From the NCBI GenBank assembly GCA_022925895.1, contig JAKSYS010000001.1, positions 558,001-622,000 on the forward strand: a DNA stretch of 64,000 nt, given 5' to 3'. The position numbers were made by a program, and so were the translations under genes. Positions within the stretch are counted from its first letter, which is position 1. Every line of letters begins with the position of its first letter. Origin of the DNA: Fragilaria crotonensis (lineage: Eukaryota > Bacillariophyta > Fragilariophyceae > Fragilariales > Fragilariaceae). Of this stretch, positions 1-64,000 are shown piece by piece. The notes beneath the pieces were generated by a model. That model saw nothing but the letters and a program-made list of their open reading frames with translations, ran no database searches and had not been told where the DNA came from.

Positions 1-3000
1 CAACCCGGAGAAACTGACGATGGCAACAACTTCGTCGATAGTGACAACGCCTCCATCTCTGGGTCCGTCAAGGACGACAGCCAAACACCTCTTGTTGGTG
101 TCAAGATTTCGTTGAGTAATTCGACTGGCGTTGTTGCCACCACGCTGACGGATGCTGGGGGCTTGTACGAGTTCACGGGCTTGGAGCCTGGCCCATACAC
201 GGTGACTGAAACGAACCCTGATGGATACAAGACTGACATCAGCGATGGCGATACCAGCTTCGACGGTGACGCAACTGATGGTGTTCTTACGCCCCCTGAT
301 AATGCCATCTCTGTGACTCTTATGCCAAGCGAGGCGGACGCGAATAACGACTTCGTGGACAGCAACAAGGGCAGCATTTCGGGCCGCGTTGTCGATGACA
401 AGTTGAATCCGCTTGCGGCTGTGATCCTCAGTCTGAATCAGGGAACGACTACTGTTGCGACAACTGTGACCGCCGCTGATGGTTCATACAAGTTCACCGG
501 GGTTGCACCTGGTGATTACTCCGTGATCGAGATCAACCCTGATGGCTATCCAAGTAATGTTCGCGATGGTGACACGGATCCCGACGGCGATATTGGTGAC
601 GCAGACACAACTCCCGACAACTCAATTCTTGTGACAGTTGAGCCTAGTGAGGATGACGTTGGCAACGACTTTGTCGACAGCAACAACGGTTCGATTTCGG
701 GTAGTGTGAAGGACGACAACGGCAATCCAATCCCCGGAGTGACGGTGGCGTTGGTTGACAACAATGGCATCACTGTGGATACCGCAACGACGAATGCCGG
801 TGGCGGATATGTGTTCAACGAGGTTGAGCCAGGCCAGTACACTGTGGTTGAGACGCAACCAGCGGGTTACCCTAACAGTGTCAGTGATTACGATGAAGAT
901 CCTGACGGTGATGCTGAAGATGTTGATAAAACAGTGGACAACAAGATCAATGTCACGCTCAAGGCAGGCGAAGCCGACAAGGAGAACAATTTCGTTGACA
1001 GTGACAACGGCAGTATCTCTGGTAGCGTGTTCGATGACAATGGTAACAGCCTTCCAGGTGTCGTTATTACCTTGCTCGATGGTAATCTTGATGTTGTTCA
1101 GACCACGACAACTGATGGAATTGGAGCGTACAAGTTTTCAGAGGTCGAACCCGGCAGCTACACCGTCGTTGAGGTTAACCCTCCTGGATTCCCAAGTGAC
1201 TTGAGCGACTATGATAACACTCCGGATGGCGATGTTGGCGACAGCAATACTGATGTCGACAACACGATTCCTGTGACTTTGAAGCCCGGCGAAAACGACG
1301 ACGGCAACAACTTCGTTGACGGAAACAATGCTGCTATTTCTGGAACCGTGAAGGATGACGAGGGCAAGCCCTTGTCAATGTGAAGATTGAATTGCTCCAA
1401 GGTAGCACCGTCATCAGCAGCACGTTGACGAATGATATCGGTAACTACACTTTCAGCGACGTCGAGCCTGGTGACTATGTTGTGAAGGAGACCAATCCCG
1501 TGGACTATCCGAAGAACTTGAGTGATGGGGACGTCAGCGACGACGGAGATGCAGATGACTTGTCCACCACGCCTGATAACTTGATCAAGGTAACCCTGAA
1601 GCCTGGTGAGCTTGATTCTGACAATGACTTTGTTGACAGCAACAACGGATCTATTTCTGGGACCGTGAAGGATGATGAGGGTAAGCCACTTGCTGGTGTC
1701 GAGATCGAGTTGCAGAAGCCGGATGGAACTGTTGTTGCAACCACCACTACCGGAACCAATGGAGCTTACATTCCCTGACGTGGAGCCTGGTTCGTACGTG
1801 TTGGTGGAGAAGAATCCAGCCGGATATCCTGGTGATGTGAGCGACTACGACACGACGCCGGATGGTGATGCCGGAGAGGGCGTTGTGAATGCTGACAACA
1901 AGATTCCTGTCACCCTTGAGCCTGCTGAAGATGACAATGGCAACAACTTTGTGGACAGCAACAACGGCTTGATTTCTGGAACCGTGAAGGATGACCAGGG
2001 CAATGTGTTGCCAGGAGTGAAGGTGGAACTTTTGAACCCCGACAAGAGTGTGTTGAAGAGCACAGTGACTGACTCGAGTGGTTTCTATGTGTTTACCGAG
2101 GTGGAGCCAGGCACGTACGATATCAAGGAGACGAATCCTTCGGGTTTCCCACTGAATGTGAGCGACTATGACGCTAGTGACGACGGTGATGCCGCCGATT
2201 CCGACAGAACAGTGGACGATCTCATCGGGGTCACCCTGAAGCCAGGCGAGGAGGATACGGACAACAACTTTGTCGACAGCAACAACGGTGCCATCACCGG
2301 AACAGTGAAGGATGACAACGGCAATCCAATTGCCGGTGTTCTGATTGAGCTGCAACGCATCGACGGTGCCACGGCGACTGTTGTTGGCACGACGACGACG
2401 GACTCCAACGGAGCGTACGATTTCAGCGAAGTTGAGCCTGGCACGTATAAGGTTGTTGAGACGAATCTCGCGACGTACCCAGACAATGTTAGTGATTATG
2501 ATACTACACCTGATTCAGATCCTCTGGATCTTTCGAAGATCGTCGACGACGTTGTTGATGTGAAGTTGAATCCTGGTGAGACCGATACTGGCAACGACTT
2601 TGTTGACAGTGACAACGGCAAGATTACCGGAATCGTGACCGACGACAAATTGATTCCGCTCAGCAGCGTTTTGCTGACACTGAAGAACTCGACGGGTGCC
2701 GTTGTGTCGACAACGGTGACGAACGGCAACGGCATTTACGTCTTCGATAACGTAGAACCCGGCAACTACACAGTGGTGGAGACCAACCCTGATGAATATC
2801 CGGCCGATCTGTTTGACAAGGATTTCACCAATGACTCTGATCCGACGGATAGCGACACTACTGTTGACAATATCATCGGTGTGACCGTGCAGCCTGGAGA
2901 AACTGACGATGGCAACAACTTCATGGATAGCAACCTCGGTACAATCTCTGGATCTGTCAAAGATGACGACGACAGTCCGCTTGCTGGCGTGAAGATTACA

Positions 3001-6000
3001 TTGAATGATTCGACTGGCGTTGTTGCCACCACGCTGACTGATGCTCAAGGCTTGTACGAGTTTACGGGCTTGGTACCTGGGTCATACACGGTGACTGAAA
3101 CGAACCCTGATGGATACAAGACTGACATCAGCGATGGCGATACCAGTTTCGACAGTGATGCTACGGATGGTGTTCTTACTCCTGACAATACCATCTCTGT
3201 GACTCTTTTGCCGAGCGAGACGGACGCGAACAACGACTTTGTGGACAGCAACAAGGGTAGCATTTCTGGCAGCGTTTTCGATGACAAGTTGAACCCGCTT
3301 GCGGCTGTGATCCTCACATTGAATCAGGAACGACTACTGTTGCGACAACTGTGACCGCCGCTGATGGTTCATACAAGTTCACCGGGGTTGTACCTGGTGA
3401 TTACTCCGTGATCGAGATCAACCCTGTTGGCTATCCAAGTAATGTTCGCGATGGCGACACGGATCCCGACGGCGATATTGGTGACACAGACACAACTCCC
3501 GACAACTCAATTCTTGTGACAGTTGAGCCTAGTGAGGATGACGTTGGCAACGACTTTGTCGACAGCAACAACGGTTCGATTTCGGGTAGTGTGAAGGACG
3601 ACAACGGTGATGGTATTCCAGGCGTGACTGTGACCTTGTTAGACAGCAATGATGACGTTGTGGGTACGGCAACGACGATTAGTGATGGTGGTTACGTGTT
3701 CAACGACGTTGAGCCAGGCGACTATACGGTGGTTGAGACACAGCCAGAGGGCTTTCCTGACAGCCTTAGTGACAAGGACAATACCCCGGAAGACAGTGAC
3801 GTATTTGACACGAACCAAACAGTGGACAATAAGATTGGTGTTTCGTTGTCCCCCGGTGAATCCGACGACGGAAATGACTTTGTTGACAGCAACGACGGAT
3901 CTATTTCTGGATTTGTCAAGGACGACAATGGCAATCCTTTGAAGACTGTCACCATCTTCCTTTTCAAGAACAACACTGTGGTCGCGACCACCAAAACCGA
4001 CTCGGTTGGATTTTATATCTTCAACAATGTGGAACCGGGTGATTATGATTTGGTTGAAATCAACCCTCCTGGTTTCCCAAGTAGCTTGAGTGACTACGAT
4101 AACAGTCCCGATGGCGATGCTGGTGATAGTGATACTGTGGTGGACGACACCATTTCTGTGACGTTGTTGCCAAGTGAGGACGACACTGACAATAACTTCG
4201 TTGACAGCGACCGCGGTTCGATCTCAGGTTCTGTGAAGGATGAGAAGGGAACGCCGTTGGTCGGTGTTACTGTCGTTCTGAAGTTGCCCGATGGCACCGT
4301 CATTGATACAGTGACGACCAGTCCATCAGGAGGGTACACCTTCAACAATGTGGACCCTGGAGATTACGTCGTGGAGGAAACCAACCCAGATGGATATCCT
4401 AAGGATGTGAGCGATGGCGACGATCTCCCCGACGGTGACGTTGACGACAGTGACAAGAATCCCGACAACCAGATCAAGGTGACTCTTACAGAAGGCGAGA
4501 ATGACGATGGAAATAATTTTGTTGACAGTAACAAGGGATCTATTTCTGGGACCGTGAAGGATGACGAGGGTAAGCCACTTGCTGGTGTCGAGATCGAGTT
4601 GCAGAAACCGGATGGAACTGTTGTTGCGACCACCACTTCCGGTACCAATGGAGTGTATACATTCCCCGGTGTGGAGCCTGGTTCGTACGTTGTGGTGGAG
4701 AAGAATCCAGCCGGATATCCTGGTGATGTGAGCGACTACGACACGACGCCGGATGGTGATGCCGGAGAGGGCGTTGTGAACGCTGACAACAAGATTCCTG
4801 TCACCCTTGAGCCTGCTGAAGATGACACTGGCAACAACTTTGTGGACAGCAACAACGGCTTGATTTCTGGAACCGTGAAGGATGACCAGGGCAACGTGTT
4901 GCCAGGAGTGAAGGTGGAACTGCTGAACCCCGACAAGAGTGTGTTGAAGAGCACAGTGAGTGACTCGAATGGTTTCTATGTGTTTACCGAGGTGGAGCCA
5001 GGCGCGTACGATATCAAGGAGACGAATCCTTCGGGTTTCCCACTGAATGTGAGCGACTACGACGCCAGTAACGACGGTGATGCCACCGATTCCGACAGAA
5101 CAGTGGACAATCTGATCGGGGTGACATTGAAGCCCGGCGAGAAGGATACGGACAACAACTTTGTCGACAGCAACAACGGTGCCATCACCGGAAGAGTGAA
5201 GGATGACAACGGCAATCCGATTGCCGGCGTTCCGATTGAGCTACAGCTAATCGATGGTGCCACAACGACTGTTGTTGGCACCACAACGACAGACTCGAGC
5301 GGGTCGTACAGTTTTGTTGGTGTCGAGCCTGGCACCTATAAGGTTGTGGAGAGCAACCTTCCCGCCTACCCAGATGATGTTAGTGATTATGATGCCATCC
5401 CTGATGGAGACGCCACGGATCTGAACGCGACGGTCGACAACAGCGTTGGCGTGACGGTTGAAGCCGGAGAAACTGATGCAGGAAACGACTTTGTTGATAG
5501 TGACAATGGTGTTATTAGTGGAAGTGTGACCGACGACAATGGGGCGCCTATTCCCGGGACACCGATCACGTTGAAGGACTCGGACGGTAACGTTGTTTTG
5601 ACGACTGTGACAGACAGCAACGGCAAGTATGTATTTGAGGACCTCGAACCTGGTGACTATTCGATAATCGAGTCGAATTTGCCTGAATTCCCTGGTGATT
5701 TGAGCGACTATGACACTATTCCTGACGGCGATACGCCAGATTCGAACAAAACCACGGACAACGTGATCGGAGTGACGATCAAACCTGGCGAGAAGGATTT
5801 GGGCAACAACTTCGTTGACACGAACAACGGCTCCGTTTCCGGTACAGTAACTGACGACGATGGCAAACCTTTGACTGGCGTTCCTGTGCAGCTTTTGAAT
5901 CCTGATGGAAGTGTGATTGCATCAAGCACAACTGACAGCAACGGTGTTTACATTTTCACCGATGTGGAACCTGGCACATATTCAGTGAAGGAGTCCAATC

Positions 6001-8520
6001 CAGTTACCCATCCGTTGGATGTGAGTGATTACGACACTTCTCCCGACGGTGACTCCACTGACACTGACACGAAGGTGGACAATATCATCGGAGTGACTGT
6101 TACACCGAGTGAACAAGATGACGGCAATGACTTCGTTGATAGCAACAAGGGATCAATCACTGGTAGTGTGACTGATGAGCAGGGCGAGCCTTTGAAGGAC
6201 GTGACACTCACTTTGACCAAGCCTGATGGAAGTACTGTGACCACTGTGACGGATAGCAACGGTGAATACACCTTTGTTGGTCTCCCGCCCGGCACATACA
6301 CATTAACCGAGACCAACCCTCCCGGTTCTCTGATGTGAGCGACTATGATGAGACCCAGATGGTGATGTTGGCGATGCCAACACTGTGCCTGACAACAAGA
6401 TTGTTGTGACCATCACTCCTGGCGAGAAGGACGGCGGCAACAACTTTGTTGATACACTCGATTCGTCTGCGCCCAGCGCGAGCCCTGTGACTCCTGTGCC
6501 AACTGCCCCTCTAACAGGATCAGTGTCTGGTTCCGTGACGGACGACGACGGCAAGCCGATCAAGGATGTTCCTTTGGTGTTGCAGACCCCGACTGGCGAA
6601 GTGATCGCAACGACGACCACGAATGATTTGGGTGAATACGTGTTCACCAACATTCCTCCTGGCGACTACAACATTGTGGAGTCCGAGCTTCCGTTGTACC
6701 CCGTGGACGTCAGCGATTACGACAGCACACCAGACGGTGACTCCACTGATGCTGACACCAAGGTAGACAACATCATCGGTGTGACTCTCAAGCCTCAAGA
6801 AGTTGATGGCGGCAACAATTTCGTTGACAGCGACAAGGGATCGATCACCGGAAGTGTCACTGATGAGGTCGGTGAGCCTCTGAAGAATGTGACTCACCTT
6901 GACCAAGCCTGATGGAAGCACTGTGACCACCGTGACGGACAGCAACGGTGAATACACCTTTGTTGGTCTTCCACCTGGAAACTACACGTTGACCGAGACC
7001 AACCCTCCCGGATACTCTGATGTGAGCGACTATGATGAGACTCCAGATGGTGATGCGGGTGATAGCAACACAGTGCCCGACAACAAGATTGTGATTTCTG
7101 TTTCTCCGGGCGAAAAGGACACTGGCAACAACTTCATTGACACTCTCGAATCGTCGGCACCCAGCGCCAGCCCAGTGACCCCTGTCCCAACTGCTCCTCT
7201 TACTGGCTCCGTGACGGGTTCGGTGACGGACGACGACGGCAAGCCAATCAAGGATGTTCCTTTGGTGTTGCAGACCCCGACTGGCGAAGTGATCGCAACA
7301 ACGACCACGAATGATTTGGGTGAATACGTGTTTACCAACATTGCTCCTGGCAACTACACCGTTGTGGAGCCCGTTCTTCCGTTGTTCCCTGTGGATGTCA
7401 GCGATTACGACACCGCTCCGGACGGCGACGTGCCTGATGCCGACACCAAGGTGGACAATATCATTGGTGTGACTGTCAAGCCTCAAGAAGTTGATCGTGG
7501 CAACAATTTCGTTGACAGCGACAAGGGATCTATCACCGGAAGCGTCACTGATGAGGTCGGTGAGCCTCTAAAGAACGTGACCCTCACCTTGACCAAGCCT
7601 GATGGAAGCACGGTGACCACCGTGACGGACAGCAACGGTGAATACACGTTCGTTGGTCTTCCACCTGGAAACTATACGTTGACCGAGACCAACCCTCCCG
7701 GATACTCTGATGTGAGCGACTATGATGAGAACCCCGATGGTGATGCGGATGATGGCAACACCGTCCCTGACAACAAGATTGTGATTACCATCACTCCTGG
7801 TGAGAAGGACAAGGGCAACAACTTCATTGACACACTCGATTCGTCTGCGCCTAGCGCCAGCCCAGTGACCCCTGTCCCAACTGCTCCTCTTACTGGCTCT
7901 GTGACGGGTTCGGTGACGGACGACGACGGCAAGCCAATCAAGGATGTTCCTTTGGTGTTGCAGACCCCGACTGGCGAAGTGATCGCAACAACGACCACGA
8001 ATGATTTGGGTGAATACGTGTTTACCAACATTCCTCCTGGCGAACTACAACATTGTGGAGCCCGTTCTTCCGTTGTTCCCTGTGGATGTCAGCGATTACG
8101 ACACCACTCCAGATGGCGACGTGCCTGATGCCGACACCAAGGTGGACAATATCATTGGTGTGACTGTCAAGCCTCAAGAAGTTGATAGTGGCAACAATTT
8201 CGTTGACAGCGACAAGGGATCTATCACCGGAAGCGTCACTGATGAGGTCGGTGAGCCTCTAAAGAACGTGACCCTCACCTTGACCAAGCCTGATGGAAGC
8301 ACTGTGACCACCGTGACGGACAGCAATGGTGAATACACGTTCGTTGGTCTTCCACCTGGAAACTATACGTTGACCGAGACCAACCCTCCCGGATACTCTG
8401 ATGTGAGCGACTATGACGAGGACCCAGATGGTGATGACGGGGATGCCAACACAGAACCTGACAACGATTGTTGTGACCATTGCTCCTGGCGAGAAGGACA
8501 ATGGCAACAACTTTGTTGAT
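1..8520 (+). repeat. Tandem array of ~27 SdrD-B modules with higher-order periods
   Basis: The basic unit is about 310-320 bp. On top of this there is a higher-order period of about 2.88-2.89 kb (nine modules): the segment starting at 1 matches that at 2890, 441 matches 3327, and 1677 matches 4558, at near identity. The 3' end has another period of about 0.69 kb (two modules), visible as GACAAGGGATC at about 6835, 7523 and 8213. This shows recent block duplication rather than old single-module divergence. Confidence 0.85.
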
Positions 8521-9795
8521 CGGCTGCCAATTCCGGATTCTACACGTGCGCCGACGTCTGCGCCAATTCCGCGTGGCTCTCCCATTTCTCCTCCTGATTT
8601 CTGTGCCATAGTTCCTGATCCAACGTGTAAATTGTGCGCCCCTTCGCGTTCGTTGGGTACGTGGAAGTTTCGCTTCTGTTCAGAGTTATTTCTTGCTTCT
8701 AACTCTTTTCTTTGCTTAGATTATTGCAATGTTAGTGAGTCATTCCCAACGTTGATTCAGAACCGCACTGTCGCTGTTCGTAGCAACCCTACGGCTGTGG
8801 CGACTGAAGGGTACTGGTTCCATTACCTCGAAGATAAGGTTGCGGCCTATCTTCTCACTGTCGAGCAAGAGGTATCGGCTCCAGAAATATTCTGCTGCGT
8901 CACGAGTGCCTCAGAGTTGAGCTCTTGCTTTTTGTATGATGTGCCTCCTTCTGTTGATGGTGTGGTTATCAAAGCCACGAACTTCCATTCTAGTCAAGGT
9001 GTCTACGTCCTTGTGCCCAATCCGGCTGGCAATGGCACTATCAATTTGCTCGATAACTCTATCATCACATATGCCGAGGTCGTTGCGGAGCTCTCGTTAA
9101 TGCAGGCTACGAAGATCATTGTTGAGGAGTTCGTCGGTACTAGCCTTCCGACGGAATACAAGTTCCACGTCGTCAACGGCGATGTCGTTGCGATTGATAT
9201 CATCACAGGCCGTGGTGCTGATTGTCCTTGCTACGCTGTCGTTGACAAGAACTGGAATCGCCTTGATCAATTTGGTTGCTTTGAACCCGGTGGCATTGGA
9301 AATGTTGAAGCCAACGGATGTACTTCAATTGATTTCATAACCGGAAGGCGTCGTGCCGGCCCTGTGAAGAAGAATTTGTACATCTGTGACGATGACAGCA
9401 TTCCTTCGGATTTGGACGAATGCCTTAAGCAAGAAATGCTGACGATTGCCTTGGAAGCTGGGGCAAGAATCGGTGTATACATTCGCGTTGACATGTTTGT
9501 TGTTGGTGGCAAGGTCTACGTCCAGGAGTACACCACTAACCACATGAATGGGTTGCGTCACTGTGCTGCCAAGTTCGACCCGCTGACTGGTTGCATTGAT
9601 AGTTGCTTCATTGGTCGTGCCTGGAATGCAGCTGGTGCCCCATATGGTGGAGTTCCCACAACTGTGCCTTCCGCGTTGACTGGCTTTTATGCACTCACAC
9701 CGCAGCAGCAGTGCGACTTGTTGATTGGTGTACAGCCTCCTGTTCATGACTCCACTTGCACTGTAGGTACCGCGCCACCTAAGCCTTTCCCCTAA
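1..9795 (+). CDS. SdrD-B/Cna-B repeat protein with ATP-grasp-like C-terminus (5' end outside window)
   Basis: Likely a very large secreted or surface protein. Seen: about 27 modules of roughly 105 residues, each running from an ISGSVxDDxGxPL strand through VEPGxYxVxExNP to an acidic SDYDxxPDGD stretch and NNFVDS. This is the pattern of SdrD-B/Cna-B beta-sandwich domains (known from bacterial adhesins), whose Asp-rich loops usually bind calcium. From 6.4 kb some modules are joined by a Ser/Pro linker ([17 protein letters not shown]). After the last module (about 8520) comes a different domain of about 400 residues with [38 protein letters not shown] and GKVYVQEYT, which resembles an ATP-grasp fold. 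A probable in-frame 63-bp intron lies at 8657-8719 (GTACGT...TTAG). The gene is open from base 1, so the start is missing. The frame is broken by 1-2 base indels near 1376, 1767, 3327, 6326, 6353, 6892, 8043 and 8465; comparison with sister modules shows each is a simple gain or loss. Function is unknown. Confidence 0.8.
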
Positions 9796-10490
9796 TCAGA
9801 ACGATAACGTTTGAATGCGATTCACAATGCGATATGAACATGAGTGAATTTTAGGTTACATAATAAGTATATAATTCTGGAGTATATTGTGTATTCACAT
9901 CTCCTGCTCCCGCATTTGTGTTGTTCTGGAGAGCCCTCTTCGATATGCGAGTATACTTCCGTTTATTTGGAACGTGAGGCGGTGCGTCCTCATGCCATTG
10001 CTGGTGGCGGCGCTGCAGCCTGCAGTCCGTTAAAAGTTAAAACTCTATGAATGGGATACAATGTGAGTCGTGAACTATGAAGGGGGGGAAATAGGCTTCG
10101 CATTGCTGATGTACGCAAGTACACTGCATTCAGGCAGTACACTCCGAGTACTCCTGTACACCTGTACTAGTACCCCTGTACCAGTAAAAGTCAGGACTCA
10201 GGACCTGTGGCGATTGACTCATGCTACCGCCCTAATTGGTACAGTACTCCAGTAGAGTGCTGTAGAACTCAGTACTGGTTGAACAGAAGTGTAGACAGTT
10301 TCAAAAGTCTACGGTACAAGTACTAGCAAGAGTGGTATTGCCATTGCTCCAAGTACTCGTTACTCTGTAGTGAAGTACTACTAGTACTTGCTACTACTAC
10401 TTGCTATGGCCTGAATCAGCAACCTTGTTGTTGCGTCTCATCGACACTACAACCCATTTGTCAAGAAAGGTTCTATACCACCATACCACC
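9796..10490. other. GTAC-rich intergenic spacer
   Basis: No supported gene. From 10081 to 10400 I count about 16 GTAC tetramers in 320 bases, in runs such as AGTACTCC, TGTACTAGTACC and CCAAGTACTCG. About one would be expected by chance. The same composition recurs in other spacers of this window. Confidence 0.7.
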
Positions 10491-11120
10491 ATGCTTTCCA
10501 ATGCCGCAATAGCACCATCCGTACGAATCATGAACCGTTTGTCACCGTCGGTATCTGCATCAAATCTGTTCCGATGGTACACGTCACAATCTGTACTTTG
10601 CAACCCATCATCGTCGTGTCCGTATACCATCTTGGGCATCGACCTGCCGTCATCCGAATCTCGCCCCAAGTATTCTCTAGTCAAGGCTACCTTCATTGAA
10701 CGCGCGCTGGAACATCATCCCGATCGTCCCGGAGGAACTGTTGATCAGTTTCGAAAGATACGGCATGCCTTTGAATCCATACGTGAATTGTCCGATGGCA
10801 CGTCGCAAGTGATTGGCGACGGCTATTTCGACACGTCGTATAATGATTATGATGATTCCTCATTTAACGATTGGTTCTATCAAGAAACTGGAACAAGTTT
10901 GTCGTTTTACATGGATTCTGCGACTCGCAAGGAGGTGGCAGACGTGGTTACGTCCAACATGTCTCCAGGTGGATTGGACCGAGGAGGAATGTGGGAAATG
11001 GCTCGCATGATTGCACGAGAGGAGGAAGCCAAATCACTTGGTAATAACAGCCAAGTTGTTGAGATGCTGGGCGCAGGGGAGATCAAATCAAGTACCAGTC
11101 GGCGACAACGTAGGAGGTGA
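10491..11120 (+). CDS. J-domain (DnaJ-like) protein, probably mitochondrial
   Basis: A 209-residue protein from the ATG at 10491 (the reading frame is open further upstream but only with non-ATG starts). Residues about 45-90 form a J-domain: YTILGI at the start of helix I, then FIERALEHHPDRPGG with the HPD tripeptide that stimulates Hsp70 ATPase, then FRKIRHAFESI. J-domains recruit Hsp70 partners. No G/F region or zinc finger follows; instead there is a divergent C-terminal half with WFYQETGTSLSF and a basic tail. The N-terminal 40 residues are Ser/Arg-rich with few acids, which would fit a mitochondrial leader (inference). It converges with deoxyhypusine synthase, leaving about 210 bp between the stops. 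No intron is needed. Confidence 0.75.
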   Translation: MLSNAAIAPSVRIMNRLSPSVSASNLFRWYTSQSVLCNPSSSCPYTILGIDLPSSESRPKYSLVKATFIERALEHHPDRPGGTVDQFRKIRHAFESIRELSDGTSQVIGDGYFDTSYNDYDDSSFNDWFYQETGTSLSFYMDSATRKEVADVVTSNMSPGGLDRGGMWEMARMIAREEEAKSLGNNSQVVEMLGAGEIKSSTSRRQRRR

Positions 11121-11333
11121 AGCGTTTTGCTTGGGAAACGACATTATCCACCGGCAGCTCTACCTGTACTACCATTGGCTGCCCCGTCGGTGGCAACAAC
11201 CTAAAAGTGATAGTGGCCTCTGTGTTCTGAATCTCGACTTCATCTGCACCGACTGAAGTCCAAACGTTAACAATAATGTTCACATCGAGGAAGACCGATC
11301 CTTGATGACAACTTGGTAACCGTTTCGTAGCGT

Positions 11334-12807
11334 TCAACTGTCGCCGTTGAGGTCCAGGTCGTCTACCCAGCAGACAGTATCCTTGACAGACTCTTTCCAT
11401 TCTTCCACATTCTTTGCAAATGTTTGACTGACAATGAGGGGAAAGACTACGGTAGCATCGGCACAAACCTTGACGGGTTTGGCATTGATCCTGATTTTAC
11501 CCCAGGAAATCGCTTCATCGGGGCTGGCCCCCGAATCGGAGCCATCAAATTCTTGGCCAGTGTTAATAAAGACTGAAAAATCAGCACCGTTGCGCATAAG
11601 ATTCGCATTGCAGATATGATGCTTGACTATCCCGCCTCCCAACACAATCATGCCGGTGGCATGCGATTGGGACGGCCAAATCATTGATCTTTCGGATATC
11701 CTCGGCGATATCCAGAACGAATCCAGCTCTCTTGTAGGAGTGGAAGTACAACATATCGCCAATACTACCGTCGGTCAAGGCGGGACAGAAAACTGGAATA
11801 CTATTTCTTGCCGCCCATGTCAATACCGAGTCGTCGTGGTCCATTTCCAATCCCAAACGTTGAATAACCTTGCTGGGAGTCCACACAAACTTTTGGGGTG
11901 GAGGTTCTGTTTCGTCATGAGTTCCTTGCGCCCACGCAACCATCTGTTGACTCCAATGGATCCATGCCTCATCTTGTTCGTCATGCATCTTTGAGATCAA
12001 GGGCGTGATCCAATCTTCAAAGTCACAATAATTCTTATTGGGAACCAACAAATTTCCAATACGATTGATTCCTTGTTTCCGCAATTCCCTCCCACTCAAT
12101 CGAAAGTCACCCAAATATGTGGAGTGAAAGCATTTGATCAAATCTTCTTCAATGCCACCAGCCGTCGTGACAATAACATCCACCATGCCATGTTGGACCA
12201 GAAATTTGATCACTTCTCGTTGTCCCGATGAAATTTGATTGGATGTGTATCCCAAAAAGATGCGTGCTCGAATTCTTTTCGCAATGTTGGGATTGGATAG
12301 TACGTCATCATCATCCGTAGTAGCAACTATTGGTTCATCACTCAATCGCCACTCGCGCATCCGACGAATCTGTTGCACAGCTAGTCCCAAATTGGTGGCT
12401 TGGAAACCAGTCGTTAGCATGGAATTGATGATATCATCAATGCAATTCTGATTCGAAAAATCATGACCCCGACAGGGTATCATGTTGGGAGGCAATTCGG
12501 AAGATTCTCCCAAGACAGCAGATGCTGAGATGGATGGAATATGAGGCATGGCACTAACACTTGTTGTTGTTCCGGTTCCTTCAGCTGCTTTTGTTGATGC
12601 TGTGGAATCCAAAAGAGGTTTGGCATGAAGAATTCTGGTACCAACAGTCGACATTTGACCACTCTCATTGTCGTTGAACTGCAGAGACAGTCCCTTGCTG
12701 CATATATCGGCACCTCGTCCTGACATGGTCGTTGGTGAAATTTTGTGAAACTGCACACTGTAGTAGGGGTGCGTTTTTTGAGTGGCCACAGGGCACGGGG
12801 CCGTCAT
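11334..12807 (-). CDS. DHS: Deoxyhypusine synthase (one frameshift in the given sequence)
   Basis: Transfers the aminobutyl group of spermidine to a lysine of eIF5A, the first step of hypusine formation, in the cytosol, using NAD. Family blocks are all present: [63 protein letters not shown]-type [34 protein letters not shown] and SWGKI. The WGKI lysine is the catalytic residue (Lys329 in the human enzyme). The frame changes at about 11665-11672, within a CCC run on the coding strand; removing one C gives a continuous [13 protein letters not shown], so this is either an assembly indel or a real lesion. With that correction the protein is about 490 residues from the ATG at 12807, versus about 370 typical, because of an N-terminal extension. 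A start at 12726 (MSGRGAD) is also possible. Confidence 0.9.
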
Positions 12808-13136
12808 TCCTTGCACCGATACTGTGTACTGTAGTACTGTGTTTTTTATGCATCTACCGGTAGCAAATCACACCCCAACTCATGTTCAAGCACAAGTGCA
12901 TGAACGAGTACCGGTACTGCAACTGGAATGAAAATTGCTAAATTAATCGAATCACCTACCGTAGACCCTAAAAACCTGAACTCTCCTTGGCTCTCGATCA
13001 TGAGTGCCAACGAAGACCACAAGTTCTTGAACAAAGAACAGAGTATCAGTTAATAGCACCATGCACTTAGAGTCGTCAAACTAACTAGCTGTAGTTTCAC
13101 ACTTCGAACGCACGACAAGGGACAGTTGCCCCTACC
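12808..13136. other. Intergenic spacer upstream of deoxyhypusine synthase
   Basis: Promoter-side spacer of deoxyhypusine synthase and 3' flank of the next gene. It holds several GTAC motifs near 12830-12930. No ORF with coding character. Confidence 0.5.
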
Positions 13137-14051
13137 CTAGTATTCGTCGTCAACAAACCCAAGTCCGACGCCGAATGACTGCGATCCCTCTGAATAACGT
13201 TGATTATCCTCCCCCGTGGTTTCAAACAATGGTGTATCAGCATCGATATTCTGGCTAATACAGGATGCGTTGAAACTCAATTCCAACGGTGACACGCAAT
13301 AACACATGGGACATAGAATGTATTGCGCATCACGAATGCAATTCACTTGAAGTGTACAATTGATACATTCGACACGGACCGTAAAATTTCGGGAAATGGC
13401 ATGTTGTGTTTCCAAACTGCCCCGGAGTGGTAAATCCACGCCAGGGCATAGTTCAATCAAGGAACGTTCAAAGATTGGAGTATCATCGTCGTCTTCTTCC
13501 TGATTGTCGTGATTTGCAGTACTCGTTCCTGTGTTGAGCACCGCAATGTTATGGTCGTGATGAAGCGAAGCTTCATCGACATCTTCATCGTCTTGTCTTG
13601 AAAAATCATTATCAAATTCATCATTCTCCAACAAATGGTCACTGGAAGTGGGCTCACAGTCATCATTTTCCCAATGACTGCTGCTGCCGGAGTTCAACGT
13701 TGTGGATGGAGTTCGCCACTCGAGCTTGGGAACCGGTTTTAGTTCAAAATGCTCATCGTACAACTTGGTTGCTTCCTTCTTGGATATTAATGAATCGCGA
13801 GCGGGAGGTTTCGAATCCTTATAATCAGAATGATTGTCATCAACATCATCATTGTTGTTGCTGTTGTTGTTTGGTGACATTCGGAGAAGCTGACTGACAT
13901 TCCATTCGCGCAAATCACAATCCGGTGTCAGGTGATACGCTCGTTCCAATTCTTCTATTCGGTTTGTGGATCGTTGCTCTGGTTCTTGTTGATGTGAATG
14001 TTGTTCTGTCATTCCTTCAGAGTCAACAGTGAATGAGTTTTGAACGTTCAT
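13137..14051 (-). CDS. Conserved-looking acidic protein with a Cys4 zinc-ribbon-like segment
   Basis: A 304-residue single-exon ORF starting at an ATG at 14051. Residues about 1-190 are low complexity and acidic, with Asn, Asp, Glu and His runs. The ordered part lies near residues 200-260: ELCPGVDLPLRGSLETQHAI, then paired cysteines in VECINCTLQVNC and ILCPMCYC, which could hold one zinc ion as a ribbon. I know of diatom proteins with a similar LPLRGSxET plus Cys-pair layout but no assigned function, so I give none. No signal peptide or membrane segment is seen; a nuclear or cytosolic location is a guess. It has its own promoter side, with the spacer to 16297 on its 5' side. Confidence 0.65.
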   Translation of the reverse strand: MNVQNSFTVDSEGMTEQHSHQQEPEQRSTNRIEELERAYHLTPDCDLREWNVSQLLRMSPNNNSNNNDDVDDNHSDYKDSKPPARDSLISKKEATKLYDEHFELKPVPKLEWRTPSTTLNSGSSSHWENDDCEPTSSDHLLENDEFDNDFSRQDDEDVDEASLHHDHNIAVLNTGTSTANHDNQEEDDDDTPIFERSLIELCPGVDLPLRGSLETQHAISRNFTVRVECINCTLQVNCIRDAQYILCPMCYCVSPLELSFNASCISQNIDADTPLFETTGEDNQRYSEGSQSFGVGLGFVDDEY

Positions 14052-16296
14052 CGTATCTTGGCAATGTCGGGAGAGAAAAGGGGGAGAAGTAGGCTAGAGA
14101 AATGAACAAGAGTCTTGGTTTTTAGTGGTTTTGTGAGATTTGAACTGTGTGTGAAAACCCCAGTGTGCGTCCAAACCCGATAAATGTTCTTAGGTCTGCT
14201 GGCACACACTGAGGGTGTACACCATCGCCCTCGGATGCCACGATCCAAGAACTGCATATATGAAAAGTGTTTAGAAGTCTTTATGTCAGGTTGTACTTGT
14301 TTGCTCTCGGATCAAGCCTCGGTCAATTCCGTCATATAGGACGCATAACAATTGATGTAGCAGAGTACTACGTATGAATAGACGGGGTCTGTCCTTTCTC
14401 AGAAACGAAACAAGACCTCATAGAAATCCCTTGATCCTGTAACGATGAAACGTGGGTGATCTTGGAAAGGGATGTCCGCTAGGTGCAGCAGTATTTGTAA
14501 TGTTGAAGCACGATCCTAAATCTGGAACGTCCTCAAGGAACCCAGCCCAGAGTGACCAAACGGGCAATCCAAAACGCGACAAGGTCACTTCGCTCAAGAT
14601 CACGCACAGGAGAACCCAACGGGCAATCCAAACGCGACACGTTGTATTCTCACTGCGCTCTCACTGGCGTTGGAGGTTCGAGAAGATCCTAAGACTAATG
14701 ATGACTATAATGACCTTCGCGAACGATACAAAATACAAATCAATGTCTTGAATAGCCCCCCCCCCCTCCATGGTTGATGGCATGGGTGGTGGGTTGAACG
14801 ACGGTTTGGAAATAGTCTTCCCAAGCAGTAGTCGAGAGAGTCAATCTCAACATTAAGTGGGTTTGCCGTCATGACGTTGATGCGATCGACGATGCTCGTT
14901 TCCAAGTGCTGTTGCTAGCATCCGATCATATTAAATACCAAGGTTTTTGTGCAAGCCACCGATAGTACAGGCATTGCACCGGACAGCATGAATCACTTCT
15001 GCTGGGATACACCAGCATTTCAGACCACCAACCTCGCACACGCAAAAGAAAACGTCTGTTGAGAAAAGTAACGTCGTTCTCCATGCAGCGTTTATGCAGT
15101 CTGTGGCTGAGCGAGTACATGGATGGCTTTGAAGGAAAAGACTCGGCTCCTCCCATCACTGTGTAGTATTATGATTGTTCGACTGGGGTGCTGCTTGTTG
15201 CACTGGTGGCGATGCTGGCATTGTCCAATTTCTCAACATGGATTCCTCCTTTTCACCTGGTTATGGTTGTCGGAGAATAGTAGCACCAACGCGAATGAAC
15301 AAGTTAGATTCTGGAAACCCTCGGAGGTCAACATGTTTGCCCCAATACCTACTTTTAATCAATGGCCATTGAGAGTGCAACGGTCGCAAAGTCTCAGCAC
15401 GATGGAAGGGCATTTTCTCGACGATAGATACTCCAATTGTAACGAGACCTCGTGGAAGAATTCGATACAGACTTTTTCACGTCAGCGTGTTGTCGAAGAA
15501 ACTGATCCATCCCGTCGTCCCGCATGGACAATGTCCTCCAATCCCCTTGCACCAAGCCACAAGCTTGATGAGTTGTGGTAGCTGTTAACCCCACTGTATT
15601 TCATCAATGACATCATGTTGGATCGACCAAGTTAGGCGCACTGCTTTCCCGTATCTAACGGAGACGCATCGAAATGGCACTTTTGACTGCGGGTAATAGC
15701 AAAGAAAAGCGATTATGCACTATTCGATACTGTACTTGTTTTACAGACTGGTACTAGTACCAGGCACCAAATTTCAATGCACAGCAACCAAACGGATCGA
15801 GGGGTTCTGGGAAATGTTCGGGATATTCAATAATGCTGGATATAAATCATGGCCCGCATGGCTTGTAAGCTTATATATATCATTGGCATACTACTACCAG
15901 CAAATCGCATTTTCTAACACCAGCCTGATGATTGATGATTTATTAGGTGGGAGGTGGGAGACTCAATCCCAATAACTCCATGCACGACTCGACTATCAAG
16001 TGACGGTATCGTAGAATCGTAGCAGTTCGAGTAGAGGAGTACTGTAGTACCTTCTCTACTCAGAGATAATCTGTACTCCAGTACTGTACAGATATGGTAC
16101 ATGTACACGTAAGTAGACGAATCTTACTCATTGGCAGTTCTGGAAGCGATTTGCGTCAGTAGGACCCACTGGTACTGGCGTAAGACGTTCTACACGCAAT
16201 GTGCCGATGGTCAACTCTGACCACAAGCTGATGTTCTCGATCCCAAATCTCACATCACACCACCGCTTACCGGCACAAATCCGAACGTCCCGCATT
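14052..16296. other. 2.2 kb spacer without a supported gene
   Basis: It contains an 11-C homopolymer at 14756-14766, a direct repeat ACGGGCAATCC at about 14559 and 14617, and GTAC-rich stretches at 15725-15765 and 16025-16110. A 152-codon ORF at 15123-15581 (+, non-ATG start) has no recognisable domain and I do not call it. The last 250 bases are the promoter side of the HAD gene. Confidence 0.5.
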
Positions 16297-17445
16297 ATGA
16301 CGACGAATAAACAGACCTTCCGCATGGTCGCCCTCGATTTGGATGGGACTCTACTCCATTCCGATCATCAAATGTCTGACGCAACTGTCGAATATCTTCG
16401 ATACTTGGATGAGAAGGGATTCATCGTTGCCTTTGCCACGGGTCGATCGGCTCCAACTGTGTTCGAGCATGTCATACGATTGAATCTACCTCATCCGTTG
16501 CCTGTCGTATGTAGCAATGGAGCACAAGGACTTTTGTTGCAACCCACCCATGACAATACTCATACTATTGAGAATCAGCATGATGACTTGAATGCCGCAA
16601 CAACAACAACATCACCAATACTACCATTTCCAATTCGTTCTCATTGTCTCTTTTCCATTGCCGTCCCCGAATTGATTGCCCGCCAAACGATCGCCTTGGC
16701 TCAATCATTGGGTCACGTGACTCAATACTATGTGGGAGATGCCATTTATGCCAATCCCTCCACACCCATGCATTATGAACTCACGAAACGGTACAGAGCG
16801 TTGACGGGGAGTCGGACGGAACACATTATTCCCATTTTCAAAAAGGATGACAATGATGGTGATGATGGTGACGATGCACTTGTTCTTCAAGAAAAGGACA
16901 ATAATAATCATGCTGATTATTTCCTCACCATGATGCTGGCCAAGGGATTGCCCACCAAGCAGGTGGTTCTGTTTCCAGAAGAGCAACAAGATGCCGCCAT
17001 GGAGGCATTCCAATCAATGTTTTCGAAAGACCAAGCCACCATTGTTCGAGGTAGTTTGGGATGGTTCTTGGAAGTTTTGCATCCGGATGTTACCAAGGGA
17101 TCTGGATTGCAACGATTGTGTAGCTGTTTCAGTCGTTCTGATGATGATAATGATGATACTGTGAAGCTACCTCGTTGGAATGATCTTGTTCTTGAAACTC
17201 CTCATACACAGAACCATCCGATCACTGACAATCCGTTGTTGGGACTGGAATCGGTTGTGGCCTTTGGAGATGCCGACAATGATTTGGAATTCCTTCAGTT
17301 GGCTGGTCTGGGAATTGCCATGAAGAATGGACGACAAGTTTGCAAAGATGTTGCCGATGAAATTACAGATTACACAAATGATGAAGATGGAGTCGTTCGG
17401 ACCTTGCAACGGATGGAAGGAGAAGGATTGCTCGAATTTTCGTAA
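16297..17445 (+). CDS. HAD-superfamily hydrolase, Cof / class IIB type
   Basis: Probably a phosphatase acting on sugar phosphates or other small phosphomonoesters through a phospho-aspartate intermediate. The protein is 382 residues from the ATG at 16297; an in-frame ATG at 16231 is an alternative. HAD motif I is DLDGTLL at residues 14-20 (nucleophile Asp14, acid/base Asp16). Motif II is within VVCSNGA. Motif III lysine is in VTKGSGLQRL, and motif IV is VVAFGDADNDLEF with the Mg-binding aspartates. The C2B-type cap lies between motifs II and III and is enlarged by low-complexity Asp/Asn/His inserts (DDNDGDDGDD and LQEKDNNNH), which make it longer than the usual 270-290 residues. No targeting signal is clear. 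It converges with OTC; the stops are about 270 bp apart. Confidence 0.85.
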   Translation: MTTNKQTFRMVALDLDGTLLHSDHQMSDATVEYLRYLDEKGFIVAFATGRSAPTVFEHVIRLNLPHPLPVVCSNGAQGLLLQPTHDNTHTIENQHDDLNAATTTTSPILPFPIRSHCLFSIAVPELIARQTIALAQSLGHVTQYYVGDAIYANPSTPMHYELTKRYRALTGSRTEHIIPIFKKDDNDGDDGDDALVLQEKDNNNHADYFLTMMLAKGLPTKQVVLFPEEQQDAAMEAFQSMFSKDQATIVRGSLGWFLEVLHPDVTKGSGLQRLCSCFSRSDDDNDDTVKLPRWNDLVLETPHTQNHPITDNPLLGLESVVAFGDADNDLEFLQLAGLGIAMKNGRQVCKDVADEITDYTNDEDGVVRTLQRMEGEGLLEFS

Positions 17446-17713
17446 AAAATAATCATTTTTGCCAAAAGCCACAAGGTTGTACGTAGTATGTAGTGACGTA
17501 ATGTCTCGGGCCAGTTGTGCTCGTGGCTCATGGTAGATGCTGTCTCTATCAGAGTCATACTCTACAAGCTGTAACGAAAGCATCTCATATACTCATATGA
17601 ACGTCTAATTATGGTTGTGTATTTATTTCTGTGGATGGCCTAACATGTAATGCGACGGATGCAGGGCGAGTGACTTAAAAGGGAAAAACGTAATGGGAGA
17701 AAAAATAGGTTTT

Positions 17714-19006
17714 TCAAATCTTTCCCAATTGTGCTGCCATGACCGCCATGACGGTCCACATGCGATTTTCGGCTTCAGGGAACACCAGAGATGCATCACT
17801 GTAAAAGACCTCATCCGTCACTTCTTCCTTGTGACGAGGCAAGCAGTGCAAAAAGACAGCACCTGGATTTGCCTTATTCATCAGCTCCTTGTTCACTTCA
17901 TATCCATCAAATTCCTTCAATCGCTTCTCATATTCATCTTCTTGGCCCATACTAACCCATGTATCGGTAACAACAACATCAGCTCCCTTGACGGCAACAC
18001 TTGCATCGGTAGTACTAACAACCGCTTCGGTTCCATTCTCTTGTACCAACGAATGAGTAATGGCCATAACATCTGGATCAGGCTCGTACCCAACAGGTGT
18101 GGCGATGCGCAAATTCATGCCCAACTTGGTGGCGCCGTACATGAGATCATGCAAGACATTGTTGCCATCACCGACCCATGCCAACGTCTTTCCCTTCAAC
18201 CCATCCGTTCCAAAGTGTTGTTGCAGTGCCATGAGATCGGCCAGTGTTTGGAGTGGATGATGACGATCGGAGAGTGCATTAATGACTGGAACAGTCGAGT
18301 ACTGCGCGAGCTCGGTAATGTCCGAGTGTGCGTAGACACGTGCGAGCAAGATGGAGTTGAATCGGGACAAGACGAGGGCCGTGTCCTTCATGCTTTCATT
18401 GACACCAAGTTGAATGTCTTGGGGGCCCAAAAAGAGAGCGTGACCACCGAGCAAGTACATGCCAGTTTCTGTCGACACGCGAGTGCGGGTGCTTCGCTTT
18501 TGGAAAATCATGGCGAGGGAGTCACCAGTCAGAGGTTTGGGGGCTGTGACGGGATTTACTTTCGAGCCCTTGCCATAGGTTTGTTTGTAATCGTGGGAGA
18601 GTTCTAGGAGACTCTTCAATTCGTCGTTGCTGTAATGGCAAGTGTGTGAAGTGAAGGATTTTGTGAGTCAAGGTGAATGGGAATACCATTGTCATGCATC
18701 GTGCATCAATGAAGGATGCAAGACGCAAAGATATGACTCAAGCAACGGCACATACCTGAGCTCATCAATCGATAGAAAGTGACGCCCCTTCAAGCCAGCC
18801 AACGTTTGGGCAACACTTGAATTGAAGCGCTTGGTTGTGGTCATGGCAGATAATGCACCATTGATGTTTTGTGGTTTTGAGACAGGCGATCCTGTTCCGG
18901 AATGTGCACCATTGGTTGTGATGGACATGGACATGGTCATGTTGGAGTTAATGCAACTTCCTACTCGTCGAGTGACAATGAATGCTGATCGGAGACCTGA
19001 GAACAT
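17714..19006 (-). CDS. OTC: Ornithine carbamoyltransferase (two exons)
   Basis: Condenses carbamoyl phosphate with ornithine to citrulline in arginine synthesis and the diatom urea cycle, expected in the mitochondrion. The CDS is the complement of 17714-18629 joined to 18756-19006, with a 126-bp GT-AG intron at 18630-18755; this gives 388 residues. Key motifs are STRTR (carbamoyl-phosphate binding), HPLQTLAD, WVGDGNNVLHD and HCLPRHKEEV (catalytic Cys in the ornithine site). The first exon begins MFSGLRSAFIVTRRVGSC, rich in Arg, Ser and hydrophobics without acids, as expected of a mitochondrial presequence. An upstream in-frame ATG at 19060 is less likely because it would put a Pro/Ser segment in front of the presequence. 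All catalytic residues look intact. Confidence 0.95.
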
Positions 19007-20062
19007 AATGTGAGACAATTTATTGAAACGGGATATTGGAGATGGCGGAGTTGAATCCAAACGAAACGTATAACAGCCGATCGGGTGTTCTCAGTCGAAG
19101 AAAGTAAGACGATTGTGCGACGACGCATGCACAAAATCACAAAAAATTGTTCACAACACGAGATTGCATTTCATCCAGATTCGCTGCAATTGATCTGGAT
19201 GTCTCTGTGGTGTGGATTCTCATTCATGATGGGGATTCTTGAGATTTCGTTTCGTCCCTTTTGTGGACCAGTATAGTAATGCAGTATCCTTGTACTGTGC
19301 CTTGATCTTGAAATAGTGGACAGTACCAGTACAAGTATGGCATACTGGGAGGTCATCAATCATCCAGCCACAGGCGACACGCAACTTGTCAATATCTGCG
19401 GAATCCGAAAATGCAATCAAATTCAGGAACTTTTGCAATTTCGTATTAGAATCCTTGACCTGACGTAAAATCAACGTCACGAGATACTAGCACAGTTGTG
19501 ATTTTTTGAGTCGTGTCATCAATTACTTGGCATCACCTTCGCACCATATGTCCAAATTCCGTATTTTCATTTTTGGAATTCGGAATGTCTCGCTATGCAG
19601 TCCGGAGTGTATTGTGTGTTTCCTTCGGAGTTCTAGCACTATATCTATATGCAACTACTTGAAGTGAAACCAGTAGTACCAGTACGTCGATTAGTACTGC
19701 AACAAGCAAATGGCAAGAATGGGCTGGCTGGCACCCAAGTACGAGGTATTGTACAGTAGCTGGTAGACTCATGAGTACTACAGTATGGACATGTACAATG
19801 TAGAGTACAAGTACTGGAACGTACATTTGACTGCTATGACAAGTTTTCTGCCTCCTAAAATCTCAGACTCCAATCCTCACAATTTGCCTTTCTCGCTGAC
19901 ACGGTCTGCCAGCGCAGTGATTAGATCAATGATCTCTTTCATTTGGATCGATGCAATGATCAAATGTGGAGTAATTGCACCCTGGTATGGCCATACATGA
20001 CAACGCATGACAATACACGAAGCAGCGTTTGATATTGAGACAAGATTACAGTGTATCATCCA
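19007..20062. other. GTAC-rich spacer between divergent genes
   Basis: Holds the shared upstream region of OTC (minus) and the membrane protein at 20063 (plus). Dense GTAC motifs occur at about 19265-19340 and 19670-19825. No coding ORF is supported. Confidence 0.5.
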
Positions 20063-20845
20063 ATGACTGCATCCATATCAACAACCGCTGCGTTCCTTCC
20101 TTCTTCGAAACTGCTGGTGGCCAAGAGTAAGATTTTGACGGGAACGGCACACACATCATCCCACATGACGGGTGCCCTACATGTATCACCTCATCAATCA
20201 TCATTTTTCGACAGCGCTGCGTCGTCGTTCTCCCCTGTTACTACTACCACTACAAGTTCATGGATCGCATCAACAACAACAACATTGACAGGAGCACAAC
20301 CACAACAATTTGATGCAGTCCTACCCGATCCACTCATTTTGGTTGGCATGAGTGTGGTTGTTGTCATTAGCATTGTGGCAGCCATTGTTTGGAACACACA
20401 AGTGGTACCCGTGTCTCGTACCAAATTAGCCATTTCCAAAGCTAAAGGTCCCGTCAAGGAATACCTAGATGAGTTGCGTGTTGCAGCAGCTGTAGCAGCA
20501 GCTGCTGATGCGACTTCATCGAAAAGCAAAACAACAACTTCCACTACTAGTATTGATGACCAGGATGATGAGACTGTCATGAGCAACGTGGATCTCATTA
20601 CTACCGAAGTCAATAACAGCAACAACAACAATAATCGTTCGTTCGAACGATGGTTATTTGCTGATTGGTTGCGTCCGCGATCCGCGACGAAGAAGGCACC
20701 TGCCATACCCGAATCATTGTTATTCGGAGTATCGCTCAAGGATGCCAAATGGAATTCTGGAGACAATCCTGTTCTCGTTACGACGGCCATGATGATGGTG
20801 GGGGTTGTTGTGGCCAGTATTGCTGAGCAATTTCGTGGGATGTGA
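20063..20845 (+). CDS. Putative membrane protein with two hydrophobic segments
   Basis: A 260-residue protein from the ATG at 20063. It has a Ser/Thr-rich N-terminus of about 90 residues, a hydrophobic segment LILVGMSVVVVISIVAAIVW, a charged SRTKLAISKAKGPVKEYLDEL stretch that may be amphipathic, and a low-complexity Ala/Thr/Asn linker. An ordered block RSFERWLFADWLRP follows, then a C-terminal hydrophobic segment VTTAMMMVGVVVASIAEQF. The protein therefore looks double-spanning, with a soluble loop of about 130 residues. STTAAFLP near the N-terminus faintly recalls the plastid AxAFxP motif, but no clear signal peptide precedes it. I do not recognise the family. Codon use and the unbroken frame support it being real. 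Confidence 0.6.
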   Translation: MTASISTTAAFLPSSKLLVAKSKILTGTAHTSSHMTGALHVSPHQSSFFDSAASSFSPVTTTTTSSWIASTTTTLTGAQPQQFDAVLPDPLILVGMSVVVVISIVAAIVWNTQVVPVSRTKLAISKAKGPVKEYLDELRVAAAVAAAADATSSKSKTTTSTTSIDDQDDETVMSNVDLITTEVNNSNNNNNRSFERWLFADWLRPRSATKKAPAIPESLLFGVSLKDAKWNSGDNPVLVTTAMMMVGVVVASIAEQFRGM

Positions 20846-21269
20846 TTATTATGATGATCGTGTCGGTTGTCGATGTCATGGCTTCAACATGGCGAAGGTA
20901 CTAATTCGTTGTTTTTGGTTAACCCTGTGGATACAAATACAAAGGAAAAAATTACAAAAGAATTATTATAGGTGTTTGTCACGTAGACTGCTTCGTCAAG
21001 AATGTTTCTTTAAGGACTTGGCAGTTCGGTAACGTTAATACTAGAATGCTTCCTCGGGCGCAAATTTGCTAAACAGGTTCAGTAGGAAAACTGCAAAAGT
21101 CCCTTCAAAGTGTCTCCAATGGCAAAATGGCATTATTACTCTAGAGAGAGAGCTCACACCGGCTATTATCATACTGTCTACGTAACAAGAACCGAAGAAT
21201 CGTCGTTGCCCAGAACAAACAGTCACGCAAGAGAATGCACAGGAAAATCAGATGGTGGCGCCATGGTCC
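20846..21269. other. 3' spacer between convergent genes
   Basis: Short intergenic region between convergent stops. No ORF or repeat of note apart from one GAGAGAGAG run near 21143. Confidence 0.4.
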
Positions 21270-22977
21270 TCAAATCTCCAAAAGAAGGCGACTGGGATCA
21301 GCAATCTTCTCGGCAACACTCTTGAGGAACGTAACACCTTCCCTACCATCAATCAAACGATGATCGTACGTCAAAGCCAAATACATCATTGGTCGCGCCA
21401 CAATGGCACCTTTTGCATCGACGACGGGTCTCATCTTGGTCGCATGCATCCCCAAAATGGCGCTCTGTGGTGGATTGATAATGGGCGTTCCCATGAGCGA
21501 TCCAAACACACCACCGTTGGATATGGTAAAGGTTCCACCCTGCATATCGTCCAAGGCGAGTGTGCCCTCCTTCGCCTTGGCACCAAACATGGCAATTGTC
21601 TTCTCGACGTCAGCAAAAGACATGTGCTCAGTGTTGCGCAGGACAGGAACAACAAGTCCGCCGGGAGAAGCGACGGCGACGGAAATATCACAAAATTCTC
21701 GGTAGACAATTTCCTGTGTTGCGTCATCAATGTAGGCATTGACGGCTGGTATCTCTTGCAGGGCAGCCGTGGCTGCCTTGACAAAGGCACTCATGAATCC
21801 CAATTTGATGCCATGTTTGGTTTCAAACACATCCTTGTACAGCTTGCGCATTTCCATAAGATTTCCCATGTCGCATTCTTGGAAGGTGGTGAGCATGGCG
21901 GCTGTGTTTTGTGCCTCCTTGAGTCGGACGGCAACGCGCTGACGCATACGACTCATTTTGGTGCGACGTTCAACGCGGCCGCCGAGAAGGACTGGAGTTG
22001 AAGGAGGCGCAGGCGCTGCGGCAGCCGCTGGTTTTGGAGGAGCGACTGGTTGTTTCGGAGGCGGAGTGGCTGCGGCGGGAGGTGGTGGGACGGCGGACGG
22101 TGCAGGAGTAGCAGCGGTTGGCGCAGCGACAGGCGCAGAAGCGGCGGCAGCAGCAGCAGCAGGGGGTGCAGAAGTGCCTCCCGAAGCCTTTCCATCCGTA
22201 TCAATCTTGTACAGACCAGATCCTACTTCCACAACATCATCGATTTCTCCCATGATCTCCACAATGATACCACTCTCTTGCGCACGAACATCAACGGATA
22301 CCTTGTCCGTTTCCAGAACAACAACAACGTCGTCAGCGTTCACGTAATCTCCTGGAGCTACGGGGAGGTCCACAATTGTCCCTTCAGTGATACTGTCTCC
22401 CATGGTAGGGACCTGTTAATTTTAGAATGCGTACGATTAAGTTAGATATGACGTTGAGAGTGCCTGAAGGGGTTTATGATTAAAGTTTTGAAAGGAAAGG
22501 ATATGCCTGCATGCCCAAAGATCAATCATGCCATGACATGGTGTTTCCTACTCTCGAGTGTTGTAGTAATAGCCAATGCTGCCGGAGCAACTTGCATACT
22601 ACAGTAGCTCAACAAGAATGAAGCAGACAGTAGCGCTGGTACGCCAGTAGAATGCATGGGTACTTGGAAGTACAGTGTCCAGTACGATTCCAAATCCATC
22701 ACATCCACGGTTCGCACTCCATGACCGATCTTAACACAGCATTGTGTTTCCGACACTCGGAACGTACCTGAACCAATTGAATGGGCATGCATTGAGGTGT
22801 TGTTCGGGAGACAAATGTTCGAGACGAGGAAGAGCCGCTGGAAGCGTAGTAATAGAGGTGGTTGCAGGAGTTGATGTGTGGTTCTTGTCGGAGACGAAGC
22901 GCCGTTTGCGTTCCTTTCGGAAGCTGATGGCAACGACTTCTCATGGTGCTTCCAGCGGCGGCGATTCGAGACAGCAT
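21270..22977 (-). CDS. DLST: Dihydrolipoamide succinyltransferase, E2 of 2-oxoglutarate dehydrogenase
   Basis: Core E2 subunit of the mitochondrial 2-oxoglutarate dehydrogenase complex (TCA cycle): moves succinyl groups from the lipoyl arm to CoA. The CDS is the complement of 21270-22412 joined to 22768-22977; the 355-bp intron is 22413-22767 (GTACGT...ACAG). The product has 450 residues. Exon 1 encodes an Arg/Ser-rich mitochondrial leader ([18 protein letters not shown]). Exon 2 begins [12 protein letters not shown], then a lipoyl domain with the lipoylated lysine in ETDKVSVDV and an Ala/Pro-rich linker of about 75 residues. The catalytic domain follows, from [19 protein letters not shown] to [13 protein letters not shown], whose His and Asp are catalytic. 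I see no E3-binding domain, as is usual for E2o-type proteins. An upstream ATG at 23028 is possible. Confidence 0.93.
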
Positions 22978-24701
22978 CTTCGCGAGTGAGTCCAGGGGAG
23001 GAAACTTATCGAAAGGTGCAAACAACAATCAACTGCTATTGCCAGATGTTGTTGAAATTTGCAATTGGACAGAATTGTTTTTCTCTCGCTATCAACGAAA
23101 CGAAAAATGGCAGCTTGGATATATCCAACGATACCTGGTATTCGGATGCATGCCGGTACTGTACTAAACATACGATGTCACCGGCTTCCGGAATTCTACT
23201 GCTACAAAAACCCTATTACCAATACAGTGGACGGTGAACTACCAGGTACTAGTACCATGTAGTAGTACTTAGCGGAACGGCCTGTCCTTCCGGCCAAAAA
23301 TCCAAAACAAATGCTGCCGTTCTGCCAGAATTGCGATTCGGCGATCACTCTATCACTCTCAGTACCGGTACTAGTACCTGGTACTCTATGCATACACCGA
23401 TTGTTGGTACCTGGTACTTGTACTCATTGTACAAGTATGACCACAGTACTGGAATACTTCAATGCTACCTATGAAAGTACCGGAACCCTCTGGAACAAGG
23501 CAAACGGTTCGCCGGAACCAAGAAATGGTGGCCTTTCATGTTTTAGAATTTGGAATCGGTCGGTATTTCCTGATTGGGTGACCGGGCATGAATTTTGCTC
23601 CACGTGGAAACGTTTCTGACGCGACCGGTCCGCCCATCAATAACCGAACTTGAAATAGAATACCCCAGATACATAGCAATGAACTTGAATCACTCAACTT
23701 GCTACTTACATTACATGTAGATTACATTCTATTTAGGCCAGATGTGAAGAGTACATTACCACTACTGCTAGTAGTTACTATCATACATCCTAAACTAGCT
23801 AGTACGGAGTACCTGGTAGATCACTTGCACAATTGGGCAGATTATCATTTCATTGTTGTGTGATCATGGTTGCTCTATCTTTGCAAGCATGTTTTATATC
23901 TGATGTCTCAGACTTCCTGCATGCAAGCAGTTTACACAATCCATGCACAAGGGGTGAGAACATGGTCCTTGCTGGAGGAATTGGGCACAGCATTTGTGGG
24001 TAATTTGAAGCACTGGACTGCCGCTCTTCCCTTTGTTATAAGTGATTGCATCCCACACCCACCTTATTGTGAAACACAACAAAACTGTCAATCATATCAG
24101 TCAAATAAAAATGTGTGTCCCTTGGTACTCCTCCCTTTATGGAATCGGTGTTGTGACAAAAACTCATGCTTTCATTTTTCTTGTCACCTATCAACTGTGA
24201 ACACTCCATTTTGGCACCTCAACTAGACCTTAGTATACTTGCATGTCCTTGTTCACTCATTTTGGCACCTCTGCTAGAACTAAAATATTTACTGGCTAGC
24301 GCTTTCGGAAAGGAGTGGTGTGGTGCTTTGAGGTACAAATGGCCATGACTAGCTACATTGCAGCAGGATGATGTCGATGGAAAAAGTTTAATGGTCGGGA
24401 TCAAGATGGGCCTGAGGGGTGAATGCTTCTTTGACGATCATGTTTTGTTCAGATATATAAATGTGAACAGCAATGCAATCCTTGACTCCGAGACGTGCCA
24501 CAGCCAACACGCGCAACTCACCTACGTGTTCCACAGTGAGTGATACTGAAGGTCACTCGTATATTTGGTACTTTGAGTACCAGGTACTACAGTATGTGCT
24601 GTGGAGTACGGTATACGGTGCATCTCCGAACAACACGTCAGTTTTCTTGATCCGAGTGATTGATTATTTTGCTTTGTAATCCACTCCACCGAAGCACCAC
24701 C
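22978..24701. other. 1.7 kb spacer, GTAC-rich, no gene seen
   Basis: Divergent upstream region of DLST and the GST gene. GTAC clusters occur at 23150-23270 and 23355-23480 (runs such as CAGTACCGGTACTAGTACC). A short imperfect direct repeat around CATTTTGGCACCTC occurs at about 24208 and 24260. ORFs here are short and on both strands without domain signal. Confidence 0.5.
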
Positions 24702-25610
24702 ATGAGATTGACGACGCTCGCAACGCTACTATTGTTCAATCTTAGCGACGCATTCGCGCCAGCGAGGCAATCACTATCTGTGCCGCAACGAAACCCTCAG
24801 TCCTCCCTTCAAATGGGTCTCACCTTGTACGGATCCCAAGGATCGCGGTACGTGATGTTGTCATTGAAATTGTCGTGTTTCTCTCAATTCATAGATCACG
24901 AAGCTCACTGTGGTTGATTGTTATCAGCTCTCCTCTTGTCAATTGGGCAGCCTTTGAACTGGGTTTGACACTGACAATGGGAGATTTGGGTAGGAACCCT
25001 CATCCCTTTGGACAAATCCCTTCTCTAACAGACGACAACGATGTCGTTGTCTTTGAGAGTGGAGCCATTTTACTCTACCTCAATGGTGTGAAGGAACAGA
25101 AATTGACCAAGAGCCAGGAAGCCCAAATCATATCGTGGGTCACCTGGGCCAATGCAAGTCTCGATCCCATTTGTTTTCTTGAAACTCCCGATGGCAAAGT
25201 GTAAGTAATACCTTGTTGACTCAGATGCATACGACACGACAAGTTTGAGCTCTCCTCCGTCTCATACTATTGTTTCCTTTCGTGGGTTTGGATCATCACA
25301 TCTCTTTCATGTGATGCACAGATACGATACTGGTTTGAAAAAACCAAATCGTCGCATTGATGTCTTGGATCGACTCTTGGCCCAGCAAGACTTTTTAGTG
25401 GAGGGCAATGACTTTACGGTGGCAGATGTTGCCGTGGCTGCCTATTTCCTCTATGTGCTACAATTTTTCCCACGTACGGATCTATCACGATGGCCCAACA
25501 TTGTTACATACTTGCAAACATGCGTCACAAGACCTGCGTATGGTCAAGCCTTTGGCAATCGTGTCCAAACGGCCTTGGAACAAGCATTGGCAATCATGGT
25601 CAAGTCGTAA
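24702..25610 (+). CDS. Glutathione S-transferase-like protein, probably plastid-targeted (three exons)
   Basis: The exons are 24702-24847, 24928-25200 and 25322-25610; introns of 80 and 121 bp are GT-AG and restore one frame of 235 residues. The first 22 residues are hydrophobic and end in SDAFAPA, close to the ASAFAP signal/transit-peptide junction of diatom plastid proteins, so plastid import is likely (inference from a known motif). The GST N-domain follows: LTLYGSQGSR, then NPHPFGQIPSLTDDNDVVVFESGAILLYL, with the cis-Pro of QIPSL and the Glu-Ser pair that binds the glutathione gamma-glutamyl group. The C-domain is helical with NDFTVADVAVAAYF, the N-capping box typical of GSTs. It may be a glutathione transferase or an EF1B-gamma/Ure2-type relative; substrate unknown. 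Confidence 0.85.
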
Positions 25611-26033
25611 AGTCATGTAATGATAATGATGATGTATAAGGCGTTGGATGTACTGAAGTATTGTTTAGGATCACAACCTTTCAGTACTAATATATCACGA
25701 TAGATCCTCCACTGCGGAGCAGCCTTTGCAATCTACTTGGTAGAACGGGCGTTCGCAAACCTGCGCCGACAATAACATGGACGTCTAGGAGTCGTAGACT
25801 TCACGCTACAAAAGAGGATCATCAAAACAAATCCAAGGCGTAAAATCATAATGCAGTTAATCTTAGATATCTGCAACGCACCGCTGGCGTGTCCTGAAGA
25901 AGAAGAAAGAATGGACAAGTAATGAATGGCGTCATGCCAACGAGCACATTTTGGTCACCGCACCACACCCTCGCGCTTTGTGTGGCATGAACACTACTAC
26001 GCAGCAGCATGCTCCTTGACAACAACTTCTCTC
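25611..26033. other. Spacer between convergent GST and LRR genes
   Basis: Short 3' region with no supported feature. Confidence 0.4.
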
Positions 26034-27409
26034 CTAACAGGTGTTGGTACAGCACGCTGTACAGTTGACTTCGCCGCAATCAGCAATCAAAGACTTGTGA
26101 AGGTATTCCTTGTCACGGACATTCTTACACACTCCTTGTGGCATGTTACCCACCAACTTGTTGTCTTGGACTTCGAAGACTTCCAATTTAGCCAGGTTTT
26201 GAATGGTAGATGGAATAACGCCGGTGAGTTGATTGTTGTACAGCCAGACACGGCGAAGTTCAGAAATCGATCCCAGTTCCGTCGGAATCCTGCCGGTAAG
26301 GGTTCCGTTGGTGAGGGAGAGGGAGGCAAGCTCAGTGAGTTTACCAACTTCAGTCGGAATTGTGCCGGTCACGTCGTTAGCATCCAACCACAAGGCGACT
26401 GTTGAAACGTGAAATAGAGTGAGTGACATCGATTGTGCAGGAATCCATGACGCATATTTGAAATGCGCTACTTACACAAGTTCTTCATCTCTCCGGACTT
26501 GAGAAAGTCCAAATTGAACACCATATCATTGCGGCGCATGTAAACGTAAGTGAGACTTTCCAGCGCTCCAATGGTGACAGGCAAGGTCCCGGTGAAAAAG
26601 TTAGATTCAATCTCCAAATGTTGCAATTTCGTCATTTTGCTGAACACATCATCGGGAAGTTGGCCTCCCATGAGATTGTAGGACAAACGAAGCTTAAGCA
26701 AATTCGTGCACCCTCCCAACGATGACGGAAGTCCATCCTCCGTATAAATGTAATTATCATCCAACAAGAGAGATTCCAACTTGGTGAACGATCCAAGGAA
26801 TTCCAAATCTTCTGGTTCCATATAAATCAGATTCGTCGTCAAATCCAATGTCAACAAATTTTCTCTCAACAAAGCCAAATCCGGCGGAATCTTTCCCGTA
26901 AGAGCATTGGATTCCAACGAAATGCCATTGACACGCTCGCGCGTGTTGCACTGAATGCCGGCCCATTCGCACGCGCGATCCGTCGAGAGCCATCGACTGT
27001 TGGACACCCAAATGGGTGGATTGGGAGTGTAGGCCGTGGCCACTTGGTAGGTGGAATAGTAAAAGGCAGCCAGAGCGTACCTCTGCAAGAGCTGGGTACG
27101 GTCCATGGAATTCAAGTTGGGATTATCAAAGTACAGCCAGTTGAATGCCTTTCCTTGGTACGTGCTGCTGTCGGCAAGACCACTCGAATCGACGTTGATA
27201 ATTTTGAGTGCGTCCGCGACATAGGTCCTCAAGGCGGCAATGGCAGCATTCTCTTGGGCATTGCGATCCAATACGATAGCAACAGGAATGACAATAACCA
27301 AGACAACAGCAAGGATGCCAGCAGCAATAAGGTACTTCTTTCGACGGCTCATTCCGCTGGATCGGCCCGGAGATGAGGCTTGAGACATGATTTCTTCAGG
27401 TGACATCAT
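26034..27409 (-). CDS. Single-pass membrane LRR protein (two exons)
   Basis: The CDS is the complement of 26034-26398 joined to 26476-27409; the 77-bp intron at 26399-26475 joins KNL to FALWLDAND in frame, giving 432 residues. After a short Ser-rich cytosolic tail there is one hydrophobic segment at about residues 26-48 (LIAAGILAVVLVIVIPVAIV). The outer part starts with the cap seen in diatom LRR proteins: LLQRYALAAFYYST, then RWLSTDRACEWAGIQC. About ten leucine-rich repeats follow of plant type (LxGxIPxxL), and a Cys-rich end IADCGEVNCTACCTNTC. Such proteins resemble the outer part of plant receptor kinases, but no kinase domain is present. Ligand and role are unknown. Related genes lie at 57548 and 62862. 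Confidence 0.85.
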
Positions 27410-28207
27410 CTTGTGATTGTTTCAGAAGTAATTCGAGTTACCGGAGAATGTAGTTTGGAGTGTGGAGGATTGAGTTACTGGTCGTAACTTGTAACAATCG
27501 AGCAGAGAGGATAGAAGCAGCAGCTGCCGGAACGAACAAACGTGGTAAGCTGAAAAATGTCGTCAACGGAGAAGCAATGCTACACCAAAGTCGAAAGTGA
27601 ACGGGAAATGGGAGGACATAAGGCCACCCACGGGGCTCACACTACCGTTGAGCACTATGAATTCGAGACGGGGTATGCTTTGGTACGAACACTATTTTAC
27701 TTAAGGAAGAAGTATCCTGGCAATCGTATTTGAATCCGTTACAGTAAGTATTGGACACTTGGAAATCCTACTGACTATGAGAATTTGTATACTACCCATT
27801 TTTGTTCAATTATTCTTGTCCACCCATTAGGCACGAGCGAACTGCAGTACCAAAAGGATGTCGACGTCGGAGGTGCGCGCGAAATTGTGGTTCAAAACTG
27901 CCTCCACGGTCTGGTCATCTGTGCGAAAATGGAGTTGAGTCGTGAGAGGTGAGAGAATCTGCGTATTCGGTGGAGGAATCTGTGCAAAGAAGGAACCCTC
28001 ATGTACGATAGCGCTCGGAGCTCGTGGTTTGAATGACCGTCCTCCAGTACAACAGTAGAGGCTTGATTTGTGAAGGTTGTTTCCCTTTGCCTGTCATCGA
28101 AGCAGTCAGCATCAGCCATCAGCAGCACCATCAGCGCATGTTTCTCTGTCTTGCAACACTCCTATGCTACTACTGATACAATCATCTTCGCTCGTGCTTC
28201 CAACATC
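27410..28207. other. Divergent spacer between LRR and COX20-like genes
   Basis: Upstream regions of both genes. No gene is supported; an ORF runs upstream of the COX20-like start from a non-ATG codon at 28070, but this is probably 5'UTR. Confidence 0.4.
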
Positions 28208-28949
28208 ATGACTTCTACAGACGCTTCAGATTCAGGGGCGAAAATCACAACGACAACAACGCCATCGCCCTACACCAAGGAATCCATAGAAACGGCACTA
28301 TGGACCAAGTATCTTCCAGAAGCCTTTGGAATACGAGAAAGTGTTCGCAACAGTCCCTATCGATGGTGTGTTCGAGAATCAAGTCTGTGGGGGATTGCTA
28401 CTGGAACCGCAATGTCATTGTAAGTTACATTTTAACTGTCCCGTGCTAATGGTATGTTGATTTGTTGATAACCTGGTACTCATCCACGTATTCATCTTCC
28501 TCCAACACACATTCAATGCATGCCTGCATTCTTTATGCCCCTGCTAATCATACAACATTCATTTCACATCCTATAGACACCGACTCCGCATGGGATCGCC
28601 CCCAATTTTTGCCGTCAATGTGGGATTTGCGGCCACCCTCATGGTGTGCGTTCCGTCGTATTACTTTTGTGTTCGGAAGCGCGACTACAAGGAACGTTTG
28701 ATTGAAGTCATGATGCGTGCCAATGACTTTCAAGAAGCCAGTGAGATGCCACCCGAAGTACCCGCCGGTGAGGAACATCCATTTTTAGACGAACAATCGT
28801 CCATAACGAACATGTCTGATGATGCGGCCAAGTCAACAACGAATATTGTGGATCGGGAGTTTGTAGGACACTTACCGGAGCGGAAGGAGTGGCAGACACA
28901 ACTGCCGCAACAAGATGCAAAGGATGTGTTTGTGGAAAAGAAGAAATGA
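28208..28949 (+). CDS. COX20: COX20-like cytochrome c oxidase assembly protein (two exons)
   Basis: COX20 is an inner-mitochondrial-membrane chaperone of COX2. The exons are 28208-28419 and 28577-28949; the 157-bp intron (GTAAGT...ATAG) gives 194 residues. The central block resembles COX20: SPYRWCVRESSLWGIATGTA, then HRLRMGSPP and a second hydrophobic stretch VNVGFAATLMVCVPSYYF, followed by CVRKRDYKERLIEVM. COX20 proteins have two membrane helices with a short loop, and a charged R/E-rich segment after the second. The C-terminal 80 residues are acidic and not conserved in the family as I know it. The assignment rests on pattern and topology, not on an alignment. Confidence 0.6.
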
Positions 28950-29961
28950 TCCTGATTCCTTTATGCTGGCCTCATTCTTTGCGATAGAGTCCGCAGTACA
29001 TGTGGTGTCTTCCTCCACGCTCCACGGTACTGGTCGGAGCACCGTCCTGTCACGAGACAGGAAGGAATCGATTATTGATCAGGTAAAAGTTTCGTACTCC
29101 GAGCATTCACCCAACACCTATGATTGGATTTTAACTCGTTGTCTTGAATACTGCGTGGATAAACTAATGATTGGATCATACGCCAAATTCCCATCCTTCA
29201 TCGTTAGCAGTGATTGTGTGTACTGCAGTACCTGGTAGTTGAGTACTCTTTCATCTTAGCTCCATCGCTGGGCTTGCGTTGGAATCATCCATCCTCCAGA
29301 CTCCAAACGGAGCTCGTCCTACTAACACCTACTACAGTACTACGGTAGTAATGTGTATCGGTGTTTATTCGTATTGCGTACAGTCCGCCTCATCGTAATG
29401 GACGATGGATGGTCTCCAGTTTCCAGTGTCCAGTGCAGACTTGGACCAGTGACGTTGCAAACCAAAAGATTCGCAAGTGGCACATCTTGCGGCTGTGTGG
29501 GTGTCATCGCTCATCATCGCCCCTTCGTAACAAAATGAGAGCACATATTTCAACAAATCAAAAAGGAGCAACTACCGGCCTACTACTCTAGCTACTGGTA
29601 GTAGACCTCTAGAGTAGACCAGTGGACTACGGCGGATGACATGATAGTGTCAAGTGTCAAGCCTGCTCCAATTCGTTTACTCGGAGTCTACTAGTTACGT
29701 TGACGTCAAGCGTTTTTCAACCTTTTTTAACAGTCAAGCGTCTTCACTGATCACTGGCGAAAGCTTCAGGTGTCGGCATTCAGCCACTGGGAAGTGTTGT
29801 GCAGCAATACATACAGCCACTACCCCTGGTCCTTCTGTACGACTGAGCGGCTGCTATTCGCAATCAGCTATATTACTACCCTATACAGTTGTTGACTCTG
29901 GTCCTCTTGAATCGCTCCAGCAGTTCGCTGTCTGTTGTATTACTGTTGTTGCATACTGAAG
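28950..29961. other. 1 kb spacer without a supported gene
   Basis: Several GTAC and TCTAGAGTAGAC-type palindromic stretches (about 29220-29345 and 29578-29630). Short ORFs only. The end is the promoter and 5'UTR side of the TLC gene. Confidence 0.4.
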
Positions 29962-31799
29962 ATGATGCCTTCGAACGGCAGTACAAATGTGGAATCGGGA
30001 ACGGGTGTGTCAATTGCACGAGATGTTGGAGTTGCTGTGGCTCTTCGACGAGCACAACGGCAGCAGCAGCAGCAGTCTCAGCAACAAGCAAAATCAACAA
30101 AAAGTAAACGGCGTCGCCAACATCCAAGACGGCCCAGGTGCTGGTGGCATGATTTAGGAATCGGCCTTTCCCTCTACCTAACTTGCATCTATCTTCCTAT
30201 GTTCTACAATTCCTTCTCCTACCTGTACAATTACATTTGGTGTCCTCTCGCAAAGTCGTTTTGCAAAGAACTATTGGGTGGTGATGCTGCTTGGACCGAT
30301 GTTGGCATAATACTCGTTGTCAGTTTGTCACTGGCCATGATTCGGATTGCCGTCATTCAACGGTTGGTTGACATGCCCTCGCCGCATCACGTGGAAGCCA
30401 TGGTCCGATGCAAGTCGATACATTTGCTCAGTTCGGCCTACCCACAATCACTCACGCCGACTCAAGCACCTCGAACTATTTCTGACCCGAACGGGACAAA
30501 GAGACATCAACAAAACATGTTTGCAGCGAATTTCGACTTGGCACCTCAGCTGCCATCACTGACTGGTGGTGGAGATCAAGATCATATTTCAACACACACG
30601 GACAAGACGTTAGAACTACGACAAGAAACACAACCATCATCATTGCCAATCGCAAAAGCAGCTCTGCAACCTAGAGTCCAACGGTCCATGTCAATGCCAC
30701 AGGGCTTGAGCATAACGAAATCACCGTCGTGGGTCGAAAGGTACGTGTACCGAGAACAACCATGCAGATAGTCACACTCGCATCCATAATCACCAACACT
30801 CATCCACTCTCCTCCGCTACATTCACCATCATTACTCATATCGCTTTCAGTACTTGGGAAACAGTCCGCCGTTCCAGTCAAAAGGCACTCATTGTTCATG
30901 ACAATAACAATCCCCGATTGCACGCCGCTCCTCGGTATGCGACGGCAGCCTTTCGATGTCTCTACAGCGCGTTCTCCCTCATCACGGCTTGGTTTTGTTT
31001 CTCGCACAGCAACATTTGGCCACCCGCCGTATTGGGTCACGGTGCGACCAGCAATTGTTGGAATCTCAAAGGAAGTTTGGGAATGGCAGAAGACTTTGAT
31101 GGACTCGATGCTCTCTTGAAATTGTATTATCTACTGCAAGCCTCGTATCATGTACACTCGGGTGCCTTTCACATCCTCACCATGGTTCTTTTATGGTCAA
31201 GACGACAGAGATATCCCGGCGACAACAATACCATCAACGACAACAACAATAACAAGGCTCGCACGAAACACCGACAAGATCGCGCTACAGCCAAACCGTT
31301 TACAGCCTACTGGAGATCCTTACTGCAACACTGCATTGCTCTCCTTCTCATTGGTGGATCGCATCTCTTTGCCTCCACCCGCCGGCTAGGTGCGATTGGG
31401 AACTTTGCACTCGATGCCAGTTCCTTATCATTACACGTGCTACAACTCTGCATCAACGCCCCCATGAGCATACCTCCCATTTACATTAAAGCCCTTCATC
31501 GCGGGCTCGTCATCCCCCTCTTTGTGTATTGTCGATTCTACGTTTGGCCATTTGTTGTGTGGCGATCGGCCATGTTCGAATCCAAGGAATGGTTGCAACA
31601 AATGGAATCGACACTCTTTCCTGGCATTTATCGTGCCATGATGTATGTCTTTACAGGCCTGACGGTCATTCTGTTGGGATTGAATCTTGTTCTCTTTCGA
31701 CGACTTGTGAATCATCCTCATTTGCAACGTGTCTACCGCAATCATCATGATAATGACAATGACTACAACAATATCAATAAGAAGATGACCATGCAATGA
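29962..31799 (+). CDS. TLC-domain (ceramide-synthase-like) multi-pass membrane protein
   Basis: The exons are 29962-30740 and 30851-31799; the 110-bp GT-AG intron joins VER to STWETV, giving 575 residues. The N-terminus is Gln-rich and basic (RRAQRQQQQQSQQQ, then KSKRRRQHPRRPR). Hydrophobic helices follow: LGIGLSLYLTCIYLPMFYN, VGIILVVSLSLAMIRIAVI, then after a 150-residue linker TAAFRCLYSAFSLITAWFCF and several more. The region LLKLYYLLQASYHVHSGAFHIL, then LLQHCIALLLIGGSHLFASTRRLGAIG resembles a TLC domain. Family ceramide synthases use a His-His pair; here I see QHC, so acyltransferase activity is doubtful. The C-terminal third, from about 31460, is the part duplicated at 46118. Basic and Asn/Asp tails are low complexity. 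Confidence 0.6.
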
Positions 31800-32037
31800 T
31801 CACGAGAACAACAATGCACAATACGCCAATGAATGTGATTATGAACGACCATGATGTTCAGCATCTCGATGACACTATAATGTTGTCTCCTGTAAGTTAA
31901 CAAAATGTTGACAATAACGCAAATACTCATTGGCAGAATAAGGTTGCTCACCATTCATATCTCTCTAGTAGTAGTTGCACAATGTCCTATGGGATTAGTG
32001 AATTAGTGAGAATCTGCTCGAGCCATTGTATAAGGAT

Positions 32038-32530
32038 CCTTCCTTTCTTGGATACATGGGGAGGGCGTTTTGCAGCGGGCTTTCCATTCTCGCCTGGAAC
32101 GAGAGCGGCTAAATCCTCGGGACCAGATGCTCGGTTTTGAACAGCGAGGTTCTTCGTACGCGAATGTGTGGTCCGCATGGCATGTCGCTCGTGTACTTTG
32201 ATTTCAATTCTTTGTCTTGAATCGAAGGTTAAGTGTCTGCGACATTCAAGCCGTTGCATGGTGCATGCCTGAACAGGGTTCCGTTGGAAGGTTGCTGCGC
32301 CTTGTACCTTGGTTGTGGATGGCCATTCGAACGAGACGACCAGGAGACTGACATATTCCATTTTGTCACTTCTTGTAAGCTCCTGTAAGGCAGTATCTTG
32401 CAGTTTCGTTGATTCTTCGAGACATTCTTGGCAATGACAACCACCACCGTGACCGCTGTTGGGTGTTGGAATGGTTTCATGATTGGACCGTCGCAATAAG
32501 TGCTCTTTGCCCGACACTTGCAATCACGTC
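32038..32530 (+). pseudogene. Decayed TRIC-like gene, copy 1
   Basis: Homologous on the plus strand to the second half of the intact gene at 54233-55403: GGGCTTTCCATTCTCG followed by TGGAACGAGAG at about 32078 matches 54753. Pieces of exon 2 follow (GAACAGGGTTCCGTTGGAA, then TCCATTTTGTCACTTCTTG). The frame is broken repeatedly and the first half is absent. A 178-codon minus-strand ORF here is a shadow. Confidence 0.65.
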
Positions 32531-32722
32531 GTGATATTGTGAGGTCATTCTCTGCAAAGAATTGCGACGATAACGATGTCACCGCCAGGGTACAAAAGGC
32601 AAAGAAGGCGCTGCGGCGAAGGTCAATCTACATAATTTGTTAGTGTCTACTCTGTGCACGTATAGTGCCGCGCAGACAAAGAACGATGACGAGCCTCTGA
32701 GGCTGATAACTCCAGTCCTTGA

Positions 32723-33729
32723 TCAGGATGAAGTGTCAAAGTATCTTTCAGGTGGTCCCGCGCAGTCTGCACTGGTATTGCTTAAGGAAAAAGTCCGAAG
32801 ACTTCCCACTGCCGAGCCTTCACCCTCTGCCACCACCTGCATGTCCTCCAAATTTTCGAAAACAATTGGCGCGAAGGACGATTCTCCTGCTGAATCTTTC
32901 CCAGTCCTACCACTGTCATCTGACCTGGAGTTCGCGGAGTGAACAACCACCGTATGCATGCTGTGATCAGAGAGAGTCGTAACAGAGTCATCAATTGTGA
33001 GACAACCCCGACCTGCAAGCAAATGCATGTCCCTCACGCCGGGAGCTGCAAGGCCACGTAGCAGCGTCATGAATGTGTCGACAGAATCATTCTGGGCATC
33101 AGTCAGGTTGTTCCTATGAAGGACAATGTCAATAAGGCTCAACGTATCATTCCGCTTTTCCGCGCTGATGTTTTGCCGGATGAGCCGGCCCAATAGAAAA
33201 TGCAACGTCTCTCCTTGAGAGTCATTGATGCAACGCCACATGGTGGCAAAGCATACTACTTGTGAGTCTGAAGCAATTGACGATGGAAAGGGTGAGAACA
33301 GGTCACGGCTGGTGTGAAGTGTGAACCCAACCATCTGGCATGAACTGAACCAAACTCACCAGAAATGTATTCCATCTTCAAGATGAAAGAATTGAAATTA
33401 GTGAGGAGACTTCGAGCAAACAGGAAGAAGCGAAAATCACTGTCCACGATGTTTAGTTTCAAAACCGAAATATCACGATTTCTGCACTAACGGTCCCATC
33501 GATCCACGCTTTCCATACCCACTTCATCCTACCATGCCCCTACGCTACCTTCCATGTTGCAACCGTTGCAGCTGCTTCTCACCTTTCTTTGTACCTTGAT
33601 ATCCCGATTGGAAGCCTTAATGGTTGCGTACGAAGATACAGACGCAACTGACACATTGGAACTTGGTCGATTCGTCCTCATTGTTTTGTTGGCACCCTGA
33701 AGATCGTCCGATGATGTGGACTTCATCAT
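32723..33729 (-). CDS. Unrecognised three-exon family protein, copy 1
   Basis: The exons are the complement of 33583-33729, 33360-33375 (16 nt) and 32723-33267, giving 235 residues. Introns are 207 and 92 bp, starting GTGAGA and GTGAGT. The N-terminal exon is Ser-rich: TNRPSSNVSVASVSS, then YATIKASNRDIK. The tiny exon gives MEYIS. The last exon starts DSQVVCFATMWRCIND, followed by a predicted helical block with EKRNDTLSLIDIVLHR and FMTLLRGLAAPGVRDM, then a Ser/Asp-rich tail. No known domain, signal peptide or membrane segment is seen. Two sister genes, at 47426 and 52144, share the exon layout and the core (A-M/I-W-x-C/R-I-N, Q/K-ERN-D, LRxLxAPGM), so the family is real. Function unknown. Confidence 0.65.
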
Positions 33730-34309
33730 TCCAGAAGAAAGTTATGAAGTCCTCTAAAAAATTGTATTGCTGCCGGGCATGGATGGGTCTGTGGGAGTCG
33801 TCGCAAAATTGTTGGGTTGTTGGTTGTAGTAGATGTTGATGATACAGCAGTACTTGTACTTGTAAACCGAATCGGAGTATTTTGCACATGTACTCTAGTA
33901 GTAGTAATACTGGGTACAACTTCGGAGTAAAGGTGTGATAGAATACTCGGAGCTCGGAGTATACCTGGTACTCAGAGTACTTCAAAACTCCAAACAAATA
34001 GGAGTCAACACTGCATCTATCACAGCGGCTCCCGTGCAGCGAAGTACATGTACAGTGTACATATCTGGAGGATAGAACACTTCACGAACTTGATTACAAG
34101 TACTAGTTCCCTGGGGTACCAGAATCATGCACGTTCGAAGTCCGCCCGATCCAGATGTTTGCAGGGAGAACCAGCTGTAGTACTAGTTGAAGTACCAGGT
34201 ACCTTGGGTAAATATCAAGCGACACGTCCCGACCAGGACGGAGGTATTGACTTGCTTCGTTGTTGGTTTTGGAAGCCTCGACGAGCGACAGAACGAAGGT
34301 AGTTGTAGT
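33730..34309. other. 5' flank of family gene copy 1, GTAC-rich
   Basis: No gene seen. It is nearly identical to 48256-48821. It has dense GTAC motifs including GTACATGTACAGTGTACAT at about 34045, and ends at the insertion point of foldback element 1. Confidence 0.55.
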
Positions 34310-35596
34310 GGGGTTGCGGGAAACACCGATTTTTCACTACGGTTCCCGCAACCCCGAAAAATTCTGGTGTACAGTTCAGTACTGGTATCAGTATAGAGTA
34401 GTGAAATATGGAGTATGTATAAGAGTATAGCAACAATATATATATACTCGACTACGGATAAAATGAAATAATATATTTGATTTCGTGTGCTGCTTCCTCC
34501 TAAAAACCCAGAACTCTACTAGAGAGAAAACCGTTTACCAGGGTTTTTAACGGCGTCTTGGATCTCTGCCATTGATCAGCTCGTATAGCGTAGTAGTGTG
34601 ATATATGCATATATGTCATACCATGGTACTAGTACCTTTGATTACCATGTAAGAAAGGCGAAGGACAAAGCCGGCAGCTTTTTTAGGGGATGCGGGAAAC
34701 AGCTGGTTTCGATTTGTTGTTTCGTACTATTATCGAAAAATGGAGCTCGACAAAAATAGCGTCTTTCAGAGAATTTTCGAGTTGTCCGGAGGATTTTCGA
34801 GTTGTCCTTCTGGATCACTTCTTAACCCTATTTTTGTGTAGCTTCTGGTATAGGTCTACAGCGATTAAAAAGAAGTGATCCCAATTCCGGATCACTCATT
34901 TCTTGAAACGACTTTTCAGAGCGATTTGACTTTTTGAAACTCGTTTCAGAGGATGAAATTACTTTTACATGGACTACTCTACTGACATTCCTACACACCC
35001 TAGTACTCAGTACCGCTATGCATTAGGGATACGCTCTCGGACAACTTCTCGGATCACTCGGACAACTTCTCGGATCACTCGGACAACTTCTCGGATCACT
35101 CGGACAACTTCTCGGAACACTCGGACAACTACGTATATGATTGTCGAATCCGTGTTGAGCTCTCTCTGACGCAATAGCGTGACACCAGAGAATCAATTCC
35201 AGCCGGTTCCCGCAACCCCTAAAAAAACTGCCGACTTTGTCCTTCGCGTATCTTACATGCTCATCACAGGTATGACATATATGCATATATCATACGATAG
35301 CAATACAAGCTGTTCAATGGAAGCGCGATCCGAGACGCCGTTACGAACCCTGGAAAACGGTGTTGTCGCTAGTAGTAGAGTTCTGGGTTTTTAGGAGGAA
35401 GCATACGTAATCAAATATATTATTTCATTTTATGCGTAGTCTACTATATATATATTGTTACTATACTCTTATACTACAGTACTCTGTATTCCAGTACAGT
35501 ACTTGTATTCTGTACTGATTCCAGCACTGAACTGTACGCCGGAATTCTTCGGGGTTGCGGGAACCGTATTGAAAAATCGGTGTTTCCCGCAACCCC
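34310..35596. mobile_element. Foldback element FB1 (1287 bp, non-coding)
   Basis: Ends GGGGTTGCGGGAAACACC and its reverse complement. The arms are inverted repeats of about 390 bp (34310-34700 against 35205-35596), each starting with a nested smaller hairpin (GGGTTGCGGGAA...TTCCCGCAACCC). The flanks carry a 3-bp duplication AGT on both sides. A sister segment at 53615-53630 keeps the uninterrupted site GTTGTAGTGATG. The 500-bp interior holds four to five copies of a 21-bp tandem repeat (CGGACAACTTCTCGGATCAC plus T) at about 35038-35131. No ORF; movement would need a transposase from elsewhere. Confidence 0.85.
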
Positions 35597-35798
35597 AGTG
35601 AGTAGTGTGTCATTTTTTATTTGGTGACGCTTTCTGAATCAGAAGAAGTGCTGAGGAAGGTGAACTACGACGTATGCATCGATATAAAATCCATGGAGAT
35701 TTGAAGTACATAGTCCAAATTCCATTGGCGTTGATATGCACGGCTGTTGAAGCGGATAACCATTCTTACGGATTTCGGATTTCACGTGTGTGTAATAT

Positions 35799-37095
35799 GG
35801 GGTTGCGGGAAACACCGATTTTTCAATACGGTTCCCGAAACCCCGAAAAATTCCGGCGTACAGTTCAGTACTGGTATCAGTAGAGAGTACTGGAAGACAG
35901 AGTATGTATAAGAGTATAGCAATAATAGATATACAGTACATATCCTGCGTATAAAATGAAATAATAAAGTCATATTTGATTACGTGTGCTGGTTCCTCCA
36001 AAAACCCAGTATTGTACTCTACTCTGGAGAACACCGTTGTCCCGGCTTCGTAACGGCGTCTTTGATCGCTCCATGGAACAGCTCGTATCCTATAGCGTAT
36101 GATCGTATGATATATGCATATATGTCATACCTAGGATGAGCATGTAAGAAACGCGAAGACAAAGCCGGCAGCTTTTTTAAGGGTTGCGGGAACCGGCTTG
36201 AATTGATTCTCTGATGTCACGCTATTGCGTCAGAGAGAACTCGACACGGATTCGAGATGCATATACGAAGTTGTCCGAGTGATCCGAGAAGTTGTCCGAG
36301 TGATCCGAGAAGTTGTCCGAGTGATCCGAGAAGTTGTCCGAGAGCGTATCCCTAATGCATAGCGGTACTGAGTACTAGGGTGTGTAGGAGTGTCAGTAGA
36401 GTGGTCCATGTAAAAGTTATTTCATGCTCTGAAACGAGTTTCAAAAAGTCAAATCGCTCTGAAAAGTCGTTTCAAGAAATGAGTGATCCGGAATTGGGAT
36501 CACTTCTTTTTAATCCCTGTAGACTTATACCAGAAGCTACACAAAAATAGGGTTAAGAAGTGATCCAGTAGGACAACTTGAAAATCCTCCGGACAACTCA
36601 AAAATCCTCCGGACAACTCGAAAATTCTCTGAAAGACGCCATTTTTGTCGAGCTCCGTTTTTCGATAATAGTGCGAAACAACAAATCGATACCCGCTGTT
36701 TCCCGCATCCCCCAAAAACGCTGCCGGCTTTGTCAACCGGGTTTCGTACATGCTCATAGGTATGACACGTATGCATTTATCATACGATCATACGCTATAG
36801 GATATAGGATACGAGCTGTTCGAATGGACGCAATCCAAGACGCCGTTACGAAGCCGGGAACGGTGTTCTCTACTAGTAGTATGATAGAATACAATACTGG
36901 GCTTTTGGAGGAAGCAGCACACGTAATCAAATATATTATTTCATTTTATGCGTATTTGTTTATATACACTGTTGCTATACTCTTATACATACTCTGTATT
37001 TCAGTACTCTATACTGATACCAGTACTGAACTGTACGCCGGAATTTTTCGGGGTTGAGGGAACTGTATTGAAAAATCGGTGTTTCCCGCAACCCC
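35799..37095. mobile_element. Foldback element FB2 (1297 bp, non-coding)
   Basis: Same termini and arms as FB1 (35799-36200 against about 36700-37095), but with the interior in the opposite orientation. It is flanked by the 3-bp duplication TAT. The sister segment in unit 2 shows the empty site CATACGTCGATACACAT at 50554-50570. The interior again contains the 21-bp repeat (reverse strand, about 36269-36342). FB1 and FB2 lie only about 200 bp apart with old unit sequence between them, so they are separate insertions. Confidence 0.85.
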
Positions 37096-37228
37096 TATGT
37101 CGATACACATATATATTTGGATTTTGCATTTCCACGTGGGAACGATACTGCACAACTTTACAATACTGCGACGAACGAGTTTAAGCTCATTCTTGAGTCA
37201 ATGCTTAGCACTCTAGTTGCACCCATTT

Positions 37229-37405
37229 TCAATGCGGTTCCCGCAACCCCGAAAAATTCCGGACTACAGTTCAGTACTAACAGCTTTCGCATAGCGGCTA
37301 TGGTATGTGCGTATATGCTATATGCATATATGTCATACCTGTGATGAGCATGTAAGAAACGCGAAGGACAAAGCCGGAAGCTTTTTTGGGGTTGCGGGAA
37401 ACAGC
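37229..37405. mobile_element. Foldback element FB3, left fragment
   Basis: Contains TTCCCGCAACCCCGAAAAAT at the left, then an internal deletion, then GCATATATGTCATACCTG and GGGGTTGCGGGAAACAGC. The same arm in FB2 continues without break into GGGTATCGATTTGTTG. Here that continuation is found only at 45911, after 8.5 kb of foreign DNA. Confidence 0.8.
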
Positions 37406-37859
37406 TCCGCGTACCTACAGGTTAAGTGGGATGCCAGTGGTTAGACGGACAGTACCCAGTACTAACAAGAGTCGGGGGTCACTACCTATCATCGGCAGAT
37501 GTCATCGGCGTTTCGGGTCGGGAATGTGTCACCATCCGGCCAAGAATACGAGGCGATGACGATCAACGATGGAGAATAGTTTACTGCTCAGCGTTTCTAC
37601 GCTGAGTTCATGAAGGACCGACCATCTGGTACAAGAACAACAAAGGCTACTTGTTACCTGGTTACTCAGGATCTTGGGATAACCTCAAGTCCGGTTACTC
37701 AATATCAAGCAACAAGTTCCTGGTTGGGTGTACTTCGGTATTATCCTCACTTGTTTGGATTTTGACCTTCGCCCTCGGACCGTACATCCAAGGTTGTTTC
37801 GTCTTTATTTCCGTTCATTTGATTCTTCTTTTTCTTTTTGTTTCTCGTCTCCGTTGCTC

Positions 37860-40238
37860 ATGTCATTTGATCCGTTGACCGCGCTTCTCGGCGATGCGTC
37901 CGCGTTGTTTCCGGTGGGTTCATCCACCGACTCCTCGGGTGCTCCTCCGATCCTTCGGGATAGGGGGGTTGGTTCGGTAACTTCTTCAGGTACGCCCCCG
38001 TCTAAGATGTTCTCGGTTGTTAAACTCGATCGTTCGACTCCGGGTTTGTGTTTCGGTATGATAGGTGTGGGAAGCGCGTTTTGTTTTAAAATTGACTGCA
38101 AGGTGAAATCCCATATGGAGCACAAAATTGCCTTGACGGCACAGGAGTCTGAGGTGGTTGTTATTCAAAGACCGTCACCTTTTACGGCTTTTCGAGAACC
38201 TATCATAGCGGCGAGCCGTCTATCGGACGGTGTGTGGAGAGATTGGGAGAAGAAAACAATGGGGTTGCTAGATTGGTCGAAGGAATTTCAGGCTGTCGAC
38301 TGTGCGGTGGACGGCATGGCCTCCTTCGAAGATGTGAAGGAAGCTACAGAGTTCATCGATAAAGCTGACTTGTTCAGGACACCATCAAAGCGGAAGATGG
38401 ATCCAAAGGATGCTGGGCCGTTTGGGGAGGATTGGGAGTTCATCCACCACGAGCGAATGCTCCCGACTGATGCTTATGATCTGGACCAAACCATCAAAAC
38501 CGGGGTGACCAAGGAATTTTTGACTAAAACGCTGGCCACCGTGGAGACAAGTATTGTAGAAGCAGGAAGTGCTCTGGAAGAGGTCGCCAAAGTTACGTTA
38601 GAAAGGTTTGTGTCAAACGAAAAGGACTCGATGCTCATGGCTGGAGCAATTCAGTCGTTGAAAGGAAACCTGGGTGCTCCCACTGTGATAGATGACAAGT
38701 TTGGCTCTCCTACGCTGTGGGGAACGACGGCCATCATTGTGGATGAGGTGAACAAAATGGGCGAGTCTATTGAAAACCTTGAAGCCGAGATGATACCCTT
38801 TAAAGCATCTGTTACCGAGTTACTTCAGGCCCATGATCCGGAAGAAGCGAAGGCAAAAGCGGATAAGTTTCTTGAAGTTCTCACGATGGTTATGACGAGG
38901 ATGAAGCAGCTGTCCCCGGAGTTCGAAGCGGTCAAGTTGTCGGTTGCAAATTTGGTAAAAGGAAAACGCACGTGGGAGGAGAGGTTGGATCAGCTCGAGG
39001 CAGGATTGACCTTGAACAAAGCGAAGAAAACTAGATTCAACAAAGACGACGGCGACCCGGTAGACGACTTGATGAAAATGCTTAACGACAACACGATGAG
39101 TTCTGATCCAAAGCAAAACGAGAGTGGAGGTGACGAGTTCGCTCAGAATGCCAGCGGAGCAAACGGAGGGTGGATAAGCCAGGAACTGGAAAGAAGGCTC
39201 GGACTGTGCGAGGAGGATCTCAAGGGGCTGAAAGCCTCAGGTGACGACCTGGCGGTTAAGTTTGGCGGTCTCGGATTCCGAAGTGTGAACGACTGTCATG
39301 TGTGGGCTGCCAAGCATTTTCCTGGAAATCGCTATTGTCTCATCATGGACCCATTACTCATGTTGGACAGGATATGCGGGGTTGATGACATCCATTCATC
39401 GGCAGGTAACACTTGGAAGACAATGGAATCACGCATCAAACTCAAAATCACCACCGGTGCGGAGGCAGCTGCGTTGGAAGCGTTAAACAATTTGAGACCA
39501 AGGATCTTTCACGTTGGTCGGCCAGCCATGATGTATTTACGAAACACTTCGCGTCTGAGCAAACTGCTCAAACAAACGGATTGGAAGTCTGGAGGAGGCG
39601 GGGTTAGAGAACACATCCTCAAGCAAATGAACATCCTCCACGCCTCCGTGACTCAGGACATAAATCATGCGTTCGGGGGGCGAGCCCATCTTGCCCAAGC
39701 GCATCTGATCGCTTCTCAAAGTCTGACAGCAACGATCACGTCCATAACGCAACTCATGGGGGCTGTGGACACCATATATGAAAAACTACACGTACAATCC
39801 AAGTTCTCGTCTGAGGCCGCGTGGTGCTTGACCATGCAAATCCTCGACAAAGTCTGCGAGGAGCTCTTTGTTCCGAAGGATGGGGTTATGCAGGCTATGA
39901 CTCTTGGAGACCCAGAATCCATCTGCGCTCACGTGTTGTACTCAAGCTTTAGATCTCAGGATATTATGGCAGGATACGTGGAGCACCAATTCGAAAACCA
40001 TCCATCGGTGTCAACCGAGTTCATTCGTTTCTTGGCTACGAATTCGGGATCCGAAAAGGTTGAACAGCTGGCGGAATCAATGAAGACGGTGAAAGAATTG
40101 GCGACAAAGGCTTCAACAGAGGCAAGAGCGGCAGGCACCAAGTCCGACACGGCGTCAACGAAGACTGCGTCCTTAGCAACAGAGTTGACCGCAGCCATTC
40201 GCAGAATTAAGACATTGGAGGATCGGACAAGAGGATGA
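37860..40238 (+). CDS. Gag-like structural protein of the retroelement
   Basis: 792 residues from the ATG at 37860. The N-terminal 60 residues are Ser/Pro/Gly-rich. The middle (about residues 250-430) is highly charged and likely helical or coiled coil (GESIENLEAEMIPFKASV, EERLDQLEAGLTLNKAK). The C-terminal half has longer ordered segments such as VHSAN-free helices around FGGRAHLAQAHLIASQSL and AWCLTMQILDKVCEELF, and ends with a Thr/Ala-rich coiled stretch. No CCHC zinc knuckle is visible. The gag assignment is from position before RT and composition, not from a recognised domain. The stop is a single UGA followed by C; the RT frame continues directly after it. Confidence 0.55.
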   Translation: MSFDPLTALLGDASALFPVGSSTDSSGAPPILRDRGVGSVTSSGTPPSKMFSVVKLDRSTPGLCFGMIGVGSAFCFKIDCKVKSHMEHKIALTAQESEVVVIQRPSPFTAFREPIIAASRLSDGVWRDWEKKTMGLLDWSKEFQAVDCAVDGMASFEDVKEATEFIDKADLFRTPSKRKMDPKDAGPFGEDWEFIHHERMLPTDAYDLDQTIKTGVTKEFLTKTLATVETSIVEAGSALEEVAKVTLERFVSNEKDSMLMAGAIQSLKGNLGAPTVIDDKFGSPTLWGTTAIIVDEVNKMGESIENLEAEMIPFKASVTELLQAHDPEEAKAKADKFLEVLTMVMTRMKQLSPEFEAVKLSVANLVKGKRTWEERLDQLEAGLTLNKAKKTRFNKDDGDPVDDLMKMLNDNTMSSDPKQNESGGDEFAQNASGANGGWISQELERRLGLCEEDLKGLKASGDDLAVKFGGLGFRSVNDCHVWAAKHFPGNRYCLIMDPLLMLDRICGVDDIHSSAGNTWKTMESRIKLKITTGAEAAALEALNNLRPRIFHVGRPAMMYLRNTSRLSKLLKQTDWKSGGGGVREHILKQMNILHASVTQDINHAFGGRAHLAQAHLIASQSLTATITSITQLMGAVDTIYEKLHVQSKFSSEAAWCLTMQILDKVCEELFVPKDGVMQAMTLGDPESICAHVLYSSFRSQDIMAGYVEHQFENHPSVSTEFIRFLATNSGSEKVEQLAESMKTVKELATKASTEARAAGTKSDTASTKTASLATELTAAIRRIKTLEDRTRG

Positions 40239-43106
40239 CAGGGTCGAGGAGGAAAGGGGGAAAGGACGGCGTCGGAAGACTGCCGAACGAATGTTAGTAG
40301 TTTGGTGGTCCAGATATTTGAACCTACAACTAATAAAAACATCGTCACCAGAAACCAACGGAACCCCCTCCCTCCTCTTTTAAACGATACCCCTGTAGTG
40401 CCAAGGTTGAAAGAAGTAAGGCGTGGCTTCAGGGCAGGTGTGACTCCCAAATCGTGCGGCGTATTATTCGAGAGGTGCCCCGTGTGGCTTTGGACCCTCC
40501 GACCTGCTGAATGGCACACCATCGTCATGACGAGGACGGATGAAAAACGATTAAAGGACAGCTACCCAACTACCTGGGAGAGGTTCAAACGAAGCATCAA
40601 GCCTGCACTTGACGTTAGCAACGGCGAAGGGATACCCGAGGCTGTTGATGTGTGGTGGATAAGCGGGTCTGGCGCATTTTGCGAAAACGTTGGACTAGTA
40701 CCCGCATCAGACCGGAGAGTGACTTGGATAGCAGATGGCGGTCGACGCACTCCTAAATCCATCGGTACGTGGAAATGGTACAGAGTGTCGCATCAAAACG
40801 TAGGAGGAGTCACCAATGCAAGAGGATCGTTTGGGGTAATGGGGATGGATCGACTCACTCTAGATCCTGATCTGCCTCGAACGTTGGGTCATGTGCTAAA
40901 GTACTCGCTGAGAGCTACTCCGTGTGAACGTACGCTTGCAGAGGACCACTACACAGTCCACGATCGCCTGAGTTTGGGGAGGCACGAGCTTCCAATTGTT
41001 TACGAAACGCATTTTTCCGGAACCGGTTGGGGGAAGAGGAGTCTAGACGACTGTGAACTGGCTCTGGCGTTCGAGTTGCCTGACTTCGTGACATGGGATA
41101 TCAAGTTCGTTACGGAAATTGTTCCGTTGCAAATGATGCGGGCGGTGATGGATGAGATAATCTCTCAATTGACGCCTCCGGGAGAGGCTTCGAAACGCTT
41201 GAAAATCTCCCACACACCAGCATCCTCTATCTGTTCAGAGGCGGATCGGCACTGGATCCCAGCCTTACGCAAGTGGCTCCCTGGGTCATGGTCCGAGTTC
41301 CCAATTTCAGAGCAAGCGGTCAAGTCTGACGATGCTACGGTCAACGTGTCTCCCTGGCACTCTCGGATTCAACTGGTTTTACCATGGTGTCGCACACGTT
41401 TGATACGATTATTCGAGGATCTTGGGTTGCGGCGATGGAAACGCAACATCACGCGTTCCTTTCGGGACTACCTGTCAACGACTTACGGCGACCAGTGGCC
41501 TGCAAGGTTAGCCCAGATTCGCCAGGCTCGGCTTGGGAAGAAGCGAGATCTGGGAATGAGTTCCAACATTGCCCTCAAGCGAAGGAAAACATGTGGGGAC
41601 TCTGTCAATAGGGGGGTTGTTCCGTCTGTCACGGAACGGGCTGCTGGTCTCGGCAACAATAGGAACACGGAAAGGCCTCCCGCGTTCGACACTCTCAACA
41701 ATGATACGGGCAGCGAACTGTTTGCCGACGTGACCAAAGGATGTGCCGTACTGGCGCAAATTTTAGCAAGTTCCTGGTGGGAATGGTCCAGCGGTTCTGC
41801 GTTGTGCTTCTGGCGGTGGAATGGATTGGAGCAGGTGCGAGCAGCAAGGGATGGAATGGAAATCTTTGTGGCCGCTCCGTTACCGAGGGGGCGCGGATCC
41901 AAAAACAAAATGCGATTGCCACCTGACGTTCGCAAGATGGTAGCCTCAAAACTGGACACTATGTTCCTCCGTTCCTACTTAGAGGAAGGGTATGTGGAAA
42001 GCAAGGTTCATTTCTTCGGCGTCCCGAAAGGCGAAGACGACATCCGGGTCGTCTTCGATGGCACGTCCAGTGGTCTAAATGAGTGTCTATGGGCCCCAAA
42101 CTTTTATCTGCCTACCTCGCGAGCAGCGTCTACCATGCTCACGTTTTCAACTTGGATGGCGGACGCAGACTTCGGCGAAATGTTCCACAACTTCCCGATG
42201 CCAGAACGTATCAGGAAATCTTCGGGGGTCGATACAACGCAAATGGTCCCTTTTATGACCTCCCCGGTGGCGGTGGGGAAGCATGGTCTGTGTCTCCTGC
42301 GGTGGTCAAGGCTATTCATGGGAATGAGACCGAGTCCCTACAACGCAGTGCGTTTCTACTATTGGGGAGAAGAATTTATCCGTGGGAACCCCAGCTCTCC
42401 TGACAATGCGACTCGCTACGACCGCGTCATCCTAAACTTGCCGTGCATGGAAACATACGACCCGCGACAACCCAAGGTGATGAAATGGTCTGACTCTGCC
42501 AACAACAACAAGGGTGCGGTTGCTGGTGACTTTGTGACATTTGTTGACGACTGCCGGATTACTGGGTGGTCAAAGGAAAGCTGTCACGACGTTCACCACC
42601 AGTTCGCGAGTCGGGTGCAGTTCCTAGGTATGCAGGACGCACCCAGAAAGTTCCGGCCACCGTCTCAGACTCAGGCGGGAGCTTGGACCGGAACCATTTT
42701 CCGAATTGATGACTTGGCAATAACCAAATCGGTTACTCAGGAAAAATGGGATAAGGGCCGCGGGATAATATCAAATATGAAGAAATTATGCGATGACGCA
42801 GTCGCGGGACGACCACTCCTAAATCACAAGGACCTTGAACGAACAACAGGGTTCTTGAATCATCTTTCCATGACGTTCGAAGAAGTCACTCCTTTCCTGA
42901 AAGGATTTTATCTTACTTTGAACTCTTGGCGACCTCAACGGGACCAAGACGACTGGAAAATGTCGGACAAGCGATGGGAAGCAGAAGGGGATGGGGCCCA
43001 AGAAGTGGAGATCTCTCAGGATGCGAACGTACCAGCGGAAGTTCTAGGAAGCACTCGACTGGGTTCTGACGTGGCAGCCTTGGCTGCCATCTTTTCCCAG
43101 AGGTAG
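40239..43106 (+). CDS. Reverse transcriptase of the retroelement
   Basis: Same frame as gag, open immediately after the gag UGA; no ATG is needed before 40500, so it is probably made as a gag-pol fusion. The first 500 residues have no domain I recognise. The RT palm follows: GYVESKVHFFGVPKGEDD and IRVVFDGTSSGLNECLW (fingers), motif A MADADFGEMFHNFPM, motif B RLFMGMRPSPYNAVRFYY, motif C FVTFVDDCRITG with the metal-binding Asp pair, then RPPSQTQAGAWTGTIF, and a thumb-like HKDLERTTGFLNHL. The extra insert between motifs B and C (ending in NLPCMETYDPRQP) is unusual. The ORF stops at TAG 43104, about 30 residues after the thumb, while RNase H lies in the -1 frame. Confidence 0.8.
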   Translation, partial: QGRGGKGERTASEDCRTNVSSLVVQIFEPTTNKNIVTRNQRNPLPPLLNDTPVVPRLKEVRRGFRAGVTPKSCGVLFERCPVWLWTLRPAEWHTIVMTRTDEKRLKDSYPTTWERFKRSIKPALDVSNGEGIPEAVDVWWISGSGAFCENVGLVPASDRRVTWIADGGRRTPKSIGTWKWYRVSHQNVGGVTNARGSFGVMGMDRLTLDPDLPRTLGHVLKYSLRATPCERTLAEDHYTVHDRLSLGRHELPIVYETHFSGTGWGKRSLDDCELALAFELPDFVTWDIKFVTEIVPLQMMRAVMDEIISQLTPPGEASKRLKISHTPASSICSEADRHWIPALRKWLPGSWSEFPISEQAVKSDDATVNVSPWHSRIQLVLPWCRTRLIRLFEDLGLRRWKRNITRSFRDYLSTTYGDQWPARLAQIRQARLGKKRDLGMSSNIALKRRKTCGDSVNRGVVPSVTERAAGLGNNRNTERPPAFDTLNNDTGSELFADVTKGCAVLAQILASSWWEWSSGSALCFWRWNGLEQVRAARDGMEIFVAAPLPRGRGSKNKMRLPPDVRKMVASKLDTMFLRSYLEEGYVESKVHFFGVPKGEDDIRVVFDGTSSGLNECLWAPNFYLPTSRAASTMLTFSTWMADADFGEMFHNFPMPERIRKSSGVDTTQMVPFMTSPVAVGKHGLCLLRWSRLFMGMRPSPYNAVRFYYWGEEFIRGNPSSPDNATRYDRVILNLPCMETYDPRQPKVMKWSDSANNNKGAVAGDFVTFVDDCRITGWSKESCHDVHHQFASRVQFLGMQDAPRKFRPPSQTQAGAWTGTIFRIDDLAITKSVTQEKWDKGRGIISNMKKLCDDAVAGRPLLNHKDLERTTGFLNHLSMTFEEVTPFLKGFYLTLNSWRPQRDQDDWKMSDKRWEAEGDGAQEVEISQDANVPAEVLGSTRLGSDVAALAAIFSQR

Positions 43107-44182
43107 TACCTCGAGTGAGCTTACGTTCGAAAAAGTTGGTGACTGTGGTTTACGGTTTCGGAGACGCTTCCGGAACTGGCCTCGGAGCAACATTCACGTG
43201 TGGGTCTGGGTTCAATTTCAGAATTGGAGTCTGGGGTGCCTCGGAGCAGGAGGAGTCCTCGAATTGGAAGGAGTTTTCAAACGTTGTTGAGGCCTTGGAA
43301 GATGAAGCGATCAACGGCAACCTGGACGATACTGAAGTGTTCATGTTCACGGACAACTCCACTGTGGAAGCCTGCGCAACTCGGGGTTCGTCATCGTCTC
43401 CGAAATTGTTGGAGCTGATCATTCGTTTGAGAGCGCTGTCCATTCGCTGCGGGATCAAGCTCCATATTTTTCACGTTGCAGGGACTCGCATGATAGCTCA
43501 AGGGACCGATGGAGTTTCGCGTGGTTTTCTTGCTCTGGGAGTAATGGCTGGGGAAGCCATGAGTGCGTTCATACCAATTCATAAATCAGCTCGGGATCGA
43601 TCCCCGGACTTTATCAAGTGGATAAAATCGTGGTCAGGAGAAGGGAGCCTGATTCTCAATCCTATGGATTGGTTTGAAGCGGGTCACGATATAGACGGTT
43701 GGGGTATGGGAGTGGACGGATTTGAGCGCCCCGAGCTAAAAGAAGGCAGGACCTACATCTGGTCACCCCCTCCTTACGCGGCGGACGTCGCTCTAGCTGA
43801 GCTGAGGAAAGCAAGGATCAAGAGACAGACTTCGTCCCATGTGTTCGTTTGCCCTCGTTTGTGCTGTCCCTTGTGGTTGAAGCAACTATACAAGGCTTCC
43901 GATGTCGTTCTCGAATTTCGTCCTGGCTCTTTGCACTGGCCTGAACATATGCATGAACCTGTTCTAATCGGTTTGATATTCCCCTTTCTCAGGCACCCAC
44001 CGTGGCAGCTGCGAAATACTCCAAAGATGCACGCAGTGGGTCGGCAACTGCGCGCGTTGCTCGAAGGAGAGGGCGTGGACGCACGCGATTTTCTGCGCAA
44101 ATTTTGGAGCCAATGTCACCGGTTTAGGGACATGTCGGAAGCTATGGTGCGGAAAGTGTTATACTTCAGCAGACAAACCTGA
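43070..44182 (+). CDS. RNase H domain of the retroelement
   Basis: The frame is open from 43070 (after a TGA at 43067) to the TGA at 44180, in -1 relative to RT, with a 37-nt overlap and no early ATG. RNase H signature residues: YGFGDASGTGLGAT (first Asp), SSNWKEFSNVVEAL (Glu), FTDNSTVEACATRG (second Asp) and HIFHVAGTRMIAQGTDGVSR (last Asp), the layout seen in DIRS-type and pararetroviral enzymes. It would degrade the RNA strand during cDNA synthesis. After it come about 200 residues including FVCPRLCCPLWLKQLYKA and RDFLRKFWSQC, without a known domain. Either RT and RH are joined by -1 frameshifting or one base is wrong or lost near the TTTTCCC run at 43092-43098. Confidence 0.8.
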   Translation, partial: RGSLGCHLFPEVVPRVSLRSKKLVTVVYGFGDASGTGLGATFTCGSGFNFRIGVWGASEQEESSNWKEFSNVVEALEDEAINGNLDDTEVFMFTDNSTVEACATRGSSSSPKLLELIIRLRALSIRCGIKLHIFHVAGTRMIAQGTDGVSRGFLALGVMAGEAMSAFIPIHKSARDRSPDFIKWIKSWSGEGSLILNPMDWFEAGHDIDGWGMGVDGFERPELKEGRTYIWSPPPYAADVALAELRKARIKRQTSSHVFVCPRLCCPLWLKQLYKASDVVLEFRPGSLHWPEHMHEPVLIGLIFPFLRHPPWQLRNTPKMHAVGRQLRALLEGEGVDARDFLRKFWSQCHRFRDMSEAMVRKVLYFSRQT

Positions 44183-45285
44183 ATTCTACATTGCAGGAGA
44201 CAGTCCATCCGAGGTTGGAGAGGGAAATTTTGTTGTCCTGCAAGAACCTTCGGCTTAACGGACCTTTTCTACCGCCGGGACCGTTACCAAGCTTCGATCA
44301 CTGCGGATACGAGGTGGCTTTGCTGATGGTAGTAGCGTCGTTAGAAAAGGGGAGGCACTCTGAAGGACACAAACAATGGGACACCATTCGAAAGATCAGG
44401 TCAACTTTCTCAAATCAAGTGAGAGCCGCAGCCATATCAAACTTTTCTTCCTTGTCGTTGGCGGACAACCAAGGGAGTAGTTATCAGCGACTAGCTCCTG
44501 ACCCGTGCGGCTCATTATGGTTTCAACGATTCATGGCGGGGTGCAAGAAAAGGATGGGTCAAGACTGGCGCCCAAATCGAGCCATAAGCGTTGAGATCAT
44601 GGAGGAGTTGCTGAAATCCGCAGAAGGCAGAGCACTTGCGGCTACAGAAGAAGAAACACGTCACAAGTGGGTTATGGGCGGAGCCTACTTTTGTGTGTGC
44701 TTCGTCCTGTCCCTGAGAAGTACAGAAGGTCTACTAGCCGACCTCGAAGGAATGATCGAGCATTATAACGATGAGAGACCTCACGTGATAATCCCTCTGC
44801 TCGGGAGATTCAAAGGTGAGGACCACTCAAGTCAACACCTAATGCCGTGTGTGTCCGTTACCGAGTCGGGCATCCAGGTCAAAACATGGATACGCCGTCT
44901 CATGGCGGTTCATCGGGCTAAGGGCCGAGTGGTTGGTCCAATGTTCATAAATGACCGAGGCGTTCAGTCGTCAACCTACGAGATGAACAGCTTGTTGATC
45001 GAATGTCTGACTGACATTCTCGAACAAAGCCCCACGTTGTTTGGGTCGGACGTAAAAACGGCTGAAGACTTGGTGGACAAGTACCACGTGTTCCGTTCGT
45101 TCAGGAGGGGTTCGGAATCCCGGGCCGTCGCTATGAAAGTAAGTGACGCGGATCGATATGTGGTTAATCGTTGGAGGAGAAAAGAGATCGCAGGAGCCAG
45201 CCGAGTCAACCACCCCATAGATCAGCACTATGTGGACGTGTCCTTGGTATCTCTCTCATTTCTCCGATACACCAAAGCAATGTGA
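44128..45285 (+). CDS. Tyrosine recombinase of the retroelement
   Basis: The frame is open from 44128 (after TAG 44125), again -1 relative to RNase H, overlapping it by 55 nt, and without an ATG start. The N-terminal half fits a core-binding domain (SLWFQRFMAGCKKRMGQDW). The catalytic half has SLRSTEGLLADLEG (candidate Arg I), a DxRPHVIIPLLGRFKGED beta region (candidate Lys), YHVFRSFRRGSESRA (box II, with Arg in place of the usual His of HxxR), and a terminal candidate nucleophile tyrosine in DQHYVDVS or FLRYTKAM. Enzymes of this class insert circular cDNA by site-specific recombination without staggered cuts that need repair. Confidence is moderate because the motifs are divergent. Confidence 0.65.
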   Translation, partial: GHVGSYGAESVILQQTNLNSTLQETVHPRLEREILLSCKNLRLNGPFLPPGPLPSFDHCGYEVALLMVVASLEKGRHSEGHKQWDTIRKIRSTFSNQVRAAAISNFSSLSLADNQGSSYQRLAPDPCGSLWFQRFMAGCKKRMGQDWRPNRAISVEIMEELLKSAEGRALAATEEETRHKWVMGGAYFCVCFVLSLRSTEGLLADLEGMIEHYNDERPHVIIPLLGRFKGEDHSSQHLMPCVSVTESGIQVKTWIRRLMAVHRAKGRVVGPMFINDRGVQSSTYEMNSLLIECLTDILEQSPTLFGSDVKTAEDLVDKYHVFRSFRRGSESRAVAMKVSDADRYVVNRWRRKEIAGASRVNHPIDQHYVDVSLVSLSFLRYTKAM

Positions 45286-45732
45286 AAATATCGGAGCCAG
45301 CCAGCAAATGAATCAGTCAGCTGGTTTTGATAAAGTCATTCACCGATTTTGGTGTCGTGAAATCCCTCGTGCGAGCGAGGTCTGAGTTGTTTCTCGAGGT
45401 GGGGGTTTTGAATCTAAGGTCGCTGCGTCTGGCCGAAGGCCCAGGCGTCAGTCACCTGTATCTAATGGAACGCCGAACCGATCGATTGGGGAGCCGCCGT
45501 GTTCGTTGGCGATCCTTCAAGAAGGTATATCTCCTCCCGGTAGTCCAATCCATGTGTTGAAGACTTTGTGCCAACACACGGATAGGGCCCCAGGACTCAA
45601 GGAGAACAACCCTTTCGAGTCTTTGGAACTTTTGATACATGAATCCATGCGGGCTCGCATGACCCTGAGGAGGGTGAAACGATAGGGTAGGAGGGTGCTA
45701 CTGTGCCTCTGCACTACTGTCCCCCATTACAC

Positions 45733-45765
45733 GAGTTGAGGCATAACACCTACATGCCTCAACTC
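45733..45765. repeat. Hairpin in the 3' region of the retroelement
   Basis: Perfect 12-bp stem GAGTTGAGGCAT / ATGCCTCAACTC with a 9-nt loop, 450 bp after the recombinase stop. It could mark the 3' processing region or part of the terminal repeat system. A second, imperfect palindrome (GGCGGTCCTAACTTA ... CCACCGCC) follows at about 45830-45868. Confidence 0.6.
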
Positions 45766-45910
45766 ATGAGACATATCAATGATGAATGCACTCTAGTACA
45801 GGATTAAGCAACCTGGTACTAGATGCTGTTGGCGGTCCTAACTTATTAAGTTACATGAGACCACCGCCTAGTGTTTGTACTGATTACTGGAAGTCTCGCT
45901 ACTGGAATCC

Positions 45911-46028
45911 GGGTATCGATTTGTTGTTTCGCAATATTATCGAAAAACAGAGCTCCACAAAAATGGCGTCTTTTTAGAGAATTTTTGAGTTGTCCGGAGG
46001 ATTTTCGAGTTGTCCTTCTGGATCACTT
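45911..46028. mobile_element. Foldback element FB3, right fragment
   Basis: Starts GGGTATCGATTTGTTG exactly where the FB2 arm continues after AAACAGC, and includes AGAGCTCCACAAAAATGGCG and GTTGTCCGGAGGATTTTC from the interior. It ends near GGATCACTTC, truncated, followed by unit 2 sequence. Confidence 0.8.
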
Positions 46029-46117
46029 CACCTAATTACGGCTCACGGCGCGAGGCAGTCTTCTTGTACATACTGTACAGATATCCTCTATCAAAACGCA
46101 GCGTCTGCGGTCTGTCC

Positions 46118-46455
46118 CCATCAGCATACCTCCAATTTACAATAAGATTCTTCATCGCGGGCTCGTCATCCCCCTCTTTGTGTATTGTCGATTCTACGTT
46201 TGGCCATTTGTTGTGTGGCGATCGGCCATGTTTGAATCCAAGGAATGGTTGCAACAAATGGAATCGACACTCTTTCCTGGCATTTATCGTGCCATGATGT
46301 ATGTCTTTACAGGCCTGACGGTCATTCTGTTGGGATTGAATCTTGTTCTCTTTCGACGACTTGTGAATCATCCTCATTTGCAACGTGTCTACCGCAATCA
46401 TCATGATAATGACAATGACTACAACAATATCAATAAGAAGATGGTCGTCCAATGA
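46118..46455 (+). pseudogene. Duplicated 3' end of the TLC-domain gene
   Basis: Nearly identical to 31464-31799: it encodes CRFYVWPFVVWRSAMFESK and the rest of the last 91 residues, with the same stop region but a different last tripeptide. The upstream 480 codons are missing, so it cannot make the full protein. It marks the left breakpoint of the segmental duplication. Confidence 0.85.
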
Positions 46456-46669
46456 TCTGATAAGAACAAAACAACTATGAATGCGATTATGAATGACCGT
46501 CATGTTCAGCATCTTGATGACACTGCATCCATAACGATGTATCCTAATGGTCGACAAACAGCGCAAAGCCGCATGGGCAAAATAAGATTGATCACCATCC
46601 ATATCTCTCTATTTGCACCATGTTCTCCTGTGGTACTACTGTACTAGTGAGCACGCTCTGGCCACAGTT

Positions 46670-47170
46670 TAACGGACCTTGGTTTGGATGCATGGGATGG
46701 TATTTGCAGCGGGTCCCGCCTGGAACCAGAGGGGCTACAACCTCGAATGATGCTTGGTCGTGATCAGGGAGGTTTTCCCTTTCGTGAATGGTCCGCGCGG
46801 CGAATCATGCAGTGCTATTTCACGTTCTTCTTGAATCGAAGGTTAATTGTCTGCAACATTCAATCGTTGCATGGTGCACGCCCGAACAGGGTTCTGTTTG
46901 GAACGTTGCTGCATCGTACCTTGGTTGCGGAAGGCCTATCGGACGAGACGAGCTGGAGCCTGCCAGCATCTCATTTTGTCATGTCTTGTAAGCTTCTGCA
47001 AGGCAGTTTCTCGCAGGTCTGTTGGTTCTTGCCCGAGACAGTTGTGATTTAGAAAATGAACATCGCTACGGCTGTTGAACTGTTGCACTATTGCGTACCG
47101 GAGTGGTGGATTGGACCATCGCCACAACTGCTTCATCAACAACATGCCATCATCTGCAAGCACGTCGTGA
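46670..47170 (+). pseudogene. Decayed TRIC-like gene, copy 2
   Basis: Plus-strand match to the 3' half of 54233-55403: TTGGATGCATGGGATGG, then CCCGAACAGGGTTCTGTTTG, GTTGCTGCATCGTACC and TCTTGCCCGAGACAGTTGTG. Exon 1 is mostly gone and the frame is broken. A 122-codon ORF at 46684-47052 mixes frames of the old gene and is not thought to be functional. Confidence 0.65.
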
Positions 47171-47425
47171 TGTTGTCAGTGTCACTCCATCAGTAACAGC
47201 TGTGTCACTCCATCAGTAACAGCTGTCAATATCATTGCATGTCATTGTCAACAAACAATTGCAACGATGGACAAATGATAATGATGTGACCGCAAGGGCA
47301 CAAAGGTCAAGAAGGCGCCACGGCGAAGGTGAATCTACCTTATTTGTTAGTGTCTACTCTGTGCACCGATAGAGCCGTGCAGACCCTTTTGTTTGCTCTG
47401 GAGTTGAAGGAGCGCCATTGTTAGT

Positions 47426-48255
47426 TCATAGAATGCCTTGATGCTTAATGAACGGGCGCAAAGAACCATCCACCGTATGCATGGTAGCATCTGACGGAGT
47501 CGCAACACTCTCATCCATCATGAGACAACCCTGTTGTGCCAATGTCAGCATCGCCATCATGCCCGGAGCTGTAAGGTCCCGGAGCACTGTTGTGAATGTG
47601 CCAAAAGTTGTAGTGTCGAGTAGAGTCTGGTTGCCCGAATGAAGAACATTGCCAATCACGTTGAACGCTTCGTTTCTCTCTTGACGGTCTCTATCTCGCC
47701 TAGTAAGATAGGTCAACGAAGAAAGCAATGACATCCGCTGAACTTCATTGATGCAACTCCACATGGCATGGAAGCTCGCTTCTTGTTCGTCTAAGGCAAG
47801 TGACAAATGGAAAGGTGAGATTAGGACACGGTGAACCCACCCATCTGGCGTCAACAGAACAACTCACTAGAAATGTGCTTCATTTTTCAGTTACAGAAGT
47901 TTAAAAATGTGAGCTGAGCGGACTAATGGCAACTGGAAAATGGAAGACCATCCACGATCTGAAGTTTCAGTTTCAAAACCACGATATCGTGATCTCCCCA
48001 CTAACGTCCGGTCGGATCGATGCATGCTTTCCATACCCATATGCCATCCTGCCCAGTCCAACCCTTCGAGATCCTCTCTTTCCTGTCATTGGTGCTGCGT
48101 CTTACCTTCTTTCTTATTCCCTTGATATCCCGATTGGAAGCCTTGATGGTTGCGTACGAAGATACAGACGCAACTGACACATTGGAACTTGGTCGATTCG
48201 TCCTCATTGTTTTGTTGGCACCCTGACTATTGTCCGATGATGTGGACTTCATCAT
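47426..48255 (-). CDS. Unrecognised three-exon family protein, copy 2 (short tail)
   Basis: The exons are the complement of 48106-48255, 47868-47877 (10 nt) and 47426-47790, giving 174 residues; introns are 228 and 77 bp. It begins MMKSTSSDNSQGANKT like copy 1. The microexon encodes HIS plus the first base of the next codon; the last exon reads NEQEASFHAMWSCINEVQRM, then DRQERNEAFNVIGNVLHSGN and VLRDLTAPGMMAML. The C-terminal tail after SDATMHTV is about 70 residues shorter than in copy 1 because the sequences part there, so this copy may be truncated by the duplication breakpoint or a deletion. Function unknown. Confidence 0.6.
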
Positions 48256-48969
48256 TCAGAAAATTGTAAGTCCTCTAAAAATTGTATTGCTGCCAGGCAT
48301 GGATGGGTCTGTGGGAGTTGTCGCCAAATCGTTTTGTTGTGCTCTGGAGTACGAGTGGATGTAGTACTGCAGTAGTTGTCCAAACCAAATCGGAGTGTTT
48401 GGCATATGTACTAGCGTAGTAGTAATAGAACTCCTGGGTGCGACTTCGGAGTAAAGTTGTGATAGAATACTCGGAGCTCGGAGTATACTGTACCTGGTAC
48501 TCAGAGTACTTCAAAACTCCAAACAAATAGGAGTCAACACTGCATCTATCACAGCGGCTCCCGTGCAGCGAAGTACATGTACAGTGTACATATCTGGAGG
48601 ATAGAACACTTCACAAACTTGATTACAAGTACTAGTACCCTGGTACCAGAATCATGCACGTTCGAAGTCCGCCAGATCCCGATGTGTGCAGGGAGAACCA
48701 GCTGTAGTATAAGTACTTTGAGTATTCATAACTATCAAGCGACACGTCCCGACCAGGACGGTGGTATTGACTTGGTTTCGTTGTCAGTTTTGGAAGCCTC
48801 GTCGAGCGACAGAACGAAGGCGATGTGGCATAGTCATTCGTTTGTACTAATCGGAACAGGTGCCGACGAAGGCGTGAACTATGTATACGACTCTAGTAGA
48901 GTAGCCGATGTAAAATGCATGTATGGATTAAAAAATAGTCCAAATTCGGTAGCTGATGTTCATGGCTGA

Positions 48970-50512
48970 GGCTCGTTCCTAACAGAACGAACGCTTCGCA
49001 AGTTTCGCAAGCTTCACAAGGATTTGAGCCGGAAAAAATATTCTCCTTTTTCATGACACGTCACTGACAACGCATACCACAAGTCTCCATTCCTATCAAC
49101 CATTTTTGTTTCGCAAGGTTTGCAATTTCGCAAATTTCCCAAATTAATTCCGCGTGGAAGTTCCATACGACGAGTATCTGGTTGAAAAGAATTGTGTAAC
49201 GATTGTTGTTCTGTGGATGCCACCTTTTTCTTCCACCTGCTGCTGTGTCTGTGCTTCCATTGTTACAATTAGGCCGCATCTTAACCAGGCACACAACGCA
49301 GACACACAGAGAATTTTTCCATGTGTATTGCGAATTTGCCCACTGATACACATGTAAAAACAAAGTCATTTCCGGGTCTAAGCTTGTGTAGTTACACATC
49401 TTTGTTCACACATCACACGAAAACCCCCTTTTTGTGTGTTGTGTGAACAAAGTTGTGTAACACACAAGTCCCCTTTTCTACATTAGGGGTACTATTTCGA
49501 GATATTTCTGACATCAAAACTATACAGTACACAGTACATGCTACTCTGGAGTGCTACAGTATCAATCTGACAATAAAAATAAGTACAGTAAGTAAATGCA
49601 TCGTCCGCGTCGTGATGACGCTATCGTCATCATCATCGCCATCGTCATCGCCATTGATGATCGACGAATGCAAAGCAGCAGTCGCTGCTCATCTACATTG
49701 AGGATACCGATAGTGAGTATGCATTTTTGATGCATGCTCAGTGTGATGGCCGAAGACGACGATGGTGAAGACACGATGAAGGTGGCAACGCCATCACGCA
49801 CAGAACGACGATGAGCATGTATTCGGAGTTCGGAGTACTATTTACTATGTACCACTACTCGCGTTCTCCAGTACTCGAGTACAGTACTCGGAGTACATTA
49901 TTTGAAATACAGCCAATCCTCTACGGGTATTTATACAGTAGTAGTGTATGCGTTATCATTTCGTACAGTATTACAGTAAAAGATGTGTGTTCACGTCAAG
50001 TGTGTTCTCGAAAAAGCTGGAAACACACAGGTTAAGGACTGAGGCCACGCTACTGCTCAACGGCCCTCAACGGTCGGTGATAAATGCGGGAAATATTTTA
50101 GCAAAACAAGTGTGTCCGGGGATTTGTGTCTGGTTAGGGTCCGGCCTTATATAATACCTTGACAGCACAGGCCGGTTACAATTGAGAAGAACTTATTTCT
50201 GGCGCCGCTGGAGTATGGACTGCATAGGAAAATCTACGTATTGCGTTACTTTCGTGCGAATGATAGTGGGAGTACGTAGGAAAATCTACGTATGCGCTTC
50301 GATTATCTTGCGCTTCACAAAATGGTGCTCATAACCGGCACAATCGACAAACCTCGGTTGGTGAAGGTTATGAGCACCATTTTGTGAAGCGCAACTATGA
50401 ATTTTGGAGGAAAGTGCTTCACAAGGTTTTTGTGGGTTTTTTTGTGACGTCAAAACACGGATTTGCGAAACGCTTGCTCTTCGCAAGGATTTTCGCATGA
50501 TAGGAACGACCC
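48970..50512. mobile_element. Non-coding TIR element in unit 2 (1543 bp)
   Basis: Termini are GGCTCGTTCCTAACA at the left and the complement of GGGTCGTTCCTATCA at the right. A 3-bp target duplication TGA lies at 48967-48969 and 50513-50515. Units 1 and 3 continue without it (GGCTGTTGAAG at about 35745 and 53720). Subterminal TTCGCAAG and GCTTCACAAGG words recur at both ends. The interior has two strong hairpins (49391-49466 and 50310-50392), a 17-bp direct repeat TAGGAAAATCTACGTAT at about 50226 and 50277, and a CATCATCGCCATCG run near 49630. No transposase ORF. Confidence 0.75.
50310..50392. repeat. Perfect 27-bp inverted repeat
   Basis: The left arm 50310-50336 starts GCGCTTCACAAAATGG, and the right arm 50366-50392 is its exact reverse complement, with a 29-nt loop. 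It lies inside the TIR element near its right end. Confidence 0.9.
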
Positions 50513-50839
50513 TGATGAAATGCAATGGCTTTTACGGATTGTCACGTCTGTGTCATACGTCGATACACATAGATTTTGGATTTCACAATTCTCTTTACCT
50601 GTTAGTAGAAAAACACGTGGGAACAATACTGTACAACTGTACGATACACAGCGAGTTGAAAGTAATCCATATATACACTTGATTCTATGCATACATACTT
50701 CCTTGCTTAAGAGGAGTCGCATCTACCCGCCAATAAAATGGCTCACAGCGCGAGGCAGTCTTCTTATGTACGTATGCTACCATAATGCAGCGTCTGCTGG
50801 GGTCTGCGGGTGCAATAGCTGCTGTAGTAATGTTGTCAC

Positions 50840-51090
50840 AGCAATGTCAAGCGGCAGCTTCGGTGTGATGGGCGGAATGACTGTTCCGCGTCGACCATGC
50901 CACTCAGTCCAAAGAATTGCGGCAATGGAACTACCTCTATTGTGGGACCAAATTGAAGGCGAGGCAACCACCAACAGACCAAAGTGAAGGAGGCATCTAC
51001 TGAGCACAATTTTAGTTTCGAACTTCTGCTGATTATCAGTTGGGTCCACTTTACTGCCGGAATTTGCACATTGACTCTCTCGTGTCATAC
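50840..51090 (+). pseudogene. Decayed TRIC-like gene tail, copy 3
   Basis: GCGGCAATGGAACTACCTCT, TGTGGGACCAAATTGAAGGC and GACCAAAGTGAAGGAG match 55319-55400 of the intact gene and its 3'UTR (TTGAACTTCTGCCGA region). Only the tail remains. Confidence 0.6.
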
Positions 51091-51120
51091 TCCACGTATC
51101 GAACCTAAATAATCACGTTC

Positions 51121-51240
51121 GGACTGTACCAATGGATCAATGCGAAGGGGTGGATCACGACCGTGTCGCGTCCTAGGAATGGAGGTCAGTGGAAGGGCAT
51201 CACATGTGGCGGCGACGCAACATCCTCGACGCAATTGATC
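51121..51240 (+). pseudogene. Fragment of an LRR protein gene (N-terminal cap)
   Basis: Reads with gaps like the cap of the gene at 62862: W-x-N-A-K-G-W-I-T, then GGQWKGITCGGDA, corresponding to DAEGWSTM and CQWKGITCG. No continuous frame. A second, parallel fragment is at 55780. The following 900 bases (51250-52120) match 56130-57120 at low identity and hold no intact gene. Confidence 0.5.
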
Positions 51241-52143
51241 GCATCATATGCACATGGCTTGTTCCTCAATGATCGGTCGTGAGTCCACTATCAAGCGGGC
51301 AGCTCAACCCTCGGAGCAGCAGCTGAAAGAGTGAGACTTTGATGCTTTTCAAAGGACATGAAACAGGAATGTCGACGCTTGAATCAAACAAACAGTTTTT
51401 GGGGGCCTCGAAATGCAGTTCTGTGCAACGTCCGCATCTTGCGATGATCTGTCGCTGGAACGTCGGCTCTAAAAGCCTCGGTGGAGATGACACTATGAGG
51501 ATGAATGGCGAACAGTGGGAGTGCAGTTGCAGTCGTCGCAGCGCAAATAGTCAAGGTTGATGGCGAATCCGACAGGGTGCAGGCAAACGCACTCTTGTCG
51601 TTTCAATTTCTGAAACGCTCGATGGATTCCGCTCGATTGCGTCGACGGATGTCAAAGTGCTGAGCGATGAAGATTTGGATTGCTCGACTTTATAGTTTCA
51701 ATTATCGGTATACCTCCTGTCTTGTTCTCCACGACCTCAATCTTCTAATCGAGCACATCTTGCACTGCTATCTTCCAGTTGGAACTAACAATGAATGATG
51801 AGCCGTGCCCGGTTCCTGACTTAATACAACAGATTCGTTTCATTCAACTTGATCATTCTTTCAATCCACTCGGAATCACGAGTCGTCTCCATCGGGAGGG
51901 ATCCAATCGAGGCGGCCCTCGAACAGATTACATCATCACTCTGCAAGGCACTTGCAAGATAATGCATCGTCAACACGTAAGTTTTCATTTTTATGTTTAA
52001 TTCTACTTTGTCTGTTGCTTCCTTGTTTGATTCTTTGCGTTCACTTGATGCTCGAATGCCCGCCATAAAATCATGACGAACCCCCTCCGCTCCTCCTTCT
52101 TGTAGACACAAACATGATCGACTTTCCCTGAATCACTCCCTGT

Positions 52144-53238
52144 TCAGGATGAAGAGTCGTGGCCTGGCCCTCCGGACTCTTCGGAGACACTTTCAATGGT
52201 GCTGCTGGCGGTGGTTTCGGTCAAGGCCGATACGTTTCCCTCCATGCTGGGACCTTCCTGCACCACTTGCCGCTGCATCGCAGCGTAAGTTTCAGTGTCA
52301 GTTGTAAAAGATGAATCACTGTGCGACGTTTCTGCTGGCCATTGCGTGGAATCAGTGTCAATGGTAAAAATTGAATTACTGTGAGATGTTTCTGCTGGCC
52401 ATTCCGTGGAAGCATTGCTGCCAATGGAACTCAAGTCTGCAGAAGCCGTATTGTCCAACATACTGGTGTCGGCCAGTGTCTGCATCGCTCTCATGCCCGG
52501 AACTGTCAGGCTGCGTAGGACCGTCATGAACGCGGCAGCAGGGTCATTCGGGTCTTCAGACTGATTTCCCATGCGAAGGACGTAGTCGATCAAACTCAAC
52601 AGATCATTCCTCTCTTGTTGGACTATACCTCTCCTGCGGAGCATTCCCAAGTGAGTCGCCAATGTCATCCTTTGAGGTTGATTGATGCGACACCATATGG
52701 CAAAGAAGGATGCTTCTTCTGCTTCTGAAGCAATTGACGATGGAAAACATGAGAATAAGTGACGGTGAGCCCGTCTGGTTGAAATTTCGAACCCACCCGT
52801 CCAGCATGAAGAGAACAAACTCACCTGTAATGTGCTTCATTGTACATATAACAGGAAATTTTGAATTGTGAGGGGACAATTGGCCTGGAAATTGAGATTA
52901 CAGCCCACGATTTCAGTTTCAAAGTGAATTATCGTGACTTCCCCGCCAACAGACAACAGTCCATGGATTTACCGATGCGTAAGTTTCATACCCACTTCAT
53001 CAACGCCCACTCTGCCCTTCTATACCCTCTCGTCCCTGCCATTGGCGCTGCATCTTACCTTTCGTTTTCCCTTGACATCTCGATTGGAAGCCTTTACTGT
53101 TTTGTCCGACAAGACAGATGCAACTGACGAATTCGAACTCTGTCGATTCGATCTCATTGTGATGTCGGCACCCTGAATATTTACCAATGATGTGGTCTTG
53201 GTCGTCAAGAAAATTGTTGTGTCGTCATGTATTTCCAT
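52144..53238 (-). CDS. Unrecognised three-exon family protein, copy 3
   Basis: The exons are the complement of 53059-53238, 52825-52834 (10 nt) and 52144-52724, giving 256 residues; introns are 224 and 100 bp. The first exon has MEIHDDTTIFLTTKTT, then NRQSSNSSVASVLSDKTVKA and NRDVKGKRK. The microexon gives HIT; the last exon starts EAEEASFFAIWCRINQPQRM, then VQQERNDLLSLIDYVLRMGN and FMTVLRSLTVPGMRAM. The tail contains two copies of an 18-20 residue repeat (TQWPAETSHSDSSFTTDT-like). No known domain. An alternative two-exon model starting MKHIT (ATG 52838-52840) is also open; all three sister copies support the longer one. Confidence 0.65.
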
Positions 53239-54232
53239 TTGGTATGGATGGGTCTGTGGGAGTCGTCGCCGAATCATTGGGTTTCCGCAGTACTTGTAAA
53301 CCAAATGGGAGTCTTTAACATGTAGTAGCAATAGAACTGGGTACAACTCCCCAGTAGAGTAGAGAGTAGGAGTACTCGGAGCTAGGAGTGTACCTGGTAC
53401 GTTAAAACTCCAAGCGAATAGGAGTCAACACTGCTACGGCCGCCGCTCTTTAGCAGGAAGTTAAGTACGGAAAGGAAAAGGAAAAAAACTTTCACGACTT
53501 TGATTACCAGAATCATGCATGCGGGGAGGTCCAACTCTTGTACATTTCAAATGAAGCAACCTCAACAGGTCGGAGCCATTGACTCCCGTCTTTGGTTTTG
53601 GAAGGTGGATGACAATGTTGTAGTGATGTTTTGAAATCTGAACGAGTGCCGACAAGGAGTGCTCTTAAATTGTTCATGTATCACGTATATTAAAACATCC
53701 GATGCGCGATATTCGTGGCTGTTGAAGAACATGAAATTGTTCTTCAATTGTATCTATGCACGTTGATCTACATTTTTTTCCTTTTTCACGTACATGAACG
53801 TGTATCATATACCAGTTTATGCATGTGCGCGATGTTACGAGTTCGATTCATTACTGGTACTCTTTGTACTTGCTTCTACATTACGTCATGAGCTATCCGA
53901 CGCCGCTGAGTCATAACACGGTGCTCGGTTAGAAGTGATTCCACGCACCTGAATTGCTTCACGTTCGATCAGTATGATGAGGATATCGTGTGCTAAAGCA
54001 CTGAATACTTGATATACTGAGCGCTTGAAGTAGTCGAATGCCTGGCGAACACACTCCAAGCGTGATTCAATGAGTCTGCTACCAGTATGCCTGACACACC
54101 GCTTCCATTACTGTTTCCGCCTTTTCCAAGTTCTCATTCCAATCCTCTTCCCTCACTCTGCCTTCTGACCACTCTCTGGGGTCTCTGTGATAACTGTACC
54201 TTTCTGTTATTCTGCAATGCGCATACCGGAGC
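53239..54232. other. Spacer between family gene copy 3 and the intact TRIC-like gene
   Basis: Contains the diverged unit flank and the empty site for FB1 (AGT at 53622-53624). No gene is seen; the last 150 bases (TTCCGCCTTTTCC, CTCTTCCCTCACTC) are pyrimidine-rich, as in a promoter or an unseen upstream intron. Confidence 0.45.
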
Positions 54233-55403
54233 ATGCTTTTGGTGCACTATTATCAATACGTTTCAGCATTCTTGACTGCTGATTTTCCGTATGCGCTTCC
54301 CATTCTTGCATTCGCCCAATCCTTCCATGGAGCCATGCACGTTCGGACAGGAGTCAATCGGAACCTCACGCTGCATTGGATGAGTGCGTTACTCCTTACA
54401 GTGGTGTGTGGCAATGGTGGATCAATTGTGACGCCTACGGGAATGGGACAGTCCACGACCATATTAACCGATGATTTTGTCATTTCATGCTGCACGTTGT
54501 CCTTCCTCATGGTCCAGTACATTCCACTTGTTGTTCGGTTGGGCCAGTCTGTACCAGCAATGTTCCTTCTTACGATACTTACGCAGCTGTACAGGACGAA
54601 GTATACTATCAGGTACACGGCAGCTGCATTTCAACTCTTTACCAAGCAAAAGTTCTCGTCGTCCAGTCCCCATCCTCAAATTTACCCGATACCCATATTC
54701 GGCCCGTTGTTGTACGGAACTTTCTTTGGATGCATGGGAGGATGTTTGCAACGGGCTTTCCATTCTCGACTGGAACGAGAGGGATTACCTCGAACAATAC
54801 GAAATGGTACGTCGTCGCTCACTTGCTCCATTGTTCAATTGTGGAGTATGAAGCCTGTCGCTCAAACTCTTCTCTCTCACTCCGTCTCGGATAAAAGGTT
54901 TCCTTTCAGCTGCATTTTACCATTTCATGGTGCATGATCGATCTGGGCCCGTTGGAACATTGCTTCGTCGCACCTTTCTTGTGAAAGGTTTGTCCGACTT
55001 GCACGACGAGGAGACGGAAATCATCCATTTCACCACTCTTGTCATTAGCACTTGTATGCTCCTGGACGGCGTTTTGCAGTTTCACTCATTCTTTCCCGAG
55101 ACAGTCGTGACAACCACAACCACCACCACTACGACCGTTGCGTGCCGGAATGGGGTCGTGATGGGACAGTCGCAACAACTGCTTCATCAACAACAACATG
55201 CCATCGTCCACAATTCCTCGGTTACCGACACCAAGACACACGTTGGCAATGTCGATGTCACTTCATCTGCATCTGCAACAGCTGCTGTAATTATTTCAAG
55301 CTGCAGCTGTGGTAGACGGAATTGCAACGATGGAACTACCTCTATAGTGGGACCAAAGCGAAAGCGAGGCAACCGCAGACGGACCAAGGTGAAGGAGACA
55401 TAA
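54233..55403 (+). CDS. TRIC-type cation channel-like membrane protein (intact copy)
   Basis: TRIC channels are trimeric intracellular cation channels of the ER that balance charge during calcium release. The exons are 54233-54806 and 54910-55403; the 103-bp intron (GTACGT...TCAG) joins TIRN to AAFYHFMVHD in frame, giving 355 residues. The helix pattern fits the family: PYALPILAFAQSFHGAM, LHWMSALLLTVVCGNGGSIV, FVISCCTLSFLMVQYIPLVV, a Gly-rich helix FGPLLYGTFFGCMGGCL, then IIHFTTLVISTCMLLDGVL. The basic charge and Gly-rich helices sit where TRIC pores do. The C-terminus is Thr- and Cys-rich and ends in a basic KRKRGNRRRTK. Three decayed relatives lie upstream. Identification is by topology and short motifs, without alignment. 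An extra 5' exon is possible. Confidence 0.55.
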
Positions 55404-55779
55404 TTTCAGCACGATTCGTTTTGAACTTCTGCCGACCGGTTGGGTCCGCCGGAATTTAGGGAATGGCTCTCTCATGGCATACTACACGTATCACCCCCAA
55501 CTTCAGCCTTTTCTGTCCAGTCCATTCCCAGCTACCGCGAAGGCTTGGTTCCGTTATCACGAACTGGAGTTTTCCAAGTCTCGGAATACGAGTACATGTT
55601 GATGTACTGTACGGAACATGTTCGCTGGTACTGGTAGCAATGATCGTCACGCTACCCCATGACCCATGATGAATAACCAGTAAATGTCAGACCCGAGCTG
55701 CTGTTGCAAGTATTCTCCTCAAGCAACGCCACGTTGTCAGGTCGTCGCGTCCCTGGTTTCTGGTGAACAGCCTACAACA
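55404..55779. other. Spacer after the TRIC-like gene
   Basis: 3' flank homologous to about 51000-51120 in unit 3 (GGGTCCGCCGGAATT). No gene. Confidence 0.4.
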
Positions 55780-55966
55780 CGCAGGACGATTACATTCCTG
55801 ACCCAACATTCGCTACGCGTTGGCACTTCATTGTACTTTTGCACTTCCATCTCGTCGAGCGAAGAATGGATCGTTGCAGAGGGGTGGAGCATCATGACGC
55901 CCGTGGAACGTCAGTGGGAGGGTATTACATTCTGCGACAATATAGCATCCACGACTCGCCGCAATT
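55780..55966 (+). pseudogene. Fragment of an LRR protein gene (N-terminal cap), second
   Basis: Across frames it resembles QRYALALLYFxTS, then EEWIVAEGWSIMTP and ERQWEGITFCDN, the cap block preserved at 63540-63655. Frameshifts and a stop at 55966 break it. Confidence 0.55.
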
Positions 55967-57547
55967 AAGTTGATAGGAGAGATTCCATTTCCTCTGCATT
56001 TTCATTGCTGGAAACAGCGAAAGGGGAAAGGGACTGTTTGGAAGTCGACTGAACCTGATGTAACAACTTTGACATTGAAATGTGCTTTTCGGGCATCTGT
56101 TAACAATTGGCGAGTGAATATCGCTCGTGAGTCTGGCTTGATGTAATCCACCATATAGCGGGCTACTCCAGCGTCCGAGCAGCATCTGAAACAGTAAGAC
56201 TTACGTACATTCTACCCCTTTGAGACAAGAATGTCTTATGTTGATTAAACGACGGTTGTTGGCTACGAACTGCAGTTCTGACTAACTTCCGCACCTTGCG
56301 ATGAACTTTTGTTTGTACGTCGGCTTCAAAAGCAGTGTTGGAGATGACTCGGTCAAGATGGCGAACAGGGGGAGTGCAAAAGTCCAGACGGAACCGTGAG
56401 ATCTCGTTAGGACAGAGATTCGCTTGCTCTGGATCGAAGTGCCTATAGTCGAGTTTACGTGCAGCCCCCCACTCTTTTGACTAGTGTTTACGAAAACCGC
56501 CATTATGCTTAATCCACTTGATCATATCGTTTATTTAATTCGTCCGGATGAGATGAAAGCAGAGAAATGGGGGCTTCTTGGCCCTTGTTCTGGATCGTGC
56601 CAGTCTGTTCTGGATGTGGAGATGTTGCCGAAGATCTTTTGGATCGCTCTATTGGACGGTATCAATCATTGATATACATTCAGTCTTGGTCCCGATGAGT
56701 TCAAACTTCTCACCGACGGCATCTTGCACAGTTTTCATCCGGTACACATGGAGCATTAATGAAGAGACAAGATTCGTTGCATTGAAACTTGATCGTCGTT
56801 TTCTCCATCAAATCAGATCACGAGCCGTCTCCATTCGTCCACCGGACGTGATGCGACCCTAGATGGCGAGTGAGGGATAGTACTCATTCGATCATAACTC
56901 TGCTAGGCACTCGCAGGATTCTTCACCTTCAACTCTTGGTTTGGTCAAAAAGTGAGCGTCATGGCACCACTTGTCATTAATATAAATACGTTACATTCTA
57001 CGACTTACACATGTAAAGCCTTTCCTTTGTTCTTCTGATTTCTGATGCGCCCTTGTTAGTTTGTTCGCATTCACTTGATTCTCGAATGCGCGCAAACACT
57101 ATGATGAACCCCTCCACCAAATTGTGACAGGGCTTGCAAAGTCTTCGAGTGTAGTCATTTTTGTCGGGAACACGTTTGTAAGCTACAACAACGAAAGCCG
57201 GTTGATAAATGGAAAATATGTATGTGTAACTTTTAGGAGAGCATATGGTCTACTGCTTATATGTTTACATAAGAGTCATATGATAAGTATACGTTTCCGC
57301 TTGAACCATATATGTCATATATATGTGTAAGACTTCTACCAGGTCCCAGGTACCTGGTACTCGTACACGTCGAGCTGACGGATGCGACAAAAAATGACTT
57401 GTCTGAAGTGCTGGACTTTCCACTGCAATCATCCAGTGTTCAAGTACTCCAACGTCTGGTAGTCTACTCCGAGTACAAACCTTTGGTTCTGAACGGTGAA
57501 TTGCGTGACTTCTGTCGCCATTTGAAAGCAACTCCGACGACGATGGG
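55967..57547. other. Decayed duplicate region, no intact gene
   Basis: The stretch 56130-57120 is a diverged copy of 51250-52120 (shared words such as ATCACGAGCCGTCTCCATCG, GGCACTCGCA and TTCACTTGATTCTCGAATGC). It lies after an LRR fragment in both places, so it is probably the ruined body and flank of an old LRR gene. GTAC motifs near 57340-57370. Confidence 0.45.
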
Positions 57548-59204
57548 ATGGATTCTTCTGGTGGTGGTGAGAGGACAGCGCCCGTAACTACAGCAGAAGA
57601 ACGTACAGCAGACTTGACGGAAGCCGAAATGAAGCACCATGATGACTTTGTTGAAGAATTTTTGTATCTTTTGGAGAATGGACTTAGTGCATCGGTCGAC
57701 GGCAACGCCGACGTCGATTACATGGATTCTTTGGGTGGCGATGAGAGGAATGCGTCTGTAACTGCAGCAACAGAACAAAAAGCAGACTTGATGGAAGTCA
57801 ATGCCAAGAAGAACGACTTTGATGTAGGATGTCAGCCTGAGTTACCCCGCATGTCCACGTTGTCAGATGCTTCTGACTTCCCTCCACGTTCGTCGTTACC
57901 GCTAATTGACGACCACGACCTTGCTCCCAGTGATGGAATGAATAGATTGGAAGATGCACCATGGGGGTGGACCAATGCGTCGGCCCGGGCAACGAATGGT
58001 CGTGGCAAACGAGGTGGAAAGGCCTTCACTAGTTCTTGCGAACAACCAAGATATCCATGCTCCCGGAGCATATCCTGTATCACCATCTAGCAACGCACCA
58101 ACACGTCGGACATCCAATTTTTCAATCGGCACGTATGGTTCAGCCATAGGGTTCGTACATGAATCCCAGGAGGACGAGGGGATGCCAAACGCTGTTGAAA
58201 GTTTGCATGTTGTGGATGCACACCGTGTGGCAGATGCAAATGATAAGGGAACGATGATGGTTGCCGAGGTCCATCACATTATCATAAAATGGTACCAACG
58301 TCCCTTCTATCGATGGATTCTCCTTGGAATTAGCTTGCTTGGCTGCGGTCTCCTTGTCGTTGTGATTGTACTTATGGTTCGAACACCAGCTGCATCTAGC
58401 AGCTCGTCATTGTGGCCATCCACCGTTGCCCCGACTTCGGGGGCGCCCCCCTCACCAGGATCTATCACCTTGACGCCGGAAGAAATTGCCTGCCAGTTTC
58501 TTTCCATTCCAAACGTGACAATGTGTCGATTGAAAGTCATGTTTGACTCATATAAATCAAGCGATGCCACGACTGGTTCGACAATTCCAAGCGAGATTGG
58601 GCTCATGACGCAGCTGACGTATTTGGATTTTTATGGCAATCAATTAGCTTCCACAATTCCAAGCGAGATCGGGCTCTTATCGAATCTGAATTTATTGTCT
58701 TTCTGGAACAATCAGTTGACTTCCACAATTCCAAGTGAGATCATGCTCTTAACAAATCTGTTGAATTTGAAGTTTTTATTCAATCAGTTGACGGGCACAA
58801 TTCCAGGGGAGATGGCGCTCATGACACGGCTTGCGCGTTTGGATTTATTCAGCAATCAGATAATTTCCACAATTCCGAGTGAGATTGGGCTATTAACAGG
58901 TCTGACTTGTTTGTCCTTCTTCGGGAATCAGCTGTCGGGGACAATTCCAAGTGAGATCGGGCTCATGACACAACTGCTCCTTTTGGAACTCTCCAGCAAT
59001 AAGTTGACTTCCACGATTCCAAGTGAAATAGGGCTCTTGACAATTCTGACGGGTTTGTATTTTGATCACAATCAGTTAACAGGCACAATTCCGTCATCTC
59101 TCTGCTCACTCAGTGATTTCCCGATTTGGATTGACTGTGGTGAAATCAAGTGTGGTTCGGGTTGTTGCCAGTCAGGTGGAGAAGGTTCTCCTTCCTGTGG
59201 CTAG
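57548..59204 (+). CDS. Single-pass membrane LRR protein (one frameshift in the given sequence)
   Basis: Two overlapping frames (57548-58090 and 57954-59204) make one protein if one G is removed from the GGGGG run at 57963-57967. This restores RLEDAPWGGPMRRPGQRM and gives about 551 residues. The N-terminal cytosolic part is acidic and contains a self-duplication (MDSSGGGERTAPVTTAEERT against MDSLGGDERNASVTAATEQK). A hydrophobic helix LGISLLGCGLLVVVIVLMV follows, then a Ser/Pro linker, and about eight LRRs with the near-identical phrase TIPSEIGL. It ends in IDCGEIKCGSGCC, like the gene at 26034. The usual WxxCxWxGIxC cap is absent, replaced by a short CQFLSIPNVTMC segment. No kinase. Role unknown; start could be slightly upstream. 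Confidence 0.75.
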
Positions 59205-62200
59205 GTTTGGGAAGGAATGAAGGGTAGATCGGAGGAACGCAGAAAGATGAGGAAAGTGCTTTCCGGAGCATTTCATATTGTGGACTTTGGGTTGTGGTTG
59301 CACATGGTGAGGGACAATCAGCGGCAAAATGCAAGATGCAAATAAAACGATTGGATTTTGGATTTTGGCGTCGAATTGGAGTTGTCATTCCGTCTGCGGT
59401 GCTGTCTATGAAAGTAAGGTTGATGCTTTGCTGTTGATGATTCGAGTGATACGTGTATTGTGATAAGCTGGTCAAGCGTTCCAGCAGTCGCGAAACAAAA
59501 TGCCTGTTGTCGAGGAGCAGCATCCTCTGAGTCCACTGATAGCGATTGTTGAATGGCCGTTTCATTGGCACGTCGCGAAAAGAGATGTGTGTTTTGACGT
59601 CACCTTTGACTTCTCTGAAGATTGGGACGACAAATGTAAGTTGCGCCAGTCGAGATCCCGTGGATACCTCGATTGAAGTTGCAAATACTCACTCGCGACG
59701 AGTGGCCAGTCCTGGTAATATCCGAGCCAGTAGCACTCCTCGTTCTAATGCATACTTTCGTGATTGCGACTCACATCCCGCAGTAGAGTGCGTCTCGAAC
59801 ACATCTTTCAAGAGTCTTGTCGCCGGGGCCCGACGCCGCATGCTTAGAACATCAGTCATCAGTTAGACAATAGAAAGCATGCAGAAGAAGTAAAAATCAC
59901 GCCACATACGATACAATTCATTGCTTCAGTCATACAGTCATGACCAACGAACTACTCATCATACAACGAAGGAAAGAAAAAGAAAGGAAACGATGAAACA
60001 GACAACTCAATAAAGGTTTTTACGACACTTGTATGATGTGCGGATCGTCTACCAAATGAAAGCAGTCGCAAGTCGTAATAACAGATCAAAAGAAAGGTAC
60101 CAGGTAGCCAGTAGGCAGGTATGGTTATCGACACTAAAAATTATAGTTATAAAAGTGCAGGAGTGTATTCGCTCTGGTTTTCGATCAGATCGATCTGGCT
60201 GGCTGTGCATACAGTATGTGCGCGTCACTTTGACACGCCACGCCACGCCACACGCCAGGTGTCTTTTCAAAACTTATCGTACTGTACCGTTCGTTACTGT
60301 AATGGAGCTTAGTAGAATTTTTTCCGAGGAGTTTTTGCGAAGTAAGTGGTTTGTTTCTACGTGAGTCATAGTACGTTTTCTACGCAGCATAATTCGCCAC
60401 AATTTAAATCAACGGGGATGGCGCGACAGCCTACCCCCAACCCTACTGTACCCCAGGGTACCAGGTACTAGTACTCCCCGTAACAGGGACCAGGTAATGG
60501 CGCGTGTGAGTCGAGTTCCGTCGCTATCCGGCGGAACAGCAGCAGAACGTATCATACTGTATATAGATATTCGATTTTTTTTTAATGGAGCTTACTTGCT
60601 CCCCTCGAATTGAGTCCTCGTTCACACCCAAAATTCCATATTTATCCTGCAACCTGCGACTGATTGTACGTGCATCAAGTTTTACTAAATGGGTGCAATT
60701 CACGCGGCAGCAGAAAATGGAGTAAACAAGTATGTGTCACGAGTTACGAAGCATTGCATACAGTACCAGTACGCATAGGAGCAAACCAGAAATGCATCAT
60801 TTGCTCGGTTGATTCCTCAGTCATTTCTTGAGTGATGCAAATGGTTGACAGTGATCCTGGGCTGTCTTAATCCCCTGGATTTTTCCCTGACTTTTCCCAA
60901 ATGCCTATCACTGTGATGCTTCATCTCCTTGTCGCAACCAAAATTGCGCCCGTTAAGGGATGGCAGCGATGAAGTGATTTCGACGGAATCGCCTGAACAT
61001 CCTAAATGATGCAATATTGTGGTGATTAAGGGACGTTTCTCTACATAATGTTCACACAGTGCAGCACCCATTGCTTGACCATGAGCACCGTTCATCACCA
61101 AGCCACCTGGTCTCAGCACTTTCAAAGTTGTTGGCATAGATGCCAAAAGTGATGGTTGATCATGCAAAAATTCTCAACAGTCTTGCATGGATGATGAGAT
61201 ATCAGATGGTATTGACCAATGTCAAGTCAGATTCTTACAGCGGCGTCCCCTTTTTTGTTGCACAAGCAAAAACATTTCATTTTGGCGCAAGTGTCAGAGG
61301 TCTACTGTTCTGTTGCGGGGCCTGACAACAGTCCTACTATCAAGTGAAACAAATGATGACACAACACACGCAAGAAGGTGTCATCTTGTTGCAGCACTAA
61401 GTATCTCAGATTTCCCATCATCAGCAGCATGCACCAGCAAGACTTCTACCACTTTTGTGGCCAAAATTGCAAAAGAAGTGAAAGATGGTCCAGACAAAAT
61501 GGCACCCCTGCCACGCATTTGGTGGCAGGAGAAGAACAACAAGAGAAAATGTGTGTCCAAGCATGACAATCCAGGTGTCCATTGATACGTTTGACAACAC
61601 AGGAAGGAAATTTGACGCGACTCACAAAAACAAAAACAAAAACAGCTGGTACACCACCCACACAACAGTGTCACACCATTGAGGAAAAGCAATCAGCCCA
61701 AAATGAAGAAAAGATGTCACAGAAATCAATGGTTTGGCATTGGTGCAGAAACATGTGGCATCTCAGAGAGAAGAGGAACCCATTGCTGCTGCTTCTACTA
61801 CTGCTGGAAAGAAGAAAGTAGTAAAGTAGTAGATGCTATCTTCTCTTCCCTTGATTCAGGGCACAATCTTTTGTTCATTTTTTGCTGTTTGTTGTTGTTG
61901 GAACACTAACTGATTTGTCATCTGCTTCTACTCATGCATGACCTGCTGCCTGTTGGTTAGTAAATTCATCCAATGACAGCAAAGCCAGGAATCCCACAAG
62001 CAATACCAGTACCTTAGCCTCCAAGTTGCAACGGCTAACAGAATAAATCAAGTCTTTTGTCATAACCCTGTACTAGTTTTTGAATCAGCCTTTCTGTTTG
62101 TGACAGCATGAAAGTCCTGGGGAGTCTATTGTTGGAATATTATTTGATGTTTGATTTGACAACTGGATGAGGCATGATTGGAAGTTCAGCATGCTCCCAA

Positions 62201-62861
62201 ATCGTTGTTCCGAAATCTGCTTTGAAAAGTGTTCAAACGCGAAAATGTGCATACTTCTGAATGCCACATGACAATAAACATATGGATATTTCCAAAATAT
62301 GCTTATGCATATATTTCTGTTTGGCGTGACTCTCTAGCACGCATGTATGGATATTGTCCTGTCCTGAACATGTGAAAAATTTAAAATGCTGAACTGAAAG
62401 GTTGTGACTAAGCACATGACACGTGACCATGATAAAGGTTTGCTCGGAGTTCATTGGAGGTACCAGGTACAGTCGCTCAGGGCTCAGCATACGATTTACT
62501 TGCACATCATCACGATATCGCCGTCGACCACAGCTCCCATGTTCACTGTAGATAACGGTGTAACGGTAATTTTGAAAATTTGGGATTTTGATTTTCCCTC
62601 CACATTTTACAACGAACTCAAAATCTTCACAGCGCTTTATCTTGTGCTTGATGAATCCTGTAGCATGCGCGCACGAAACGGGAACAGTACGCGTGTAATA
62701 CATGTGTAAATGCTGCCAAATACTCGTCCCACGTATGATAGTAGCTCTCGACTCCAAAGCCGGCAAGTATTGTATGCATAGAGTTTTCTGATTATATCTT
62801 CATATACGAGTATTCTTAACGAAACAGGACAAAATCATCCAGCATCACCATTTGTTGCATC
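59205..62861. other. 3.6 kb region without a supported gene
   Basis: ORFs of 100-180 codons occur on both strands (for example 59546-59866 plus, 60817-61167 minus, 61187-61585 plus, 62233-62766 minus), but none shows a domain or shared protein-like composition. Other features: a GTAC-rich patch at 60450-60500, CACGCCACGCCACACGCC at about 60238, a T9-T10 run near 60576, and an AAACAAAAACAAAAAC run at about 61626. The part 60800-61650 could be an old transposon remnant, but I cannot support that. Confidence 0.4.
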
Positions 62862-64000
62862 ATGAGATTCTTCCGCAACAAGACGACGGCCCTTGCAGCG
62901 CAAGAAGATAAGGACGAATACGTTGTCGAAGTGCAAGATAACAACGCCGTATACCTCGGCGATTCAGAAAAGTTACACGACACGCTGGAAGATAATCCCA
63001 CATTTGATTCTGAAGCAAATACAGATGCACTTGGAGATGCAGTCAAGGATCATGACGATCAAGTCGATCCATTTGGAATTGAAATGGATGTCCAGACCTA
63101 TAAAAGGCAAACCCGGGCTGATGTCCCCGAGAAGTCTCCACAAGAAGAGAAATTCACAGTTTCTCCTCGTTCGATTCGAGCGCTCTTGATCTGCGCCTTG
63201 CTTGTGATTGCCTTGATCATCACCCTATTTATCTCCCTGTCCGTGACACGCGGAAAGAGTTCAGCAGCTTCGACGACGACTGCCTCACCTCCAACTGCAT
63301 CGCCTCCAACTGCATCGCCTCCAACTGCATCGCCTCCAACTGCATCACCTCCGACAACCACGGGCGGGTTGACTGCTGACGAAGCATCGGCTTACATTAT
63401 GAAATCCCTCAACTTTAGCACACCACAAGAGATTGCAACCGCCTCCAATGTGGCAACTCCACAAGGGCAGGCCGTCTCTTCCCTGGCGGTTGGTGAACAG
63501 CTTGCAACCACCAGGACGGCTCCATCCCGGATCCAACAACGCTATGCGTTGGCCGTATTGTACTACAGTACTTCTGGATCGTCGAATCCATGGGTTGATG
63601 CAGAGGGGTGGAGCACCATGGCAACCGAGGAATGTCAGTGGAAGGGTATCACGTGCGGCAGCAGTGGCGACAACAACACAAAATCCACAACGGACGAGTC
63701 GGTGGCTGTGACGGATCTCAATCTTGGTAAGTACGAAATGTTCCGGTCTTTATTCGTCACAAATGCTGGCGTAGATCCATTGTCTCAACACGCAACACCA
63801 ACACTTCTGACACACGTTTTAAACCTGTTACTTTCGCTTACATCCGTCGCATCATCATCAACATCATCATCAACTACCGGTAGCCCTCAACAATTTGGTT
63901 GGCACGATTCCGACCGAACTATGTAGTTTGAGTGACAGTCTCGTGAATCTCATTCTCTCAGGAAACCGTCTTAATGGTTCGATTCCGGAATGTTTCCCAT
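62862..64000 (+). CDS. Single-pass membrane LRR protein, 3' end cut by window
   Basis: Exon 1 is 62862-63726 and exon 2 starts at 63884; the 157-bp intron (GTAAGT...GTAG) joins TDLNL to ALNNLVGTIP in frame. The cytosolic part of about 105 residues is acidic. The membrane helix is ALLICALLVIALIITLFISL. A short linker of five ASPPT pentapeptides follows (63282-63356). The outer region has the complete cap block (QRYALAVLYYST, then DAEGWSTM, CQWKGITCG), and LRRs begin with LVGTIPTELCSLSDSLVNL and LNGSIPECFP at the window end. The same architecture as the genes at 26034 and 57548, and the closest intact relative of the fragments at 51121 and 55780. Confidence 0.85.
63282..63356 (+). repeat. Five 15-bp repeats encoding ASPPT
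   Basis: Unit GCATCGCCTCCAACT, nearly identical five times, forming a Pro/Thr spacer just outside the membrane helix of the LRR protein. Probably a length-variable site between alleles. Confidence 0.9.

Follow-up and report, generated by a model that had tools for sequence, protein, structure and literature searches.

The window analysed here is a stretch of 64,000 nucleotides of the diatom Fragilaria crotonensis, and covers positions 558001-622000 of a contig 726 kb long; the genome amounts to 62.1 Mb in 881 contigs. The published draft is described as 61.85 Mb in 879 contigs, assembled with Canu from Nanopore reads (N50 17.8 kb) and polished with Illumina reads (PMC9476933). An inserted element of 8505 bp with the form A-ORFs-B occupies positions 37406..45910 of the forward strand. 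It begins with an A region (37406..37835, 3' limit approximate), equivalent to a 5' repeat, which matches the second A repeat (A2) of a relative on contig C64 at positions 1-49 and 314-430. The B region, equivalent to a 3' repeat, ends with GGAATCC (45392..45910, 5' limit approximate and deduced from the length of B1/B2 in contigs C64 and C133). Between these regions, on the same strand, an ORF of 836 aa (37728..40238) displays a coiled coil and no zinc knuckle of the type CX2CX4HX4C; its only Pfam match is the coiled-coil model Tropomyosin (23.2 for a cut-off of 38.6) and its identity as gag rests on its position. The reverse transcriptase (RT) ORF of 934 aa (40302..43106) contains the motif A DADFGEMF from position 42162 and the motif C FVDD from position 42540. 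It is followed by an ORF (43115..44182), out of frame with RT, that includes the RNase H motifs GDASG, KEF, FTDNS and GTDGVS and a WSPPP domain at 43571-44179. The last ORF (44191..45285) encodes a truncated tyrosine recombinase (YR) of 364 aa that retains the R, K, H-x-x-R, W and Y motifs. ORFs are thus present for all the genes announced by the original prediction, which had also noted the absence of integrase, protease and LTRs. Our searches agree on this point: on the window ORFs no integrase, protease or RT model reached the Pfam cut-off (rve_3, 13.6 bits versus 26.5), and no LTR-like repeat was detected within 37406-45910, where the longest internal direct repeat measures 29 nt at 72-76% identity. 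The longest inverted pairs within the element measure 16-17 nt at 82-88%. An LTR retrotransposon was rejected, there being no long direct repeat in the window element and no integrase above cut-off.

The element interrupts a foldback element, of which the left part (36505..37405) and the right part (45911..46035) were delimited by comparison with an unbroken foldback copy. Once joined at 37405/45911, the flanks match this copy (34599-34821) with 85% identity over 224 bp and run gap-free through the joint; the insertion therefore occurred without target-site duplication. A single C at the joint can be assigned to either side. A nest of partial foldback copies, in both orientations and with 76-89% identity, adjoins the interrupted foldback element (34310-36208). 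The 5' end TCCGCGTACC recurs in the genome contigs C30, C244, C255 and C840/C423 (these last two representing one common flank), and the 3' end GGAATCC recurs in C30, C244, C255 and C90. Both predicted ends are consequently confirmed, and the copies found elsewhere terminate at these same points. In contigs C423 and C840 the 5' insertion is the same and the flanks hardly differ, so these contigs are probably two haplotypes kept in the assembly. The flank base abutting the element is a C at 10 out of 10 distinct sites with a readable left flank (window, C30, C244, C255, C840/C423, C133, C307, C478, C33 and C98/C10). In C133, C307, C478 and C33, the left boundary was set by reference to the motif with which A2 starts, and there the flanking C may originate from a circular intermediate. 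The pentamer tagtc is repeated across the insertion of C30, and tactc, offset by one, across that of C244; these repeats may be due to chance. The genome yielded no empty counterpart of the C30 insertion site.

Relative to C30, the window copy shows 10 indel events and, over 8493 aligned sites, 85 substitutions. The copies in the window, C30 and C244 are 98-99% identical and located at different sites (identities of C244 were taken from BLAST, since the alignment with the window copy is untrustworthy around a 2-kb deletion proper to C244). A deletion of 255-257 bp, with its joint at 44225..44228, has removed the N-terminal part of the YR gene from the window copy; the segment is present in C30, C244, C255 and C64. 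It encodes a piece containing FEC-x2-C-x-F, which was found in 111 of 120 relatives and is absent from the window ORF. A spliced intron was rejected as the cause of this gap, since the segment encodes a conserved part of YR in the relatives and no GT..AG borders were read. In C30, which is 99% identical, one open frame begins ahead of motif A and continues to RNase H, and a single ORF of 1325 aa is found there in C307, whereas the RT and RNase H frames are separate in the window and in C255. Because C255 shows it too, the frame break could be partly old or programmed, the ORF of C307 notwithstanding; some of the single-base breaks could be sequencing errors. The gag-position ORF is open in the window and broken in C30. 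The copy had been predicted to be complete and full-length, which is wrong: it has one B and no A2, lacks the start of YR, and encodes RT and RNase H in different frames.

A protein search yielded at least 767 relatives at E <= 0.001 among 7990 candidates. The predicted structure of the relative P0006 is an RT fold and that of the relative P0123 is a YR fold. These models, together with the motifs, support the presence of RT, RNase H and YR in the element, the RNase H being assigned from its motifs and one sub-threshold Pfam match. As predicted, the element is a tyrosine-recombinase retroelement of a diatom. The Pfam model RVT_1 gives a sub-threshold match in 13 of 30 rows (29 distinct), and no integrase model was detected in any of 32 related YRs. 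Nothing usable was obtained from the PDB sequences with the RT and YR profiles, and no confirmed relative from IMG/VR with the RT alignment. The divergent motif A and the long insert before motif C, which the original prediction singled out, are present; they are family-wide traits (motif A being D-x-D-x-G-E-M/C-F-x-N-F) and not peculiar to this copy. Within the family, RT, the RNase H region and YR have been transmitted as a unit (Mantel r 0.965-0.989 for 12 elements, 0 of 999 permutations each); the original prediction was refuted neither by this comparison nor by the ends of the other copies. In C64, these three proteins display 74-80% identity to those of the window. Among the YR relatives P0122-P0241, the histidine of the HxxR box is replaced by asparagine in 88 of 120 sequences, and two CxxC motifs near the N-terminus hint at a zinc-binding segment.

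The repeat state of the relatives was scored at 21 element 3' ends. Split direct repeats arranged as A1-ORFs-B1-A2-B2 were observed in C133, C307, C478 and C33, with repeats 98.4-100% identical. From the comparison of 3' ends, the B1-A2 joint and the B2 end are also present in C383, C204, C67, C58, C350 and C353, and two B copies in C549. The nearer relative C64, whose 5' end lies beyond the contig, has B1-A2-B2 as well. B1 and B2 measure 519 bp in C64 and 498 bp in C133, and A1 and A2 measure 398-404 bp in C133 and C307. A single B is found in the window, C30, C244, C255, C90, C223 and C547 (the last two and C90 scored from the 3' end). In total, 12 ends have two B, seven have one B (window included), one has three B and one is unclear; this last is C760, whose repeats are only 84% identical and which was counted as neither one- nor two-B. 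The element tail of C456 reads B-A-B-A-B in tandem, with three B and two A. C549 and C547 share 98.4% identity along 6.7 kb, yet they have two B and one B, respectively, from which it follows that the one-B state arises repeatedly. These two copies represent a distant subfamily (27% identity to the window for YR and 39-40% for RT), with IDD as motif C and DPPP after RNase H. In C98 and C10, another repeat family is interrupted by a solo A-B unit that has 99% identity with the A2-B2 repeats of C383; since the flanks are shared, this is one insertion seen twice. An uninterrupted copy of the surrounding repeat in C300 spans the joint, with 99% identity along 165 bp, of which 30 bp lie past it. 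Three observations are indicative of recombination between repeats: the three-B copy, the solo A-B unit with its empty site, and the pair of 98%-identical copies that have two B and one B. The 15-base B-A joint AATCCTCCGCGTACC has an exact copy in C658 around position 1531, in surroundings otherwise unlike the element, which may be a chance occurrence or an insertion-like site.

On this basis, we consider the 8505 bp as a defective copy of a DIRS-order retrotransposon, more precisely a single-unit derivative produced by recombination between B repeats (probability of about 80%). Full-length relatives have the arrangement A1-gag-RT-RNase H-YR-B1-A2-B2. Their transcript would be reverse transcribed into circular DNA, and copying of the internal B1-A2 joint would regenerate the outer ends; a model of reverse transcription with annealing between repeats has been put forward for split-repeat elements (PMC6681497). 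YR would then recombine the B-A joint of the circle (..AATCC/TCCGCG..) with chromosomal DNA, without target duplication. The B1-A2 joint has the sequence expected of joined circle ends, in agreement with YR inserting a circle. If the two B repeats recombined, one A and one B would be removed and the window form A-ORFs-B would be left, and the reciprocal loss would give the solo A-B form; in Cafeteria, solo AB repeats are attributed to recombination in the published account (PMC8547959). The loss could have preceded insertion, in a circle recombined by YR or by host enzymes, or followed it, in the chromosome; the data are compatible with either.

Among the nearest relatives, five copies have a single B (window, C30, C244, C255 and C90) versus one with two B (C64), which exceeds what rare independent losses would give. 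It can be proposed from this that the single-unit form is the mobile form of the subfamily, circles with one B-A joint being inserted as such, through their own YR or through one acting in trans. All five closest 3' ends besides C64 would agree with this proposal, as would the near-identity of the window, C30 and C244 copies at separate sites. However, C64, close as it is in its proteins, has B1-A2-B2, and the same dimorphism reappears in C549/C547, so that the loss recurs; we regard a mobile single-unit form as unlikely. The absence of A2-B2 might also be an artefact, two B repeats of about 500 bp and up to 100% identity having collapsed during assembly. Against this stand the Nanopore read length and the use of Canu reported for the draft (PMC9476933), and equal repeats were resolved at 12 other 3' ends; a collapse is therefore very improbable.

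The RNase H end motif is followed by at least 180 further residues in 157 of 201 RT relatives. After RNase H, 137 of the 201 display the motif W-x-P-P-P and 26 the motif W-x-P-A-P, with neither in 38. The predicted structure of this domain consists, in order, of a strand, PPP, a helix, a strand, a helix and a strand. This pattern is reminiscent of the NPPY region in N6-adenine methyltransferases. The MT domain of DIRS elements agrees with such a methyltransferase-like reading. With hhalign, the alignment to 15 phage Dam proteins (nine phage genes and six IMG/VR loci) superposes PPP on NPPY with a score of 24.3-24.8, an E-value of 0.0076-0.0085 and a probability of about 5%. As a control, the score of 24.3 was reached by none of 100 column shuffles and by two of 60 block shuffles. 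T1-type phage Dam taken alone gave a probability of 0.1% (26 of 29 loci, three with stops being left out). Searches of Pfam, PHROGs, PDB sequences and phages with the domain returned nothing usable, and PF05869 searched over the genome itself gave one sub-threshold match (C38, E 0.18), located at no YR place. Just ahead of PPP, A, S or T prevails, so that a methyltransferase activity is doubtful. The domain thus appears weakly methyltransferase-like, as a hint and not a proof. The question matters because PAT elements are described with a methyltransferase, and Ngaro and VIPER without one (PMC4157794, PMC3266345). DLFAS is a motif given in print as a pol motif (PMC2685390).

The element belongs to the order DIRS: it has RT and RNase H, a YR that replaces the DDE integrase, and inserts without target duplication. 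The published description of DIRS1-like elements shares these traits; contrary to the relatives studied here, which have direct repeats and YR in last position, DIRS1 is described as having terminal repeats that are inverted, internal complementary regions, and a YR gene that precedes pol (PMC3266345). A DIRS1-like element was rejected, these inverted and complementary structures not being found and the relatives carrying direct repeats. Cryptons also insert by YR without long repeats and resemble the single-unit form, but they are described without RT (PMC3212892), and a Crypton was rejected on the presence of RT. VIPER has split direct repeats as in the relatives, and is known, like TATE, from kinetoplastids according to PMC6681497. 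In stramenopiles, YR retrotransposons have been described as Ngaro in Cafeteria (PMC8547959) and as Ngaro and PAT-like families in Ectocarpus (PMC12477816), and 14 DIRS copies are tabulated for Phaeodactylum (PMC5859163).

The element may belong with either Ngaro or PAT/Toc, both compared here through their published descriptions. A Ngaro-type element, as originally predicted, agrees with the gene order and with the split repeats of the relatives. Ngaro of Cafeteria burkhardae has, like the relatives, A1-[ORFs]-B1A2B2 with internal repeats after YR (PMC8547959, PMC4157794), an arrangement that the window copy does not display. As here, gag, RT, RNase H and YR follow each other on one strand in the described Ngaro elements, and solo AB repeats occur. 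In contrast, the Cafeteria proteins are reported to be detected by PF00078, PF17919 and PF00589 (PMC8547959), whereas here RT is sub-threshold and no integrase model is found, and the domain after RNase H is an addition relative to Ngaro. A second fit exists besides Ngaro, since Ngaro, VIPER and PAT/Toc have split direct repeats in common and a methyltransferase-like domain may occur. That the element is of PAT/Toc type, with split repeats and a methyltransferase, rather than Ngaro-type has in our estimation about even odds. PAT/Toc3 and the PAT-like families of Ectocarpus are described with split direct repeats, as in the relatives (PMC4157794, PMC12477816), and Toc3 occurs in algae, where it is described without a Gag zinc finger (PMC4157794), as in the gag-position ORF of the window. 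The WSPPP domain following RNase H, its predicted order strand-PPP-helix-strand and an E-value rarely reached by shuffles argue in the same direction. On the other side, the methyltransferase of PAT/Toc3 (PMC4157794) is here only suggested: the hhalign probabilities are low, the Pfam, PHROG and PDB sequence searches are empty, and the residue before PPP makes activity doubtful.

The best 120 matches of each protein search contained only unnamed, "hypothetical" or F. crotonensis proteins and no named DIRS, Ngaro, PAT or VIPER. Since Pfam finds RT only below cut-off and misses YR, a distinct clade is plausible. No description of this diatom family was found in the openly licensed literature; the family is undescribed and sequence-divergent, and its class of mechanism is already known. 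The family is large and, being nearly invisible to Pfam, will be missed by Pfam-based annotation. More tentatively, and with the odds rather against it, these elements would form a large, nearly unannotated YR clade of diatoms, whose YR would act on a circle with two B-A joints and resolve it into two insertable products, a coding circle and an A-B minicircle. If so, the window copy would be an inserted coding circle and the solo unit of C98/C10 an inserted minicircle, and the two products of a step for which there are otherwise only models would both have been kept in the genome. The near-identical one-B and two-B copies and the solo A-B unit with its empty site constitute natural material on the formation and resolution of the circles of YR retrotransposons.
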